Shown here: positions 1 to 64,000 of the stretch, in pieces
How positions within the stretch are numbered: the first letter of the stretch is position 1
How the letters are laid out: every line of letters starts with the position of its first letter
NCBI GenBank assembly: GCA_009780435.1
Contig: WRAB01000012.1
Span: 1-64,000 of the forward strand
DNA: 64,000 nucleotides
Direction: 5' to 3'
DNA from: Oscillospiraceae bacterium
Lineage (GTDB): Bacteria > Bacillota > Clostridia > Oscillospirales > Oscillospiraceae
Notes under the pieces: model-generated
Told to the model about the DNA's origin: nothing
Seen by the model: only the letters and a program-made list of their open reading frames with translations
Databases searched by the model: none
Made by a program: the position numbers and the translations under genes

Positions 1-1059
1 AAGGCTCGGAAAGAGCAAGAGGTCATCATCAGCCTTGATGATGGCAAACGCCGACCAGAGGACATGCTTTTTGCAGATTTTATGGAAGCGTGGTTAGAAG
101 TGATACGCCCAGAGGTTAAGCTAACTACATTTGGTGGCTATCAAATGAATGTACAGAAAGCCATTGCTCCATACTTCCGCAAGAAAGGCATCTTGCTCCA
201 ACGTCTAACGGCTGATGACATCAATGCCTTTTATGCCGAGCAATTAAAAAGGGTAAAAGGTATGACTGTTCACAAGTTCCATGCCAATATCAGCAAGGCT
301 TTGAAATATGCCGTGGAAATGGATTACATCCCTCACACTATAATGGGTAAAGTAAAACGCCCTAAAACGGAGCGGTTCACAGGCAAGTTCCTAAAGCAAT
401 CTGAAACGGTGGAGCTATTCGAGGCAGTTAAAGGTCACAAGCTGGAATTGGGAGTTATCTTCGGAGCATTTTATGGGCTTCGCAGGTCAGAAGTTATTGG
501 GCTTCGGTGGGAATCAATAAATTTTGAAGCCAACACCATTACCATTGAGCATACTGTTACAGTAGCCAATGTTGACGGTCAAAAGGTAACGGTGGCTGAT
601 AATACCACCAAGACAAAATCCAGTTTCAGAACCTTACCTCTCGTGCCAGCTATTAGAGCCAAGCTGTTAGAGATGCAAGCCGAACAAGAACGTAACCGTA
701 AACTATGCGGGAGTGCCTATAACAAAAAAGAGAGTGGCTACATTTATATTGATGCTCTCGGCAATCGTATCAAGCCCGATTATGTCTCGGCAGAGTTTCC
801 TAAGTTTATGGAGCGTAACGGCTTTAGGCGAATACGCTACCACGATTTAAGACATAGTTGTGCATCACTTCTACTGGCAAATGGCGTACCCTTGAAGCAG
901 ATTCAAGACTGGCTGGGGCATAGTGACTTTGCTATCACTGCAAATATTTATGCTCACCTTGATTTTTCAGCCAAACACGCTACAGCAGGGGCTATGTCAT
1001 GGATAGGGGACACATTCCTTACTCAAGACGTAGAAGACGTGATGGAAAAAGTAGAATAA
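1..1059 (+). CDS. Tyrosine site-specific integrase (5' end outside window)
   Basis: The reading frame is open from base 1, so the true start lies upstream; an ATG at 64 is internal. The protein has an N-terminal core-binding (SAM-like) domain and a C-terminal catalytic domain. The tyrosine recombinase residues are visible: Arg in YGLRRSE, HDLRHS (the HxxR box), WLGHSD, and the nucleophilic Tyr in NIYAHLD. The domain looks intact and active. It belongs to the phage/ICE integrase family and would recombine the element with a chromosomal attachment site. Its 3' end points at a tRNA-Ser gene about 180 bp away that shows att-site duplication, so this gene probably sits at the right end of an integrated element extending left of the window. 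A hairpin with a U-tract follows the stop codon. Confidence 0.93.
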   Translation, partial: KARKEQEVIISLDDGKRRPEDMLFADFMEAWLEVIRPEVKLTTFGGYQMNVQKAIAPYFRKKGILLQRLTADDINAFYAEQLKRVKGMTVHKFHANISKALKYAVEMDYIPHTIMGKVKRPKTERFTGKFLKQSETVELFEAVKGHKLELGVIFGAFYGLRRSEVIGLRWESINFEANTITIEHTVTVANVDGQKVTVADNTTKTKSSFRTLPLVPAIRAKLLEMQAEQERNRKLCGSAYNKKESGYIYIDALGNRIKPDYVSAEFPKFMERNGFRRIRYHDLRHSCASLLLANGVPLKQIQDWLGHSDFAITANIYAHLDFSAKHATAGAMSWIGDTFLTQDVEDVMEKVE

Positions 1060-1099
1060 CTGTGACAAACAACTTGGGCAAACATCAACCAACGAAAAA

Positions 1100-1140
1100 G
1101 CCTGTAACCACGGGCGAAAATCGAGGTTACAGGCAAATTT
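1100..1140 (+). terminator. Intrinsic terminator after integrase
   Basis: GCCTGTAACC at 1100-1109 pairs with GGTTACAGGC at 1125-1134, followed by AAATTTTGGG. The stem of 10 bp is perfect. It lies 40 bp after the integrase stop. Confidence 0.7.
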
Positions 1141-1207
1141 TGGGCAAACATTTTAACAAAAACGAGTAAGTTGTGCTGAAACTACAATGGGATTCTAAAA
1201 TATAGAA

Positions 1208-1233
1208 GCCAGCAAACCCGCAAGTTTACTGGC
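1208..1233 (-). terminator. Terminator of tRNA-Ser
   Basis: GCCAGCAAAC and GTTTACTGGC form an inverted repeat just 3' of the tRNA on the minus strand, followed in that direction by TTCTATATTTT. Confidence 0.55.
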
Positions 1234-1241
1234 ATTGTTTG

Positions 1242-1330
1242 TGGCGGAGGGTAAGGGATTCGAACCCTTGCGACGTTTCCGTCAAACGGTTTTCAAGACC
1301 GCCCCGTTATGACCACTTCGGTAACCCTCC
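1242..1330 (-). tRNA. tRNA-Ser(UGA), CCA encoded
   Basis: The reverse complement folds as a class II tRNA of 89 nt: acceptor GGAGGGT pairs with ACCCTCC, the anticodon loop CTTGAAA gives anticodon UGA, a long variable arm is present, and the T-loop is GGTTCGAATCC. The CCA end is encoded at 1242-1244. The likely promoter lies 200 bp upstream at 1537-1565, beyond a duplicated 5' half, so this gene may be read only as part of a longer precursor. Confidence 0.95.
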
Positions 1331-1482
1331 AGTTAGGATGTTCACCCTGCACCCCAAAATTCCATCGCTGGAAATCGGGCAAACATCTTGGGCAAACATT
1401 GGTGCTATTAAATTGTTTGTCGAGGACAGAAACCTCGTAATCATAGGGCTTTTCGCCTGTCAGACGTAAATCATCTAACAGT

Positions 1483-1523
1483 TTTTCAAGACCGCCCCGT
1501 TATGACCACTTCGGTAGCCCTCC
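1483..1523 (-). pseudogene. Duplicated 5' half of tRNA-Ser (att site)
   Basis: These 41 bp match 1290-1330 (anticodon loop to 5' end of the intact tRNA-Ser) with one mismatch, at tRNA position 7 (1517 versus 1324). The 3' half is missing. It sits directly downstream of a good promoter, as the original tRNA gene would, so it is probably the chromosomal 5' half left behind by site-specific integration. Confidence 0.85.
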
Positions 1524-1536
1524 GGATGATGTGCTT

Positions 1537-1565
1537 ATCCTACCATAGGATACCGAAAAAGTCAA
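1537..1565 (-). promoter_or_regulatory. tRNA-Ser promoter
   Basis: On the minus strand TTGACT, a 17-bp spacer and TAGGAT place a start near 1530, about 7 nt before the orphan tRNA 5' half. Spacing and position are typical of a tRNA promoter. Confidence 0.7.
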
Positions 1566-1573
1566 TGCGAATG

Positions 1574-2203
1574 TCATAGCTGGAGCACCGCCAGGATGAT
1601 TAAAAGCACGCCGCTGAGCCAGGAGATATCTGCCGTGAGCCGGTGGGCCAGTTTGCCCCCCAGGGCGCATCCCGCCACCACGGCAACAGCGGTCAGGATC
1701 GCCATCAATCCCGCCGCAAGGGGGATTCCGGCGCCTAAGAGGCCGGCCCCCAGTCCGGCGGCGATGCTATCTAGGGACAGGGCCACCGCCAGAGCCAGGG
1801 CCTCCCGTGGAGAGAGAATCCGGGAGGCGTCCACGTCTGCCATATTGGGATCGGCGTAGACTTGGAGGACAAATTTGAGGTTGAACGCAGAAAAATTGAT
1901 CTGGCTCGTGTGGTTTTCCCGCCTGCGGATCCAATTCTTGAGGGAGCTGTCGCAGATTCGCATCAGCCCCAGGCCAAAGAGAATGGCAAAGCTGATCCCG
2001 CCGATGAGCCGTTCATCTATGTACATCGCCGCCTGGGTACCCAAATACAGGGCCAGGGCTAAAATCCCGCTACAGATCAAGCTCAGGGTCAAAACGGACC
2101 TGACGGGGATTTTGATCTTCTGGCTCCCGTAGGCGAAAGAGGCCACCAGGGCGTCGATGGACAGGGCGAAGACCAGGATAAGTATCTCTACAATACGCAA
2201 CAC
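1574..2203 (-). CDS. ytaF: Sporulation membrane protein YtaF (MntP-like fold)
   Basis: A 209-residue protein with about six predicted membrane segments. It shows the duplicated motif of the MntP/YtaF (DUF204) family: DALVAS near residue 18 in the first half and DSIAAG in the second. Length and the ASFAYGSQKIKIP stretch favour YtaF over the manganese exporter MntP. In Bacillus YtaF is a sporulation-associated membrane protein of unclear biochemical role. A loop of about 55 residues, with an arginine-rich stretch after the first repeat, separates the two halves. The gene is monocistronic and its 5' end faces the L28 gene, which is transcribed the same way; a hairpin terminator lies between them. 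Confidence 0.85.
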   Translation of the reverse strand: MLRIVEILILVFALSIDALVASFAYGSQKIKIPVRSVLTLSLICSGILALALYLGTQAAMYIDERLIGGISFAILFGLGLMRICDSSLKNWIRRRENHTSQINFSAFNLKFVLQVYADPNMADVDASRILSPREALALAVALSLDSIAAGLGAGLLGAGIPLAAGLMAILTAVAVVAGCALGGKLAHRLTADISWLSGVLLIILAVLQL

Positions 2204-2263
2204 AAAACACCTCGCAAGGGATTTCTGTCTTATCCTATGCCTATTCCCTTACCCTGGTGCTAA

Positions 2264-2305
2264 ATACAAAAAAGACCGTCTCTTTGGAAGAGACAGCCTT
2301 CTTTT
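2264..2305. terminator. Bidirectional terminator downstream of rpmB
   Basis: GTCTCTT/AAGAGAC stem (2278-2294) with T-runs on both strands: TTTTTTGT on the minus strand and CTTCTTTTTG on the plus strand. Confidence 0.7.
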
Positions 2306-2324
2306 TGCGCCTATTACAGAACTA

Positions 2325-2513
2325 CTACACAGCCCGCTCGACCTTACCGGAGCGCAGACATCTTGTGCAGGCGTGTACACGGCGAGGTGAGCCGCTTACC
2401 ACAGCCTTGACCCGCTTCACGTTTGGCTTCCACATTCTGTTAGACCGTCTGTGGGAGTGACTGACCTTAATGCCGAAGGAGACACCCTTATCACAATATT
2501 GACACTTTGCCAT
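2325..2513 (-). CDS. rpmB: 50S ribosomal protein L28
   Basis: A 62-residue bL28. It carries the zinc-binding cysteine pairs CQYC near the N-terminus and CTRC near the C-terminus, so this is the Zn-ribbon form rather than the Zn-free paralogue. The conserved core VSHSHRRSNRMWKPN is present. The start ATG at 2513 is set by the ribosome binding site GGGGAGGTG eight bases upstream. An upstream in-frame extension exists but lacks a binding site. L28 sits in the large ribosomal subunit near the E site. The gene is single, with its own promoter and terminator. Confidence 0.97.
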   Translation of the reverse strand: MAKCQYCDKGVSFGIKVSHSHRRSNRMWKPNVKRVKAVVSGSPRRVHACTRCLRSGKVERAV

Positions 2514-2597
2514 CTTGTTGCACCTCCCCCCAGGGATTGAAATGAAACGAAGTTCTCTTCGTAAGTTCAATGATTATGGTTTCATAAATCAAAGCGG

Positions 2598-2631
2598 ATT
2601 ATATGATACCAGATTTCAGCGCAAAATGCAA
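2598..2631 (-). promoter_or_regulatory. rpmB promoter
   Basis: Minus strand TTGCAT, 17 bp, TATCAT. A perfect TATAAT overlaps just downstream of the -10. Confidence 0.6.
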
Positions 2632-2640
2632 GGAAAATTT

Positions 2641-2859
2641 TTATTTCCGCCGTGGATTGTCGGAGCGGCCTAAGAGGTAGTCGGTGCTGACGTCAAAATA
2701 GTCGGCGAGTAGCATTGTGTTTGAGGCCGTTGGGTCAACGTCTCCGGCTTCATAGCGCCTGTAATTGCGTTCAGCAATTCCTAAAAGTTCAGCAATTTGC
2801 TTTTGGGTTTCACCTTTAGCAGTTCTCAATTCCTTTAACCGATCAGAAAAAGTAGCCAT
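2641..2859 (-). CDS. XRE-family HTH repressor
   Basis: A 72-residue protein made almost entirely of a Cro/C1-type helix-turn-helix (residues about 6-62; QKQIAELLGIAERNYRRYEAGDVDPT is split over helices 2-3). The start ATG at 2859 is chosen because GAGGG lies 7 bases upstream; a TTG two codons earlier is possible. It is transcribed away from the DUF6809 gene. The shared intergenic region contains two 17-bp palindromes, so the protein probably represses the divergent gene and itself. Such small XRE/DUF6809 pairs recur in Firmicutes; the signal they sense is unknown. Confidence 0.9.
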   Translation of the reverse strand: MATFSDRLKELRTAKGETQKQIAELLGIAERNYRRYEAGDVDPTASNTMLLADYFDVSTDYLLGRSDNPRRK

Positions 2860-2893
2860 GTTCAAACCCTCGCAAAATATTTATAAAAAACCA

Positions 2894-2922
2894 TTAACAG
2901 GATGCTAAACATCCTATATATC
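2894..2922 (+). promoter_or_regulatory. Promoter of DUF6809 gene
   Basis: TTAACA, 17 bp, TATATC. The first operator palindrome fills the spacer, so bound repressor would block polymerase. Confidence 0.45.
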
Positions 2923-2940
2923 TAGGATAGAAACTATCCT
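2899..2940. promoter_or_regulatory. Paired palindromic operators
   Basis: AGGATG-CTAAA-CATCCT at 2899-2915 and AGGATA-GAAAC-TATCCT at 2924-2940. These are 6-bp arms with 5-bp centres, and the centres lie 25 bp apart (about 2.4 helical turns). They sit between divergent XRE and DUF6809 genes. Assignment to the XRE protein is inferred from position. Confidence 0.7.
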
Positions 2941-2963
2941 GAAAGCAAGGAGGAAACGTGTAC

Positions 2964-3248
2964 ATGCAAAGCATATTAGAAGAATTTTTCTCCGGCAGAA
3001 TCTTCCCGGAAGCGCAATCTTTCAGCCACAATTCGGCGTATGGACGAGCACTGGCCGCCGTTGCCCGCACCGAGGTCAATTTACTTGCCAAACTAAACGA
3101 CGAAGAGGAAATCCTGCTTGAACAATATACAGATGCACAGATGCAACTGAATCGAATCACCACCGTAGACGGTCAAGTTTATGGCTACAAGCTAGGCGTA
3201 TTAATGACCGCCGAGACCTTCCTCACAAGCGAAGATATCATCGCCTAA
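2964..3248 (+). CDS. DUF6809-like small protein
   Basis: A 94-residue acidic, helical protein. It resembles DUF6809 proteins, which are commonly found beside XRE regulators in Clostridia; the shared pattern is ILEEFFSG at the start, LNDEEEILLEQY in the middle and YGYKLGVLMTAETF near the end. Function is unknown. ATG 2964 is preferred over GTG 2958 because AGGAGG (2949-2954) is 9 bases from the ATG but only 3 from the GTG. There is no signal peptide or membrane segment. Expression is probably controlled by the divergent repressor through the two upstream palindromes. Confidence 0.75.
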   Translation: MQSILEEFFSGRIFPEAQSFSHNSAYGRALAAVARTEVNLLAKLNDEEEILLEQYTDAQMQLNRITTVDGQVYGYKLGVLMTAETFLTSEDIIA

Positions 3249-3271
3249 TTGTAGCAAACACAGACAGAACG

Positions 3272-3303
3272 AGGATTGCCGCCACGGGTGGCAGTCCTTT
3301 TTC
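3272..3303 (+). terminator. Terminator after DUF6809 gene
   Basis: AGGATTGCCGCC and GGTGGCAGTCCT form a stem with one G-U pair, followed by TTTTT. Confidence 0.75.
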
Positions 3304-3316
3304 TATTGCCATTGGC

Positions 3317-4756
3317 CTAATACGACATGCCCCAGATGACCATCATTTCAGCCGGCTTCCCGCAGGCGAAGCAGGTCTCGCCGATCCGCTCTTGATCGAA
3401 GGGGATATTCCGGGAGGTGATACCGGTGGTGTCTTTGATCTGTTCTTCACAGGCTCTGTTCCCGCACCACATAGCTTTGACGAATCCGCCGTCGGTGTCG
3501 ATGAGGGCTTTGGCCTCCTCTAGGGTCTGGGCGGTGAAAGTGTGGGCGTCCAGGTGCTTTTTCGCTTTTTCGTAGAGCCCCTGTTGTACCCCTTCCAATG
3601 CGGCGGCCACTTGAGAGTCCAAATCGTCTTGAGAGATGACGACCTTCTCCCCGTTGTCTCTTCGGACCAATACGCACTGATTTTGCTCCAAGTCCCGGGG
3701 ACCCATCTCCAGTCGGAGGGGGACGCCTTTCATCTCGTATTCGGCAAATTTCCAGCCGGGGCTCTGATCGGATTCGTCCAGCTTGACTCGGATCCCGGCG
3801 GCTTTCAGACGGGCTAACAGCTCCGCCGCCCGCTCCATGACGCCCGGTTTATGGGTGGCGATGGGTACGATGGCTACCTGGATGGGTGCCACTTTCGGCG
3901 GCAGGATGAGGCCATTGTTGTCCCCGTGGGTCATAATAATCCCCCCGATGAGCCGGGTGGATGCGCCCCAACTGGTCTGGTGGCAGTATTGGATCGTATT
4001 GTCTTTATCCGTAAAGGTGATGTCAAAGGCACGGGCGAATCCGTCGCCGAAGTAGTGGCTGGTCCCGGCCTGTAGCGCCCGGGTATCGTGCATCATACAC
4101 TCGATGGAATAGGTCTCCACGGCGCCGGCGAACTTCTCTTTCTCCGTCTTGCGGCCCCGGATTACGGGCATAGCCAGCCAGTTCTCGCAGGTGTCGGCGT
4201 AGACTTCTAACATCTGCATGGTCTCGGCCCTGGCCTCGGCCTCCGTGGCGTGGACGGTGTGGCCCTCCTGCCAGAGGAATTCCCGGTGGCGCAAAAACGG
4301 CCGGGTGGCCTTCTCCCAGCGGAGGACGTTGCACCACTGGTTATACAACTTCGGCAAATCCCGCCAGGAGCGGACGATCCGGCTGTAGTGGTCGCAGAAC
4401 AAGGTCTCGGAGGTGGGGCGGATACACAGCCGCTCCGTCAGCTCCTCGCTGCCGCCGTGGGTGACCCAGGCCACCTCGGGGGCGAATCCCTCTACATGGT
4501 CTTTCTCTTTCTGGAGCAAACTCTCCGGGATGAGCAGGGGCATGGACACGTTTTCATGGCCCAAATCCTTGAACATACCGTCCATAACCCGCTGGATATT
4601 TTCCCAAATGGCGTAGGCATAGGGCCGTACCACATAAAAACCCTTGACACCGGCGTATTCGATCAGCTCGGCTTTCTTGACCACGTCCGTATACCACTGG
4701 GCGAAATCGACTTCCATATCGGTGATCTGTTCAACCTGTTGTTTTTCCTTCGCCAT
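3317..4756 (-). CDS. proS: Prolyl-tRNA synthetase (archaeal/eukaryotic type)
   Basis: A 479-residue class II aminoacyl-tRNA synthetase that charges tRNA-Pro. Class II motif 2 is visible around RWEKATRPFLRHREFLWQEGHT, split by a loop, and motif 3 near GGIIMTHGDNNGLILPP. The anticodon-binding domain follows (about 285-400). The C-terminal domain is the zinc-type extension of the short ProRS class, with CGNRACEEQI and CFACGKPAEMM supplying cysteines, and the protein ends in Tyr as is usual for this type. The editing insertion domain of bacterial-type ProRS is absent. A consensus promoter lies just upstream and no T-box leader fits in the short 5' region. Confidence 0.97.
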   Translation of the reverse strand: MAKEKQQVEQITDMEVDFAQWYTDVVKKAELIEYAGVKGFYVVRPYAYAIWENIQRVMDGMFKDLGHENVSMPLLIPESLLQKEKDHVEGFAPEVAWVTHGGSEELTERLCIRPTSETLFCDHYSRIVRSWRDLPKLYNQWCNVLRWEKATRPFLRHREFLWQEGHTVHATEAEARAETMQMLEVYADTCENWLAMPVIRGRKTEKEKFAGAVETYSIECMMHDTRALQAGTSHYFGDGFARAFDITFTDKDNTIQYCHQTSWGASTRLIGGIIMTHGDNNGLILPPKVAPIQVAIVPIATHKPGVMERAAELLARLKAAGIRVKLDESDQSPGWKFAEYEMKGVPLRLEMGPRDLEQNQCVLVRRDNGEKVVISQDDLDSQVAAALEGVQQGLYEKAKKHLDAHTFTAQTLEEAKALIDTDGGFVKAMWCGNRACEEQIKDTTGITSRNIPFDQERIGETCFACGKPAEMMVIWGMSY

Positions 4757-4798
4757 TTATGTTATCTCCTTCAAAGTAGTAAATCCTCAATCCTGCAT

Positions 4799-4827
4799 AT
4801 TCTATAGCGGACTACCCCCGTTGTCAA
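4799..4827 (-). promoter_or_regulatory. proS promoter
   Basis: Minus strand TTGACA, 17-bp spacer, TAGAAT. The -35 is a perfect consensus match. Confidence 0.85.
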
Positions 4828-4890
4828 GGCACGGGCGGCGTATTGCGGCGTATACTAGGGCAAAGAATCCACACAAAGGAGACCCGCCCC

Positions 4891-5193
4891 ATGAGCGCCC
4901 ACGCCCAGTTCCATTGTAAGCCCGCCTGTGGCGAACTAATCGAGACAATCCTCCGGCTGGAGCCGGACAAATCCGCCGCCATCCACGGCATCGTGCTGGA
5001 TCCGGCGGACAAACCCATCCCTGGAGTCTCCGTCCTCCTCTTTCGCACCGGGGAAGCGCAAGGCGAATCCACGCTGATCGCCAAAGCCTCCACCGACCCC
5101 GCAGGCCACTTCGTCTTCGGCCCCTTGGAGGGCGATGTGCTGTATCAGGTCAGGGCGTTTCGGAATGATACGACAATCCGGGTGTTGGAGTGA
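4891..5193 (+). CDS. Carboxypeptidase-regulatory-like domain protein
   Basis: A 100-residue protein. From about residue 34 it has a beta-sandwich of the CarboxypepD_reg-like family: AAIHGIVLDPADKPIPG, then TDPAGHFVFGPLEGDVLYQVR. The first 30 residues contain two cysteines and no signal peptide, so it is probably cytoplasmic. The start ATG is fixed by AAAGGAGA eight bases upstream; a longer in-frame start lacks a binding site. Such single-domain proteins occur in Clostridia, often associated with sporulation or spore coats, but no function is established and none is claimed. It is divergent from proS. Confidence 0.7.
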   Translation: MSAHAQFHCKPACGELIETILRLEPDKSAAIHGIVLDPADKPIPGVSVLLFRTGEAQGESTLIAKASTDPAGHFVFGPLEGDVLYQVRAFRNDTTIRVLE

Positions 5194-5210
5194 GGCGGCG
5201 GGTGTTTTCC

Positions 5211-5471
5211 CTACAAAAACACATAATGCTTCTTCACAGGCTTCGTCACCTTCCACACACAGGACAGCCCCGCAGGAAACACCACATAGTCCCCCGCACC
5301 GAACTGGACACTCCCGCCGTCATAGGTGACGGCCACTTCGCCCTCTACGAGTACGCAGTGTTCCTCACTGTCATAGTACCAGTCAAATTCCGAGACCCCG
5401 CACGTCCAGACGGGCTTGGCCAGCATATCCCGCCGCTCCGCCTCGCTGGGCTTTTTCACGATGATCTGCAT
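5211..5471 (-). CDS. Small cupin-domain protein
   Basis: An 86-residue single cupin barrel of the DUF861 (ureidoglycolate-lyase-like) type: the first half shows TCGVSEFDWYYDSEEHCVLVEGEV and the second GDYVVFPAG, with spaced strands between. A conserved Trp/Tyr cluster is visible, but the metal-binding His pattern is incomplete (only HC in the first motif), so enzymatic activity is doubtful. The start ATG 5471 follows AAGGGGAGGAGAG. It lies 18 bp from the end of the YhaN-like gene on the same strand and may be a separate unit. Confidence 0.8.
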   Translation of the reverse strand: MQIIVKKPSEAERRDMLAKPVWTCGVSEFDWYYDSEEHCVLVEGEVAVTYDGGSVQFGAGDYVVFPAGLSCVWKVTKPVKKHYVFL

Positions 5472-5488
5472 ATTATCTCTCCTCCCCT

Positions 5489-5522
5489 TCAATTGCTAAC
5501 TGCTCATTGCTAATTGCTAATT
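5489..5522. repeat. Short tandem repeat of TTGCTAA
   Basis: Four imperfect TTGCTAA/TGCTCA units in 34 bp, just after the YhaN-like stop codon and upstream of the cupin start. Confidence 0.5.
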
Positions 5523-7270
5523 ATATTCACTTGCCCGTCGTCCTGGAAGAATTCCGCCTCCCTGTCGTGGCAGGTGAATAGGATCACCTGGCGGGTCTGG
5601 GCCAGTTCTTTGAGCAGGGTTAGCGCCCGTTCTAATCGGGTCTGATCGAACGCCACCAGGGCGTCGTCTAAGATCAGCGGACAGGGGCGCTCCTGGGGCA
5701 TGGTCAGATCACAGATCGCCAGGCGCAGGGCCAGATAGATCTGATCTACCGTGCCACCGGAGAGATAGAGGATATCTCGGCTCACACTCTCCCCCACCTG
5801 CTCGGCGCTGGGGTTGAGATTTTTATCGAACAGTAGCCGCTTATAGGCCCCGTCGGTGAGCCGGTCTATGTAATAGCCCGCCCGCTGGGCGAGTAGAGGA
5901 GAAAACCTGGCAGACATCTCGCCGTCCGCCTCTTCCAACACAGAGATGGACAGTTCCAGGGCCTCGTACTGCGCTGTGAGTTCCGCCAATCGATCCGTCA
6001 AAGCGCCCCGTTTCGCCCCTAACACAACGGGGTCTCCCAGGACACGGAGTTCGCCCTTGGCCATGGCGTAGCTGTTTTTTAAGGCATCCAACTCCTTTTC
6101 CATCCGCTTTAAATCATAGCTAGTCTCGCTCTTGTTGCGCAGGGGGGATTTTAAGTCGTCTTGGGGGATTGCGGCAAAAGGGTCGCCCTCGTAGCGAGCC
6201 GTCATGGATTTGAGCATGGTATCGGTCATATCCCGCTCCCGTTGGACGACCTCTAAGCGATCCATCACTCTGCCCACTTCTCCCATGGCCTGGAGCGCCT
6301 CCGCCGGATCGCCCACCTCCGGGGCGAAGGTGCGGACAGCCGCCTCGAAGCTGTCTCTGAGCGCATCTCGTTCCGCCATGATCTTCTCGCAGACCACATC
6401 CGTCTCGAAAAAGGCTTTTTTCAGATCTTCGCTCCGGCCATAGAGCCGCTCGTACTGCTCCAACTCCCGGAGTAGCGCGTCTGCATCGGCTACTCGCAGG
6501 TGGGAGAAGGTCTCATCTCTTTTTCTCTGCGCACGTTTGGCACGGCTCCGCTTCCGATAGAGCAAGCTGCCCAGGACCACAATGCCCACTGTTCCGCCGA
6601 TAGATACCCAATAGAAGGGCAACCCCGTCATCACAAAGGCGGCCAAAGCGCCGACCACGGCCACTAAGAGTACCCCTATGGAGATCGTATATTTCTGCTG
6701 GCCAAAGTTGCCGGCGGTCTCCGCCGCCAAGTTCTCCGCCACAGCGCCTTCGACAGTTTCCCGAGCTGTCTCTACATCGCACCCCTCAAAGGGAGAGATC
6801 ATTTTCTCCTCCTCCATGAGTTGGAGATCACGCTCCTGGGCATCTCTGACGGATATTTCTTCCGCATATTGCATAGTGCGAACACTAAACTGGTCATAGT
6901 TTTCCCTTGCGCCTGTGATCAGCTCACGGGTGACTTGCCTGTCCCCTTTGTTCAACTGCTTTTTCAGAGAGACGATCTCCCAGTCTAACTCCTGTAACTT
7001 TTTCCGGGTATCGCGTATATTCTGTCGATCTGACCGCCTTGCGAGTTCTTCGTGGGTCTGTAAATCCGCGGCCAGCTCCTCGCTCCGCTCGACGACCCGT
7101 TCCAGGTCCAAGCTGATCTCGTTGTAAGCTGTAGAGGCCGCCTCCAGGCGGTTTTTGGTCTGATCTAACGCCGCGATCTCGGCCTGGATGGCGGGAATCT
7201 GCCCCGTCTTGTTGTGCCGCCGCTTCCGGAGCCAGGATTTCAGGGTATTGGCCGTGTCCGTATAGGACAC
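5510..7270 (-). CDS. YhaN-like AAA ATPase, C-terminal part (frameshifted gene)
   Basis: This is the larger piece of a YhaN/SbcC-like chromosome-associated ATPase. It has coiled coil, two adjacent membrane segments (around YTISIGVLLVAVVGAL and VSIGGTVGIVVLGSLLY) typical of YhaN, more coiled coil, and the C-terminal ATPase half with signature LSGGT and Walker B LILDDAL followed by ALTLLKEL and TCHD. The frame continues upstream without a start codon into residues that align with the family (LEQRIAALVSAGEE), showing that it was once continuous with the piece at 7312-7767. As sequenced, it could be translated only by re-initiation at GTG 7270. It is probably a pseudogene or a sequencing error. 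Confidence 0.85.
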   Translation of the reverse strand: MSYTDTANTLKSWLRKRRHNKTGQIPAIQAEIAALDQTKNRLEAASTAYNEISLDLERVVERSEELAADLQTHEELARRSDRQNIRDTRKKLQELDWEIVSLKKQLNKGDRQVTRELITGARENYDQFSVRTMQYAEEISVRDAQERDLQLMEEEKMISPFEGCDVETARETVEGAVAENLAAETAGNFGQQKYTISIGVLLVAVVGALAAFVMTGLPFYWVSIGGTVGIVVLGSLLYRKRSRAKRAQRKRDETFSHLRVADADALLRELEQYERLYGRSEDLKKAFFETDVVCEKIMAERDALRDSFEAAVRTFAPEVGDPAEALQAMGEVGRVMDRLEVVQRERDMTDTMLKSMTARYEGDPFAAIPQDDLKSPLRNKSETSYDLKRMEKELDALKNSYAMAKGELRVLGDPVVLGAKRGALTDRLAELTAQYEALELSISVLEEADGEMSARFSPLLAQRAGYYIDRLTDGAYKRLLFDKNLNPSAEQVGESVSRDILYLSGGTVDQIYLALRLAICDLTMPQERPCPLILDDALVAFDQTRLERALTLLKELAQTRQVILFTCHDREAEFFQDDGQVNIISN

Positions 7271-7311
7271 CCCCTCCTCCCCGGCGGAGACCAGGGCGGC
7301 GATCCGTTGTT

Positions 7312-7767
7312 CTAATTGGCCCGTCTGGAGACTTTCAGCCCCGACTGCCGGACGAAGGCGCTTCGGGCGAAGACCTCCTCGGATACGCCGGTGAGCACCT
7401 CTCCCAAATCCTCCCGCATGAGGGCGGTCACTTCTTGGCCGGCGTCCACATAGCGCACATCCAGCCGCTTCATGGGGGTAGCACCCAGAGCCGTGCGCTG
7501 GATGGCGATCCGCTGTCCTTCGGACTCCACCTCCATGACCCCCTCCATAGACACGCCAGACCAGGGGCGGTATTTGGTCTTCTCCGACAGATATCCGATC
7601 TTATCCCGCACGGCGGTATTGACGCCGTAGAGCATGGCCCGGATAAAAGCGCACCAGGTGCTCTTCCCCTGCTCGTTGGGGGCCTGGATAATATTTAAGC
7701 CCGGCACGAACGCCATCCGACCATTTTTCAACACGCCGAAGGAGGCGGCCAATCGTCTAATTATCAT
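7312..7767 (-). CDS. YhaN-like AAA ATPase, N-terminal part (frameshifted gene)
   Basis: A 151-residue fragment holding the N-terminal ATPase half: MIIRRLAASFGVL, a Walker A of the form PNEQGKST, and the conserved VRQSGL near the end. It then leaves frame and stops at TAG in the next few codons (SRRAN). A one-base deletion in minus-strand GTCTCCAGACGG, at about 7322-7333, restores the frame to the downstream piece. The Walker A half without the signature and Walker B half cannot form a working ATPase. It lies 6 bp from the YhaO-like gene, the normal partner of YhaN. Confidence 0.85.
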   Translation of the reverse strand: MIIRRLAASFGVLKNGRMAFVPGLNIIQAPNEQGKSTWCAFIRAMLYGVNTAVRDKIGYLSEKTKYRPWSGVSMEGVMEVESEGQRIAIQRTALGATPMKRLDVRYVDAGQEVTALMREDLGEVLTGVSEEVFARSAFVRQSGLKVSRRAN

Positions 7768-7773
7768 AGTCGT

Positions 7774-8877
7774 CTATACCCTCCACTGCTCGCCCTGATC
7801 TATGGCGGCCAAGGCGTAGCGGACCGCCAGAACAATCTTCTCCCGCTCTGTCTCGTCTCCGGCCTCGTATCTGCTTCGCATCTTGCGCAGGAACAGGCCC
7901 CGGAGGGTGTCCTCCTCCGCCTGGGTCCAGATGTCCCGGCGGATTCGGGTGTGGTCACGGATTTCTAAGTAAAAAAACCGATCTGCCAGGGCTTTGGTGA
8001 GGGCATCCAACTCCAGTTTGCCGTCGTATTCCCCGGTGAGCGCAATCCGGTAAATATCCCGCTCTGTCCCTTGGGGCAGGGCCGCCGTGACGGCGGCGAG
8101 TACGTCCAACTTGTCCGTGAGGTCTGCTTGCAGTTTGTGATATTGTCGGCTGCCCAGTTCTATAAAGCGGGTGGTCGTTTTATGTTGATCCACCTCGACC
8201 AATAGGACGCCCTTTGGTCCCATCTCGTCAAAGCCACGGCCCTCCGGTGCGCCGCTGTAGGTATAGTATGTATCCCCAGATTGCATAAGTCCCGGATAGC
8301 TGTGGTGGTGGCCCAGGGCCAGATAGTGTAGCCCCGTCGCGGCAATCTGATGTTCGGTGATGTGGTTATAGGGGTTGTAGGCCCCCTCCGCCCCCAGTTG
8401 TCCGTGGAGGGCCATGACGTGGATCTTGCTCCTATCTTCGATGGGGGGAAACTCCGCCAAAAGACCGGGAGAGGCGGCGGACACAAAGGCCGCGCCCCAG
8501 ATTACGACCCCCTTGTCCGGAAGCTCCACCGCCTCCGGCTGGGTGGATTTGAATACGTGGACGTGTTCCGGTAAGTTCAACACCGCCCAGGGGGAGTACC
8601 TGTGATAATAGTCGTGGTTACCCGGCGCGATGAATACAGGGGTCTTAATCTTCTCAAAGGCGGCCATGAGGGCTTCGCCTGTCTCGTAATAGCTCTTGTT
8701 GCTGTCCAGCAGGTCGCCGGAGAGGAGCACGGCATCTACTTGCTCTGCATTGGCCAAATCCGCCAATCTGTCTAAGAGCTCTCTCTGTTCCTGCCGCCGC
8801 TGAGCGGCCTTTTCTTCCGGCAGGGCGTCAAAGGGAGAATCCAGATGGAAATCCGCCCCGTGTAGTAGTTTAATCAT
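7774..8877 (-). CDS. YhaO-like metallophosphoesterase (SbcD/Mre11 family)
   Basis: A 367-residue calcineurin-like phosphoesterase of the DNA-exonuclease type. Metal-binding motifs are in order: GADFHLD (D-x-H), GDLLDS, GNHDYY, then MALHGQ and ALGHHH. The family (YhaO, SbcD, Mre11) cleaves DNA ends and normally works with an SMC-like ATPase, here the broken YhaN-like gene immediately downstream. It overlaps the upstream ymdB gene by 8 bp, so the three genes form an operon. All metal ligands look intact, so this partner has not decayed even though the ATPase is frameshifted. Confidence 0.9.
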   Translation of the reverse strand: MIKLLHGADFHLDSPFDALPEEKAAQRRQEQRELLDRLADLANAEQVDAVLLSGDLLDSNKSYYETGEALMAAFEKIKTPVFIAPGNHDYYHRYSPWAVLNLPEHVHVFKSTQPEAVELPDKGVVIWGAAFVSAASPGLLAEFPPIEDRSKIHVMALHGQLGAEGAYNPYNHITEHQIAATGLHYLALGHHHSYPGLMQSGDTYYTYSGAPEGRGFDEMGPKGVLLVEVDQHKTTTRFIELGSRQYHKLQADLTDKLDVLAAVTAALPQGTERDIYRIALTGEYDGKLELDALTKALADRFFYLEIRDHTRIRRDIWTQAEEDTLRGLFLRKMRSRYEAGDETEREKIVLAVRYALAAIDQGEQWRV

Positions 8878-9646
8878 GGATTCTCAATACCTCCGCGTGT
8901 TCGGTTTTCCCCGTCTCTGTATCCACTGTGAAGATGGCGCACTCCAATTTGCATTTCCCGGTTGCCGCCTCGAATCTGCTCCGGGGATTGCCCAGAAACA
9001 TGGAGATGGACTGCTCCGGCTTTACCCCCAGCACCGAGTGGATCGGCCCCGTCATACCGATGTCCGTCACGTAACCGGACCCTTTGGGGAGCACGGTGGC
9101 ATCCGAGGTCTGGACGTGGGTATGGGTCCCCCAGACCACGGATACTCTGCCGTCTAGGTAATGGCCCATGGCCAGCTTTTCGCCGGTGCCTTCGGCGTGG
9201 AAATCCACCAGTATGATATCCGCCTGCTCGTCGGCCAGCAGTTGATCCATGGCTAAGAATGGGTTCTCCGCCCCGAAATCCATGGCGAACCGGCCCAGGA
9301 GGTTGACCACCAGAACCGTGCCGAACGCCCGCTCAATCCGGACGAATCCACGGCCCGGCACCTGGGGCGCGTAGTTCAACGGGCGGATGATGTTGAGACT
9401 CTCGTCTAAATAGGGGATGATCTCTTTTCTGCCCCAGGTATGGTTGCCCAGGGTGATCACATCGGCCCCGGCGTCAAAGATCTCCTCCGCCTGGGCGGGG
9501 GTCAAGCCGTTGACCGCGACGTTCTCCCCGTTGACCACTGTAAAGTCGATAGACCGCATGGCGATGATAGATCGCAGGTGGCGCGCCAGATAGTCCAAGC
9601 CCCCCCGGCCCACGACGTCTCCCACGGCCAGAACATTGATTTTCAT
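8870..9646 (-). CDS. ymdB: YmdB-family cyclic nucleotide phosphodiesterase
   Basis: A 258-residue TIGR00282/YmdB metallophosphoesterase. The di-metal ligands of the family are all present: Asp in AVGDVVGR, Glu-Asn in NGENVAVNG, Asn-His in LGNHTWG, His in VDFHAEGTGEK and the HxH in GTHTHVQT. In Bacillus YmdB hydrolyses 2',3'-cyclic nucleotides and affects biofilm and motility decisions; in many Firmicutes it lies near rny. Here it heads a transcript with the YhaO-like gene (8-bp overlap) and lies 6 bp after the lipid kinase gene. Confidence 0.95.
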   Translation of the reverse strand: MKINVLAVGDVVGRGGLDYLARHLRSIIAMRSIDFTVVNGENVAVNGLTPAQAEEIFDAGADVITLGNHTWGRKEIIPYLDESLNIIRPLNYAPQVPGRGFVRIERAFGTVLVVNLLGRFAMDFGAENPFLAMDQLLADEQADIILVDFHAEGTGEKLAMGHYLDGRVSVVWGTHTHVQTSDATVLPKGSGYVTDIGMTGPIHSVLGVKPEQSISMFLGNPRSRFEAATGKCKLECAIFTVDTETGKTEHAEVLRIHD

Positions 9647-9652
9647 AAAAGG

Positions 9653-10552
9653 TTACTCCGTTTCCTTGGGTACTAGAATCTGTACGCCGGGTTGCAGGAT
9701 TTGAAAGTCGACCTCCTGGTGGAGGCCACCGGCCTCGCCGTCTCTGGTCCAGGGGACCGGCTCTTCAAACTGGAACCGGGCCTCTTTAGCACGGAATATT
9801 TGTACGTATTTGGAGTCGTACTTCTGGGTGACGATATCCATGAACAGCGCGTTTAGGGCCATGAGGCTCCTGGGGTTTTTCACTAGGATGATCTCAAATT
9901 CCCCGTCCCCCAAGTCCACAAGCTCCGGCCGGAGCTTCACAAGCCCCGCGATAGACGTGGTGTTGGACACCCCGCCGAAGATGAACTTTCCCTCAACCCG
10001 CTTTCCGCCGTCGTACTCCACCACCAGTTTCCGGGGGATGATCTTTCCCAGGTGGCCCATCCCCTCCAGCACATAGGCCAGGTGGCCCAGGGTCTGCTTA
10101 TTCTCCGCAGGGGTCTGGTAAGAGACCTCGGTAAAGGCGCCAAAGGCGGCAATATAGGCGAAATGCTTTCCGCCAAACAGTCCCACGTCAAAGGGGATCG
10201 GTGTGCCGACGAGGGCGATCCGGGCCGCTTCCGCCGCATCTTTGGGCAGACGCAAGGTGGCGGCCACATCGTTGGCGGTCCCCATGGGGATATAGCCCAC
10301 AGGCGGACGATTCTCCAGGGCCATGAGTCCGGCGATGGTCTCGCTCAAAGTGCCGTCTCCGCCGCAACAGACCACGATATCGTACTTGTGGGCATGGGCC
10401 GCTACAAGCTCTGTGGCGTGTCCGCCGTGGGTGGTCATATAGACCGTGGCGACGGCGTCGTTTTGACAAAACGCCTCCAGAACCTCGGGAATATTCGTCC
10501 GGTACTGCCCCGTTCCCGCCCTAGGGTTTATGATGAGCATAATTTGTTTCAT
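9653..10552 (-). CDS. Diacylglycerol kinase-family lipid kinase (YegS/BmrU type)
   Basis: About 299 residues. The N-terminal nucleotide-binding domain shows INPRAGTG, CCGGDGTLSETIAGL and PMGTANDVAATL, the GGDGT and G-T-x-N-D motifs of the DgkB/YegS superfamily. A C-terminal beta-sandwich substrate domain follows. The enzyme would phosphorylate diacylglycerol or a related lipid at the membrane. The start is ambiguous: GGAG lies 6 bases before ATG 10552, 3 before ATG 10555 and overlaps a TTG at 10564, so 10552 is preferred. It is probably the first gene of the lipid kinase-ymdB-yhaO-yhaN operon. Confidence 0.9.
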   Translation of the reverse strand: MKQIMLIINPRAGTGQYRTNIPEVLEAFCQNDAVATVYMTTHGGHATELVAAHAHKYDIVVCCGGDGTLSETIAGLMALENRPPVGYIPMGTANDVAATLRLPKDAAEAARIALVGTPIPFDVGLFGGKHFAYIAAFGAFTEVSYQTPAENKQTLGHLAYVLEGMGHLGKIIPRKLVVEYDGGKRVEGKFIFGGVSNTTSIAGLVKLRPELVDLGDGEFEIILVKNPRSLMALNALFMDIVTQKYDSKYVQIFRAKEARFQFEEPVPWTRDGEAGGLHQEVDFQILQPGVQILVPKETE

Positions 10553-10692
10553 CATGCGCTCCAAAGATATAAAATATCATGATATTTTTGACAGCAATAT
10601 CACAACACTTTTATTTTATCAAATACAGGCGCTTTTGTCTATGATTGGCACATGATTTCGTCGGGATCGAAGTGATCTGCCTGTTCCGTATC

Positions 10693-11577
10693 CTATCCCC
10701 GAATTTCGGTGCCTGTCAAGTCTTCATAGTATTTGGCGATAATACAGTGGTCTTTTTGATCCAGGCCCTGCGCACTTAGCAAATGCATGATCTCTGTGAT
10801 CTGGGCGGTGAAGGGCAGAGAAATGCCAAGCGCATGGCCTGTGTGCAAAGCATTTGTCAAGTCTTTGATATGCAGGGCTAGTTTAAAGCCGGGGTTGAAG
10901 TTGTCGTCGAGGATCATGGGGACTTTTGCGTTCATGACTGTGGAACCCGCCAGACCGCCCCGGATGGCCGCAAAGACTTTGTCGGGGGCGACACCTGCTC
11001 TCGTGGAGAGGGTAAAGGCCTCACAGACGGCGGCGATATTTAAGGCCACGATGATCTGGTTGGCCAGCTTTGCGGTATTACCGGCGCCGATGCCGCCGCA
11101 GTATACGGTGGAAGCGCCCATGGCCATTAAGATATCGTAAACTTGGTGAAACACGGCCTCGCAACCGCCCACCATAATAGATAGGGTGCCGTCTATGGCT
11201 TTCGGTTCGCCGCCGGATACGGGGGCGTCCAGCATGGCGACGCCTTTTTCAGCACAGGCGGCGTGGATTTTCTGCGCTATATCGGGTGCGATAGAGGACA
11301 TATCCACCAGGACTGCACCCGCCTGCGCCGCTTCAAGCAGGCCGCCTGTACCCAGGACAACTTCCTCAACTTCCGGGCCATTTGGCAGCATCGTGATAAT
11401 GAGTTTGCATTGCCTCGCCACCTCTGAGACGGAGATGGCGGCCTCGGCCCCCGCTGTGGCCGCCGCCTCTATACGTGCTGCGACAATATCATAAGCCAAA
11501 ATTTCATGCCCTGCTTTTAAGAGATTTTTTACCATTGGGCTGCCCATTATGCCGAGTCCAATAAATCCAATTTTCAT
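10693..11577 (-). CDS. garR: 2-hydroxy-3-oxopropionate (tartronate semialdehyde) reductase
   Basis: A 294-residue beta-hydroxyacid dehydrogenase. The Rossmann start is MKIGFIGLGIMGSPMVKNLL. The substrate motif DAPVSGGEPKAIDGTLSIMVGG and the catalytic Lys region GAGNTAKLANQIIVALNIAAV match the tartronate semialdehyde reductase (GarR/GlxR) branch, which makes D-glycerate using NAD(P)H. The start ATG 11577 follows GAGGGATG; an upstream extension lacks support. It is divergent from the GntP permease and glycerate kinase genes, which fits import and phosphorylation of glycerate. The subfamily assignment rests on motifs and context; 3-hydroxyisobutyrate dehydrogenase is the main alternative. Confidence 0.85.
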   Translation of the reverse strand: MKIGFIGLGIMGSPMVKNLLKAGHEILAYDIVAARIEAAATAGAEAAISVSEVARQCKLIITMLPNGPEVEEVVLGTGGLLEAAQAGAVLVDMSSIAPDIAQKIHAACAEKGVAMLDAPVSGGEPKAIDGTLSIMVGGCEAVFHQVYDILMAMGASTVYCGGIGAGNTAKLANQIIVALNIAAVCEAFTLSTRAGVAPDKVFAAIRGGLAGSTVMNAKVPMILDDNFNPGFKLALHIKDLTNALHTGHALGISLPFTAQITEIMHLLSAQGLDQKDHCIIAKYYEDLTGTEIRG

Positions 11578-11624
11578 ACGATCACATCCCTCTGCGTATT
11601 TACAAAAGTGTAGCATAAATTTAA

Positions 11625-11653
11625 TTGACACACAACCTGTGCCGTGCTATAGT
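11625..11653 (+). promoter_or_regulatory. Promoter of permease/kinase operon
   Basis: TTGACA, 17 bp, TATAGT, 105 bp before the permease start. The long 5' leader contains no hairpin that I recognise. Confidence 0.8.
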
Positions 11654-11758
11654 TTTGCTAGAAAATTGTATTTGAAAAAAGAGATGGGAAGGGAGGGCGT
11701 GGGTGCGTGCCGAGCGTGAAGAACGGAAAAAATATTTGAAATAAGGGAGAATATTAAC

Positions 11759-13186
11759 ATGACAGGAATTGGACTTATTATTGTATTTCTAATCTCAATC
11801 GTCATTATGATTTTGGCGATCTCTAAGTTAAAACTCCATCCGTTTTTGGCAATCATGGGTATCGCCGTTATCCTTGGGTTTGTGGCGGGCATCCCAATTA
11901 TGGATCAGGTAGCCGACGGAGAAATCCAACAGCGGGGTATCGTCTGGGTTGTCGGCCAAGGATTCCAGACCATATTTGCGGGCATTGGGATTGTAATCAT
12001 CTTAGGTGCGCTCATCGGCAGCATTTTGGAGGCCACGGGCGGTGCGTTTAAAATCGCCGACATGATTATCCGCCTGTTGGGGAAAGCCAGCCCCACGTTG
12101 GCCGTAATCGTCATGGGCTGGGTCGTATCCATCCCTGTGTTCTGCGACAGCGGATTTGTTATCATCAACCCGGTCAGGCGCTCTATTGTAAAACGTACCG
12201 GTGTGAGCGGCGTCGCCACGGCTGTGGGCCTGGGCGCCGGTCTCTACACCTCCCATGTCTTAGTGCCGCTGACCCCCGGCCCTCTCGCCGCCGCCGATAT
12301 CCTCGGCATGGGCGACTTTTTGATTACGGTCATGTGGGTGTCTGTGATCGTGTCCATCCCCTCGCTGATCGCCGTCTATTTCTGGTCTGTGTGGCGCGGG
12401 AAGAAAGACCAGTCTGAAGAAGATCTGGCCATCCAGCAAGACGAGACCGTGAAATCCTACGATGAACTGGTAAAAGAGTTTGGCGGGCTACCCAACGGTT
12501 TCTTGTCCTTAGCGCCCATTCTCATGCCGATTCTGTTCATGGCCATCGGCTCCATTGCAGGCATTGGTGCCGTTGCGGATTTTTTCCGCTTGGAAGGCAC
12601 TGCCTTCACCGTCCTCAGATTCCTGGGGACGCCCATTGTGGCCCTCACCATCGGCTTCTTGTTCGCCGTGCTGCTCTTGGCAATTACTAAGAAGATGGAG
12701 AAATTTAACGGGCTGACCAATGACACCTTGAAGATGCTGGGGCCGATTCTCTTCATCACCGCCGCCGGTGCCACCCTGGGCCGCATTATCACGGAATCTG
12801 ACATGATGCCGTTTATCGAGGCAAATGCCGGTGCACTGGTATGGATGGGTCTATTCTTCCCCTTCTTTGTATCCGCCATTATCAAGACCGCACAGGGGTC
12901 GTCCACGGTGGCTATGATTGTCACTGCGAATATTATGGTGCCGCTAATGGCCAGCATGGGCTTTACCTCTCACATCGCCATTGCGCTCACCGTAATGGCA
13001 ATTGGCGCCGGCTCTATGATGGCTTCCCACGCAAACGATTCCTATTTCTGGGTGGTGAACAACCTCTCGGGCCAGACGCCGCAACAGGGCTATAAAAACT
13101 GGACCTCTATGACAGTGGTGCAGGGCTTTGCGTGTATGGCGGGCATCTTTGCGTTCTACCTGATCTATTCGCTAATCGCGGGCTAA
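11759..13186 (+). CDS. GntP-family gluconate/glycerate permease
   Basis: A 475-residue polytopic membrane protein of the GntP (gluconate:H+ symporter) family, with about 12 segments. Diagnostic stretches are GFQTIFAGIGIVIILGALIG, SIPVFCDSGFVI and, near the end, AIGAGSMMASHANDSYFWV. GntP members move gluconate, glycerate or related sugar acids. Glycerate is favoured here because a glycerate 2-kinase starts 16 bp downstream and a tartronate semialdehyde reductase is divergent. Specificity cannot be read from the sequence. Confidence 0.92.
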   Translation: MTGIGLIIVFLISIVIMILAISKLKLHPFLAIMGIAVILGFVAGIPIMDQVADGEIQQRGIVWVVGQGFQTIFAGIGIVIILGALIGSILEATGGAFKIADMIIRLLGKASPTLAVIVMGWVVSIPVFCDSGFVIINPVRRSIVKRTGVSGVATAVGLGAGLYTSHVLVPLTPGPLAAADILGMGDFLITVMWVSVIVSIPSLIAVYFWSVWRGKKDQSEEDLAIQQDETVKSYDELVKEFGGLPNGFLSLAPILMPILFMAIGSIAGIGAVADFFRLEGTAFTVLRFLGTPIVALTIGFLFAVLLLAITKKMEKFNGLTNDTLKMLGPILFITAAGATLGRIITESDMMPFIEANAGALVWMGLFFPFFVSAIIKTAQGSSTVAMIVTANIMVPLMASMGFTSHIAIALTVMAIGAGSMMASHANDSYFWVVNNLSGQTPQQGYKNWTSMTVVQGFACMAGIFAFYLIYSLIAG

Positions 13187-13201
13187 TTTGGGGGTGTTTC
13201 A

Positions 13202-14446
13202 ATGAACATTCACAGTGATGCACAAGGGATGATCCAACGTATCATCGCCGACAATATGCCCCAGCAGGCCGTGGAGAACGCCCTGGCCGCCCACGCCTTT
13301 ACGGGTAATATATACCTGGTGTCCATCGGCAAGGCGGCGTGGACCATGGCGGAAAAAGCCGCAGATTTTCTGGGGGATCGCCTGGTACAAGGGATCGTGA
13401 TCACGAAATACGAGCACGCCCAGGGGCCGCTGCCCCGTATAGAGGTCTATGAGGCGGGGCACCCCGTGGCCGATGAAAATACCATCGCCGCCACCCAGAA
13501 GTGTATCGATATGGTGCAGGGCCTGGGTGCCGGAGACGAACTGCTGTTTCTGGTATCCGGCGGCGGCTCGGCCCTGTTTGAAGCGCCTCTGGAGGGGATC
13601 GGCCTGGGGGACATACAAAATGTCACCAATCAACTCTTGGCCAGCGGTGCCGACATTGTGGAGATCAATATGATCCGCAAGCGGTTTTCCGCTGTGAAGG
13701 CGGGGCGCTTTGCCCAGCTGGCGGCCCCGGCCAAGGTATTCGCCATCATCCTCTCTGACGTATTGGGAGACCGCCTGGACTCCATCGCATCGGGGCCCGC
13801 CGTGTCGGATCACTCGACGATTGAAGATGCGGCGAGAGTGGCGGAGAAATACAACCTCCAGATGAGCGAGCTGCAGCGGGAATATCTATTGCAGGAGACG
13901 CCCAAAGCCATCGACAATGTAAAAACAGTCATTACCGGCAGTGTGCGTACCCTCTGTGACGCCGCCGCCAAAGCCGCTGAATCGTTGGGCTATACGCCTA
14001 TCGTGCTGACTACCATCAAGAACTGTGAGGCCAGCGAGGCGGGGCGGCTGCTGGCATCCATTGCGGCGGATACCCATGCCGGGCGGAACTCGTTCCAGAG
14101 ACCCTGCGCCATCATAACGGGCGGTGAGACCGTTGTCACCGTCAAGGGCGACGGCAAAGGTGGCCGCAATCAGGAGATCGCCTTAGCCGCCGCAAAAGGG
14201 ATCGTGGGGCTGGAGGATGTCCTGATCTTCAGCCTGGGCTCCGACGGCACCGACGGCCCCACAGACGCCGCCGGCGGCATTGTAGACGGCACCACCGCCG
14301 GGAAGCTAAAAGCCCAGGGCCTGGATATCGACAAAGTCCTGGCCAGTAACGACTCCTACAACGCCCTGGCCGCAATCGATAGCCTAATTATCACGGGGCC
14401 TACAGGGACAAATGTGAATGATGTGAGTGTGGTTCTCTGCGACTAA
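13202..14446 (+). CDS. Glycerate 2-kinase (MOFRL family)
   Basis: A 414-residue type II glycerate kinase that phosphorylates D-glycerate at O2 to give 2-phosphoglycerate for lower glycolysis. The N-terminal DUF4147 domain shows SIGKAAWTM, FLVSGGGSAL and NMIRKRFSAVKAGR; the C-terminal MOFRL domain shows GGETVVTVKGDGKGGRNQE and SLGSDGTDGPTDAAGG. All expected motifs are present. The gene follows the permease by 16 bp with a GGGGGTG binding site and ends in a strong hairpin. Confidence 0.95.
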   Translation: MNIHSDAQGMIQRIIADNMPQQAVENALAAHAFTGNIYLVSIGKAAWTMAEKAADFLGDRLVQGIVITKYEHAQGPLPRIEVYEAGHPVADENTIAATQKCIDMVQGLGAGDELLFLVSGGGSALFEAPLEGIGLGDIQNVTNQLLASGADIVEINMIRKRFSAVKAGRFAQLAAPAKVFAIILSDVLGDRLDSIASGPAVSDHSTIEDAARVAEKYNLQMSELQREYLLQETPKAIDNVKTVITGSVRTLCDAAAKAAESLGYTPIVLTTIKNCEASEAGRLLASIAADTHAGRNSFQRPCAIITGGETVVTVKGDGKGGRNQEIALAAAKGIVGLEDVLIFSLGSDGTDGPTDAAGGIVDGTTAGKLKAQGLDIDKVLASNDSYNALAAIDSLIITGPTGTNVNDVSVVLCD

Positions 14447-14472
14447 GTTGCATCGTTCGTCAAAATTGCGAT

Positions 14473-14510
14473 AAATCCGAACCCGTGCCGCCCGGCACGG
14501 GTTCGGATTT
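14473..14510 (+). terminator. Terminator of glycerate operon
   Basis: A near-perfect 17-bp stem (AAATCCGAACCCGTGCC with its complement) and a 3-4 nt loop. The downstream U-tract is poor, so it may also act as a processing hairpin. Confidence 0.65.
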
Positions 14511-14523
14511 GTCCGTTCCGGCA

Positions 14524-14552
14524 TTGAAAAACCGCGGATTTCTTGGTATACT
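14524..14552 (+). promoter_or_regulatory. Promoter of aldolase gene
   Basis: TTGAAA, 17 bp, TATACT, 108 bp before the aldolase start. Confidence 0.75.
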
Positions 14553-14660
14553 GTGGAAAAGCGAGAACTTTGAATCACTCGAAATTAGGATGAGCAATAG
14601 CGCCGCAGACAGATGGTTTGAAAGACCATATAGAAAAAATATACCTGGAGGGAATAGACA

Positions 14661-15503
14661 ATGGGCATAGAGAGAGTCAGCACAATCCTAAAAATGGCCG
14701 ATGAGGCCAATACCTCGGCAATCGCATTCAACTGCCTCGATTACAGCATGGTAAAAAGCGTTATCACAGTGGCAGAGGAGTTAAATAAGCCTGTCATCTG
14801 TATGCTTTATCCCAATGATGTGCTCTTGCATCGCTGGACGGAGCCGGCCGTGTTCGCCGCCATGGTCAGAGCGTTGGCGAAAGACGTAAAGGTACCGATC
14901 GGTCTGCACTTAGACCATAGTAGCGATTTTGAATATATCGTCGCCGCAATCCGTGACGGGTTTAGCTCTGTGATGTATGACGGCTCGGCGTTGTCTCTTG
15001 CGGAAAATATCGCAAACACGAGAGAAGTCGTCAAAGTGGCCCATGTCCTCGGCGCAGATGTGGAGGCCGAGCTCGGACAGGTTGGATTTGCAGATACCGT
15101 CGCCGATCAGTCGAATATAGACATGTATACAAAACCGGAAGTTGTAAAGGCCTTCCACGAGGAGACGGGATGCGACTCTGTCGCCATCTCCATCGGCAGC
15201 GCCCACGGCTTCTACAAGGAGACCCCACGACTGGATATTGAGCGGCTAAAGGCGATCAATGCGGCAACGGATGTCCCCCTGGTACTACACGGGGGCAGTG
15301 GCATCCCCGAGGATCAGCTGGAGGTCGCTTTTAGAGAGGGGATCAACAAGTTCAATGTCGGCACAGAATTCTTCTGGCTGTACTATGAGACCATAAAACA
15401 ACAGGCCACGAAAGAGGGCAGTGTGTTACACGATTTACCGAGCGCGATCCAAGAAAAGCTGCGTGAATACCTGCGGACAAAAATGCAGTTGTGTAAGATG
15501 TAA
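14661..15503 (+). CDS. Class II ketose-bisphosphate aldolase
   Basis: A 280-residue zinc aldolase of the FbaA/GatY/KbaY family. The catalytic Asp and Zn ligand are in GLHLDHSSDFE, a Zn Glu in DVEAELGQVGF, His in GSAHGFYK and the phosphate/Zn loop is LHGGSGIPEDQL followed by KFNVGTE. It cleaves a ketose bisphosphate to dihydroxyacetone phosphate and an aldehyde; fructose- and tagatose-bisphosphate versions cannot be told apart here. It has its own promoter and terminator, so its link to the adjacent glycerate genes is only positional. A GGAGG-like site precedes ATG 14661. Confidence 0.9.
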   Translation: MGIERVSTILKMADEANTSAIAFNCLDYSMVKSVITVAEELNKPVICMLYPNDVLLHRWTEPAVFAAMVRALAKDVKVPIGLHLDHSSDFEYIVAAIRDGFSSVMYDGSALSLAENIANTREVVKVAHVLGADVEAELGQVGFADTVADQSNIDMYTKPEVVKAFHEETGCDSVAISIGSAHGFYKETPRLDIERLKAINAATDVPLVLHGGSGIPEDQLEVAFREGINKFNVGTEFFWLYYETIKQQATKEGSVLHDLPSAIQEKLREYLRTKMQLCKM

Positions 15504-15504
15504 T

Positions 15505-15542
15505 AAAAAGCCCCCGCAATGCAAAATTGCAGGGGCTTTCCC
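15505..15542 (+). terminator. Terminator after aldolase
   Basis: AGCCCCCGCAA and TTGCAGGGGCT form a stem with a short loop, flanked by AAAAA and TTTCCCC. Confidence 0.75.
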
Positions 15543-15560
15543 CTATTTCCATCGAAATCC

Positions 15561-15589
15561 TTGACAAAACATTTTTCCAGTGGTACTCT
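15561..15589 (+). promoter_or_regulatory. Purine operon promoter
   Basis: TTGACA, 17 bp, TACTCT. The -35 is perfect and the -10 weak. It gives a transcript start about 210 nt before purE. Confidence 0.6.
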
Positions 15590-15594
15590 TTTCG

Positions 15595-15808
15595 AGGACA
15601 CATCGTTAAAAAGTAAATCGTGCGGGAAGAGTAGGGGGCAGTGTTATGACCTTTGTTGTAGTACATGTTGATTATCAGTCTGCCATACACCGAGAGGCCC
15701 ACGATAAAGTTGTATCTTTTTTGAATCGGACATCAAGACAATTGGGACAATAGCGGGAACATTACGCCATTGTCTTTTTTTATTGAAAACAACACATGGA
15801 GGGGTCAA
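15595..15808 (+). promoter_or_regulatory. Structured purE leader with attenuator-like terminator
   Basis: This leader of about 210 nt has a long-range stem (ATCGTG-C-GGG near 15617 with CCCACGAT near 15697) enclosing a second stem (GGCAG near 15636, CTGCC near 15680). It is followed by the hairpin GACAATaGCG/CGCcATTGTC and seven T residues at 15746-15781, ending 28 nt before purE. A terminator placed between a promoter and purE indicates attenuation. I could not match the purine, ZTP, THF or PRPP (ykkC-2b) consensus by eye, so the ligand is unassigned. Confidence 0.55.
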
Positions 15809-16288
15809 ATGAAAACTTTGGTCGGCGTAATCATGGGGAGCACTTCGGATTTAGAGACAATGGATCTCGCCTGCGCGGTATTAGAAGCGTTAGAGATCCC
15901 CTACGAAAAAAAAGTCGTATCGGCCCACCGCACCCCGGAATACATGGTGGAGTATGCGAAATCAGCGGCCTCCAGGGGCTTAAAGGTCATTATAGCGGGC
16001 GCGGGGGGCGCGGCCCATCTGCCGGGGATGGTGGCGGCGTGTACAAACTTGCCCGTCATCGGCGTACCTGTCCAGTCGAAGGCGCTCCGCGGGATGGATT
16101 CCCTCTTATCCATCGTCCAGATGCCGGCCGGCACCCCAGTGGCGACCATGGCCATCGGCGCAGCCGGAGCGACCAACGCCGGGCTCCTCGCGGCGCAAAT
16201 CTTGGCGGCATCGGATGAAGCCCTCTATCAAAAACTGCAAGACCGTCGCGCACGTATCCAAAAATCCGTATTAGAAAGCGAAGTGTAA
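15809..16288 (+). CDS. purE: N5-carboxyaminoimidazole ribonucleotide mutase
   Basis: A 159-residue class I PurE that moves the carboxylate from N5-CAIR to C4, giving CAIR. The motifs are [18 protein letters not shown] (catalytic His) and [14 protein letters not shown] partner PurK follows, as required for the class I route. The start ATG 15809 follows GGAGGGG; an in-frame start 39 bases earlier lies inside the attenuator hairpin and is unlikely. This is the first gene of the purine operon. Confidence 0.97.
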
Positions 16289-16290
16289 GC

Positions 16291-17412
16291 ATGAACAGGA
16301 CAATTATGCCCTACCAGACCATCGGGATCATCGGCGGCGGACAACTGGGCCGTATGATGTGCCTCGCCGCCAAAGCCATGGGATACTACGTAGCCGTACT
16401 GGACCCCACCCCAAACTGCCCCGCCGGACAGGTGGCTGATACGGAGATCACAGCGGCATATAACGATCTGGCGGCCATCAAACAACTGGCGGCCATCAGC
16501 GACGTGATCACATATGAGTTTGAGAACATCGACTACGACGCCCTGACCTATCTGGAGCAAAATGCCTATCTGCCCCAGGGCAGCGGCGTATTGAATATCA
16601 CACAGCACCGCTATCGGGAGAAGAAAGCCATCTCCGACCTGGGGATTCCAGTAGCGGACTTCCACCTGATCGACAGCGTAGAGGCCCTGGCGAAACACGT
16701 CTCCTATCCCAGAGTGTTAAAGACGACGACGGGAGGATATGACGGGAAGGGGCAGATTGTTTTAAGATCAGAGGCCGATCTGGACAAAGCCAGGGCGCTC
16801 GTGGCGGAGAATGAATGCATCTTGGAGAAATTCATGCACTTCTCAAAAGAAATCTCTGTGATGATCACCCGCAGTACAGCGGGGGAGACGGCGGTGTTCC
16901 CCGTCTCTGAAAATATCCACATGAACAATATTCTGCATCTGAGCATCGTCCCCGCCCGAATCTCCAAAGAAGTGGAGGCCGAGGCGATTGACTGTGCAAA
17001 AAAAATCGCAGAGCGCCTGGACGCCATCGGCGTACTCGCCATCGAAATGTTCGTCGTAGATGAAAAAATCTATATCAATGAACTGGCGCCCCGCCCCCAC
17101 AACTCCGGCCACTATACGATTGACGCCTGTCTCACCAGCCAGTTTGAACAGCACATCCGGGCCGTGTGCGGCGTGCCGCTGGGGGATACGACCCTCCACA
17201 CCCCCGTTGTGATGGTAAATATTTTAGGCGACCATATGGATCAGCAAAACATGCAAAACCTGGCGCCCTATCTGCCCCTGTTCCCCGCCGGAAAAATCCA
17301 CCTCTACGGAAAGGCCCAGGCGGTGGACAAGCGGAAAATGGGCCATATAAACATTTTGGGCGATATCGACGCCACCCTAAAGGCCATAGACGAGACGAAG
17401 ATTTGGAACTAG
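16291..17412 (+). CDS. purK: N5-carboxyaminoimidazole ribonucleotide synthase
   Basis: A 373-residue ATP-grasp enzyme that carboxylates AIR with bicarbonate and ATP, feeding PurE. It opens with IGIIGGGQLGRMMCLAA. The ATP-grasp core includes LKTTTGGYDGKGQ and FMHFSKEISVM, and the Mg-binding segment is YINELAPRPHNSGHYTIDAC. It lies 2 bp after purE. The start is ATG 16291; ATG 16306 is an alternative with a better AGGA upstream and would remove five residues. Confidence 0.96.
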   Translation: MNRTIMPYQTIGIIGGGQLGRMMCLAAKAMGYYVAVLDPTPNCPAGQVADTEITAAYNDLAAIKQLAAISDVITYEFENIDYDALTYLEQNAYLPQGSGVLNITQHRYREKKAISDLGIPVADFHLIDSVEALAKHVSYPRVLKTTTGGYDGKGQIVLRSEADLDKARALVAENECILEKFMHFSKEISVMITRSTAGETAVFPVSENIHMNNILHLSIVPARISKEVEAEAIDCAKKIAERLDAIGVLAIEMFVVDEKIYINELAPRPHNSGHYTIDACLTSQFEQHIRAVCGVPLGDTTLHTPVVMVNILGDHMDQQNMQNLAPYLPLFPAGKIHLYGKAQAVDKRKMGHINILGDIDATLKAIDETKIWN

Positions 17413-17428
17413 TTTGAAGGAGGAAACT

Positions 17429-17674
17429 ATGTACGAAGTAAAGGTATTTGTTACGCTGAAAGAGAGTATCATAGACCCCGCCGGTACGGCTGTGAAAGAT
17501 GCACTGCACAGATTGGACTTTGCAGAAGTGCAGACTGTGCGGGTGGAGAAAATGATCCGCATGACCATAGCGTCCACCGATGAGATTGAGGCCCGCATCG
17601 AGGCCATGTGCAAAGCGCTCCTGGTCAACACAGTCATGGAAGACTATCGCTATGAGATAGAGAAAATTTCGTGA
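17429..17674 (+). CDS. purS: FGAM synthase subunit PurS
   Basis: An 81-residue PurS, the small subunit that bridges PurQ and small PurL in the formylglycinamidine ribonucleotide synthase complex. The family pattern is clear: [20 protein letters not shown] at the start and [15 protein letters not shown] at the end. ATG 17429 has an ideal GAAGGAGG site. It probably overlaps purQ only if an upstream GTG is used there; otherwise the gap is 17 bp. Confidence 0.96.
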
Positions 17675-17691
17675 AAGGAGCAACTTCATCC

Positions 17692-18363
17692 ATGAAATTT
17701 GCAGTCGTTGTATTTCCCGGCTCCACCGGCGATGCAGATATGGCCCACGCCATCAGAGATGTATTGGGCTGTGACGCAGACTATGTCCGGCACGATGGGA
17801 GCACACTGGACGGGTTTGACGCCATCGTGCTGCCCGGCGGGTTCTCCTACGGAGATTATTTAAGATGCGGCGCCTTGGCCGGCGTATCCGCTATTATCCC
17901 CGCCATCAAAGCGGCGGCGGACGCATCAAAGCCGATTTTAGGCGTGGGCAACGGATTTCAAATCTTGACGGAAATCGGCCTCCTGCCGGGGGCGCTGATC
18001 CGGAATCGGGACACGAAATTCATCTGCGGCCCTGCGGTCTTGACCGTAGAGAACGCAGATATCGGATTCACAAACAAGTACAATCCAAGAGAGACTATCA
18101 CGCTCCCGATTGCCCACGGATGGGGCAGTTATTACGCAGACGAGAACACCCTGGCGACGCTAAAAGCAAATAACCGGATTGTATTCACCTATCAGGACAA
18201 CCCCGATGGGAGCGCCGAGAACATTGCGGGCATTGTGAGCGAGGGCGGCAACGTCCTGGGTATGATGCCCCACCCGGAGCGGGCAGTGGAGCGGCTTCTC
18301 GGCTCTGACGACGGGTTGCGGCTGTTCCAGTCGATTTTACAAACATGGAGGGCGGGCGTATGA
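17692..18363 (+). CDS. purQ: FGAM synthase glutaminase subunit PurQ, catalytic Cys missing
   Basis: A 223-residue class I glutamine amidotransferase-like protein, full length and collinear with PurQ. It normally releases ammonia from glutamine for PurL. The nucleophile motif G-V-C-N-G-F-Q here reads GVGNGFQ: residue 86 is Gly, codon GGC at 17947-17949. The His and Glu of the triad remain (PHPERA, about 194 and 196). The conserved HGEG is HGWG, and the N-terminal PGSNCD is PGSTGD. As written it cannot hydrolyse glutamine. The start ATG 17692 follows AAAGGAG; GTG 17671 is possible. It overlaps purL by ATGA. It may serve as a structural subunit with ammonia as donor, or another PurQ may exist elsewhere. 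Confidence 0.93.
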
Positions 18364-20579
18364 TATCTCCTTTGGAAATGGAACAATCCCGGCTCTACAC
18401 CCAAATGGGCATGACAGATGACGAGTTTCAGCTTGTAAAGGACAGTTTAGGGCGGCTTCCCAACTATACAGAACTTGGGCTCTTCTCCGTCATGTGGTCG
18501 GAACACTGTTCGTACAAAAACTCAAAAGTCCTGTTGCGTCAATTCCCCACCAGAGGTGAGCGGGTGCTCCAGGGTCCGGGCGAGGGGGCCGGAATCGTGG
18601 ATATCGGCGACGGCCTCGCGGTTGTGTTTAAACTGGAGTCCCACAACCACCCCTCGGCGGTGGAACCCTTTGAGGGGGCCGCCACAGGGGTCGGCGGGAT
18701 TCTGCGGGACGTGTTTTCCATGGGCGCGCGTCCCATTGCCATCTTGAGTTCTATGCGGTTTGGAGAACTGACGACAAAGCGGACGAAATACCTGTTTGAA
18801 CAGGCCGTGGCGGGCAGTGCGGCCTATGCAAACGCCATCGGCGTCCCCATCGCCGGGGGCGACACCCAGTTTGACGACTGCTACGCCTCCAATCCCCTGG
18901 TCAACGTCATGTGTGTCGGCCTCATTCGCCACGCGGACATTAAAAAAGGCGTGGCGGAGGGCGTGGGTAACACGGTGATGTACGTGGGCGCCCCCACGGG
19001 AAGAGATGGCATCCACGGTGCTACCTTTGCCAGCACCGAACTCTCGGACGAGTCGGAACAAGAGAGTCCCAACGTCCAGGCGGGGGACCCCTTCGTGGAA
19101 AAACGCCTCATGGAGGCCTGTCTGGAAGTGATGCAGAGCACGGCCCTTGTGGGCATCCAAGACATGGGGGCGGCGGGGCTCATCTCCTCCTCCTCTGAAA
19201 TGGCTTCCAAGGCCGGCACGGGGATTGAGCTGCATTTAGATCAAGTCCCCCAGAGAGAACCGAATATGACCCCTTACGAGATGATGCTAAGCGAATCCCA
19301 GGAGCGGATGCTCTTAGTCGTGGCGCGGGGGCGGGAAGCGGAAGTGGCGGCGTTATTCACAAAATACGACCTAGACGCCGTCGCCATCGGTCAAGTGACA
19401 GGGGATGGCATGGTCCGCCTCATCCACAAGAATGAAGTCTGCGCCGAAGTCCCGGCGGATGCCCTGGCCAAATCCGCACCGGAGTACCACAAGCCGTCGC
19501 AGGAGGCGGCATACTATCGGGCGCAACAAGATATCCAGGCAGAGATTGCACCCATTACGGATTACGGTCAAACCCTGCTGGATCTGTTGGCCCAGCCCAC
19601 TATAGCGAGTAAGCGCTGGATTTCCCATCAGTGCGATTATATGGTCGGCACCAATACGGTGCTGCCCCCGGGGTCAGACGGCGCGGTATTGCGCATTCGC
19701 GGCACGGACAAGGCCATCTCCATGGCGGTGGACTGTAACGCCCGCTATGTATATCTCGATCCCTATATGGGCGGGAAAATCGCCGTGGCAGAGGCGGCCC
19801 GCAACATTGTGGCAAGCGGCGGTATGCCCCTTGCGGTCACGGACAACCTAAACTTTGGCTCACCGGAAAACCCGGAGATTTTCTGGCAGATGGAACAGGC
19901 CGTCCGGGGGATCAGCGCGGCCTGCGGCGTATTTGAGACACCGGTCATCGGGGGGAACGTCTCCCTGTACAACGAGCGGAGCGGAGCGGCCATCTACCCC
20001 ACGCCCACAATCGGGATGGTGGGGCTGATTGACAATCTCTCCCACGTTACCGCATCGGCGTTTGACCGTGCGGGAGATGGGATTTATCTCCTGGGGGAGA
20101 CGCACCCGGAGTTCGGCGGGAGCGAGTTGCAGAAGATGCAAAACAACGGCAAAATCTCCGGCAGACCACCCGGGATCGACTTGGAGATTGAAAAACGCAA
20201 TCAAGACTTGCTACTCTCCGCAATCAGAGCGGGACTTGTGACTGCCGCCCACGATAGTGCAGAGGGGGGGCTCGCGGTCTGCCTGGCGGAGTGCTTAATG
20301 GCGGGCAAAACCTCAATCGGCGCGACCCTGGATATCACGACAGAGGATATAACGGCGTTTCTATTTTCAGAGAGCCAGTCCCGGTTCCTTGTCAGTGTCG
20401 CACCGGAACATCAAGCGGCCTTTGCAGACCTTACAGGGGCGCAGCGATTGGGCCGGACGACAGATACGGGCAGATTGGATGTCTCTATAAACGGGGCGCC
20501 GATTCTCGCGATTCCCGTGGGGCAGATGAGAACGCATTGGGAAGGGGCTATCGAGTGCTTATTGACAGCAGAGGACTAA
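18360..20579 (+). CDS. purL: FGAM synthase subunit PurL (small type)
   Basis: A 739-residue small-type PurL that converts FGAR and ammonia to FGAM with ATP. It belongs to the PurM/AIRS superfamily with two internally repeated halves. Motifs include [34 protein letters not shown] and [18 protein letters not shown]. It lacks the fused glutaminase of large PurL, so it depends on PurS and PurQ, whose catalytic Cys is missing here. Its ATG overlaps the purQ stop (ATGA) and its 3' end overlaps purF by 25 bp, so translation is coupled. Confidence 0.97.
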
Positions 20580-21946
20580 ACGAAGAGTGCGGCATCTTTG
20601 GGATATGGGGCCATAAAGACGCGGCCCAAGTGACCTACTACGGCCTGCACAGCTTACAACACCGCGGGCAAGAGGGTACGGGGATTGTCGTGAAAAATCA
20701 GGACAAGCTGATTCGGCATAAGGGGAAGGGTCTCGTCTCCGAAGTGTTTTCAAAAGATACCCTGGACGCACTGGCAGGCACTGCCGCAATCGGACACGTA
20801 CACTATACCCCCACAGGAAAAACCGATATTGCGAATATACAGCCCTTCTTGTTCCACTTTGAGGAGAACAGTCTGGCCATTTGCCACAACGGAAAACTTG
20901 TGAACGCAAAAACCCTAAGGCGTGAGCTGGAGGATTTGGGCAGTATTTTCCAGACCCGCTCCAATGCGGAGATATTGGCCCATCTGATCAAACGGGTACC
21001 CCGTTTGGATACGGTAGAGAGCCTGAAAGAAGCGCTTTTACAGATCAAGGGCGGCTTTGCCTACATGTTGCTGACACAAAATGCGCTCATCGCGGCGAGA
21101 GACCCCAACGGAATCCGCCCCCTGTCCATCGGGATGCTGGGGAACCGCTATGTAGTCGCGTCTGAAACCTGTGCCTTTGACACCATCGGCGCGACGTTTG
21201 TGCGCGACGTCCTGCCGGGAGAGATCATCGTAATCGACGACAGTGGGCTGAATGCCGTGCGCTATACCGATGACACCGGCATGGCGGTCTGTAGTATGGA
21301 GTTTGTCTACTTTGCCCGGCCGGATTCCAATATCGCGGGGGTGAACGTACACACGGCCCGGAAACATATGGGCAAAACCCTGGCAAAAGAATCCCCCGGG
21401 TTGGCGGACGTGGTGGTGGGCGTACCCGATTCCGGCATATCAGCGGCCATCGGGTATTCAGAGATATCCGGGGTCCCCTATGAGATCGGTCTGATCAAAA
21501 ACCGATATGTGGCTCGGACCTTTATCCAGCCGTCTCAAGAACTCCGGGAGCAGGGAGTGAAGATGAAACTCTCTGCGGTGCGGGGCGTGGTAGAGGGGAA
21601 GCGGGTCATTTTAATTGATGACTCCATCGTGCGCGGGACGACCAGTAAGCGTCTCATCTCCCTTCTGCGGGAGGCGGGGGCAAAAGAGGTGCATATGAAA
21701 GTGGCCTCTCCGCCGCTCAAGCATCCCTGCTTTTACGGGATTGATCTCACCGCGGCGGATGAGTTGATCGCCTTTGAAAATTCCATCGAGGAAATCCGTC
21801 AAATCATCGGCGTAGATTCCCTCTCGTTTTTGAGCATAGAGGGGTTGATCCATGCCGTAAACTTACCCTATGACGGGGCGTACAAGGGGCTATGCATGGC
21901 CTATTTCAATGGAGACTATCCCACGCCTCTATATGATTACGCATAG
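20555..21946 (+). CDS. purF: Amidophosphoribosyltransferase
   Basis: A 463-residue PurF that makes phosphoribosylamine from PRPP and glutamine, the committed step. GTG 20555 is chosen because it gives an 11-residue propeptide ([11 protein letters not shown]) before the catalytic Cys12, exactly the Bacillus arrangement, and AAGGGG lies upstream; the frame is open further up inside purL. The PRPP loop is [14 protein letters not shown]. Of four Fe-S ligands in the Bacillus-type enzyme, three are visible ([27 protein letters not shown]), but the fourth is Tyr450 (CMAY; codon 21902-21904). The cluster may be absent or altered. It overlaps purL by 25 bp. Confidence 0.95.
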
Positions 21947-21961
21947 ATATTGCTTTGCTGT

Positions 21962-21988
21962 GTTTCCCCCGCCTATGGCGGGGGAAAC
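21962..21988. repeat. 27-bp palindrome between purF and purM
   Basis: GTTTCCCCCGCC-TAT-GGCGGGGGAAAC is a perfect 12-bp stem. It resembles the hairpins at 28221-28248 and 28397-28415, suggesting a small dispersed palindrome family. It may also modulate purF/purM mRNA. Confidence 0.7.
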
Positions 21989-22017
21989 AAGAAATCCGAG
22001 AAAGAAGGGGTTCGACA

Positions 22018-23040
22018 ATGTCAGACCAATACAAGAAGGCCGGCGTGGATATACACGCAGGATATGAAGCGGTATCCCGGATCAAAACCCATGTCAGTAA
22101 GACAAAAATCCCCGGCGTAATTGGCGGTTTAGGCGGATTTGGCGGCCTGTTTGATCTGGGTGGTCTCGGTTTGGCCGAACCCGTATTGGTGAGCGGGACA
22201 GATGGCGTCGGCACAAAGCTGATGCTGGCGTTTGCCATGGACAAACACGACACCATCGGCATAGACGCCGTGGCCATGTGCGTAAATGATATCGTGACAG
22301 CGGGGGCGAAGCCGTTATTTTTCCTGGACTACATCGCCTGCGGGAAGCTGGATCCCAGCCAGATTGAAGCCGTTGTATCCGGGATTAGTGAGGGGTGTGT
22401 CCAGGCGGGATGCGCCCTCATCGGCGGCGAGACGGCGGAGATGCCGGGCATGTACCGGGACGGCGAATACGACTTGGCGGGATTTTGCGTAGGTGTCGTG
22501 GAGAAAAAAGACCTCATCACGGGTGCGGCGATTACGGCGGGAGATGCGCTTATCGGACTGCCGTCCTCAGGGGTACACAGCAACGGATTTTCCCTTGTCC
22601 GACAGATTATTGCGGATAACAATCTGGATTTTCAAAAAACCTACGCCAGGCTTTCAAGCAGCCTAGGAGAGACCTTGCTTGCCCCTACACGCCTCTATGT
22701 AAAGCCCATTTTGCACCTATTGAGCGCCTATCAAATTAAGGGCATGGCGCATGTCACAGGGGGCGGATTTATTGAAAACATCCCCCGGATCCTCCCGGCT
22801 GGCCTGGGGGCCTTTATTGATTTGGGTTCTTGGGACATCTCGCCGATTTTCCCCTTTCTACAGGAGCGGGGGGGTCTCGCGGCGGCGGATATGTACAGCG
22901 TGTTCAACATGGGCATCGGCATGGTTATCGTCGTCGGCGAAGAGGATGTAGAAGGAGTGCGAAAAGCCTTGCAAACCCAAGGCGAAGAAGCCTTCGTCAT
23001 CGGCCAAGTCGATGCGGGTGAGGGAGTGGCGTTTCGATGA
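22018..23040 (+). CDS. purM: Phosphoribosylformylglycinamidine cyclo-ligase (AIR synthetase)
   Basis: A 340-residue PurM that closes FGAM to AIR with ATP. The sequence shows [51 protein letters not shown] and the later [13 protein letters not shown]. The start ATG 22018 follows AAGGGG; the frame is open upstream through the palindrome but lacks a start with a binding site. It overlaps purN by ATGA. Confidence 0.97.
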
Positions 23041-23603
23041 GAAATATTGCGATCTTTGCGTCGGGGAACGGCTCTAATTTTGAAGCCATTGCAACGGCCA
23101 CCCAAGCAGGGGAGATTGGCGCCAAAGTTTCTCTGCTGGTATGCGACAAGCCGGATGCCCACGTGATTTTCCGGGCAAAGAATCATCAGATTCCGGTGTT
23201 TGCCTTTTCTCCCGCGCAGTACGCGGACAAGGCGGCCTATGAGGCGGAGATTTTAGATCAATTACGGGCATTGGACATACAATTTATCGCCTTGGCGGGC
23301 TATATGCGGCTAATCGGCAAAACGCTCTTAGAGGCCTATCCCCACCGGATTGTGAATATCCACCCGTCCCTTCTCCCGGCCTTCCCCGGCAAAGGTGCGA
23401 TCCAACAGGCCTATGAGAGCGGTGCGACGGAGACCGGGGTCAGCGTACACTATGTGGACGCCGGCATGGATACAGGCCCTGTCATCGCCCAGCGCAAAGT
23501 AGAAATCGCGGAAACAGATACGTTGCAGACGCTGGAAGAGAAACTCCATAAGATTGAGCACAATCTTTATATCGAAACACTAAAGTCTCTTTTTGAGGCG
23601 TGA
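23037..23603 (+). CDS. purN: Phosphoribosylglycinamide formyltransferase
   Basis: A 188-residue folate-dependent GART that formylates GAR. It starts [15 protein letters not shown]. The catalytic Asn/His/Asp are in [13 protein letters not shown] and [15 protein letters not shown]. Four bases overlap purM, and the following purD frame begins within its stop region. No formate-dependent PurT is nearby. Confidence 0.97.
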
Positions 23604-23617
23604 GAGGAGGTGGGGCA

Positions 23618-24883
23618 GTGAAAAACAATGTGTTGATCATCGGCGGCGGTGGGCGGGAACACGCCCTGGCTTGGAAATTTGCACAGTCTCCCCGCGTCGG
23701 TAAGGTATATGCCGCGCCGGGAAACCCCGGCATGGGAGACGTGGCGATCTCAGTCAATCTTGCCGCAACTGATTTTGATGGCTTGGTTGTCTTTGCAAGA
23801 GAAAAACAGATATCCCTCACGTTCGTCGGCCCGGAAGTGCCTTTGGTATCCGGGATTGTAGACCGCTTTCAGGCAGAGGGACTCCCCATTTTCGGTCCCC
23901 GTGCCAATGCGGCGATAATAGAGGGGAGCAAATCTTTCGCCAAAGATCTGATGAAAAAATACCAGATTCCAACGGCGGGATATGAGGTCTTCACAGAGTT
24001 TGCATCCGCCTGTCGATATATCGAAGCCCGGACGCCGCCCTTTGTCATCAAGGCGGATGGTCTGGCGGAGGGGAAGGGCGTTGTAATCGCAGAGACGGAA
24101 GAAGACGCCAAACAGGCGTTGCAAGACATGCTTCAAACCGGTAGGTTTGGAGATGCGGGCGCAAGTGTTGTCGTTGAGGAATTTCTGGTGGGGGAGGAGT
24201 TTTCTTTCCTGGCTTTTGTCAACGGACAAGATGTATATCCCATGGTCGTGGCCAAAGACCACAAGCGGGCCTATGACGGAGATCAAGGCCCCAACACCGG
24301 CGGGATGGGCGCATACGCCCCCGTACCGCAGATCCCGGCGTCCGTGCTGGAGGAAGCGGAGCGGGAAATCCTACGTAAAACCGCTTCGGCGCTGGTGAAG
24401 GAGGGGAGAGCGTTTGCAGGTGTCCTATACGCCGGACTCATCGCGACGGCAGAGGGGCCAAAGGTGATTGAATTCAACGCCCGCTTCGGAGACCCGGAAA
24501 CCGAGGTGATCCTCCCGCTGTTGGAGAGTGATCTATACGAGGTTCTGATTGATATTTTAAACAATCAAGCGCCGGATTTGAGGTGGAGCGAGGCGTATGC
24601 CATGGGCGTTGTGCTGGCGTCCAAAGGCTATCCGGGGGCGTATGAGAAGGGTGCGGCAATTGAGGGGCTTTGCGACTTGGCAGACGATACGCTCGTGTTC
24701 CACTGCGGTACAGATTATAGGGGCGGCGAATTTGTGACAAACGGTGGCAGGGTGCTCCTCGTGGCGCAAACAGCGCCGACCCCACAAGGTGCCGGAGCGA
24801 AGCTGTATCGGGAACTCCAAAAAATAAAATGTGACAACCTATTTTACCGAACAGACATAGGAGGTTCTCCATGGCAAGGCTAA
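23618..24883 (+). CDS. purD: Phosphoribosylamine--glycine ligase
   Basis: A 421-residue ATP-grasp GAR synthetase joining glycine to phosphoribosylamine. It opens with NVLIIGGGGREHALAW; later motifs are FVIKADGLAEGKGV, DHKRAYDGDQGPNTGGMGAYAP and EFNARFGDPETEV. GTG 23618 is preferred because AGAGGAGGT lies upstream; GTG 23600 would place that site inside the gene. Its end overlaps purC by 13 bp. Confidence 0.97.
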   Translation: MKNNVLIIGGGGREHALAWKFAQSPRVGKVYAAPGNPGMGDVAISVNLAATDFDGLVVFAREKQISLTFVGPEVPLVSGIVDRFQAEGLPIFGPRANAAIIEGSKSFAKDLMKKYQIPTAGYEVFTEFASACRYIEARTPPFVIKADGLAEGKGVVIAETEEDAKQALQDMLQTGRFGDAGASVVVEEFLVGEEFSFLAFVNGQDVYPMVVAKDHKRAYDGDQGPNTGGMGAYAPVPQIPASVLEEAEREILRKTASALVKEGRAFAGVLYAGLIATAEGPKVIEFNARFGDPETEVILPLLESDLYEVLIDILNNQAPDLRWSEAYAMGVVLASKGYPGAYEKGAAIEGLCDLADDTLVFHCGTDYRGGEFVTNGGRVLLVAQTAPTPQGAGAKLYRELQKIKCDNLFYRTDIGGSPWQG

Positions 24884-25554
24884 TTTATCAGGGCAAGACA
24901 AAAGATGTGTTCGAGAATACAGACGGCACGTATACACTTATGCTAAAAGATGATGCCACAGGCAAAGACGGGATTTTTGATCCCGGGGAAAACACAGTAG
25001 GCCTCAGCATAGAGGGGATGGGCAAGACGTCACTCAAGCTGTCACGGTACTATTTTGAAAAAATTACAGCGGCGGGCATCCCAAACCATTACATCAATAG
25101 CGATATTGCAAACGCCACAATGGACGTGTTACCCGCGGCGATATTTGGGGGCGGTTTGGAGTTCATCTGTAGGCGCCGTGCCGCCGGTAGCTTTTTGAAG
25201 CGCTATGGGTCCTACGCCGCCTTTGGAACAGATCTCAACTATTTCGTGGAGGCCACGCTAAAAGACGACGAACGGCAGGATCCGCAGATAACAAGAGAAG
25301 CGCTGGTTCTGCTCGGGATTATGACTGTTGCGGAGTACGATCTCTGTGCAGAACTGACCAAAAAAATCACCGAGCTGATCGCCGATGATTTGGAAGAAAA
25401 GGGTCTGGAACTGTACGATATCAAGTTCGAGTTCGGGAAAAACGGCGGAGACGTTATGCTCATAGATGAAGTATCCGGCGGGTGTATGCGGGTCTATCGA
25501 GGAGATACGTTTGTGTCGCCGCTGGAGTTGGGGGACGCCGTATTAGGTCAGTAA
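24871..25554 (+). CDS. purC: SAICAR synthetase
   Basis: A 227-residue enzyme joining aspartate to CAIR. It begins with YQGKTKDVFENTDGTY; the family core KDDATGKDG is followed by FICRRRAAGSFLKRYG and, near the end, MLIDEVSGGCMRVY. It is somewhat diverged from the Bacillus form in the middle but full length. AGGAGG precedes ATG 24871 inside the purD end. It is the last gene of the operon; the bifunctional PurH and adenylosuccinate lyase PurB are not encoded here. Confidence 0.94.
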   Translation: MARLIYQGKTKDVFENTDGTYTLMLKDDATGKDGIFDPGENTVGLSIEGMGKTSLKLSRYYFEKITAAGIPNHYINSDIANATMDVLPAAIFGGGLEFICRRRAAGSFLKRYGSYAAFGTDLNYFVEATLKDDERQDPQITREALVLLGIMTVAEYDLCAELTKKITELIADDLEEKGLELYDIKFEFGKNGGDVMLIDEVSGGCMRVYRGDTFVSPLELGDAVLGQ

Positions 25555-25561
25555 CGCGCCG

Positions 25562-25612
25562 ACAAACAAGAGACCAACGCGCATCCCTGCGCGTTGGTCT
25601 CTTGTTTGTTTT
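25562..25612 (+). terminator. Terminator of purine operon
   Basis: A long stem of about 21 bp (ACAAACAAGAGACCAACGCG with its complement) and a 4-nt loop, followed by TTTT. Confidence 0.92.
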
Positions 25613-25618
25613 AATAAG

Positions 25619-28186
25619 CTATGCCGTCTTGCGGGGGGTTCGCGTCTCTCGGCGATCTCGCCCTGATGTCACGGGTACCACTTCGTAAGTCGGGAAGGGT
25701 GTCACATCCGTCCCGTTGGGAGACGCGCCGCCAATAGGTGGCGGTGTGCGCGTTGGGGTTGGGATAGGGGTCGGCGTCGGCGGTGGTGGCGGCTCCGGCG
25801 TCGGCATTGGAGTCGGCGTTGGCAAGACGGGCGGCGGTGTGCGCGTTGGGGTTGGGACAGGGGTCGGTTCGGGTGACGGTTCTGGCGACGGCTCAGGTGA
25901 CGGTTCCGGCGTCGGCTCCGGCTCCTCGCGTTGATGGTTCTCCCCGCAGTTGCCAATGCTACTCCCAGAAGAGATGCCCCGGTGATGGGTGGTACAGGTC
26001 TCGTTGGGGAAGAGATTTGTGATCGTACAGAGAGAGACCATCTGATGGACATTACACAGGCCCGTGGGCGCGTCTTCCGGTTCGCCGATGAAGCGTTCTG
26101 CCCGACTGCCGCCGATATAGGCGTGACACGCATCTGTGGCCAGGAGGCCGCTGTCCACGCAGACTTCAATCATTTGCACACCCTCTGTCATACCTGTCAG
26201 AGGTGGAAGGTTTTGGAATCTGGCAGGGGGAAGTTCTGCTGCCCTGTGGGCGGCGGCCATGAGGTCTCGGAATACGGCGGCCGCCGGGTTTGCGCCGGTG
26301 ATCCGCCCATCGTTGAATTCGAATCCCGTCCAGACGGAAGCCGTCAGGTGGGGGGTGTAACCACTGAAATAACGGTCTCTGTGATCGGTGGTGGTACCGG
26401 TTTTGCCCGCCACGTCAAAGCCGGAGATTCTGGCGGAGCGGCCCGTGCCGTTGTTGACGGCCTGTAAGAGCATCGCTGTCATCTGTCCGGCGATTTCAGA
26501 CCGAAATGCGGATTCCTGACGGCCGATGGTGTTGTCAATGAGCACATTGCCGTGGCGGTCTACAACGCGATAAAATGTGACGGGATGGGTGAAGATGCCG
26601 TTGTTTGCAAAGGCGGCGTAGGCCGCTGTAATCTCTCGCACGGTAATTCCGTGGGTGAGCTGACCCAGGGCCAGAGGTGCGCGGTCAGCGTCCTGGGGGA
26701 CTAGGCTGATGTGGAGCGTATCTGTCATAAAGTCATAGGAGCGCTGTGCGCCCAAGTCGTCAAATATACGGACAGAGACGGTGTTGGTCGAGAGGGCGAG
26801 TGCGCGGGTAATGTTTTGTCGCTCGTGGGTCCAGGTTCCGGTGGCGTTTCGCGGCCACTGCCGCCCGTTGAGGATAATGGGGGCGTCCTCATACATGTCC
26901 TGTGGCCGGATGACGCCATATTCCAGGGCCGGACCGAATACAGATATGGGTTTGATGGCCGAGCCGGGTGGTCGTCGGGCTTGTGTGGCCATGTTGAATA
27001 CCATATTGTCGGTCTTCTCGCCAATGCGGCCACCCATTCCGTAGATGTGGCCCGTTCGATGGTTCATAATCACAATGGATGCCTGAACCCCGCGGGGTAC
27101 GGCAATGGTGCTCCAATCCTGGAATGCGTGGTCGATTACGTCCTGGATCCGATGATCCATGGCGGAGTAAATACGCAGGCCGCCGTAGTAGACCATGCGG
27201 CGGGCCGCCTCTAGAGATAGGTTGTGGGGTTCTTCTTGGAACGCTTGAATCAGGTCCCGGATAATGGTCTCTTCATAGAAGGTATAGAGGGGTATTTCAA
27301 AGACGGTTCCGTCAATCCTTGCCAAGTTGTCTACGACGGACTCCGCAATTGCCTCCAGATATTGTGCATGGGTAATAAAGCCCTGGGCGTACATGGCGGC
27401 GAGCACCGTATCACGCTTTCGCTGGTTGAGGTCCGGGTTGAGATATGGGTTATACCGGGTGGGAAACTGGGTAATCCCGACAATGCTGGCGGCCTGGGCG
27501 ATGGTCAGTTCGCTCTGATCTACGCCGTAGTAGAAGTTCGCCGCCGCCCCTACGCCGTGGATTCGCCCGCCCAGGGCGAAGATGTTGAGATACCACTCTA
27601 AAATTTCTTCTTTTGTATAGAGCCGCTCCATCTCTAAGGCGCGGAAGATTTCAAGAATCTTTCTGCGGACAGTGATCTCGTCCTGCAAGGTCAAGTTTTT
27701 AATCAGTTGCTGGGTGATGGTGGATGCGCCGAAGGCATCGCCGTCGGTCCCGAAGAACATGGTTTGGAATGCGGCTACTGTCCGCCACCAGTCCACCCCT
27801 CTGTGTTCATAGAAGCGTCTATCCTCAAAGGCGATGGCCGCGTAGATGAGATGTCGGTTAATCTCATCGTAGGGGACCCAAATCCGGACTTGTTCCGCCT
27901 CGATGTCAACCGCCTCTTCAAATTGTCCGGTTTCGTGGTTCTTTTCTAAAATCGTACTCGTCAAATCAACGGTGAAATCCTCTAAGGAGAAGTCGATCTG
28001 TGGTTCCAGGGTTGTGCTGATATAAAAAGTTACAATAATAGCAAAGACGGCGGCAGTGGTGAGCCCTAAGAGCACAACCGTTCCCAAGGCTTTGAATACC
28101 AGCCCCACAACGTCTCCTACGGTACGCACTCCGGCTCCGGCTACATTTTTCGCCATCTTTCTCGCCCTAAATTTGTCAAACGCCAC
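25619..28186 (-). CDS. Class A penicillin-binding protein with Pro/Thr-rich tail
   Basis: About 855 residues: a cytoplasmic basic N-terminus, one membrane anchor (residues about 30-56), a GT51 glycosyltransferase domain (FEDRRFYEHRGVDWW, GASTITQQLIKN, EILEWYLN) and a transpeptidase domain (active Ser in GSAIKP, STN triad in ALSTNTVS, KTGTT). It polymerises and cross-links peptidoglycan outside the membrane. The last 90 residues are a repetitive tail of Pro, Thr, Ser and Glu (EPSPEPSPEPSPEP and TPTPMPTPEPPPPPTPTP). GTG 28186 follows AGAGGGGG; a TTG ten codons upstream is less likely. It is transcribed convergently to purC. Confidence 0.94.
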   Translation of the reverse strand: MAFDKFRARKMAKNVAGAGVRTVGDVVGLVFKALGTVVLLGLTTAAVFAIIVTFYISTTLEPQIDFSLEDFTVDLTSTILEKNHETGQFEEAVDIEAEQVRIWVPYDEINRHLIYAAIAFEDRRFYEHRGVDWWRTVAAFQTMFFGTDGDAFGASTITQQLIKNLTLQDEITVRRKILEIFRALEMERLYTKEEILEWYLNIFALGGRIHGVGAAANFYYGVDQSELTIAQAASIVGITQFPTRYNPYLNPDLNQRKRDTVLAAMYAQGFITHAQYLEAIAESVVDNLARIDGTVFEIPLYTFYEETIIRDLIQAFQEEPHNLSLEAARRMVYYGGLRIYSAMDHRIQDVIDHAFQDWSTIAVPRGVQASIVIMNHRTGHIYGMGGRIGEKTDNMVFNMATQARRPPGSAIKPISVFGPALEYGVIRPQDMYEDAPIILNGRQWPRNATGTWTHERQNITRALALSTNTVSVRIFDDLGAQRSYDFMTDTLHISLVPQDADRAPLALGQLTHGITVREITAAYAAFANNGIFTHPVTFYRVVDRHGNVLIDNTIGRQESAFRSEIAGQMTAMLLQAVNNGTGRSARISGFDVAGKTGTTTDHRDRYFSGYTPHLTASVWTGFEFNDGRITGANPAAAVFRDLMAAAHRAAELPPARFQNLPPLTGMTEGVQMIEVCVDSGLLATDACHAYIGGSRAERFIGEPEDAPTGLCNVHQMVSLCTITNLFPNETCTTHHRGISSGSSIGNCGENHQREEPEPTPEPSPEPSPEPSPEPTPVPTPTRTPPPVLPTPTPMPTPEPPPPPTPTPIPTPTRTPPPIGGASPNGTDVTPFPTYEVVPVTSGRDRRETRTPRKTA
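25740..25925. repeat. Low-complexity repeats encoding the PBP tail
   Basis: Degenerate 6-18 bp units rich in GTCGG/GGTTC. A 17-bp segment (GTGTGCGCGTTGGGGTT) occurs at both 25743 and 25838. They encode Pro-Thr and Pro-Glu repeats and could change length by slippage or recombination. Confidence 0.7.
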
Positions 28187-28216
28187 GGACAGTTCCCCCT
28201 CTTTTTCAATCAACAA

Positions 28217-28480
28217 TCCGTATTTCTCCCGCCACAGCGGGGGAAATATAATATTTAGTAACTCTATAGTTGTTCCTCTATGACGAAGGGTGCTTGCAAA
28301 AAGTTCCCTTGTTTTACTACTTTAAATTATAGCCAGTTATAATTATTATACCATGAATTTGTTCAAAATTTATGGTATAAACATCATGCTTTTCAGTTCC
28401 CGCCAAAGGCGGGGAGAAAAGTGATTTAAAATATCCGTATAATAACGGTATTGCAGTTATTATACCACATATTTCAGATT
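28217..28480. other. Noncoding, AT-rich, three clear palindromes and one weaker
   Basis: No gene seen. It holds TATTTC-TCCCGC-CACA-GCGGGG-GAAATA (28221-28248), an arm pair TTATACCAT/ATGGTATAA (28346-28380), CCCGCC-AAA-GGCGGG (28397-28415) and a perfect 10-bp pair GTATAATAAC/GTTATTATAC (28437-28465). Some may terminate or start transcription; roles unknown. Confidence 0.6.
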
Positions 28481-28574
28481 TGTGGCAGGAAAATTTCCGG
28501 GCCGTATGGATTTTTTCATTTTCGGGCAAACTATCCATAAAAATGCAGAGAAATACAGAGTGAGGTGTGTTTCC

Positions 28575-28904
28575 GTGAATAAAATCAGAACCGTGAAAAT
28601 GCTTGTCTTGGGTGTAATCTTGGCCACGGCCCTTGTCATGGGCAGTATGGCCATCGCCCAGATATCCGCCACTGACGACTATCTCGTGGATCGCCTGGCC
28701 GATATCGCGGATCATCCGGGGTATGTGATCAGAGACTTAGATGGATACATCGCTGTCTACTTCCGAGGCCGCGGCCATCCAGTCTATATCACCGGCATCC
28801 CTGTGGCCAATCTCAGGGGCGTGGACAGAACTTCAGTGGAAAAGGGGATCACCGTAGAGACCCGGCAGGAGATGATCGAAATTCTGGAGGATTTCGGCAG
28901 TTAG
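28575..28904 (+). CDS. Small membrane-anchored protein with BofC-like C-terminal domain
   Basis: A 109-residue protein with one N-terminal hydrophobic segment (residues about 9-28; signal or anchor) and a C-terminal domain starting at YVIRDLDGYIAVY. It matches the pattern of the BofC C-terminal domain: IAVY, a short proline-containing loop, then GITVETRQEMIEILEDFGS. BofC is an intercompartmental checkpoint protein of sporulation; clostridial single-domain relatives are common and uncharacterised. GTG 28575 follows GAGGTG. A longer frame upstream has no binding site. Confidence 0.7.
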   Translation: MNKIRTVKMLVLGVILATALVMGSMAIAQISATDDYLVDRLADIADHPGYVIRDLDGYIAVYFRGRGHPVYITGIPVANLRGVDRTSVEKGITVETRQEMIEILEDFGS

Positions 28905-28909
28905 ACTAG

Positions 28910-28936
28910 TCGAAAAAATGGTAAACATTTTTTCGA
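28910..28936 (+). terminator. Hairpin after BofC-like gene
   Basis: TCGAAAAAATG and CATTTTTTCGA form a perfect 11-bp stem with a 5-nt loop. It is AT-rich with no U-tract after it. The next 200 bp hold a G/C-rich hairpin (CTTTTCGGC/GCCGAAAAG near 29073) and no gene. Confidence 0.5.
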
Positions 28937-29126
28937 GAAGGAACCCGTCCTGCGGGGCGGGCCGCTGTGGCGGGCTTTTGTAACGCCCATCGGAAATGAA
29001 TTCCGCTGTGCGTTGAGATTTGATTTTTTCACCTCCGGCGCACGCTGACATGCACTTGTCGGTGAAAAAACTTTTCGGCGGAGCCGAAAAGGACGATTGG
29101 GACAAGCATTTTTGAATTTTTTGTAT

Positions 29127-29155
29127 TTGCATTTTCCGGCTCGGTGGTGTAGAAT
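29127..29155 (+). promoter_or_regulatory. Promoter of DUF1292 gene
   Basis: TTGCAT, 17 bp, TAGAAT, 27 bp before the start. Confidence 0.65.
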
Positions 29156-29182
29156 AGGAGTACAAAAAGGAGGGGGTTCATT

Positions 29183-29479
29183 ATGAGTGATACCTTCGGC
29201 GGAGATTTTGTCTCCATCACAGACGAGGACGGAAACGAGTTTGAACTGGAACTGATAGACGCCCTGGTCCACAACGATGTATACTACCACGCCTTCATCC
29301 CCGCCGACGCCGATGAAGAGGCGGAGGAACTGGAGTTTGTCATTCTCAAAACGATTGAGGAAAATGGCGAAGAACTTCTCTCTCTCCCGGACAGCGAGGA
29401 GGAAGAAGAGATCGTTTACGCTCTTTTCATGGAGCGCCTCTTTTCTGATGAGTTAGAAGATGGCGAACCGGAAGCATAG
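29183..29479 (+). CDS. DUF1292 family protein
   Basis: A 98-residue, very acidic protein of the YrzB-like DUF1292 family: ITDEDGNEFELELIDAL, then YHAFIPADADE, and EFVILKTIEENGEELL near the middle. The C-terminus is mostly Glu and Asp. The family is widespread in Firmicutes, often near ruvX/yqgF; function unknown. AGGAGGGGG precedes ATG 29183. A likely 6S RNA promoter overlaps its stop codon. Confidence 0.88.
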   Translation: MSDTFGGDFVSITDEDGNEFELELIDALVHNDVYYHAFIPADADEEAEELEFVILKTIEENGEELLSLPDSEEEEEIVYALFMERLFSDELEDGEPEA

Positions 29480-29482
29480 AAT
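29453..29482 (+). promoter_or_regulatory. Promoter of putative 6S RNA
   Basis: TTAGAA, 18 bp, TAGAAT. The -10 overlaps the DUF1292 stop codon and predicts a start near 29489. Confidence 0.5.
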
Positions 29483-29488
29483 AGCCCT

Positions 29489-29745
29489 GTCTGTCGAGCC
29501 TTTCCCTGCTCTGTGCGTGATAGGCCCTTTAAACCCACATTTCTTATAAGGGATTCTGCGCTTCGCCAGTGGATGAGCAGGCCTCCCGGCTCACGCCTTT
29601 GGCTGTGGGCTGGATGTTGGAAGCCATGAAGCTGGCGAGAGGAAACCCACCTGCGAAACGGTGCAGGTTATAAGCGGGTCTACACGGCAATAGCGGGGAG
29701 CTAAAATAAACGCAACAGGGCGGCACAATCGTGCCGCCCATCTGT
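29489..29745 (+). ncRNA. ssrS: Probable 6S RNA
   Basis: The segment folds as one long interrupted hairpin. TCCCTGCT near 29508 pairs with AGCGGGGA near 29693, CTGTG with CACGG, AGGCCC with GGGTCT, and an inner CGCCAG pairs with CTGGCG. A small ACCTGC/GCAGGT hairpin lies on the 3' side of the central bubble, a hallmark of 6S RNA. It ends in GGGCGGCAC/GTGCCGCCC. 6S RNA binds RNA polymerase holoenzyme as a mimic of an open promoter. The 5' end fits the promoter; the 3' end could be about 29712 if the terminator is excluded. A T-box was considered and rejected. Confidence 0.62.
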
Positions 29746-29778
29746 TTGATCGTTGTATAGATAGAGGAGGATATTTAC

Positions 29779-30258
29779 ATGTTCACCATGACTTACAACA
29801 GTCCCATCGGTTCATTATACATAGCAGAGCAAGATGGCGCGATCACCCATCTCAAATTTTCTCCCGTGGACGGTGCGCAGAAGATGACGCCCCTGCTCCA
29901 GCAGTGCGCCGATCAGCTGGATGCCTATTTTGGAGGCGAGCTGATTAGATTCGACCTACCCCTGGCGCCCCATGGAACACCCTTCCAGATGCGGGTTTGG
30001 GAGGCGCTCCAGACCATCCCCTATGGTGCCACCTGGAGCTATAAGGCCCTGGCCGAAGCCATAGACAATCCCAAAGCCTGCCGAGCCGTTGGGCTGGCCA
30101 ACAACCGAAACCCCATCTCGATTCTTATCCCCTGCCACCGGGTTGTGGGGGCGAACGGCAGTCTGACGGGGTACGGTGGCGGGTTGTCCAATAAGGCGTA
30201 TCTGCTGGAGTTGGAGGGTGTCGAAATTCCTGTTGCTTTGTCGGCCGATATCCGGTAG
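29779..30258 (+). CDS. ogt: Methylated-DNA--[protein]-cysteine S-methyltransferase
   Basis: A 159-residue suicide repair protein that removes O6-alkyl groups from guanine. The active-site motif PCHRVVG is present with the Asn-hinge region (NNRNPISIL) and the C-terminal GYGGGLSNKAYLLELEG. The N-terminal part is the short Ogt type without an Ada domain. GAGGAGG precedes ATG 29779. The gene is single, with a hairpin terminator. Confidence 0.96.
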   Translation: MFTMTYNSPIGSLYIAEQDGAITHLKFSPVDGAQKMTPLLQQCADQLDAYFGGELIRFDLPLAPHGTPFQMRVWEALQTIPYGATWSYKALAEAIDNPKACRAVGLANNRNPISILIPCHRVVGANGSLTGYGGGLSNKAYLLELEGVEIPVALSADIR

Positions 30259-30281
30259 AATAGAATACGAAATACAAGTCG

Positions 30282-30310
30282 GCTGTAAAGAAGCATTTCT
30301 TTACAGCTTT
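30282..30310 (+). terminator. Terminator after ogt
   Basis: GCTGTAAAG and CTTTACAGC stem (9 bp) followed by TTT. The DUF1846 start is only 17 bp further. Confidence 0.7.
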
Positions 30311-30326
30311 CCATTGGGAGATGCTT

Positions 30327-31811
30327 ATGAATCGCCAGGGGTTTGACAACGACGCGTATCTACAGATCCAGTCCGAGCACATCCGACAGCGTATCGCCCA
30401 CTTCGGAGGGAAACTCTACCTAGAATTTGGCGGCAAATTGTTTGACGATTTCCACGCCGCCCGTGTCCTGCCGGGATTCGCCCCGGACAGCAAAATCCGG
30501 ATGCTCCACCAACTGCGGGAGCAGGTGGAGATTATCATCGTCATCAACGCCGCGGATATTGAGAAGAACAAAGTTCGGGGGGATCTGGGTATCACGTATG
30601 ACCTGGATGTACTGCGTCTCATTGACGCCTTCCGGGAGTCCGACTTTTTTGTCGGGAGCGTTGTCATCACCCAGTACAACGGTCAAGTTGCCGCCCGGCA
30701 GTTTCGATCCCGGCTGGAGACGTTGGGCGTTCCGGTCTTTCGCCACTATCCCATTGCAGGATATCCCTCTGATGTGCCACTGATTGTCAGCGCTGACGGC
30801 TACGGCAAAAATGACTACGCAGAGACGGAGCGACCCCTGGTGGTGATTACCTCTCCCGGTCCCGGTAGCGGGAAAATGTCCGCCTGTCTCTCGCAACTCT
30901 ACCACGACCATATCCGGGGGATTCGATCCGGGTATGCCAAGTTCGAGACCTTTCCCGTCTGGAATCTCGCCCTGCGCCACCCGGTGAATATCGCCTACGA
31001 GGCGGCCACGGCGGATCTGGGGGACGTGAACATGATCGACCCCTTTCATTTAGATGCCTACGAGAGCACTGCCATCAACTACAACCGGGATATCGAAGTA
31101 TTTCCCGTTTTACGGGCCATTTTCCAAGAGATATGGGGCCAGTGTCCCTATAAATCCCCCACGGATATGGGGGTCAATATGGCGGGCTGCTGTATCCGGG
31201 ACGATGAGATCGTCTCGGCGGCGGCCAAGCAGGAGATCATCCGCCGCTACTACGCTGCCATGTGTGCCCAGCATCAGGGGCTGGGTGAAAAAGAACAAGT
31301 TTTAAAAATCGAACTCTTGATGACCCAGGCGGGGATATCCATTGAGAACCGGCCCGTGGTGGCCGCTGCCCTGGCCAAGGCCGCAGATACAGATCAGCCC
31401 GCCGCCGCCATCCAGATGCCGGACGGGGCGATCCTCACGGGTAAGACCTCCCCACTTTTGGGTGCGTCTTCCGCCATGCTCCTCAATGCGCTGAAATATC
31501 TGGCGGGATTGGACGACGCGCTTCACCTTATCTCTCCTACGGTTATTGAGCCGGTGCAGAATCTCAAAGTCGGGCATCTGAAAAATCGGAATCCCCGGCT
31601 CCACACGGATGAACTCCTCATCGCCCTGGCCATCTGCGCCGTCGCCGACCCCAACGCCAAATTGGCCATGGATCAACTCCCCAAACTGGTCGGGTGCGAG
31701 GTGCACTCCACGGTAATCCTCTCCCAGATAGATGGGAATATTTTCCGGAAACTGGGTGTCAACCTGACTTGCGAGCCCAGGTATCAGACGCCGAAATTGT
31801 ATCGAAAATAA
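30327..31811 (+). CDS. DUF1846 family protein
   Basis: A 494-residue protein of the DUF1846 family, widespread in Firmicutes. Conserved segments are LYLEFGGKLFDDFHAARVLPGF near the start, VITSPGPGSGKMSACLSQLYHD (a P-loop-like glycine stretch at about 175) and PVWNLALRHPVNIAYEAATADLGD. The family has a solved fold but no established reaction in my knowledge. ATG 30327 is preferred over ATG 30321 because GGGAG ends six bases before it. The gene stands alone. Confidence 0.92.
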   Translation: MNRQGFDNDAYLQIQSEHIRQRIAHFGGKLYLEFGGKLFDDFHAARVLPGFAPDSKIRMLHQLREQVEIIIVINAADIEKNKVRGDLGITYDLDVLRLIDAFRESDFFVGSVVITQYNGQVAARQFRSRLETLGVPVFRHYPIAGYPSDVPLIVSADGYGKNDYAETERPLVVITSPGPGSGKMSACLSQLYHDHIRGIRSGYAKFETFPVWNLALRHPVNIAYEAATADLGDVNMIDPFHLDAYESTAINYNRDIEVFPVLRAIFQEIWGQCPYKSPTDMGVNMAGCCIRDDEIVSAAAKQEIIRRYYAAMCAQHQGLGEKEQVLKIELLMTQAGISIENRPVVAAALAKAADTDQPAAAIQMPDGAILTGKTSPLLGASSAMLLNALKYLAGLDDALHLISPTVIEPVQNLKVGHLKNRNPRLHTDELLIALAICAVADPNAKLAMDQLPKLVGCEVHSTVILSQIDGNIFRKLGVNLTCEPRYQTPKLYRK

Positions 31812-31837
31812 ACAAAAATGATCCGCCGTTTTTAGTA

Positions 31838-31866
31838 TTTACTTTGCAATTTTTATTTGTTATAAT
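31838..31866 (+). promoter_or_regulatory. Promoter of small coiled-coil gene
   Basis: TTTACT, 17 bp, TATAAT, giving an 80-nt leader. Confidence 0.6.
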
Positions 31867-31952
31867 AAAGCACATATTTCGAGGGGATCCGACAAACAGA
31901 GCCTGTTGTCCCCTTGAACACCACACTTAATTTACAGAAAGGAATCAAAAAC

Positions 31953-32195
31953 ATGTTTAAATCGAAAAAAACCATTGAGGCGTTGAAGGGCCAACTCGAA
32001 CAAATGCAAGGCAGCCTACAAAAAGCGAACGAGGAACGTGACGGTCTTTTGAAAACCGTCAGATATTTTGGCGACACCGTTGCACAACTCACCTCCGCTG
32101 AAGAGGCGCAGTCACAAAAGTCCTTTAAGTATCTCGCAACGCTTCTGAAACAAGAAAAAGAACTTCTTGATCTGAAACACCCGCCCAAAGAATAG
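31953..32195 (+). CDS. Small coiled-coil protein, unknown
   Basis: An 80-residue, mostly charged helical protein beginning MFKSKKTIEALKGQLEQMQG. Heptad-like spacing of Leu/Met suggests a coiled coil over residues 5-40, and there is a second helix (SFKYLATLLKQEKELLDL). No signal, membrane segment or family is recognised. ATG 31953 is chosen because AAAGGAA lies nine bases upstream; the frame is open 13 codons further up. It has its own promoter and terminator. Confidence 0.65.
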   Translation: MFKSKKTIEALKGQLEQMQGSLQKANEERDGLLKTVRYFGDTVAQLTSAEEAQSQKSFKYLATLLKQEKELLDLKHPPKE

Positions 32196-32239
32196 TCCTT
32201 TCTTGGTCGGCTACACGGAAGCTGTTATCATAAATGAGT

Positions 32240-32275
32240 AAACTCCCACGGGATACGCCCCGTGGGAGTTTTGTT
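32240..32275 (+). terminator. Terminator after coiled-coil gene
   Basis: AAACTCCCACGGG and CCCGTGGGAGTTT form a perfect stem, followed by TGTT. It also suits the convergent SH3-like gene. Confidence 0.85.
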
Positions 32276-32379
32276 AGATAGCCCTTTGCCTTTTGGCTCC
32301 TTTTCCAAAGGAGGCTTTTTACTGCAATGTACGACTATCTGCAACGGGGCGGGGCGAACAGTGTTCTCCCGTATTGTAC

Positions 32380-32700
32380 TTACACACTCACGACAACTTC
32401 CGCGGGAATCCAACCTGTGACGCCCTGCTCGTTCGTTGCCAAGAGCCATGCGTAGACGATCTCCTGTACTTCCAAGATGTCGCCCGCCGTTTGGACTAAC
32501 TCCGTGGGGTTATAGTCTCTTGTCAGCGTTCCGTCCCGGACAAAATGCTCCGGCACATAGGTTTGATGTCCTGCGACCTCGCAGGCGTACCAGTGCAAAA
32601 AGTGGGTACAGCCCTCTTTGGCAAGCGTAACGGCTGTGCCTGTTTCAAATGTAGGAAATTGCCCCTCGCCGGGGTGATTTTGTATGACTTGCACTCTCAT
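32380..32700 (-). CDS. SH3-like two-lobed protein
   Basis: A 106-residue protein with what look like two tandem SH3-type barrels. Each ends in a WYxxxV...YVPEHFV or GWIPAEVV pattern (residues about 37-53 and 96-103), with the ALYDY-like half replaced by GTAVTLAKEGC and GDILEVQEI. It has no signal peptide, so it is probably cytoplasmic, unlike cell-wall SH3b proteins. It lies 14 bp after the AlkZ-related gene on the same strand. ATG 32700 follows AGGAGG. The family is not firmly recognised. Confidence 0.65.
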   Translation of the reverse strand: MRVQVIQNHPGEGQFPTFETGTAVTLAKEGCTHFLHWYACEVAGHQTYVPEHFVRDGTLTRDYNPTELVQTAGDILEVQEIVYAWLLATNEQGVTGWIPAEVVVSV

Positions 32701-32714
32701 AGCCGCCTCCTAAT

Positions 32715-33413
32715 TTAGATACCTTGAATAAATTTGCGTACTTTCGTCTTCTGCGCCAAGGGATTGAGCGAAAAAATCTGCTCCGTGATTGTCTGGACGG
32801 CGTCCTCCGGGCAGATTTCCGCCGCCTGTGCAAATACGTCCTTGCCCCAAAAGCGCTCTGTTGTACAGAATATCATGGATGGCCAACTATATGCCGTGCC
32901 TGTCAGTGAGGTTTTTTGCCGACTGCCGCACACAGTGAGATACAGCCCCATTTGCAGTTCCGTCAAAGCTCGGTCAAACTTGGATTTCTCCTCCCGGGGA
33001 AACCCGGCGAGGCGTTTGATCTCCTCCGAGGGCAAAAAATCGCTTTGGGAGACGATCTCATAAATTCGCTTAGCGGCGTGGCTGATGGTCCCGTCTGCAT
33101 ACGACTCGGCAAAGGATGTTCCGGCGCGCCGCACCGCCAGAAAATACGGGTACCACGCCTTTGTGATGAATCCGGCTTTGCGGAAGAACATTTTAGCATA
33201 GGCGATGTCGTCGCGCTCATTTAAAACTCGCATCCGCCACTCCCACGGGTCCGTGTCCGGGTCGCCGGTGTGCCAGCGGATGGGGGAGCCGTCCGGGGGT
33301 GCTTCGTTCCAATTGTGGTGAATCAGGCCAAATACGCCCTCGTCGTTGCCGCCGGCGACAGAGAAGCCGGCTTTTGTTAATTCGGTACAAAAATCGTTAT
33401 AATTATGTATCAT
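32715..33413 (-). CDS. AlkZ-related winged-helix protein
   Basis: A 232-residue protein matching the clostridial AlkZ-related family: YNDFCTELTKAGFSVAGG, then HHNWNEAPPDGSPIRWHTGDPDTDPWEW split over two strands, RNERDDIAYAK-like segment and YPYFLAVRR. AlkZ proteins are HTH DNA glycosylases that unhook interstrand crosslinks through a QxQ motif. I see no clear QxQ here, so catalysis is unproven. The start ATG 33413 has AAAGGG nine bases upstream; a longer frame overlaps the WYL gene and is rejected. It is likely co-transcribed with the WYL regulator. Confidence 0.75.
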   Translation of the reverse strand: MIHNYNDFCTELTKAGFSVAGGNDEGVFGLIHHNWNEAPPDGSPIRWHTGDPDTDPWEWRMRVLNERDDIAYAKMFFRKAGFITKAWYPYFLAVRRAGTSFAESYADGTISHAAKRIYEIVSQSDFLPSEEIKRLAGFPREEKSKFDRALTELQMGLYLTVCGSRQKTSLTGTAYSWPSMIFCTTERFWGKDVFAQAAEICPEDAVQTITEQIFSLNPLAQKTKVRKFIQGI

Positions 33414-33459
33414 CACGCTCGGCCCTTTCTGCTTAAAATACGCCGCCGATATATCTTGT

Positions 33460-34389
33460 TTATTCGTAAAGAGATAAAACTTTTTCGGCAATGGATTTTA
33501 TTTCGGCGGCAATATCCGCTGGCTCCAATACGCGGACATTTTTTCCGAAGCTGAGGAGCCAACCCAGTAAAAATTGACGGTCCGTAAAGTCCATTTCAAA
33601 ATATAGCCCTTCATCGGCTTCCGTATACGCGCCCCAGCCATAGGCGTCGATCAACTGGTACTTTGTGGATTTATCGAATAGCGCAACGAGTGAGATGTCG
33701 GCTGTGAAACGGGCGTTGAAATCCGTTTTTTCTTCCGGGATCTCACGAGGAGTATATGTATCTTCGCGCACTGCTAAATTCCACAGCCGTGTCAGCTTGA
33801 ACAGTCGCCAATCCTGCCGCTTGAGGCAAAATCCGAACACGTACCAAGAAGACCATTGGAATATCACAAAATATGGCTCTATGTGGCGATGGGATTCGCC
33901 TTTTGCATAGTGGTAATCGAAGGCGATCAGCTGCCTGTCTGAGATGGCGCGTTTTATCAGGTCGATTTTGTGTGAGAGTTGATCTTTGTAGTGAGAGGCG
34001 AGGTCAATTACCACAGGTTCGTGCATAGAGACGACGGTATTGGCGCCGGCACCCAGTTTGTCTAAAGTCCGCTCAATCTGCGACTGCTCCGATACGCTGC
34101 CGATGCCTTTGAGGGCGGCGATGATGCCAGACAACTCCTCTGTGGTCAGTACGCTTTTATCCAGCCGGAAGCCTTCTGCAATGGAGATGCCGCCCCCGAC
34201 TCCCTGGTGGGTGACGACAGGAATGCCGGCGGCACAGAGGGTGTCAATATCGCGCCCGATGGTGCGGCGGCTGACCTCGAATTTCTCGGCCAATTGCGGG
34301 GCAGTCATGCGGTCGTTTTGGAGCAGGTCGGTCAACAGACCGAGCAAACGGTCGAGTTTCACGGAGGGCCTCCTCTCGCTTTCTGTCAT
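33460..34389 (-). CDS. YafY-type HTH/WYL-domain regulator
   Basis: A 309-residue transcriptional regulator. It has an N-terminal HTH_11 domain (residues 12-65; MTAPQLAEKFEVSRRTIGRDI), a central linker, then a WYL domain (FDYHYAKGESHRHIEPYFV, WYVFGFC) and a WCX-like C-terminus. WYL domains bind nucleic-acid ligands and often control DNA-damage or defence genes. It precedes the AlkZ-related and SH3-like genes by 46 bp on the same strand and probably regulates them. Confidence 0.92.
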   Translation of the reverse strand: MTESERRPSVKLDRLLGLLTDLLQNDRMTAPQLAEKFEVSRRTIGRDIDTLCAAGIPVVTHQGVGGGISIAEGFRLDKSVLTTEELSGIIAALKGIGSVSEQSQIERTLDKLGAGANTVVSMHEPVVIDLASHYKDQLSHKIDLIKRAISDRQLIAFDYHYAKGESHRHIEPYFVIFQWSSWYVFGFCLKRQDWRLFKLTRLWNLAVREDTYTPREIPEEKTDFNARFTADISLVALFDKSTKYQLIDAYGWGAYTEADEGLYFEMDFTDRQFLLGWLLSFGKNVRVLEPADIAAEIKSIAEKVLSLYE

Positions 34390-34498
34390 GTTGCGGCATA
34401 CGCCGTAACATGACGTATCACGGTGATTAACTGGCGCTATGGGCCGAGCAGACCCTTGCCTGCTCTTTCAAAAGCGTAACGCTTTTGAGGTTACTCTA

Positions 34499-34507
34499 GT
34501 ATAACAC
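34499..34507 (-). promoter_or_regulatory. Extended -10 promoter of WYL operon
   Basis: Minus strand TGTTATACT, an extended -10, about 110 bp upstream of the WYL start; no good -35. A hairpin (CAAAAGCG/CGCTTTTG) lies in the leader at 34469-34487. Confidence 0.45.
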
Positions 34508-34661
34508 GAAAAACCAGACAACAGCATGTCTTGTTTTCGATCATAAATGTTTGATTATTGCGATTTGCACAGAAAGAAACGTAAAAAAGCTACGGTTTCC
34601 CCCTATTTTCTGCCGACAATCAACAAACTTGAAAAAAGATGCGTTTAATTTTGAAAAAGTG

Positions 34662-34691
34662 TTGACAGAAGCTTTCGCTCCTGTGTATAAT
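34662..34691 (+). promoter_or_regulatory. Promoter of arabinose locus regulator
   Basis: TTGACA, 18 bp, TATAAT: both hexamers are perfect. The start lies near 34698. Confidence 0.9.
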
Positions 34692-34703
34692 TCACCCAAT
34701 CAG

Positions 34704-34713
34704 CTAATCGTTT
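34704..34713 (+). promoter_or_regulatory. Candidate LacI-type operator half-site
   Basis: CTAATCGTTT just after the predicted transcript start. Its exact reverse complement (AAACGATTAG) is at 37391-37400, upstream of the GH127 gene. Placement suits repressor binding by the LacI protein encoded here. Confidence 0.45.
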
Positions 34714-34745
34714 AAATTTTGGTTTGGTGAAGGAGTTGACTTCCC

Positions 34746-35801
34746 GTGACAATTAAGGATATTGCCAGGGAAGCCGGCGTTTCAACTGCCACGGTTTCTT
34801 ACGTAATTAACGACTCGAAAAATGTAATGCCCGAAAAGCGGCAGCGGGTGTTGGACGTGATTGCGAAGACCGGGTATCAGCCAAATCGGGTGGCGAAGAG
34901 CCTGCGTACAAAGAAGACCAGTATTATCGGGGTGCTGGCGGAAGATATCCTGGCCTTTCCCACTGCCCGGATTATCAACGGTATCTCCGAATACATGGAG
35001 CAGACGGATTACCATATTTTATTGAGTGATCTGCGTATGATGGATAGTTTGTTTAATCGGTATGATCAAATTGTCCACCAAAAAGATAAGATCAGTGAGG
35101 CGTTGTCCTTTTTAAACTTTGGCGCCAAGGTAGATGCCGTCATCTATGTCGGCATGTTTGACCGGGACATCTCTGGTGTTATCACCGGCGTGAACAAACC
35201 CATTGTGGTGGCGTATTCCACCTCGGGAGATGAACACGCCTGTTCCGTCACCTATGAAAACGAGGCCATTTCTGCTCAACTCGCAAACCACGTGATTGAC
35301 GCCGGCCACAAACGTATCGCTGTGATTACCGGCCTTGCCCACACTGCTCCCGCCCAGATGCGACTCAAGGGAATCCAGGCGGCGATTCAAGAAGCCGGGT
35401 TGAGTTTGGACAGCGCGCTGGTCAAAAATGGTGACTGGGAGCGCGCCTCCGGCTACGCCTGCATGATGGAACTGTTGGAGCAGGAGCGGGGCGTACTGCC
35501 CACGGCGGTTTTGGCCATGAACGATCTGATGGCCATCGGTGCCATGGACGCCATTCGAGGGGCAAACCTCCGTGTGCCAGAGGATATCTCTGTCGTGGGA
35601 TTTGACAACCGAGAAGTATCGGACTTTGTGTTCCCGAAATTGACCACGGTGGAAATTGACCTGAAAGCCATTGGATTTACAGCGGCCCAAGCGGTGACTC
35701 AAAAACTCAGCGGGGCCGGAGAATACGCCGAAGAGCGTAGCGTGATTATTCCAAGTAAACTCATCTTGCGCGATACGGTTGCGCAACGTTCAGATACTTA
35801 A
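34746..35801 (+). CDS. LacI-family transcriptional regulator
   Basis: A 351-residue LacI/GalR regulator. The N-terminal HTH ([21 protein letters not shown]) and hinge helix are followed by a periplasmic-binding-protein-like sensor domain (about 60-340) ending [27 protein letters not shown], split as usual. GTG 34746 follows AAGGAG. As first gene of the arabinofuranosidase locus, with a perfect promoter and an operator-like site at the transcript start, it is likely an autoregulated repressor released by arabinose or an oligomer. Confidence 0.93.
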
Positions 35802-35824
35802 AAAACTCAGAAAAGGTGATCAAT

Positions 35825-37330
35825 TTGCGCAAACTTGTGATCAACGCCGAGAAAAAAGGCGAAAAAATTAATAAAAACATTTACGGCCACTTTGCCGAAC
35901 ATCTGGGCCGTTGTATTTACGAGGGGATATTCGTCGGGGAAGACTCTCCGATCCCCAACGTGAAGGGGATGCGTACTGATGTGGTAGAGGCCCTGCGCCA
36001 GATCAAAGTCCCGGTGCTCCGCTGGCCCGGCGGTTGCTTTGCCGATGAATACCACTGGATGGACGGTATCGGCCCCCAGTCAGAGCGCAAACGGATGATC
36101 AATACCCACTGGGGCGGCGTAGTGGAGGATAACTCCTTTGGTACCCATGAATTTATGGAACTCTGCGATCAAGTTGGCTGTGCCCCCTTTATATCCGGCA
36201 ATGTGGGGAGCGGTACGGTGCGGGAAATGGGGGATTGGGTTGAATACATGACCTTCGACGGCATCTCCCCAATGGCCGACTTACGTCGGGCCAACGGGCG
36301 GGAAGCGCCCTGGAATGTCCCCTATTTCGGTGTAGGCAATGAGAACTGGGGTTGCGGCGGCAATATGTGTGTCGAATACTATGCCGGTGTCTACCGCCAC
36401 TATCAAACCTATGTGCGGGAGTATGGCGACAATAAAATCGCCAAGATTGCCTGTGGCGCAAATGTAGACGACTACCATTGGACAGATGTGATGATGAACC
36501 GCTGTCACAACGCCACAGGACCCATCAATGGAATCACCTTCCGGATGGATGGGCTATCCCTGCACTACTACACATCTCCCGGTGGCCCGGAAGGCCGCGG
36601 ATCCGCTGCGGATTTTGACATGTACAAATATTTCCACACCATGCGGGACGCCTTGCGTATGGATGAACTGATCCGAGAACACAGTCGCATTATGGACCGC
36701 TATGATCCGGAGAAAAAAGTTGGCCTCGTCGTGGACGAGTGGGGGACATGGTTCGACGTGGCAGAGGGGACCAACCCCGGCTTCCTATACCAGCAGAACA
36801 CCATGCGAGACGCCCTTGTGGCCGCCGTCACGTTGAATATTTTCAATTCCCACTGTGACCGGGTCAGTATGGCCAATCTCGCCCAGACGGTCAACGTTCT
36901 GCAGTCGGTGATCTTGACCCAGGGGGAGGAGATGCTTCTGACCCCCACCTATCACGTGTTTGACCTGTACAAAGGCCACCAGGACGGGACGCTGCTGGAG
37001 AGTTCCATTGAGACGCAACACATCGGCCCCGATGAATATACAGTGCCAGACCTGCACCTCTCCGCCTCTCAAGGCGCAGACGATGTCATTCATGTGACCT
37101 TGGCCAATCTCTCTCTAGATACGGCCCAGAGCATCTGTTGTCAGGTGGAGGGGCAGCCTGTATCGTCTGTCCAGGGGCGTATTCTGACCGGAGAAATGGA
37201 CGCCCGCAACGACTTTGACGACAAGGATCGTATCAAGTTGCAGACGTTTGTCGATATCCTAGTAGAGGACGGCGTGTTACAGTTTGAAATCCCCCCCTGT
37301 GCGGTGATGGAAATAAAGTTGAATGCGTAG
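35825..37330 (+). CDS. Alpha-L-arabinofuranosidase, GH51
   Basis: A 501-residue GH51 retaining arabinofuranosidase. The acid/base Glu is in VGNENWG (residue about 173) and the nucleophile in VVDEWGTW (about 305). The early [13 protein letters not shown] motif is typical. There is no signal peptide, so it acts in the cytoplasm on imported arabino-oligosaccharides. The start is taken as TTG 35825 because AAAGGTGA lies five bases upstream; GTG 35816 overlaps that site. The gene lies 23 bp after lacI. Confidence 0.95.
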
Positions 37331-37390
37331 GGCATGTCGGCGGTTTTGAAACATGCTCCAAAAGCCTCAAAAATTTTTTAGCCTCGAGAA

Positions 37391-37400
37391 AAACGATTAG
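37391..37400 (-). promoter_or_regulatory. Second copy of the candidate LacI operator
   Basis: AAACGATTAG, 16 bases before the GH127 start; the exact reverse complement of 34704-34713. Confidence 0.4.
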
Positions 37401-37415
37401 AAAGGTAGAATTATC

Positions 37416-39344
37416 GTGGAAAGAAATAAAATCAGGCCTCTACGGTTAAAAGATGTCGTCATCACGGGTTCCTTTTGGAACCGGTATATGGAGCAGATCC
37501 GGACGCACGTGATTCAATATCAATGGGAAGCGCTCAATGATCGTGTGGAAGACGCGAAGCGCAGTCACTGTATCAAAAATTTTGAAATCGCGGCGGGAAA
37601 GCGGCAAGGCGATTTTTACGGTATGGTGTTTCAGGACAGCGATCTCTATAAATGGCTGGAATCCGTTGCCTATTCCCTGGCAATCCATCCGGATCCCGCA
37701 CTGGAAGCCCTGGCGGATGAGGCCATTGCCCTCATTGGGGCGGCACAGCAGCCCGATGGCTACATAAATACCTATTACACCGTCAAGTATCCGGAGCGCC
37801 GGTGGACGAATTTACAGCATGGACACGAACTCTACTGTGCGGGCCATCTGTTTGAAGCCGCCGTTGCATACTATGATGCGACAGGGAAGCGGGCGGCCCT
37901 CGACATCGCAATCCGCTTTGCGGACTATATTGACACCGTGTTCGGATTGGAAGCGGGAAAACTCGACGGCTACCCCGGCCACCAGGAGATTGAACTGGCC
38001 CTGTTCAAACTCTACGAGACCACGGGGGAACGGCGCTATCTACTCTTAGCGGCGTATTTCATCAAACAGCGGGGCCGTGAACCAAACTACTTTGATTTAG
38101 AGTGGGAAAAGCCGGAATACAGGGAGATTTTCCCCGAAATCACCCCCCTGGCCCGGACGTACTCCCAGTCCCATCTGCTCCCCGAGGAGCAGCGTGTGGC
38201 CACGGGCCACGCCGTACGCGCCGTATATATGTACTGCGCCATGGCCGATCTGGCGGCAGAGATGGACGATGCGGCCCTTTTGAAGGCCTTAGATGCACTA
38301 TATACAGATATCACCACAAAGCAGATGTACATCACAGGGGCCATCGGCTCCGTGGCATGGGGTGAGCGGTTTACAGGTGCATATGATCTGCCCAACGATC
38401 AGATTTACGGTGAGACTTGTGCCTCGGTTGGACTCATGATGTTTTGCCGGAGAATGAATGCCATGCACCTCGACGCCCGCTATGGGGACACCATGGAGTT
38501 GGCCCTCTACAACACCGTACTCGCCGGGACATCTCTTGCCGGTACGGAGTTCTTTTACGTGAACCCCCTGCACGTGGAGCCTGAGAGAATTCACGTCAAC
38601 CCGAATCTCAGCCATGTCAAGCCTGTCCGCCAAAAGTGGTTTGACTGCGCCTGCTGTCCCTCGAATCTGGCCCGCACTGTGATGGGGCTGGGGCTATACG
38701 CCTACGGCGCCACGACAGACGGGCTGTATGTCAATCTGTACTGTGCGGGATCCGCCAGAGATGGGGCGCGACACATTGAAGTGCAAACGGATTATCCATA
38801 CAGCAGTGACGCCACGTTCAAAGTCAGCGGAGGATTTTTCCGGCTCTATCTGCGCAATCCCCAGTATGCGCCCGTGGAGCGGATCACTGTCAACGGCGAA
38901 GTGGTTCAGCCACAGATAGAGAACGGATACATCGTGTTAGAGCGGGACTGGTCTGGCGATGTGGTTGCCATCCAGTTCGATATGCGGCCCAAGCGGATGT
39001 ACTGCACCAATGAGGTCCAGCACAATATCGGTAGCACTGCCATTATGCGAGGGCCTCTGGTCTACTGTATGGAGCAGGTGGATAACGGACCCTGTCTAGG
39101 CGCTTTCCGCCTTCCGGATGATGCGCCGATTACAGAAATCACGCCGCCGGATGGGTTGTTGCCGGAGGTGGTGGCCCTCACAGCCCCCGCCTATCAATAC
39201 AAACAGGCGGAGGATGCGCTGTACACGGAACAAAAACCGATGCTGGCACCCAGTCAATTGACTTTGATCCCATATTTCTTATGGGCCAACCGGGGGGAGA
39301 ATGAGATGCGGGTATACGTACCCACCCTGGAACAAACGCCGTAG
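37416..39344 (+). CDS. Beta-L-arabinofuranosidase, GH127
   Basis: A 642-residue GH127 enzyme (HypBA1-like). It removes beta-linked L-arabinofuranose. The zinc-thiolate catalytic site is visible: Glu and Cys in YGETCASVGL (about 330) and the double Cys in CACCPSNLART (about 410). The (alpha/alpha)6 start includes GSFWNRYMEQIRTHVI. It is cytoplasmic, with no signal peptide. GTG 37416 follows GAAAGG. Together with GH51 it can strip both anomers of arabinose. Confidence 0.95.
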   Translation: MERNKIRPLRLKDVVITGSFWNRYMEQIRTHVIQYQWEALNDRVEDAKRSHCIKNFEIAAGKRQGDFYGMVFQDSDLYKWLESVAYSLAIHPDPALEALADEAIALIGAAQQPDGYINTYYTVKYPERRWTNLQHGHELYCAGHLFEAAVAYYDATGKRAALDIAIRFADYIDTVFGLEAGKLDGYPGHQEIELALFKLYETTGERRYLLLAAYFIKQRGREPNYFDLEWEKPEYREIFPEITPLARTYSQSHLLPEEQRVATGHAVRAVYMYCAMADLAAEMDDAALLKALDALYTDITTKQMYITGAIGSVAWGERFTGAYDLPNDQIYGETCASVGLMMFCRRMNAMHLDARYGDTMELALYNTVLAGTSLAGTEFFYVNPLHVEPERIHVNPNLSHVKPVRQKWFDCACCPSNLARTVMGLGLYAYGATTDGLYVNLYCAGSARDGARHIEVQTDYPYSSDATFKVSGGFFRLYLRNPQYAPVERITVNGEVVQPQIENGYIVLERDWSGDVVAIQFDMRPKRMYCTNEVQHNIGSTAIMRGPLVYCMEQVDNGPCLGAFRLPDDAPITEITPPDGLLPEVVALTAPAYQYKQAEDALYTEQKPMLAPSQLTLIPYFLWANRGENEMRVYVPTLEQTP

Positions 39345-39411
39345 AAACCCACAAGTGTCCCCATTGCGCGGAAGGCGCAATAATAATAAAAAATTTTTAG
39401 GAGGAAAGATC

Positions 39412-40788
39412 ATGAAAAAGTTTCTAGCTCTACTCATGGCAGTCGTGCTGATCATCGGCCTGGTTGCCGCCTGTACCGCTACCCCTGACACCCCGGGTGC
39501 GGGACCAGGTGTCGACACCCCTGCCCCCGCACCCGAGCCTCCGCCGGAGGGCGAGGAGCCGGCAACCATCACCTACATGTTCTGGGGTGACGAAGCGGAA
39601 GTCGAAAACGTCACAAACCTAATCAACGAATTTAACGCATTGCATCCCCACATCATCGTTGAGCCATGGCCCGTAGACCGCGCCGAAATCGCTGCGGTTC
39701 TCACCACATTGGCCGCCGCCGGCGAACTTCCGGACACCGGATTTATGACAGAGCCGTTGACGATCCCTTGGGCACAAGCCGGGTTCATCGAAGCACCGAC
39801 ATTTGCCGGTGAAACACCCCGCGATGTTATTTCCTTTCAATGGGAAGGCGAGGCTGTAGCTTATTCATCCTGTACTGTGCAATTAACTATGTTTTATGAT
39901 TTAGACAGGTTTGACGATGCAGGTGTTGCCAGACCACCAAAAACAACCGCAGACGCATGGTCTTGGGATGAGTTTGTCGACGTCGCAAAAAGCCTGACTT
40001 TTGACACCGCCGGACGCAATGCACATGACCCGGCATTTGACCGCAATAATGTTGAGATGTACGGTTTCTATCTTGAGCCTGCCGTTTGGCAGCTGGAACT
40101 CTGGGCACTTTCAAATGGTGGCGGATTCTTTAACCCCAACGACTGGAGTGATGTCATCATCAACAGCCCGGAGTCAGCAGAAGCGATCCAAAGAATCGCC
40201 GACCTCTACCTGGAACATGGCGTAATGCCTCGTTATGGCACATGGCCTGCTGACGGCATTGATACATGGTTCCTTGAGGAAAACGTAGCGATGGCTGTAA
40301 ACGGCTCATGGTCAATCGGCGTTTGGATGAGTCCCGCCAGAGATGATCACGGTCTTAATTACTCGGTCTCCGTCCTGCCGAACATGGGAAGAAATGTAAC
40401 TTTGGCTACTGCAGGTCTTGTCGTGCAGTACGCGGGCTCTGCGCATCCCGAAGCTGCTGCGGAGTGGCTTGCATGGTTTGTAGAGCAGAGCGGTTTCCTG
40501 ATTGAAATTGGTATCTGGATGCCGCGCTATCAGAGTATGTTTACAGATGAGGCTCTGATGGGCTGGGCGCAAACTCCGGCTTTCCCGCCATTTGAAGATT
40601 TCCGCACCGCTGTTATTGATGTTTCAGCTAACTATGCCGTATCTGCGGCGTGGCACTGGGTGCCGAATATGGAGCCGTTCCTGGAGGAACTCTCATCCAT
40701 ACTGGCTCCTGTCTGGTCGGGCGAACAAACTGCACAGGAAGCGCTTGATGCAGGCAGACCCGCCTTATCAGCAATTATCGGCGGATAA
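39412..40788 (+). CDS. ABC sugar-binding lipoprotein
   Basis: A 458-residue extracellular solute-binding protein, family 1. It has a lipoprotein signal (MKKFLALLMAVVLIIGLVAAC, lipobox ending at Cys21, split here by the cleavage site) and a Pro/Glu-rich linker to about residue 45. The binding domain starts ITYMFWGDEAEVENVTNLINE, a classic SBP_bac_1 opening. AGGAGG precedes ATG 39412. It delivers sugar to the two permeases downstream. A GC-rich hairpin follows the stop and may reduce read-through into the permeases. Confidence 0.94.
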   Translation: MKKFLALLMAVVLIIGLVAACTATPDTPGAGPGVDTPAPAPEPPPEGEEPATITYMFWGDEAEVENVTNLINEFNALHPHIIVEPWPVDRAEIAAVLTTLAAAGELPDTGFMTEPLTIPWAQAGFIEAPTFAGETPRDVISFQWEGEAVAYSSCTVQLTMFYDLDRFDDAGVARPPKTTADAWSWDEFVDVAKSLTFDTAGRNAHDPAFDRNNVEMYGFYLEPAVWQLELWALSNGGGFFNPNDWSDVIINSPESAEAIQRIADLYLEHGVMPRYGTWPADGIDTWFLEENVAMAVNGSWSIGVWMSPARDDHGLNYSVSVLPNMGRNVTLATAGLVVQYAGSAHPEAAAEWLAWFVEQSGFLIEIGIWMPRYQSMFTDEALMGWAQTPAFPPFEDFRTAVIDVSANYAVSAAWHWVPNMEPFLEELSSILAPVWSGEQTAQEALDAGRPALSAIIGG

Positions 40789-40826
40789 AACGCTCGAAAC
40801 GCTCCGAAAAAACACAAACCAGGACA

Positions 40827-40860
40827 CCTACGCCCGCGCGAGTTCTCGGGCGGGCGTAGG
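40827..40860 (+). terminator. Hairpin between binding protein and permeases
   Basis: CCTACGCCCGC and GCGGGCGTAGG form an 11-bp stem; only TTATT follows. It may be a partial terminator or mRNA stabiliser, as often found after binding-protein genes. Confidence 0.6.
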
Positions 40861-40997
40861 TTATTGCGAAGCAACAAAGTTCTGGGGTGTCAACTCGCCA
40901 TCTTTGATGGCGTTAGTGGGTCAGGTTCTTATTATTTTCTTGATTATAACTTAAATAAAGTATAGAATATAAAAAAACCAGAAAGGTGTGTGTGTAT

Positions 40998-42386
40998 ATG
41001 GGCGCATCGGACACCAAAATGCAACCAAAGACCGCAACAGATACGCCCAAAGCGAGTGGGATTTTAAGACCGGTGGGTGTGTTATATGTTCTTTTTTCCG
41101 CGCTTACCGTTTTTATCGCTGTCATTGGCGCAAGCGGCGCCGAACTTTTGGAAGGCCTTATGCCGCAAGGCTTTGTGTTCTTAAACGCAGTTCGGAATTA
41201 CGCGATGCCGGCAGGCTTTATGCCGCATTTCTTTCACTTCCTGTTTCTTTTTGCCGCATTTCGGCTTGCAGTCGGCTGCATGACAATCCGCTTCGGAAAA
41301 ACGCCGGAAAGAGGCGGCCTGTTAGGTCTCTTGGGAAAAATAGATCTATGGATCGTGATTCCGATCATGGTTTTTTCCTTATTCTTTTTCGATGGCTTCC
41401 ATTTTATGTGGTTTCCGATACTCTCCCTGCCCCTGACAATGCTGCTTCTGCACGGATCTGCAAAACTGGACAACCGCCCGGGAAGGGCAGCCAGAGAAGA
41501 GGCGAGGACAGCAAAGATATTTTTAATACCCGCATTTCTGGGTCTTACTTTCATGACATACATTCCGCTCACTGCTGTATTTGGGATTTCCCTGTTTGAT
41601 TGGAATATTCCGTTTGCGCCAGAGTTTGCAGGATTTACAAATATCATCGAGCTTTTTTCACAGGGCTCATTCTTTTGGACTTCCGTTTGGTATACGCTTA
41701 TATACTCATTTTTGGCAGTTTTTTTGGGTATGGTCTATTCTATGTGTGTTGCCCTGCTGCTTAACCGCAAGATACCGGGAAAAGTATTTTTCAGAACAGC
41801 GGTTTACTTACCCTTTATCATCCCCGTTGTCAGCTCTATGTTGGTTTTCTGGCTCATCTATTCCCATGACGGGGTAATTAACAACATTATAACTATGTTT
41901 GGCGGCGAGCGTATACATTTCCTGTTTGAAAGCGCAACAATTATTCCCGCAATCGCAATGATCGCTGTCTGGGCAAGCGGAAACATTATCGTGATTAAAA
42001 TAGCGGGGATTTCCAACGTTCCCCGTACATACCTGGAATCGGCTGAAATCGACGGAGCAAATGCCTGGCATCGCTTTTGGAAAATAACCATACCATGTAT
42101 GTCTCCGATTATTTTCTACAACATGTTAATGAGCCTGATCACAAATATGCAGGTCGTTGTGCCTTCGTTAATGCTTACCGGCGGTGGCCAGTCCGGCGCA
42201 ACGGTAACACCGGCGCAATTCAGATTCGTGGCATATGAGCTATATAATACCGCCTTTAATTTTGGTTGGTTGGGTCGTGGCGGTGCGATATCATTTATGC
42301 TGTTTGTACTGATTGGAATACTCACGGCAATATTATTTATAACATCGAAAAAATGGCTATTCTATGAAGGAGGTGGCCCGGCATGA
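40998..42386 (+). CDS. ABC sugar permease, MalF type, with extra N-terminal membrane domain
   Basis: A 462-residue permease. The conserved ABC permease part begins near residue 165 (FLIPAFLGLTFMTYIPL) with six segments and the EAA loop ESAEIDGANAWHRFWKITIP at about 345-365. Before it lie about 160 residues with four predicted membrane segments, not usual in MalF-type partners of this size. It overlaps the second permease by ATGA. ATG 40998 is preferred to GTG 40986, which overlaps the AAAGG site. Confidence 0.93.
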   Translation: MGASDTKMQPKTATDTPKASGILRPVGVLYVLFSALTVFIAVIGASGAELLEGLMPQGFVFLNAVRNYAMPAGFMPHFFHFLFLFAAFRLAVGCMTIRFGKTPERGGLLGLLGKIDLWIVIPIMVFSLFFFDGFHFMWFPILSLPLTMLLLHGSAKLDNRPGRAAREEARTAKIFLIPAFLGLTFMTYIPLTAVFGISLFDWNIPFAPEFAGFTNIIELFSQGSFFWTSVWYTLIYSFLAVFLGMVYSMCVALLLNRKIPGKVFFRTAVYLPFIIPVVSSMLVFWLIYSHDGVINNIITMFGGERIHFLFESATIIPAIAMIAVWASGNIIVIKIAGISNVPRTYLESAEIDGANAWHRFWKITIPCMSPIIFYNMLMSLITNMQVVVPSLMLTGGGQSGATVTPAQFRFVAYELYNTAFNFGWLGRGGAISFMLFVLIGILTAILFITSKKWLFYEGGGPA

Positions 42387-43882
42387 TAAACTCGACTACG
42401 ACAGCAGCAGCAACAACCCCGCCGGAGCCGATAAAAATCGTTCCTGCTCCGGGGAAAATGGTGCTAAAAATAGTTGGTGTGCTTCTGGTGGCCGCCGCAA
42501 TTGTCAGCCTTGTTTTTGGTATTCTGGGACTGATGGGGATCGGGCTTCCCGACACATTTTATTTAGATAACGCAATAACCGAAGCCAGGCAACTGAGCGC
42601 AAACATTGACGGTGTGCCTATGTGGACGCAAGAATCGTGGCAGAACCTACAAGAAAACCTTGTTGCCGCCAGGGCTACTCTGCTTGACAGAGCTTCCACG
42701 CAGGCGCAAATCAATACAGCTTATACTGATTTGCGCAACGCACTTGATTCAATGGTGCCGTCAGAGGCGTTTGCGGATATAGAAGTTGCTGGATTTATAC
42801 CTGACGGGCGCGCGGTAAATGTGTTTTTCATTTACTTGATCATACTATTTCTCATTCTTGGCATCACCGGTGTCTTGGGCATTAAATTCTGTGCAAACAG
42901 TAAGAAAATGCATATGTTAGGTGTCTTCGGCATCATCAGCTTTGTAGGGATCGCATTACTTATAATCTTCGTTGCAGACACGCTTGGCTACGAATCATTA
43001 CCGCCATTTTTACCGCTTATTGGTATGCCGATTGCTTACCAGATCGGCGTGTTTTTAAACAACAGGAAAACATCCATACTCATCACATTCAGTGTTTTGG
43101 TGCTGATATCCTTAATCGCCTTATTCCCGCTTTGGTGGATTGTTCGCTCATCGCTCATGTACCTGCATGAGGTTTCATCAACGCGCTTTTTCCCGACGAA
43201 TCTGGTTTTTGAAAATTACCCAAGGGCGTTGGAGCGTTTCCATTATTTACTGCACCTGCGTAACACATTAATCATCGCAGTCCCGGCAGTCCTGCTGGGC
43301 ACCTGCACCGCTATCCTGTGCGCCTATTCTTTCGCGCGGCTCAGGTTCAGGGGCAAAAAATTCATGTTCGGCCTCTGCATCGCGTCTATGCTTTTGCCGC
43401 CTGTTGTAACCCTGATCCCACTCTTTATCATGTTCACAAACTTCTTCGGTCTCCTCAACACCTTCTGGCCGCTCATCATCCCATGGGTATGCGGCGGCGG
43501 CGCATTTAACATTTTCTTGATGCGTCAATTTTTCCTGACACTGCCAAAAGAGCTTGACGAGGCGGCAATGATTGACGGCGCCGGACGATTGCGGATACTG
43601 GTTCAAATCCTCCTTCCATCAATAAAACCTGCCATCATGGTTGTGGGAATATTCATCTTTATGCTGATATGGAACGACCTGCTTACACAAATGGTCTATC
43701 TGCGAAATGAGGGGCTCGCCACGATGGCAATAGGGCTTCGCGTGTTCTCAGGCTCCTACGGCACAGAGTGGCACTTGACCATGGTGGCGACAGTCCTGTC
43801 AATACTCCCCGCCCTCCTGGTCTTCATTATCGGCCAGAAGTATCTGGTTGAAGGAATTGTAATGACCGGCATGAAAAACTAA
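42383..43882 (+). CDS. ABC sugar permease, MalG type, with FIVAR-like insertion
   Basis: A 499-residue permease. Residues about 26-54 are a membrane segment; residues about 60-125 form a predicted extracytoplasmic helical pair (LDNAITEARQLSANI, TQESWQNLQENLVAARATLL, TQAQINTAYTDLRNALDSMV) that matches FIVAR domains of sugar-binding surface proteins. Two or three more segments follow. The MalG core starts near residue 220 and has the EAA loop DEAAMIDGAGRLRILVQIL. A FIVAR domain on an ABC permease is unusual and could help capture substrate. No ATPase gene is nearby; a shared MsmK-like subunit is expected elsewhere. Confidence 0.92.
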   Translation: MINSTTTAAATTPPEPIKIVPAPGKMVLKIVGVLLVAAAIVSLVFGILGLMGIGLPDTFYLDNAITEARQLSANIDGVPMWTQESWQNLQENLVAARATLLDRASTQAQINTAYTDLRNALDSMVPSEAFADIEVAGFIPDGRAVNVFFIYLIILFLILGITGVLGIKFCANSKKMHMLGVFGIISFVGIALLIIFVADTLGYESLPPFLPLIGMPIAYQIGVFLNNRKTSILITFSVLVLISLIALFPLWWIVRSSLMYLHEVSSTRFFPTNLVFENYPRALERFHYLLHLRNTLIIAVPAVLLGTCTAILCAYSFARLRFRGKKFMFGLCIASMLLPPVVTLIPLFIMFTNFFGLLNTFWPLIIPWVCGGGAFNIFLMRQFFLTLPKELDEAAMIDGAGRLRILVQILLPSIKPAIMVVGIFIFMLIWNDLLTQMVYLRNEGLATMAIGLRVFSGSYGTEWHLTMVATVLSILPALLVFIIGQKYLVEGIVMTGMKN

Positions 43883-43885
43883 ATA

Positions 43886-43962
43886 GTCCCCACAGGGCAA
43901 AGGAACGCCCTGCGGGGACCCCTCCCTTTGATCTATAACGGCAGGCAAAGCCTGCCTATAGC
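43886..43962. other. Two hairpins between permease and kinase genes
   Basis: TCCCCACAGGGC/GCCCTGCGGGGA (about 43887-43920) and CTATA..GGCAGGC-AAA-GCCTGCC-TATAG (43932-43962). The 177-bp gap carries no gene. They may be a weak terminator plus a processing site. Confidence 0.55.
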
Positions 43963-44059
43963 AAGGTTTTGCAAAGGGCGCAAAACGCTTGGACGCCGGA
44001 CACCCGGCGAAAGGGCTTGTAGGGACAGTATATTTCCCCTAGATGGAGGTAATAGGCTT

Positions 44060-45634
44060 ATGAAGACATTTCTCGGCATAGAGCTCGGCTCAACCCGGAT
44101 TAAGGCCGTACTCATCGACGCGGGCGGCACGCCACGGGCGTCCGGCGGGTTCGATTGGGAAAACCGCTTTGAAAACGGCGTGTGGACGTATCATTTAGAC
44201 GACGTATGGCACGGCCTGCGGGAGAGTTTTGCCAATCTAGCGGCGGATTACCGGGCAACCCACGGGGGAGTCGACCCGGTTGTCTCCGGTATCGGCGTCT
44301 CCGCCATGATGCATGGCTACTTGGCCTTTGATCGAGAGGACAACCAACTGGCAGAGTTTCGCACCTGGCGCAATACCATTACAGAGGAAGCGGCGGCACG
44401 TCTGACAGAGGCCTTTGGGTTCAATATCCCCCAGCGGTGGAGCATCGCCCATCTATACCGCGCCGTCTTGGGCGGCGAAGCCCATGTGGGAGAGATCGGA
44501 TTCTTGACAACGTTAGCTGGTTACGTCCATTATCAACTCACCGGAGAAAAAGTTTTGGGCATCGGTGACGCTTCCGGTGTATTTCCTATTGACAGCACAG
44601 CAAATGGCTATCATAATGGTATGGTAGCCAAGTTTGATACGATTGTTTCCGAACACGGTGTCCCCTGGCGGCTGCTGGACATTTTGCCAAAAGTCCTCGT
44701 GGCAGGCGAACATGCAGGCGCTCTGACAGAAGCGGGCGCAATCCTGCTGGACCCCACAGGCGTTCTTCAGCCGGGGATACCCCTGTGTCCGCCTGAGGGC
44801 GACGCCGGGACCGGCATGGTGGCCACAAACAGTGTGGCACCCTGTACGGGGAACGTATCGGCGGGGACATCAGTCTTTGCCATGCTGGTGTTGGAGCGAG
44901 CGCTGTCCAAGCTCTACCTCGAAATCGACATGGTCACGACGCCGACGGGCAAGCCGGTGGCCATGGTGCACTGCAACAACTGCACCTCTGATTTAGATGC
45001 ATGGGTGAATTTGTTCGGCGCAGCTATGACGGGGATGGGCCAAACGCCCGACAAATCCGATCTGTATCGCACGTTGTATGAGGCGGCCTTGCGAGGGGAT
45101 CCGGACGGCGGGGGACTGGTCTCCGTCAACTACCTCTCTGGAGAGCACACAACGGGATTCCACGAGGGGCGGCCTTTATTCGTCCGCACGCCGGACAGCC
45201 GGTTTACATTGGAAAACTTCATGCGATCCCTGCTGTTTTCCGCCATGGCCACATTGAAGATCGGCATGGATATTCTGTCCGACGGTGAGGGCGTGACCCT
45301 CTCGAAACTCCTGGGCCACGGCGGGTTATTTAAGACGCCCCTGGTGGGACAGACCCTCATGGCGGGGGCCTTGGATATCCCCGTCGCCGTCATGGAATCC
45401 GCCGGGGAAGGCGGCGCATGGGGCATCGCTTTGCTGGCGGCCTATGCCGATGCCAGAGACGAGGGAGAGACCCTGGAAGAATTTTTAAAAAGCAAAGTGT
45501 TCTCAGACTCCGCCGTCAATACGATTCAGCCGAACCCTGCGGATGTAGCGGGATTTGCGGTCTATTTAGAGCGGTACAAAGCCGCACTCTCCATTGAGCG
45601 CACAGCGGTGGAATCCTTACAATTATTGAGGTGA
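44060..45634 (+). CDS. FGGY-family carbohydrate kinase (probable ribulokinase)
   Basis: A 524-residue FGGY kinase with the N-terminal phosphate loop [17 protein letters not shown], a substrate region [15 protein letters not shown], and the C-terminal ATP-binding [14 protein letters not shown]. It phosphorylates a ketose. Ribulokinase activity is inferred because the next two genes are ribulose-5-phosphate 4-epimerase and an aldose isomerase. Xylulokinase-like activity is the alternative. GGAGG lies before ATG 44060; the stop overlaps the downstream epimerase region (TGATG). Confidence 0.88.
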
Positions 45635-45639
45635 TGAAC

Positions 45640-46332
45640 GTGCTAGAAACACTGAAACAACAGGTGCTGGATGCAAATCTGCTCTTGCCCAAATATGGAC
45701 TGGTCACCTTCACCTGGGGCAATGTCTCCGGGATTGACCGGGCGCAGGGCTTAGTTGTGATCAAGCCGTCCGGCGTCACCTATGAGGACATGACAGCGGA
45801 TCACATGGTAGTTGTAGAGTTGGACACGGGCAAAACTGTGGAGGGGAGCCTGTCCCCGTCCTCGGATACCGCCACCCATCTGGCGCTGTACCGGGCGTTT
45901 TCCAATATAGGTGGCATTGTACACACCCACAGCCGCTGGGCGACGATTTTTGCCCAGGCGGGGCTGGGGATACTGCCTCTCGGCACGACCCATGCGGACT
46001 ATTTCTACGGCGAGATCCCCTGTACTCGGAAAATGGTCCCCGCTGAAATCGCCGGTGCATACGAAGAGGCGACGGGAGATGTGATCATCCAGCGGTTTGC
46101 CGGAGTGAACCCGGATACGATTCCGGCGGTACTGGTACACAGCCACGGCCCGTTCACCTGGGGGCGTGATGCCGCGGATGCCGTACACAATGCGGTAGTG
46201 CTGGAGGAGTTGGCCTTTATGGCCTGGCACAACCACTTGATCAATCCCACAGTAGAGCCAATGCAGCAGGAGCTGCTTGACAAACACTATTTGCGTAAAC
46301 ACGGGCCGGACGCCTATTACGGCCAAACATAG
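45640..46332 (+). CDS. araD: L-ribulose-5-phosphate 4-epimerase
   Basis: A 230-residue class II aldolase-fold epimerase converting L-ribulose 5-phosphate to D-xylulose 5-phosphate. The motifs are [24 protein letters not shown], the zinc pair [14 protein letters not shown], and [12 protein letters not shown]. Three starts are close (GTG 45631, ATG 45634, GTG 45640); GAGGT suits GTG 45640, which gives the usual M-L-E start. Translation is coupled to the kinase. Confidence 0.95.
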
Positions 46333-46344
46333 GAGGTACATAGC

Positions 46345-47811
46345 ATGAACAACATTCCCAACATCAAGCTCGGCTTAATTTCCGTATCCAGAGACTGTTT
46401 CCCGGCAGCCCTTTCTGAGACCCGCCGTGCCGCCGTAAAAGGGGCTTACGGCGACATCTACGAGTGCAAGGTCACCGTGGAAAATGAGATCGACATGTTA
46501 AAAGCTGTAGAGGATGTCAAAGCCGCCGGCGTCAACGCATTGGTGGTATTCCTCGGCAACTTCGGCCCGGAGACGGCGGAAGTCTTATTGGCAAAGTATT
46601 TTGGCGGTCCCACCATGTACGTCGCCGCCGCGGAAGACGGCGCCGATACGCTGATGGACGGACGGGGAGACGCCTACTGCGGGATGCTCAATTGCTCGTA
46701 CAATCTGGGGCTCCGCAATATTAAGGCCCATATCCCGGCGTATCCGGTGGGCACGCCGGCGGATATTGCACAGATGATCGCCGATTTTGTTCCCATCGCC
46801 CGCACGATGATTGGCGTGGCCAATCTCAAGATCATCACCTTCGGCCCCCGGCCTCAGGATTTCCTCGCCTGTAATGCGCCGATCCAGCAACTGTTCAATC
46901 TGGGCGTGGAGATTCAGGAAAATTCCGAGTTGGATCTCTTAGTTGCGTTTAATAAACACAAAGACGACCCCCGGATTCCCGGTGTAATCGCCGATATGGA
47001 ACGGGAACTGGGCGAAGGCAATAAAATGTCCGGTATTCTGCCGAAGCTGGCCCAATATGAGCTGACGCTCCTGGATTGGGCGGAGAACAATAAGGGGAGC
47101 CGGGAATACGTGGTGTTCGCCAGCAAATGTTGGCCCGCATTCCAGACGGAATTCGGCTTTGTACCCTGCTATGTGAACAGCCGCTTGGCTGCGCGGGGTA
47201 TCCCCGTGGCCTGTGAGACGGATATCTACGGGGCGCTGTCAGAATACATCGGCACCTGTGTCACAGGTGCGGGCGTGACCCTGTTGGATATTAACAACTC
47301 CGTCCCGGCGGATATGTATGAGCGGGATATCAAAGGCAAGTTCGACTATACGTTAAAAGATACGTTTATGGGCTTTCACTGCGGGAATACGCCCATCTGT
47401 TGCCTAAAGAAGGGCGAGGTCAAATACCAGCGCATTATGCATAGTCTGTTGGAGCCGGGGAAAGAGCCGGATATCACAAGAGGTACTTTGGAAGGAGACA
47501 TCGCACCCGGTGAGATCACGTTCTTCCGACTCCAAGGCACTGCCGAGGGCGGGTTGAAATCCTACATTGCCCAGGGCGAAGTTCTGCCGGTTCCCACCTG
47601 TTCTTTCGGCGGGATTGGCATATTTGCCATCCCGGAGATGGGCCGCTTCTATCGCCACGTGCTGATTGCGGACAGATATCCCCACCACGGCGCCGTGGCC
47701 TTCGGACACGTGGGGAAAGCGCTGTTTGACGTGTTTACCTATCTGGGTGTGCCGAAGATATCGTACAACCAGCCCAAGAGCTTGCCGTATCCGACGGAAA
47801 ATCCGTTTTAG
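46345..47811 (+). CDS. L-fucose/arabinose isomerase-family protein
   Basis: A 488-residue member of the fucose-isomerase-like superfamily: VVFLGNFGPETAEVLLA early, VACETDIYGALSEYIG in the centre and GFHCGNTPICCL, with C-terminal HHGAVAFGHVGKALFDVF. It occupies the place of AraA between transport and araBD-type genes, so it probably interconverts L-arabinose and L-ribulose. It is unlike canonical AraA. It lies 12 bp after araD, with AGGAGG before ATG 46345. Confidence 0.87.
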   Translation: MNNIPNIKLGLISVSRDCFPAALSETRRAAVKGAYGDIYECKVTVENEIDMLKAVEDVKAAGVNALVVFLGNFGPETAEVLLAKYFGGPTMYVAAAEDGADTLMDGRGDAYCGMLNCSYNLGLRNIKAHIPAYPVGTPADIAQMIADFVPIARTMIGVANLKIITFGPRPQDFLACNAPIQQLFNLGVEIQENSELDLLVAFNKHKDDPRIPGVIADMERELGEGNKMSGILPKLAQYELTLLDWAENNKGSREYVVFASKCWPAFQTEFGFVPCYVNSRLAARGIPVACETDIYGALSEYIGTCVTGAGVTLLDINNSVPADMYERDIKGKFDYTLKDTFMGFHCGNTPICCLKKGEVKYQRIMHSLLEPGKEPDITRGTLEGDIAPGEITFFRLQGTAEGGLKSYIAQGEVLPVPTCSFGGIGIFAIPEMGRFYRHVLIADRYPHHGAVAFGHVGKALFDVFTYLGVPKISYNQPKSLPYPTENPF

Positions 47812-47820
47812 GAGAAACAA

Positions 47821-47855
47821 AAAAGAGCAGATGCCGTTGGCGTCTGCTCTTTTTG
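47821..47855 (+). terminator. Terminator of arabinose locus
   Basis: AAAAGAGCAGATGCC-GTT-GGCGTCTGCTCTTTTT: a long stem with a T-tract. Confidence 0.92.
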
Positions 47856-47876
47856 CCATTTGGCGGCGGTATTTAT

Positions 47877-48014
47877 GAGGCTGTGTGAAAACATAAAACG
47901 AGAAAATTTTTCATCTGAAAAAGTTCTTCAAATGAGACAGTGAGAAAGAAAATGTAGATTTATTCACTAAATAAGTTGAGTGATTTTCCGAGCATTTCGT
48001 TTTCAAACAGCCTC
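47877..48014. mobile_element. 138-bp MITE
   Basis: Terminal inverted repeats GAGGCTGTGTGAAAAC (47877-47892) and the complement of GAGGCTGTTTGAAAAC (47999-48014) differ at one position. Flanking TTAT on both sides (47873-47876 and 48015-48018) is a 4-bp target duplication. The interior is AT-rich and codes for nothing. The ends resemble those of several Firmicute transposons, but the parent element is not in this window. Confidence 0.85.
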
Positions 48015-48061
48015 TTATATTTTGCACGTCTACATATAAAATGAAAGGAAGGGAATACAGG

Positions 48062-48763
48062 ATGTCAAAAAAATCTTGGATTGGAATCGGGAGTATTATA
48101 ATAGTTTTTTGTTTGATTCTTGCAATTCTACTATACAGTTTTATTGTTAGAGGGTATGAAAGTGCGACTCATTTCTTTTGTTCGCTTAATTGGACAATAG
48201 CGATTATTTCGATAATTATTAGCATTGGAATAACTTTTCTTGTAGTTAGATATAGAGGTATCTTAATAGAAAAGCTACTCTACATTTTAATCCCAAGTAT
48301 TATTATATTAGTGTTGTGGTGGCTACTTAGTTGGTTATCTAGTGACACGCAAGACAACTTTACTGGTTTAATTGTTCCAGCTTTTCTGTCTGTTCTAAGT
48401 ATATATATATCAAAGATGCAAGAAAATAAGAAGACTAAGGAAGATGAAGAAACAAAAATCAAAAGAACTAAGGTGGATGAGGAAGTAAAAGTAAAAAAAG
48501 AACTATATGCGAAAATGATAAATGCGTACTATGCGTACTATGCGGATTATCAAAGAGAATATAGAGAGCCTAATAAGCAGATGTCGGAGCTTAATGGTAT
48601 GGTATATGTGTATTGCAAACCGAAAATTTCAAGTATATGGAAGGGGTTGCAAGAAGAACATGAAGGAACATTAAACGAAAAAGCAACAATTGAAACTCTT
48701 ATTGAAGAAATTCACAAGGACTTGGACGAACCAGCAATATGTTCTGAATTCCGAGACATGTAG
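48062..48763 (+). CDS. AT-rich membrane protein with coiled-coil tail, unknown
   Basis: A 233-residue protein with about four N-terminal membrane segments (residues 5-30, 43-65, 72-95, 100-118), then a charged Lys/Glu coiled coil (120-150) and a cytoplasmic helical tail. No family is recognised. The gene is roughly one third GC, far below its neighbours, and follows a MITE, which suggests horizontal gain. AAGGAAGGG precedes ATG 48062. Single-gene defence or abortive-infection proteins can look like this, but nothing here proves it. Confidence 0.75.
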   Translation: MSKKSWIGIGSIIIVFCLILAILLYSFIVRGYESATHFFCSLNWTIAIISIIISIGITFLVVRYRGILIEKLLYILIPSIIILVLWWLLSWLSSDTQDNFTGLIVPAFLSVLSIYISKMQENKKTKEDEETKIKRTKVDEEVKVKKELYAKMINAYYAYYADYQREYREPNKQMSELNGMVYVYCKPKISSIWKGLQEEHEGTLNEKATIETLIEEIHKDLDEPAICSEFRDM

Positions 48764-48834
48764 CTACTAACTAGCACTTTTTATAGATAGGGCTTATTTG
48801 CACAGGGACGGCAAAAAAGAAAGGGACAGACACC

Positions 48835-49941
48835 ATGATCGAACTACAGGGAAAACACAACGCTGCCAAACTATTCACCGCCACGGCGGAGCCCAGTGCC
48901 GTCACCCAGATTCAGCATCTGCTGGATCAAGAGTTCGTCGCCGGGAGCAAAATCCGGGTGATGCCGGACGCCCACGCCGGGATGGGGTGTACCATCGGTA
49001 CGACCATGACCATTACAGATAAGGTTGTCCCCAATCTCGTGGGCGTAGACATCGGTTGCGGGATGGAGACGGTGCTATTGAAAGATCGGCGGGTGGAGTT
49101 GGGGCAGTTGGACAAGGCCATCCACCAGTATATCCCCGCCGGGTTTAAAATCCGCGCCACGGCGCATCATTTTAATGACGACATTGATCTCACGGCCTTG
49201 CGCTGTGCTAAGCACATGGATTTGAAGCGTGCGGTGCTCTCTATCGGGACTCTAGGCGGCGGGAACCATTTTATTGAGCTGGGCAAGGACGAAAGGGGCC
49301 AGCTCTATCTTGTGATTCACTCCGGGAGTAGGAATCTGGGGAAGCAGGTCTGCGAGTATTACCAAAACGCCGCCGCCGACAATCTGGGGCGGCGTGGCAA
49401 AGGCGCTGATCGGGTGCTGGCGTATTTGGAGGGGCCGCTGTTTGATAACTATCTCCACGATATGGCCATCGTGCAGCGATATGCGGAACTCAACCGGAAG
49501 GCCATCGTGAAAGAGTTGGAAAAGCGGGTAAAATTCAAGGTCGTCGAGCAGTTTACCACCACCCATAACTATATTGACCTGGACACCATGATTCTGCGAA
49601 AAGGCGCAATCTCAGCGCAAAAAGGAGAGCGAGTGCTGATCCCCATGAACATGCGGGACGGTAGCTTGATCTGCATCGGCAAGGGGAACCCCGATTGGAA
49701 CTACTCCGCCCCCCACGGCGCAGGCCGGATCATGTCCCGCTCCGCCGCGAAGCAGCAGATCACGCTCACCCAGTACGAGAAATCCATGGAGGGGGTTTAC
49801 TCCTCAACAGTCAACCGGAGTACCCTGGACGAGGCGCCTTTCGCCTATAAGCCCATGGAGGAGATCATAGCCGGAATCGGCGACACGGCGGAGATCGTGG
49901 CGGCGGTCAAACCGCTGTATAACTTTAAGGCGGCGGAGTAA
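48835..49941 (+). CDS. rtcB: RtcB-family RNA-splicing ligase
   Basis: A 368-residue RtcB that joins RNA 2',3'-cyclic phosphate and 5'-OH ends with GTP and Mn. Metal and nucleotide residues are visible: GVDIGCGM, LGGGNHFIEL, HSGSRNLG, and the His-GMP motif APHGAGRIMSR. It is the shorter bacterial type. No archease or RtcA is adjacent. ATG 48835 follows AAAGGGA. It stands alone between an AT-rich gene and a regulatory membrane operon. Confidence 0.96.
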   Translation: MIELQGKHNAAKLFTATAEPSAVTQIQHLLDQEFVAGSKIRVMPDAHAGMGCTIGTTMTITDKVVPNLVGVDIGCGMETVLLKDRRVELGQLDKAIHQYIPAGFKIRATAHHFNDDIDLTALRCAKHMDLKRAVLSIGTLGGGNHFIELGKDERGQLYLVIHSGSRNLGKQVCEYYQNAAADNLGRRGKGADRVLAYLEGPLFDNYLHDMAIVQRYAELNRKAIVKELEKRVKFKVVEQFTTTHNYIDLDTMILRKGAISAQKGERVLIPMNMRDGSLICIGKGNPDWNYSAPHGAGRIMSRSAAKQQITLTQYEKSMEGVYSSTVNRSTLDEAPFAYKPMEEIIAGIGDTAEIVAAVKPLYNFKAAE

Positions 49942-49999
49942 GAAAGGGAGCGAAGAGTCGCACATCAATAATTATTTATCGAAAAACAATAAAAAATTA

Positions 50000-50028
50000 T
50001 TGACAAATAGAATCCGATGTGATAAATT
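50000..50028 (+). promoter_or_regulatory. Promoter of DUF2975 operon
   Basis: TTGACA, 17 bp, TAAATT. The -10 overlaps one arm of an 11-bp inverted repeat. Confidence 0.75.
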
Positions 50029-50068
50029 ACCTCCAAGATACGCGAGAAGCATATTAGGGAGGTAATTT
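50024..50068. promoter_or_regulatory. Inverted repeat covering -10 and ribosome binding site
   Basis: AAATTACCTCC (50024-50034) and GGAGGTAATTT (50058-50068) are perfectly complementary. The right arm contains the ribosome binding site of the DUF2975 gene and is followed by T residues. From the predicted promoter, only part of the left arm is transcribed, so it may work as DNA operator rather than RNA switch. Confidence 0.55.
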
Positions 50069-50072
50069 TTTT

Positions 50073-50525
50073 ATGGTCAAAAATAGCGTTGTCCATCGAG
50101 TGACGAAAATACTGGTGGATGTCATGTTCTACGGTGGGATTGTAATCTGCATTGCCCTTCCATTTCTCCTGCCCCACGGGATGCGGCTCATCGGACATGG
50201 GGCGCATATGTACTGGCCCAATCTGGTGGTGCTGATGCTGTCGGGGGTGCTTTCGCTCTATATCGTCTATCAGTTAAAGGTGATATTTAAAACCCTGGTG
50301 GGCGGGAACCCGTTTGTTGCCCGGAACGTCTCCTGTTTGAGGAGAGCCGCTGTGGCCAGCGCTCTGATCTCCATCGTATTTGTGGTGCGGATTTCGATCT
50401 GGTTCACCATCAGTTCCACAGTAATCGCCCTGATCTTTGCTCTGCTGGCCCTGTTTTCCCTCACGCTGAAAGATTTGTTCAAACAGGCGGTGGCATACAA
50501 AGAAGAAAACGATTGGACGGTGTGA
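50073..50525 (+). CDS. DUF2975 membrane protein
   Basis: A 150-residue protein with four predicted membrane segments, of the DUF2975 family. Typical features are the loop GGNPFVARNVSCLRRAA between segments 2 and 3 and two C-terminal hydrophobic helices. These proteins are usually encoded just before a small XRE regulator, as here. Function unknown; they probably form a membrane-linked regulatory pair. The stop codon precedes the XRE start by 2 bp. Confidence 0.9.
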   Translation: MVKNSVVHRVTKILVDVMFYGGIVICIALPFLLPHGMRLIGHGAHMYWPNLVVLMLSGVLSLYIVYQLKVIFKTLVGGNPFVARNVSCLRRAAVASALISIVFVVRISIWFTISSTVIALIFALLALFSLTLKDLFKQAVAYKEENDWTV

Positions 50526-50527
50526 GT

Positions 50528-50734
50528 ATGCCTATTATTGTGAATTTAGACGTGGTGATGGCCAAACGGAAAATCGGACTCATGGAACTGGCCGAAAAGG
50601 TCAATCTGACCCCCGCTAACCTGTCCATTTTGAAAACCGGCAAGGCCAAAGCCGTGCGATTTTCCACCCTGGAGGAGATCTGCAAAGCCCTGGAGTGCCA
50701 GCCGGGGGATTTATTGGAGTTTGTGGATGGATAG
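50528..50734 (+). CDS. YozG-like XRE regulator
   Basis: A 68-residue single helix-turn-helix protein (NLDVVMAKRKIGLMELAEKV, ILKTGKAKAVRFSTLEEICKALECQPGDLLEF split by the recognition helix). It is the XRE_N26/YozG type that pairs with DUF2975. ATG 50528 has GTGTGAG upstream, translation probably coupled to DUF2975. The end overlaps the next gene by 8 bp. Confidence 0.9.
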   Translation: MPIIVNLDVVMAKRKIGLMELAEKVNLTPANLSILKTGKAKAVRFSTLEEICKALECQPGDLLEFVDG

Positions 50735-53027
50735 GGCGGAGGCCGTGGAGTGGCCCCGACAGGCGGGAGAGGAACGGATTCAAACTGTAAAAACGGCGTT
50801 GTTTTATGTCCCGTTACTGGCCGTGTTTTTGCCTCTAACAGTGGCGATTCTCGGCGGGACGGACATGGGCCGAAGTTGGTGGGTTGAGTTTTACGTTATG
50901 GCCGCCCTGTACGTCCTGCTCCCCATTGCGGGCTTTCTGTCCTGTTTTTTTCAGGCGCAACTGCGGCGCAAATGGTTCTGGTTCTCCCCGGCGTTGCCGA
51001 TACTTCTTACCGGACTCTTTATGCTGGCGAGCCGTGGATATGGGCCTTCGTTCCTTGCAGACATGATATTGGCTGTGCCTTTTGCACTCATTGCGCCTCT
51101 GGCGGGATTGGGGGTGGGGGGATTAGTGGCGAAGCGAGAGGGTGCTCTGTTAAAAGACAGATCTGCACTGGTCTATGGCCTGCTTGTGGCCAGCCCCATT
51201 GCATTGCTATTTATGAGCATATTTTTTATCTTTCTCTTGCCCGCCGCATATTTCATAGGTGGATTTATTGCCTGTTTTTTGACAGCGAAACGTGATGTAA
51301 AGCGTTTCTGGCTCGGCCCGCTTATTGCTCCTGCGCCGGTGCTTTTAATCGTTCTTCCATTTTTGGTTGACCTGCTTATGGAGCGTGAGTTCATATTTTT
51401 TATTGCTGTCAGTAGCATTGCGCTCTTTCCCGGTCTGATCGGATTAATCGGCTTGGCCGCAGGCCGTTGGATGCGAAGAATAGAGCGAGAGCAAACAATG
51501 CTAAATGATTCAAACAACAAGGAGGGATTCATCCCAATGACACAGAATCAAGAAGAACAGTTCCAAGAACACATGGGCCCTGTAGCAATCGAAACGCCCG
51601 CAGAACCACCCATCGAGACCAAGAAAAAACTCAAACTCTTGGGTTATCTGCTCTTATCGGCCATCACGTTTTCCTATCTGGTGCTGGCGGAGTGGGCGGG
51701 GATCAGTGTGTTGATCTTTGTGTTGATCCAGGTGGTGTATCTGACCTTTCTCGTGCCGAGACAGAAGCCCCTGCTTCTGTTTATCCCCATCGGGATACTG
51801 GCCCTAAACGCCTTCATTAGCGGCAACGTCATGTGGCGGATTCCCAATTTGTTTGTGGGATTGATCCTCTACAGCGTCATGGCCCTGTGGTTGACCGGGG
51901 GATTGGGACTCAAGGATAGCTTGCCGGGGTTTTTTCTAAACATCCTGCGCAATATGGGGGAAGCACTTACCCGATTTAAAACCCCGTTCAGATGGGGCGT
52001 TGAGACGCAGAAAGAACACATGTCGGTGATCAAGCGGGTCTGTATCGGGATTGCCATCTCCATCCCCTGTCTGATTTTTCTGCTGATTATGCTCTCCCAG
52101 GCCGATGCGATCTTTTCCCAGACCGTGTCCAACTTCTTCGACTGGCTCTCCCGTGCCATTGGGATGGATGTGGTGCTCCGGGGATTGGTGGGTCTCTTAG
52201 TGGGATTTTATCTGTTCGGCGTATTATACGGCGTCCATCTCAACCGCACCAGAGAGAAAGCGGAAGCGCGAGAGGGGCGGCGGGGGGATCTCATTATCCT
52301 CAACATCGTATTGATCTCTGCGCTGCTGGTCTACACCTTCTTTGTAGCAGTCCAGTTTCGGTACTTGTTCGCCCCGCCGGACAACCTGCCCTATGGACTG
52401 GACTTTGTAAACTACGCCCGCCAGGGGTTCTTTGAGCTCCTATTCTTGACAGGGGTCAATATCTCCGTGATTCTGTTGGCCGTCTGGTTATCGAAAACAC
52501 AGACGGGGAAGTGGGCGAAACTCACCAAGATACTATGCCTCTATCTGTGCGCCGTCACCGTGGTGCTGCTGGTCTCGTCTTTTTACCGGATGTACCTATA
52601 CAGCTACGACGACGGGTTCACCCGGCTGCGGCTTTTGGTCTTCGGCTTTCTCATCTTTGAGGCAATTGGGCTGATTGTCACGTTTTTCTATATCGTCCGG
52701 CCCAAATTCAATATTATCGCCGTCTATTGTGTCATTGCCCTGTCGTATTATCTGTTGCTCAACTTGGTGCCCATCGACGCCATTATCGCGCAGGATCAGA
52801 TTGACCGATACGTGGAGACGGGCCGGGGCGGGATTCACTATACGGTATCTCTGTCGTCAGATGCGGCTCCACAAGTTGCGCGGTTGCTGGCACTGGAGGG
52901 TGACAGCGAGACACGAGAGCGAGCGGTACGCTATTTTGAGCGCATGGAGCGGCTCGAAGCCGTAAACTGGCGACAGTGGAATCTCTCTGTGAACGAGGCA
53001 TTGCGGCTGGGAGAAATTGTGCGCTAG
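50727..53027 (+). CDS. Large polytopic membrane protein with DUF4173 C-terminal domain
   Basis: A 766-residue protein. Residues 1-255 hold about eight membrane segments of unknown family. A polar linker (about 256-310, ending GPVAIETPAEPPIETKKK) leads to a DUF4173/DUF4153-type region with about ten segments and a soluble C-terminus. A perfect AAGGAGGG and ATG (51537, in frame, residue about 271) lies in the linker, just where free-standing DUF4173 proteins start. The gene may therefore be a fusion that still makes the short form. ATG 50727 overlaps the XRE stop. Confidence 0.85.
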   Translation: MDRAEAVEWPRQAGEERIQTVKTALFYVPLLAVFLPLTVAILGGTDMGRSWWVEFYVMAALYVLLPIAGFLSCFFQAQLRRKWFWFSPALPILLTGLFMLASRGYGPSFLADMILAVPFALIAPLAGLGVGGLVAKREGALLKDRSALVYGLLVASPIALLFMSIFFIFLLPAAYFIGGFIACFLTAKRDVKRFWLGPLIAPAPVLLIVLPFLVDLLMEREFIFFIAVSSIALFPGLIGLIGLAAGRWMRRIEREQTMLNDSNNKEGFIPMTQNQEEQFQEHMGPVAIETPAEPPIETKKKLKLLGYLLLSAITFSYLVLAEWAGISVLIFVLIQVVYLTFLVPRQKPLLLFIPIGILALNAFISGNVMWRIPNLFVGLILYSVMALWLTGGLGLKDSLPGFFLNILRNMGEALTRFKTPFRWGVETQKEHMSVIKRVCIGIAISIPCLIFLLIMLSQADAIFSQTVSNFFDWLSRAIGMDVVLRGLVGLLVGFYLFGVLYGVHLNRTREKAEAREGRRGDLIILNIVLISALLVYTFFVAVQFRYLFAPPDNLPYGLDFVNYARQGFFELLFLTGVNISVILLAVWLSKTQTGKWAKLTKILCLYLCAVTVVLLVSSFYRMYLYSYDDGFTRLRLLVFGFLIFEAIGLIVTFFYIVRPKFNIIAVYCVIALSYYLLLNLVPIDAIIAQDQIDRYVETGRGGIHYTVSLSSDAAPQVARLLALEGDSETRERAVRYFERMERLEAVNWRQWNLSVNEALRLGEIVR

Positions 53028-53047
53028 GCAAGGTATACAATACGATA

Positions 53048-53100
53048 CAAATCCGGGCATCATAACTTTGTGGAAATGATGTTCGGATTTGTCACTTTTT
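53048..53100 (+). terminator. Terminator after DUF4173 gene
   Basis: CAAATCCG..GCATCAT and ATGATG..CGGATTTG form a long interrupted stem, followed by TCACTTTTT. Confidence 0.7.
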
Positions 53101-53103
53101 GCG

Positions 53104-53132
53104 TTGCACAGAGCGGAGGGACATGTTATAAT
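53104..53132 (+). promoter_or_regulatory. Promoter of Na/Pi cotransporter gene
   Basis: TTGCAC, 17 bp, TATAAT. Confidence 0.7.
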
Positions 53133-53184
53133 TTCCATGGACTTTGAACCAAAATGTTCAAAAAATGGAGGCCAATAGAGTAAG

Positions 53185-54828
53185 ATGAGTACAGTATTTC
53201 TGATTGCAGGTGGCCTGGGGCTACTTTTATTTGGCATGAAAATGATGTCGACGGGATTAGAACTGGCCGCAGGAGACCGCCTGCAGGACATTCTCCAGCG
53301 GGCGACTGCGAATCGGTTCTTAGCTGTTATCGTCGGGATCATCGCAACGATTACAATTAACAGCTCAACGGCTGTCACCATTATGACGGTCAGCTTTGTG
53401 AATTCCGGGCTGATGAACTTAACCCAGGCCATTGGTATCATCATGGGTGCAAATGTTGGTACGACGTTTAGCGGACAGTTGATCGCATTCCGGATTGATA
53501 CGTTTGCGCCCTTATTTATCTTTGTCGGCATTATTATGCACCTGTTTTTTAAGAAGAGAACCATAAAAAACATTGGCTATATTGTGTTGGGCTTCGGCAT
53601 TTTATTCTTTGGCATTACGACCATGGGGACTCCCCTTCGAGCCCTTGCGGAGACAGATTATTTCCGGGCAGTTTTAGAGACCTTTCAAAATCCAGTTCTG
53701 GCGCTCTTGGCAGGGTTTGTGTTTACGGCTGTGATTCAGAGCTCATCGGCCACCATGGGGATTTTGCTTACCCTGCACATCCACGGGGTCCCCATCTCCT
53801 TTGAGACTTCGGCGTTTATCATACTGGGCATGAATATTGGGACGAGCATCACCACAGTCCTCGCCTCCATCCCGGCCAATCGGGAGAGTAAGCGAGCGGC
53901 ACTATTTCATATTATGTTTGATGTGATTGGAAGCATTGTATTTGGTACATTGATCTATTTGTTCCCCGGCATTTTGAACTGGTTCCAAGAAACGTGGTCA
54001 GAGAGCGCCCGCCAGGCCGCCATGTTCCACACGCTATACAATGTCGCAACGCTGCTCTTGATCCTCCCGTTTGTGAGGCAAGTTTCTGCACTAATGCTAA
54101 AGCTTGTGCCAGTGAAAGAGAGTGAAATCAATAAGGCCTATGAAAAGAAGCTGATCTATCTCGATACCCTGGATACGAAAATGATGCAATCGCCGGCAAT
54201 TGCGGTGCTGAATGCCCATTTGGAACTGTGCCGCATGGGGAAAATTGCCAATGAAAACCTGACGTTGGCATTGGAATCGTTTTTTGAAAGGGATATGGAC
54301 AAAGCAAATAAGACCCTTGAAAATGAAGAGATTATCAACTATCTAAATCATAATATCGCGTCTAAATTGGTTTGGATCAACAATATGAGTTTATCTAACT
54401 CCGAAGCTGAAAAAGTTGGTAAAATGTTCCGATCATTATCCGACATAGAGCGCATTGGGGATCATGCAGAAAATATTGCGGAATACACCCTGGCAATGAA
54501 AGGAGACGAGTTCAAGTTTTCTGATGCCGCCATTGACGAATTAAAACGGTTGGGTGCCGTGACAGTAGAGCTGATTACCAAAACCTTAGACGTATATGAA
54601 CACCAAGATGAGATGGGGCTGCCGCAAATCCAATTGCTTGAAGAAGAGGTGGACAAGTTATCCGCAGAGTTCTCTGAAAATCATATCGCCAGATTAAAAG
54701 CGGAGACGTGTGAGCCAAAAGGCGGCGTTGTTTTTACGGATATGATTATCGACTTAGAACGAAGTGCTGACCACGCCTACAACATTGCGTTTTCCATCGT
54801 ATCTGAACGCAAAGAGAGCAAAAGATAG
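53185..54828 (+). CDS. Na/Pi cotransporter family protein with PhoU-like domain
   Basis: A 547-residue protein. Its N-terminal half has two inverted Na/Pi cotransporter repeats, each with the signature QSSS-type motif: TINSSTAVTIM (about residue 52) and VIQSSSATMG (about 185). The C-terminal half (about 340-540) is a PhoU-like helical bundle containing FRSLSDIERIGDHAENIAEY and DLERSADHAYNIA. It imports phosphate and may sense it. The GGAGG site lies 13 bases upstream of ATG 53185, longer than usual. A strong terminator follows. Confidence 0.94.
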   Translation: MSTVFLIAGGLGLLLFGMKMMSTGLELAAGDRLQDILQRATANRFLAVIVGIIATITINSSTAVTIMTVSFVNSGLMNLTQAIGIIMGANVGTTFSGQLIAFRIDTFAPLFIFVGIIMHLFFKKRTIKNIGYIVLGFGILFFGITTMGTPLRALAETDYFRAVLETFQNPVLALLAGFVFTAVIQSSSATMGILLTLHIHGVPISFETSAFIILGMNIGTSITTVLASIPANRESKRAALFHIMFDVIGSIVFGTLIYLFPGILNWFQETWSESARQAAMFHTLYNVATLLLILPFVRQVSALMLKLVPVKESEINKAYEKKLIYLDTLDTKMMQSPAIAVLNAHLELCRMGKIANENLTLALESFFERDMDKANKTLENEEIINYLNHNIASKLVWINNMSLSNSEAEKVGKMFRSLSDIERIGDHAENIAEYTLAMKGDEFKFSDAAIDELKRLGAVTVELITKTLDVYEHQDEMGLPQIQLLEEEVDKLSAEFSENHIARLKAETCEPKGGVVFTDMIIDLERSADHAYNIAFSIVSERKESKR

Positions 54829-54885
54829 CACGAGAGACCTGTCATTGGTGGGTGTCGCGCCCGCCCTACAGAAAGATCAAAAAGA

Positions 54886-54929
54886 AAACGCACAGCATTC
54901 ATGCATAAATGAACGCTGTGCGTTTTTTT
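54886..54929 (+). terminator. Terminator after Na/Pi gene
   Basis: AAAACGCACAGC.TTCAT and ATGAACGCTGTGCGTTTT with seven T residues. It also suits the convergent surface-protein gene on the other strand. Confidence 0.9.
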
Positions 54930-54984
54930 GTGGGAAATTCTAATGTGTCAAGTCGTGCTCGGGGTACGATGTTCTGCTATGGAC

Positions 54985-57900
54985 TCACCCGGCGAACACA
55001 TCGTTAATGTGCTCCGGCCTGGAATCTGGCCGCTCCAGATTTACCCAGGGGCGGTTCGGGATCAGGGCGGTCCAGTATTTATGGACGCCGTCCGGTTTTT
55101 TCTCGTATTCGTTGGAGTTGGTCGCTTCTTGGATGTCTAAGTAGTACCAGACTTCGGTATCCTGGTGATCCGGCCAAGTAATCATGCCCGGCAGCGTATC
55201 GTCGATGGTCTCAAGGTGCCGCTCTAAGATCCGGTTTATGAGGGTTGCCGCCTCGGCCCGTGTGATCTCGCGATCCGGCTCGAAGGAACCGTCACCGATG
55301 CCGACGACCCAGCCGATGCTACCCACCTTGTCGATCTCGACCTCGGCCCAGTGTCCTGTAGTATCGCTGAATAGATTCGGACCGTCGTAGTTGATGTCGA
55401 AGAACCTGGACACCGCTGTTGCGAATTCTCCACGTGTAATCGGGCTGTTGGGTGCAAAGGTGCCGTCCGGTCTACCGAGGAACACCCCTGTGTTGGCCAT
55501 GGTGGAAACCGCGTTGTTGAACCATTGATTGAGAGAGACATCCGGGAAGGGATTCTCCTGTGTCCACATCTCTGTGCGGAACTCATCTGTGATCAGGCGG
55601 AAGAAGATGGTCGCCACCTCTGCGCGGGTGATATTGCCTTCCGGCGCAATCAATCCGCGATCATTGCCAATCAAATACGCATAGTGTTCAGATGTCAGTG
55701 GAATCGAAATATCAACCGTCCACCTGGCGTAGAGATCCAGGTCCGTTGTCACCGGTGTGCTGAAGTCGTAGCGCTGGGTTCCCGCTTCATCCAAGAACCA
55801 TCCGATGAAGTTGAATCCATCGCGGCTCGGGGTATTCGGCTCGGCTACAGGGTTGCCGTCGAGGACTGTGACCCGGAGATAGATGCCGTCGTCCTCTCGG
55901 TAGTAGTTCCAGTAGAAGGTCACGGTGTGTTCATCGGGTGGCGGGTCATTGCTACCGATACGCTCCCACTGGGCGGTAAACACTACACCACCAATAGGCA
56001 TCGCGCATACATCGCCTGCTTGGAAGTGTGTGGCGTCCTGCGGGTATGGCACGTCGGCGGTGGTCCATCCGAGGAAGGTGTAGCCGGGATAGGAGAAGCC
56101 CACGTCATCCACGCCGAGGACCGGCACGGGTCCGCTCTCGACGGTATACGGACCGTCCGGATCGATGAAGGATGCCGCCGTGCCGTTGTTGGCCACGTAG
56201 GTCACGTTGTAGTCTATAGCCCTCCACACGGCGTACAGGATCACGTCGTCGTCCGGCATCTCGAACGTATCGCCCCCGGCGTAGACTTTGTCCTCGTCAG
56301 CCATGTCAGAGGCCCAGCCCTCGAACTCGTATCCGGGCCGGGTCAGGTCACCCTCGCCCAGCACCTGAACTTCCTCGCCCTTAATGTAGTTCGCATCGTC
56401 CACAGGTGCGCCGGAACCGCCGTTGGCGTCATAGATCACGCTATACAGCCCCGACCACTCCGCTGTCAGGCTCACATCACCCGCCGGCATCTGGAATGCG
56501 TCCTCTCCCGGCTGGATCAACGGCGCACCCGCTAGATTAGACCGCCAGCCCATGAACCGATGGCCCGCATTCGTCAGCCCTGTCGGCGCCAATGCGTCTA
56601 CGTTGTCGCCAATGTGGTAGTCCGCCTCGTCTACCGGCACGTCACCCGTTGCACCGCCAGCGTAGTAGGTCACGTTGTAGTCTATGGCTTTCCACACGGC
56701 GTACAGAATCACATCGTCGTCCGGCATCTCGAACGTATCGCCCCCGGCGTAGACTTTGTCCTCGTCAGCCATGTCAGAGGTCCAGCCCTCGAACTCATAT
56801 CCAAGCCGGGTCAGGTCTCCCTTGCCCAGCACCTGGACTTTCTCGCCCTTAATGTAACTCGTTTCGTCCACAGGTGCACTGGAACCGCCGTTGGCATCGT
56901 AAGTCACGGTGAACAGTTCCGCCCAGACTGCCGTCAGCACTACGTCATCCGCGGGCATCTGGAAGGTGTCGTCTGCGCGGTAGAGTGTGTCGTCACCGTC
57001 CATGTTGGAGCGCCAGCCTATGAACCGGTAGCCGTCGTAGGACAGTTTCTCCGCATGTAGGACAGTCACAGAATCGCCCATATTGTAGCCATTTACATCT
57101 ACAGGTACTGCCCCGTTGCCCTGGGTGTCTATGTAGGCCACGGTGTAGTCGACGGCTTCCCAGGCCGCCGTTAGCACCACGCTCTTCGCGGGCATATCAA
57201 ATACGTCGCCGCCTTGGAAGTGGGGGGTATCCTCTGGATACGCTACATCTGCAGTCGTCCACCCCAGGAACGTGTATCCAGCCCGGATCATGAAGCCCTT
57301 GCCGAGGACTGTGACACCTTCTCCTACGATGTACGTCGTAGCATCTACGGGAGCGCCGGAGCCGCCACCTGCGTTGTAAGTCACGGTGAACAGTTCCGCC
57401 CAGACCGCCGTCAGCACCACGTCATCCGCGGGCATCTGGAAGGTGTCGTCTGCGCGGTAGAGTGTGTCGTCACCTGGGATATTTGAGATCCAGCCCATGA
57501 ACCGGTAGCCGTCCCTGGCTAGGTCCGTTTCATCGACCACATCTACGATTGCCTTAGCGTAGTATGGGCCGAGCACGTCCTCAATCACCTCTGTGCTGGT
57601 GCCGCCGTTTGGCGCATAGGTCACAGTGTATAGATCATGGCGCCACTGGGCGTACAGGATCACGTCAGCGGCCTCAAACGTGAGGTCGTCACGCGCGGCA
57701 TAGGCTGTTCCATTGCCGTCAGACTGCGTGTTCCAGCCGATAAATGTCCAGCCGTACCGACTCAAGTCCCCCTGATCTTGTACAGTGGTTTCTTCACCCG
57801 GCAGATACCCTGTACCGTTGGGCGGTGTATCCGTGGGCGGTGCGCCTACACCATTGTTTGCGTCGTAGGCTAGGGTGTATTCTGCGGCCCACTCCGCTGT

Positions 57901-60900
57901 CAAAGTTACATCCTTTGCGGGCATGGTGAATGCGTTTTCCCCCGGCTCAATCAATGGCCCGCCGGTCAGGTTAGAGCGCCAGCCCATGAACCGATACCCG
58001 GCATATAGTAGCCCCGTGGGCACCGCCACGTCGACGTCGTCGCCGATATGATAGTCCGCCGTGTCAACAGGGACTATACCTGTCGCGCCGCCAGCGTAGT
58101 AGGTCACGCTGTAGTCAACGAATTCCCACTGCGCCGTCAAAATCACGTTGGCACCCGGCATGGGGAACGTGTCGCCCGCTTTGTAAATGTTGTCCGTGCC
58201 ATCCGTGTCAGAGATCCAGCCCTCGAAGGTGTACCCTTCCCAGGTCGGCTCGCCTTCGGCCACCGTCACAGTATCTCCGGCAGGGTAGTGTGCACCGTCC
58301 ATCGGTGCACCTGATCCACCACCCGCGTCATAGATCACGGCGTAGTAATCCGGATAAGTGTTGGTCAAATTGACCGCTGCCACATCGCCGTTGATCAGGA
58401 ACATCTGATGGCTCTGTGCCGGCCGCCCCCGTGTCTCAGAACTCTTCAGTTCGCTCCGAAGGGCATATGCAATCGTCGGCGTGTATCCCGCACTGGCCTG
58501 TGTGGCGAGAACCATTCCTGTGCCGGTGGCGTTGGGGACCACCTCGACCACACGATAGTTTCGCTCAGACCACAGGTTGTTAAGGAACAGGGTCTGGCCG
58601 GCACGAATCTCAATGGTGTTGAGGCCGGCATAGGGGTCTGCCGGATCCCAATCCTCCAACTCAATGGGATCGCTAAACCCGTCTGTGCCGTTGCCGACAC
58701 AGCGGAACATGTCCGTTCTCTCCGGCGCATCCGGATCCGGCATCCAGAGCAGAACCGTGTTGTCAGTGGCGTCATAGACTTGGATGTAGAACACTTCGTC
58801 TTCCAGTTTGGTCTCGAAGTGGTCTGGCCAGTAGGGTACCGTCTTGGTCACCTCAAGTCCCGCGACGCCGGGCCGGAAGTTGTTGTATACAAAGATGGGC
58901 GCTGTACCGTCGAGGGCACCTGCATCCAAGACGCCGGCCATCATCAGTGCAATTGCCTGCGTCTGTGTCAAGAGTTGCAGTGACCGGAAACTGTTGTAAA
59001 TGGTCTCATTAATACCCGCTGCAATCAGGATATTCCGATTCCCCGGCACAATATTCGTCCACAGCGGTGCGCCCGCCGCCGGGAAACGGAAGTTAATCGT
59101 ATGCCGCACCCAATAGTCTACCCAAGAAGTGCCATTGGGGTCACTCGGCTCTGTTGCGATTTTGAAAATGTCCTCAATGGGTACATATTCACTGTCAATT
59201 AGGACATATTCTGTGATCTTATAGGATTCCCGGAAACCCAGATCGTTCAAAGTAGCCGGTTCGTTCACACTAAAGGGGAAGTGGGTAATCGGTAAACTGC
59301 TGAACGTCCCAAACGCCTCCTCGTCCTCCACCGATTCGATTCCCATATCTCCATTCCAATCGTACTCACCAGTTATGGGGTTGAGTGTAAACGCTAAGAC
59401 TCTCCATTCGCCTATACCTGCTAGGCCATCTTTGTAGTATCCTTTTTCATCTTTATATACTCCAGTTGTATTCTGCTGCACCATGGCCCGCACAAACGGA
59501 TCGTTCGTCTCCCAATACCACATGGACATGGTGGCATAGAATACGGTGTCCTCGTCTACGACACGCCCGTCTAGGAACCAAGTGTTCGGGCGGGAGATAA
59601 GCGAGAAGTCGGGTTCGCCGACAGGATTTAAATGATCGACATAGCCGTCGGAGAACACTTTGTTCACCACCGCCTGGGTTCCATTTCCGGTGAGATAATG
59701 GTTCAACACCGTCACGGCCATGTCACGTTCTTCTCCGTAGCCGCCCTCGTAGTAGTAACGGGTAGAGATGCGGCTGGTGTTCACGCCATCACGGAATACT
59801 TCTTTCACTTCGTAGTTGTGACCTTCGTCAATGGGCAGACCCACCACCCGTTGCGGCAGATTTGGTCTCACGCCAACCTCGTCCACAATATCGCCCCGGG
59901 CATAGGCTTCGGCATACTTGTCTTCTCCGGTCTCTTCGCCCTCCAGCCAGTAGTAGGTGACAATATCGCTCTCATCCTTGTGTCCAATCACATAGTAGGT
60001 GTACCCCAAAGCGCCGGAGATGCGCTCTCGCTCAAAGATGAGCAGCGTCGCCGCCTCATCATCGTCCGGGGTGTTCCAAAGTTGTATGTAAAACCATGTA
60101 TTCGGTCCTACACCCCAGTCCAGATAGTGACCACTTAATTCTTTGAACAACCAGACGTTTTCGGATTGGTATTTGAATTTGTTCATCACCGAGGTGTATA
60201 TGGTATCGTTGAATCGTAGCGTCTCAACACCGTTGTTGTCATACACTGCACCCCAGTTCACTCTGGTGTCCAAGCAGAAGTTCGACTCGGATTCGACCTC
60301 GTACACGTTCTCCCAGTTTCCCTCCCACTCCTCATACATCCAGGCGCCGGTCGTCCAGCCCGGGACATCGGTGTCGCTGTATCTGTCGTACAGCGTCCAG
60401 CGGTCTGCCCAGCCGAAATCACGATCTTGGGGCGGATCGTTTACGTCGTCTACGTCGGGAATCCCATCCCAGACTGCGATCCACTCGACCTCGAACATCT
60501 CGTTGATGGCAGCTGCCCATGCAGGGGAGAACATGGCGGGGTATTCTCCCGTCTCTGGATTCGGGTCGGCATATTTGCGAATTGCCGCATCCGTCGGAAC
60601 CACCTCGTGGACCTCGTATTCGCCCCAGGTCCACAGGTTTGCCAGCCGGATCCGGTCCCCGGCACGGATGGGCAGTTCCATAATCGGTGCCGGCCTGTCT
60701 TGTGTATACGCCTCCGTCAGTCCGACAATATGGTTACCGACACACCACAGAGTAGTAGTACCCTCGTATTGTGGCCGCACCACGGGGTCAAACAACAGAT
60801 AGTTCTTTGCCTGTACATCCCAGACTCTGACATAAAATACAGTGCGGTCGTCCTCTTCGCTCTCCGGGTCATTTTCAGAGATCACGCCCTGTTCCTCGGG

Positions 60901-62907
60901 GTAGCCTGTGAGCGTTTTATAGATCTGTAAGAAGCCGACTCCGTGGCCGAAGGTATTTTGCACCGTGACCTCTGTGGATTCGTCCTCATTGACCGCAACC
61001 CAGCCATCTTCATCCGGCCACGGGTAGCCGGACAGATCCGGATCCTTGTCACGGTTGGCCGGGTCTGCTCTCGCAATTACAGTCAGCGCTTCCAGCTCCG
61101 CCCCGCCGATGTCATGGAGGGTTTCAGTAATCAGCTCCAGCGGCCAGTCTGCCAGCGCATAGTCATGCACTTCCGTGATCTGATACTTCCACAGGGGCCG
61201 CACACCCTCGCCCGTAATCTCAGGGCTGTTTGCCGGGACGCCTCGGAGCACCGCGGGTGTTGTCTCTGACGCATAGACCAGGGATGCGAACTCAAGGTTG
61301 TGGGTCACGCCGACGTATTCGTATTCGCCGCCGCCCAGACTGGTAAATATCAAATACTCCCCGGCTTGGTTGGTCAGGCGCATTCCAAACCTGGTCGTGG
61401 GGGAGACATTCCAATCGCTCTCCCAGTAGCCGGCCAGGGATTTGTTGATAATCAGATCCCCTGCCTCATAGTCCTCCGGTTTCAGCGCCATGGACAAAGT
61501 TCCCATCATACGCTGTACAATGGTGTGTTGATCCCATACGACAGGGAAGGTGGCCTCGTAGTAGCCGGGATCGCCGGATGACACCGATTTATTCGTCAAG
61601 GACTCAACGCCCCAATCAGTGCCGTCGCCCCACTCCAGGGTGGACCCGTAGTAGTGGTGGGTCAGGGATGAGATCGGTTTCTGGAAAAGTCGCTCCGATG
61701 TGACGGTCCGGCTCAACAGGACAACGACTGACTCGTTGCCGCTCTGACCGCCTACGTCTACTTGATAGTCTATGTATGCGTACGTTCCATCTGGATTGCG
61801 TTCCCGCAACGTGAACCAATAGATTCTCGGTGTACCGCTTCTCTGCCAGTTGACGTGGTACTCAAAGTTTCTTACAATTACCCTGTTATCAGCCGTGATG
61901 TATCTGGACGTTGCCGCCGTCCACGCCACACCGGGGGTCAAATAGTGTTGACGATCTGCGTTTTTCTGGGTGGGCATCATAAGGTCAATTTGCAAATCGT
62001 GATCAATCAGGGTGAGCGTACCGTTGTACCCGCCGTTATTATTGCCTGAGTTAATACTAAAGTTCAAAAACTGTACTCTTGGATCTTCACGAGAGACAAG
62101 TTCTCTCGTCCAATAGTACCCGTTCTCCTCCGCAGGCTTAAACCACGCATAGGAGGCCTCAGAGTTAAAGAAACGCCCCAACTGCTCAGTGGGGTTGATT
62201 CCAGCTTCCGGTTTTTCCCCCAGCCAGACCCGGATCGTCGTCGACGCCGGTTCTGCGCCGGTGATCATGCTCTCTGGCACACGCCAGACAACATAGTGAC
62301 AGTGCTCACCACACTTCAAGACGCCGTCTTCGCTCTCGTCCACATAGTACCCCTCGCCATCAATGTGGCCCCGGTACTCTATGCAGTCTTCAAAGGAGAA
62401 CTCACCCAGGTGGCTCACCATATAGACATAGCCTTCGCCATCCGCTTCCAAGGCCAACAGAGATGTCATCGGCTCCCCCGTGTCGGGATCAAGTTTCGGG
62501 TTCCCCTGTTGATCTAGGTGTACATAGGGTCTCGCCTGGGCGTACAGGGTTGCGGTAATCCATCCAGTGTAATCCCCGTCCCCATCATTGAGGGTTTCGT
62601 CCCACTCGTATGTGACTGCCCGGCCCGTCCAGACCTCACCGGGCGCCAATTCCATCATCATTCCGGTCGCCGTCGTCGACTGACCGTAGCGTGTGATCGG
62701 ATGTCCAACCGGCGAGGAAAATCCGACGGGTTCCCCGGGAGGCCATCCGTCTGGCTCTCCGGTCAGGACAATGTGATCCGGGAACAGGTCTTCCGGATAC
62801 GTCGGGAGCTCGCTCTCCAATGCGTATGCAAAGGGAGCGGCTGGAACATGGCCGAGAACAAGAATAAATGCGAGCAAAAGACTTATTATTTTTTTCGGGC
62901 TTTTCAT
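54985..62907 (-). CDS. Giant SLH-anchored repeat surface protein
   Basis: 2640 residues. The signal peptide MKSPKKIISLLLAFILVLG is followed by about 1500 residues with at least five Cna_B/SpaA-like modules (openings such as INKSLAGYW, IYKTLTGYP, LFKELSGHY, VVNKVFSDGY, VTKTVPYWP; each ends YEVxEV-like). Residues about 1520-2400 hold 11 InlB-type (Listeria-Bacteroides) repeats ending LTAEW, LTAVW or similar; three SLH domains fill the C-terminus (AEVATIFFRLI, GEFATAVSRFF, AEAATLINRIL). SLH domains bind pyruvylated wall polymers. ATG 62907 follows AGAGGAG. It is probably an adhesin or S-layer-associated protein. Confidence 0.9.
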   Translation of the reverse strand: MKSPKKIISLLLAFILVLGHVPAAPFAYALESELPTYPEDLFPDHIVLTGEPDGWPPGEPVGFSSPVGHPITRYGQSTTATGMMMELAPGEVWTGRAVTYEWDETLNDGDGDYTGWITATLYAQARPYVHLDQQGNPKLDPDTGEPMTSLLALEADGEGYVYMVSHLGEFSFEDCIEYRGHIDGEGYYVDESEDGVLKCGEHCHYVVWRVPESMITGAEPASTTIRVWLGEKPEAGINPTEQLGRFFNSEASYAWFKPAEENGYYWTRELVSREDPRVQFLNFSINSGNNNGGYNGTLTLIDHDLQIDLMMPTQKNADRQHYLTPGVAWTAATSRYITADNRVIVRNFEYHVNWQRSGTPRIYWFTLRERNPDGTYAYIDYQVDVGGQSGNESVVVLLSRTVTSERLFQKPISSLTHHYYGSTLEWGDGTDWGVESLTNKSVSSGDPGYYEATFPVVWDQHTIVQRMMGTLSMALKPEDYEAGDLIINKSLAGYWESDWNVSPTTRFGMRLTNQAGEYLIFTSLGGGEYEYVGVTHNLEFASLVYASETTPAVLRGVPANSPEITGEGVRPLWKYQITEVHDYALADWPLELITETLHDIGGAELEALTVIARADPANRDKDPDLSGYPWPDEDGWVAVNEDESTEVTVQNTFGHGVGFLQIYKTLTGYPEEQGVISENDPESEEDDRTVFYVRVWDVQAKNYLLFDPVVRPQYEGTTTLWCVGNHIVGLTEAYTQDRPAPIMELPIRAGDRIRLANLWTWGEYEVHEVVPTDAAIRKYADPNPETGEYPAMFSPAWAAAINEMFEVEWIAVWDGIPDVDDVNDPPQDRDFGWADRWTLYDRYSDTDVPGWTTGAWMYEEWEGNWENVYEVESESNFCLDTRVNWGAVYDNNGVETLRFNDTIYTSVMNKFKYQSENVWLFKELSGHYLDWGVGPNTWFYIQLWNTPDDDEAATLLIFERERISGALGYTYYVIGHKDESDIVTYYWLEGEETGEDKYAEAYARGDIVDEVGVRPNLPQRVVGLPIDEGHNYEVKEVFRDGVNTSRISTRYYYEGGYGEERDMAVTVLNHYLTGNGTQAVVNKVFSDGYVDHLNPVGEPDFSLISRPNTWFLDGRVVDEDTVFYATMSMWYWETNDPFVRAMVQQNTTGVYKDEKGYYKDGLAGIGEWRVLAFTLNPITGEYDWNGDMGIESVEDEEAFGTFSSLPITHFPFSVNEPATLNDLGFRESYKITEYVLIDSEYVPIEDIFKIATEPSDPNGTSWVDYWVRHTINFRFPAAGAPLWTNIVPGNRNILIAAGINETIYNSFRSLQLLTQTQAIALMMAGVLDAGALDGTAPIFVYNNFRPGVAGLEVTKTVPYWPDHFETKLEDEVFYIQVYDATDNTVLLWMPDPDAPERTDMFRCVGNGTDGFSDPIELEDWDPADPYAGLNTIEIRAGQTLFLNNLWSERNYRVVEVVPNATGTGMVLATQASAGYTPTIAYALRSELKSSETRGRPAQSHQMFLINGDVAAVNLTNTYPDYYAVIYDAGGGSGAPMDGAHYPAGDTVTVAEGEPTWEGYTFEGWISDTDGTDNIYKAGDTFPMPGANVILTAQWEFVDYSVTYYAGGATGIVPVDTADYHIGDDVDVAVPTGLLYAGYRFMGWRSNLTGGPLIEPGENAFTMPAKDVTLTAEWAAEYTLAYDANNGVGAPPTDTPPNGTGYLPGEETTVQDQGDLSRYGWTFIGWNTQSDGNGTAYAARDDLTFEAADVILYAQWRHDLYTVTYAPNGGTSTEVIEDVLGPYYAKAIVDVVDETDLARDGYRFMGWISNIPGDDTLYRADDTFQMPADDVVLTAVWAELFTVTYNAGGGSGAPVDATTYIVGEGVTVLGKGFMIRAGYTFLGWTTADVAYPEDTPHFQGGDVFDMPAKSVVLTAAWEAVDYTVAYIDTQGNGAVPVDVNGYNMGDSVTVLHAEKLSYDGYRFIGWRSNMDGDDTLYRADDTFQMPADDVVLTAVWAELFTVTYDANGGSSAPVDETSYIKGEKVQVLGKGDLTRLGYEFEGWTSDMADEDKVYAGGDTFEMPDDDVILYAVWKAIDYNVTYYAGGATGDVPVDEADYHIGDNVDALAPTGLTNAGHRFMGWRSNLAGAPLIQPGEDAFQMPAGDVSLTAEWSGLYSVIYDANGGSGAPVDDANYIKGEEVQVLGEGDLTRPGYEFEGWASDMADEDKVYAGGDTFEMPDDDVILYAVWRAIDYNVTYVANNGTAASFIDPDGPYTVESGPVPVLGVDDVGFSYPGYTFLGWTTADVPYPQDATHFQAGDVCAMPIGGVVFTAQWERIGSNDPPPDEHTVTFYWNYYREDDGIYLRVTVLDGNPVAEPNTPSRDGFNFIGWFLDEAGTQRYDFSTPVTTDLDLYARWTVDISIPLTSEHYAYLIGNDRGLIAPEGNITRAEVATIFFRLITDEFRTEMWTQENPFPDVSLNQWFNNAVSTMANTGVFLGRPDGTFAPNSPITRGEFATAVSRFFDINYDGPNLFSDTTGHWAEVEIDKVGSIGWVVGIGDGSFEPDREITRAEAATLINRILERHLETIDDTLPGMITWPDHQDTEVWYYLDIQEATNSNEYEKKPDGVHKYWTALIPNRPWVNLERPDSRPEHINDVFAG
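55930..58320. repeat. Tandem repeats encoding InlB-type modules
   Basis: Units of about 230 bp. Some are nearly identical: 56222-56380 matches 56697-56850, and 56914-57000 matches 57384-57475. Homologous recombination could add or remove modules. Long antisense open frames on the plus strand here are a by-product of this composition. Confidence 0.85.
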
Positions 62908-62964
62908 GGTGACACGCTCCTCTCTGCACAGATGCTGGGGCATATGGTATACTTTCACATCATC

Positions 62965-62993
62965 AGTATGGCTTGTGTGTGCAAAATAGTCAA
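62965..62993 (-). promoter_or_regulatory. Promoter of giant surface protein gene
   Basis: Minus strand TTGACT, 17 bp, CATACT, about 58 bp before the start codon. Confidence 0.6.
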
Positions 62994-63331
62994 TCCATTT
63001 CACAATAAATTAACAGTTTTCGTTAAAAATCACAGAAAGTTCATGTTTCGTTCAAAGTATGTACAAATGTAATCGAATGCAGTCGGATGTCGATCTATCT
63101 GTTCTCCCCAGTGATAGTACCCAAATACCATAATTTTCACGATTTTTTAAGCTTGCTCTATATTTAATTTTATCGTTTTATTGAATGCGCTCCATATTCA
63201 AACTTCGAGATTAAACAGCGCATATCTACCCCAAATTATTGTGGTACACGTCGCAATATTTTAGTGTAGCCAAACCGATCCACCTATGGTAGAATAATCG
63301 TATCTTTAAAATCATCTAAGGAGGCAAAGTC
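62994..63331. other. AT-rich intergenic region
   Basis: No gene or clear RNA is seen in about 340 bp between the divergent surface-protein and 120-residue genes. Near its right end, TAGCCA, 17 bp, TAGAAT (about 63267-63295) is a weak promoter for the next gene. Confidence 0.5.
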
Positions 63332-63694
63332 ATGAACGCAAAAGTCAGATTCAAAAACAAGATTTCAGAACCTTTAATGGACGCAACAGATTTCTGTATT
63401 CAAACCAAGGCCATGCCAGATAAAACAGTGTATAGTCTGGAGTTCAAAGTGTGCTACTCCGAAGGTGTCGTCAAAACCTACAGTTTTGACAGCCACGATG
63501 AAAAATTGATTCAAGACTTGTTTGACCGGATCGCAGCCAAAGGCGAATTTCTTTTCGACACCGCATGTAAAGCCTGCGCACAGACAATCAAATGCACAGA
63601 GCTAGACTATGATATGTATCTCGCATTGACACAGTCCGGCGAAATAGAGGGCGACCTAAAATTTGCCGGCGGTGATTACGTTGTAACTGTATAA
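63332..63694 (+). CDS. Unknown 120-residue protein
   Basis: A soluble-looking protein of mixed alpha/beta character with five cysteines, three of them in TACKACAQTIKC. No family recognised. AAGGAGG precedes ATG 63332 and a terminator follows, so it is a single-gene unit. The cysteine cluster could bind metal, but the spacing (C-x2-C-x5-C) is not a standard motif. Confidence 0.75.
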   Translation: MNAKVRFKNKISEPLMDATDFCIQTKAMPDKTVYSLEFKVCYSEGVVKTYSFDSHDEKLIQDLFDRIAAKGEFLFDTACKACAQTIKCTELDYDMYLALTQSGEIEGDLKFAGGDYVVTV

Positions 63695-63727
63695 GGAGAT
63701 CAACTCTCACCGGAGAATCTGATCGGC

Positions 63728-63764
63728 AAGACGGATGTACCAAGGCAGGTGCATCCGTCTTTTC
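63728..63764 (+). terminator. Terminator after 120-residue protein gene
   Basis: AAGACGGATGTACC and GGTGCATCCGTCTT stem followed by TTC. Confidence 0.8.
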
Positions 63765-63903
63765 TCGTCCCAAAAACGATCTCACATTATATCACTGAAT
63801 CTCACAAATTTAACGGATTTCCCATAAAAATCGCCTGTCCATTGAAAAGGAGTGAAAAATATGATAATCTGTCAGTAATTATTCGTGAAGTGAGGTTGGA
63901 AAT

Positions 63904-64000
63904 GTGCGAGAGACCAAGCCTTATAAGGTCTTAATTGTCGAGGACGATCCGGCGTATGCAGAGCCATTGCGTGCCTGCCTGCATCACGCGGAAGCGTTTG
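63904..64000 (+). CDS. Response regulator, N-terminus only (runs off window)
   Basis: The 32 codons seen read KVLIVEDDPAYAEPLRACLHH after a short start. This is the beta-1 strand and acidic pair of a CheY-like receiver domain, followed by helix 1. GTG 63904 is chosen because it is in frame and GAGG lies about ten bases upstream; the overlapping ATG 63902 is in another frame. The output domain and any sensor kinase are outside the window. Confidence 0.8.
   Translation, partial: MRETKPYKVLIVEDDPAYAEPLRACLHHAEAF

Follow-up and report, generated by a model that had tools for sequence, protein, structure and literature searches.

The purine operon analysed here raises the question of how an FGAM synthase can work, and why its glutaminase subunit PurQ is kept, when PurQ has no catalytic cysteine. 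The window, by which we mean the whole stretch of 64,000 nucleotides, comes from an Oscillospiraceae bacterium (assembly GCA_009780435.1, contig WRAB01000012.1). Glutamine amidotransferases with ammonia tunnels are the textbook case of avoiding free ammonia. An earlier note made from the sequence had suggested that this synthase may run on free ammonia or on ammonia from another glutaminase, with PurQ serving as a scaffold. The missing cysteine is real and no artefact; it is the tip of a genome-wide pattern that has evolved more than once.

The PurQ of the window and the origin of its operon

The gene purQ lies on the forward strand at 17692-18363, within an open reading frame spanning 17671-18363, with its ATG at 17692 and its stop at 18363, and it was identified by reading frame, profile scores and predicted fold. 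It encodes 223 residues. Reading frame and PurQ alignment place a GGC codon for Gly86 (17947-17949) where the nucleophile Cys86 is expected, and the motif reads ILGV[G]NGFQ, that is GVGNGFQ instead of the GVCNGFQ of the family. The same alignment has Thr12-Gly13 in place of Asn12-Cys13 (17725-17730, PGSNCD to PGSTGD) and Trp144 in place of Glu144 (18121-18123, HGEG to HGWG); His194-Pro-Glu196 of the triad are retained in PHPERA (18271-18279), where Sporosarcina has Leu for the His. In all these respects, the normal length included, the earlier note had read the sequence correctly. The protein matches the PurQ profile TIGR01737 over residues 1-219 with 268.4 bits (cut-off 177.8) and NF002957 with 309.2 bits (cut-off 212). 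Its AlphaFold2 model (pLDDT 91.1, pTM 0.91) has the class I glutaminase fold, with TM 0.89, an rmsd of 1.5 and E 1.6e-28 against Thermotoga PurQ (3d54_D), and the predicted fold is intact. Judged by profile, genomic context and fold, it is a true PurQ, yet one that fails in the defining catalytic residue. For such genes the label 'glutamine-hydrolysing' is unsafe without a test, since they bear this name though they are probably incapable of hydrolysis.

The operon runs purE-K-S-Q-L-F-M-N-D-C on the forward strand, and all ten genes are open and full length. Upstream of purQ lie purE (15809-16288), purK (16291-17412) and directly adjacent purS (17429-17674), homologues of which are present in 103 fetched loci. 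On its other side purQ is flanked by the small purL for the synthetase subunit of 739 residues (18360-20579, from profile and alignment), followed by purF (20558-21946, from alignment, with B. subtilis mature numbering), purM (22018-23040) and, by sequence reading, purN (23037-23603), purD (23600-24883) and purC (24871-25554). Of 250 genomes searched in the host's family, its own included, the other 249 gave no separate PurQ at E 1e-30. Relatives of the host carry a large single-chain PurL, with GICNGFQ in all 29 read from one search of the order. The nearest PurQs come from Bacilli, the best with 65% identity. Since the family has no separate PurQ and the nearest ones are from Bacilli, the purSQL genes look horizontally acquired and Bacilli-like. 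In one tree the window branches near Carnobacteriaceae/Enterococcaceae (support 92) and in another beside Paenibacillaceae (94), and its operon proteins always sit on a long end branch (0.82-0.87). The G+C content of the operon stretch (54-57%) lies inside that of the window (48-58%). As a side observation, the glutaminase Cys of the large single-chain PurL is replaced by Gly or Ser in two further genomes from the order of the window (loci L265 and L266, genomes G1049 and G729).

Recurrence of the loss, selection and changes in PurL

Because the host's own family holds no comparable PurQ, relatives for comparison were sought in Bacilli. We call a PurQ with Cys86 live and one without it dead. 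Cys86 is present in 82 of 117 compared PurQs; the other 35 have Gly (33) or Ser (2) and are confined to a handful of lineages, which bears out the view of the earlier note that no single sequencing error is involved. Positions 12, 51 and 144 vary together with Cys86: Asn occupies position 12 in 77/82 live vs 2/35 dead PurQs, and every live sequence (82/82) has Glu, Asp or Gln at position 144 vs only 4/35 dead ones, where aromatics (Y, F, H, W) dominate. The triad His is gone in 29 of the 35 dead PurQs; the window's PurQ retains it. However, Thermotoga maritima PurQ (3D54) reads HGFG although its Cys is present, and five live PurQs have PGTW in place of PGSN. Positions 144 and 12 are by themselves not diagnostic, and the weight that the note had put on the HGEG and PGSNCD changes stands only in so far as both are strongly associated with Cys86 loss in the compared set.

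In a first set of 81 separate PurQs, Gly86 was also found in Sporosarcina limicola, Sporosarcina sp. HYO08 and Amphibacillus sp. MSJ-3. PurQ was then obtained from 58 of 61 genomes of the genus Sporosarcina, and the scores are bimodal: five genomes near 300 bits have a live PurQ, and among the 53 lower-scoring ones all 25 that were read have Gly86 together with Leu for His194. A motif survey at class level (399 genomes) added the dead lineages G369 and G649 (both Ser86) and G694/G478 (Gly86, His retained); the last pair is sister to Sporosarcina, and the dead lineages include two on the Paenibacillaceae side. About 20 Cys-less motif matches in that survey (GVANGFQV, from genomes of 2.0-2.5 Mb) were rejected as RmlC-like sugar epimerases by sequence. 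The match in G685 (L271) was rejected for having neither a PurQ nor a PurL match.

The PurQ loss of the window is phylogenetically independent of that of Sporosarcina. A single clade of the window and the dead Sporosarcina was rejected on PurL plus PurF (AU p 4.9e-5), and more strongly on proteins without the trait, namely PurE, PurK, PurM and PurF in its phosphoribosyltransferase half (AU p 3.6e-58, lnL difference 142.6). On the PurL-only tree the window joining the Sporosarcina clade was not rejected (p 0.66), a result behind which convergent PurL columns may lie; the genes without the trait settle the matter. In well-supported parts of the trees, Amphibacillus MSJ-3 groups with A. marinus, whose PurQ is live, and G369 with live Paenibacillus; the PurL tree needs a minimum of four changes between live and dead. 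Within Sporosarcina, outside the window's own lineage, dead PurQ has a median dN/dS of 0.078 (70 pairs), vs 0.088 (23 pairs) for live PurQ of Bacilli. Dead PurQ in Sporosarcina is under purifying selection as strong as that on live PurQ.

The synthetase subunit has changed along with PurQ. Columns 97, 224 and 429 of PurL show no variation across 37 live sequences, drawn from several phyla, and are changed in at least three of the five dead lineages (expected 0.04; 0/5000 permutations), in a test that is post hoc in that the dead lineages were already known. When one live exception is allowed, columns 159, 236 and 425 are added (expected 0.20, again 0/5000 permutations), and three mirrored control sets of live long-branch lineages gave no such column. 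None of the five dead lineages retains Cys159, which is replaced by A, I, K, G, R, T or S. The PurL of the window has C159A, R236S, Y425C, V149A, G155A and I115L at sites recurrently changed in dead-PurQ lineages; it retains H97, A224 and V429, and thus carries only part of the shared signature. We infer that these changes might be linked to the path of ammonia. A simple count of sites that do not vary among close Bacilli and differ in three or more of the five dead lineages gave 11 and had looked striking against uniform permutation. However, live long-branch controls give 14-19 such sites, and the count was dropped in favour of the stricter test described above.

Other glutamine enzymes in the host and in the parallel lineages

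The genome of the window (2.16 Mb in 40 contigs, 96.7% complete, 0.34% contaminated) holds further losses. The earlier note had called the purine operon otherwise intact, which did not hold up: the glutamine site of PurF is damaged. It retains the mature N-terminal Cys1 (EECGIFG, 20588-20590) and carries R72H (20801-20803), T75P (20810-20812), N103K (20894-20896) and D126N (20963-20965), at positions that are invariant in 29 live-PurQ Bacilli (Arg72 and Asp126 in 29/29). Arg72 and Asp126 are the counterparts of residues that hold glutamine in class II enzymes. At invariant columns the glutaminase half deviates at 4/49 vs 2/64 in the phosphoribosyltransferase half. Separately, one Cys that binds the iron-sulphur cluster in B. 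subtilis PurF is apparently Tyr here (GLCMAYF vs GQCLACF).

GuaA (L276:2964-4214, contig 6) has a 75-residue remnant of the N-terminal glutaminase, followed by an intact synthetase (ATP-PPase); the stretch bearing Cys, His and Glu is missing, and guaA_Nterm scores 45.5 bits vs a cut-off of 172. GuaA lacks the glutaminase domain altogether in G001 and G003, two relatives from the same genus. CarA (L275:3850-4930, contig 5) retains its Cys-His-Glu triad and reads QGHQY where QNHGF is expected, a change from QNHG to QGHQ that alters two glutamine-pocket residues known from E. coli CarA. From its sequence, CarA is probably part of the same loss of glutamine-dependent amidotransfer. Searches of the genome with PF00117 and GATase_6 found only CarA and only PurF, respectively; no GlmS- or AsnB-type glutaminase was found. 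A second purQ, for which the earlier note had wanted the genome searched, or any other FGAM-synthase glutaminase was not found in this 96.7% complete assembly. A search for CTP synthase (PyrG) in four genomes of the window's genus found it in none. Assembly gaps could be part of the reason why GlmS, AsnB and PyrG are absent, although PyrG is missing in all four genomes. However, a GSIII-type (type III-like) glutamine synthetase is present which, together with a CarA with intact triad, counts against calling the host glutamine-free. Directly upstream of the gene for this glutamine synthetase are genes that resemble, by eye, a molybdenum hydroxylase (xanthine dehydrogenase-like) set (L277:425-5977, contig 10).

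Comparable losses surround dead PurQ in other bacteria. PyrG has Ser or Gly for its Cys in all 12 genomes of the genus Sporosarcina that were read, two of them with live PurQ, and since its Cys is lost even where PurQ is live, the glutaminase losses of this genus look stepwise. The Cys or the whole region of GuaA is lost in 12 of 16, and both Sporosarcina CarA sequences read have Gly for Cys. Amphibacillus MSJ-3 has Asp for the GuaA Cys and has lost His and Glu of CarA; its glnA gives matches only as three separate pieces, the pattern of a broken gene. In Sporosarcina glnA is present in all five live-PurQ genomes and missing in six of the 11 dead-PurQ genomes tested. GlmS- or AsnB-type glutaminase domains were not found in the dead-PurQ genomes G274, G324 and G275 (Amphibacillus MSJ-3), whereas the live controls G276 and G295 have them. 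It is a possibility that these three genomes and that of the window, which lack a GlmS-type domain, obtain glucosamine-6-phosphate from the deaminase run backwards on ammonia. Sporosarcina pasteurii is reported to require ammonia, for which urea can substitute, and to be devoid of GS and GOGAT activity (PMC7775470, citing older work). The glutaminase losses may explain genetically why this organism, which is used in biocementation, has its long-known need for ammonia. Our search of the open literature, as distinct from subscription papers, found no prior report of dead PurQ in bacteria or of the joint glutaminase loss in Sporosarcina.

A probable ammonia-dependent FGAM synthase

Going by sequence evidence, we consider it quite likely that the window encodes an FGAM synthase running on free ammonia, with a structural PurQ and a retuned PurL, within a genome-wide retreat from glutamine. 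Without its thiol nucleophile PurQ would carry out no glutamine hydrolysis, a loss that the earlier note had proposed and that independent lineages appear to share, and the PurS-PurQ-PurL complex would make FGAM from FGAR, ATP and free ammonia. The residues, the other enzymes of the genome and the parallels all point to such use. PurQ would be retained out of a structural need of the PurL-PurS complex, as its conservation and the selection on it in the parallel lineages suggest, and the co-variation with Cys86 loss suggests that PurL may have been retuned for ammonia not supplied by PurQ. The wider loss of glutamine-dependent amidotransfer would comprise the PurF glutamine site, the GuaA glutaminase domain and probably CarA, with no GlmS or AsnB found. 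An ammonia-rich niche would be the likely setting, and the same syndrome would have arisen independently in Sporosarcina, Amphibacillus and others. Of the suggestions in the earlier note, the loss of the glutaminase, free ammonia as substrate and the scaffold role gain support from the recurrence of dead PurQ, its fixation and purifying selection in the main Sporosarcina clade with the ammonia-requiring S. pasteurii, the PurL co-variation and the intact predicted fold. B. subtilis PurL is able to use external ammonia. Cys mutants of E. coli PurF use ammonia as well (PMC3261824), and so do GMP synthetases, and the synthetase parts of amidotransferases generally, with external ammonia when the glutaminase is inactive (PMC10526850).

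Could the operon instead be decaying, with de novo purine synthesis dispensable and PurQ a pseudogene before its first frameshifts? The long end branch of its proteins would fit, as would two damaged glutaminase sites within one operon. However, ten open, full-length genes, a conserved PurL and a phosphoribosyltransferase half of PurF with few deviations are hard to reconcile with decay, as are a dead PurQ conserved throughout Sporosarcina at a dN/dS near 0.08 and losses in PurF and GuaA that hit the glutaminase parts and spare the synthetase parts; we regard decay as unlikely. It is also quite unlikely that a dead PurQ receives its ammonia in trans, from CarA or a free glutaminase, rather than from the free pool, an option that the earlier note had left standing. 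The retained CarA triad and the presence of glutamine synthetase would allow it, but CarA, which alone was found by the PF00117 search and is the only other class I glutaminase domain found, has a changed glutamine-binding motif, and PurF and GuaA have lost the same function, which a shared ammonia pool fits better.

A PurQ that hydrolyses glutamine by a route without Cys, for example through another residue near Gly86, is very improbable. His194 and Glu196 and the predicted fold are intact in the window, but the reaction of class I glutaminases proceeds through a cysteinyl thioester, human CPS1, in which Ser replaces the Cys, is unable to use glutamine (PMC4655335), the His is also gone in most dead PurQs, and the glutamine site of PurF, with its unrelated fold, is lost in parallel. 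That the finding reflects a mistake in sequencing or assembly, or a contig that contaminates the bin, is hardly credible: although the assembly consists of 40 contigs and the operon looks out of place in the family, independent changes occur in PurQ, PurF, GuaA and CarA across different contigs, the low contamination of the bin and the G+C content of the operon argue against it, and the same class of loss is found in named genomes of other bacteria.

The free-ammonia reading has relatives among known systems. With the PurS-PurQ-PurL of Bacilli and Thermotoga (TIGR01737, TIGR01736; 3D54) the window shares the purSQLF order, lengths, fold and scores above cut-offs; it differs in having no Cys86 and in a PurL altered at sites conserved in live systems. 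Ammonia-specific CPS I of human and frog likewise keeps a dead glutaminase domain structurally and uses external ammonia (PMC4655335), a mode that residues and parallels suggest for the window; the human enzyme lost the Cys and the frog enzyme lost glutamine binding (PMC4655335), the latter being ammonia-specific with all of its triad present and its glutamine site altered (PMC4655335, PMC7657897). However, CPS I belongs to another pathway and is one animal enzyme, whereas here several enzymes are affected in one bacterium and losses are repeated among bacteria. The crenarchaeal PurF' without N-terminal Cys is also a purine amidotransferase without nucleophile for which ammonia use has been suggested, but it is a paralogue beside a normal PurF, and the survey reporting it found the PurQ Cys fully conserved (PMC3261824). 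The ATP-PPase subunit of two-subunit GMP synthetase shows that a synthetase part without glutaminase can take external ammonia (PMC10526850); in the window's genome, by contrast, the eroded glutaminase domain is still part of GuaA, and a glutaminase as a subunit of its own was not found.

On balance we incline towards the broader view that several lineages independently gave up glutamine as biosynthetic nitrogen carrier. They would share joint glutaminase losses, in some cases loss of glutamine synthetase too, and a common solution in the synthetase subunit for free ammonia; nearly no free glutamine would be possible in Sporosarcina and Amphibacillus without an intact glnA, and the genome of the window would be a new independent case on an apparently transferred Bacilli operon. 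Lineages that switched PurQ off independently make it testable which roles PurQ has beyond glutamine hydrolysis and which PurL residues control ammonia entry.

Elsewhere in the window, on the reverse strand at 54985-63003, lies a gene for a predicted surface protein of 2672 residues with many YNAGGGSGAPVD...GYTFxGW-type repeats and, by eye, S-layer-like repeats at its C terminus.
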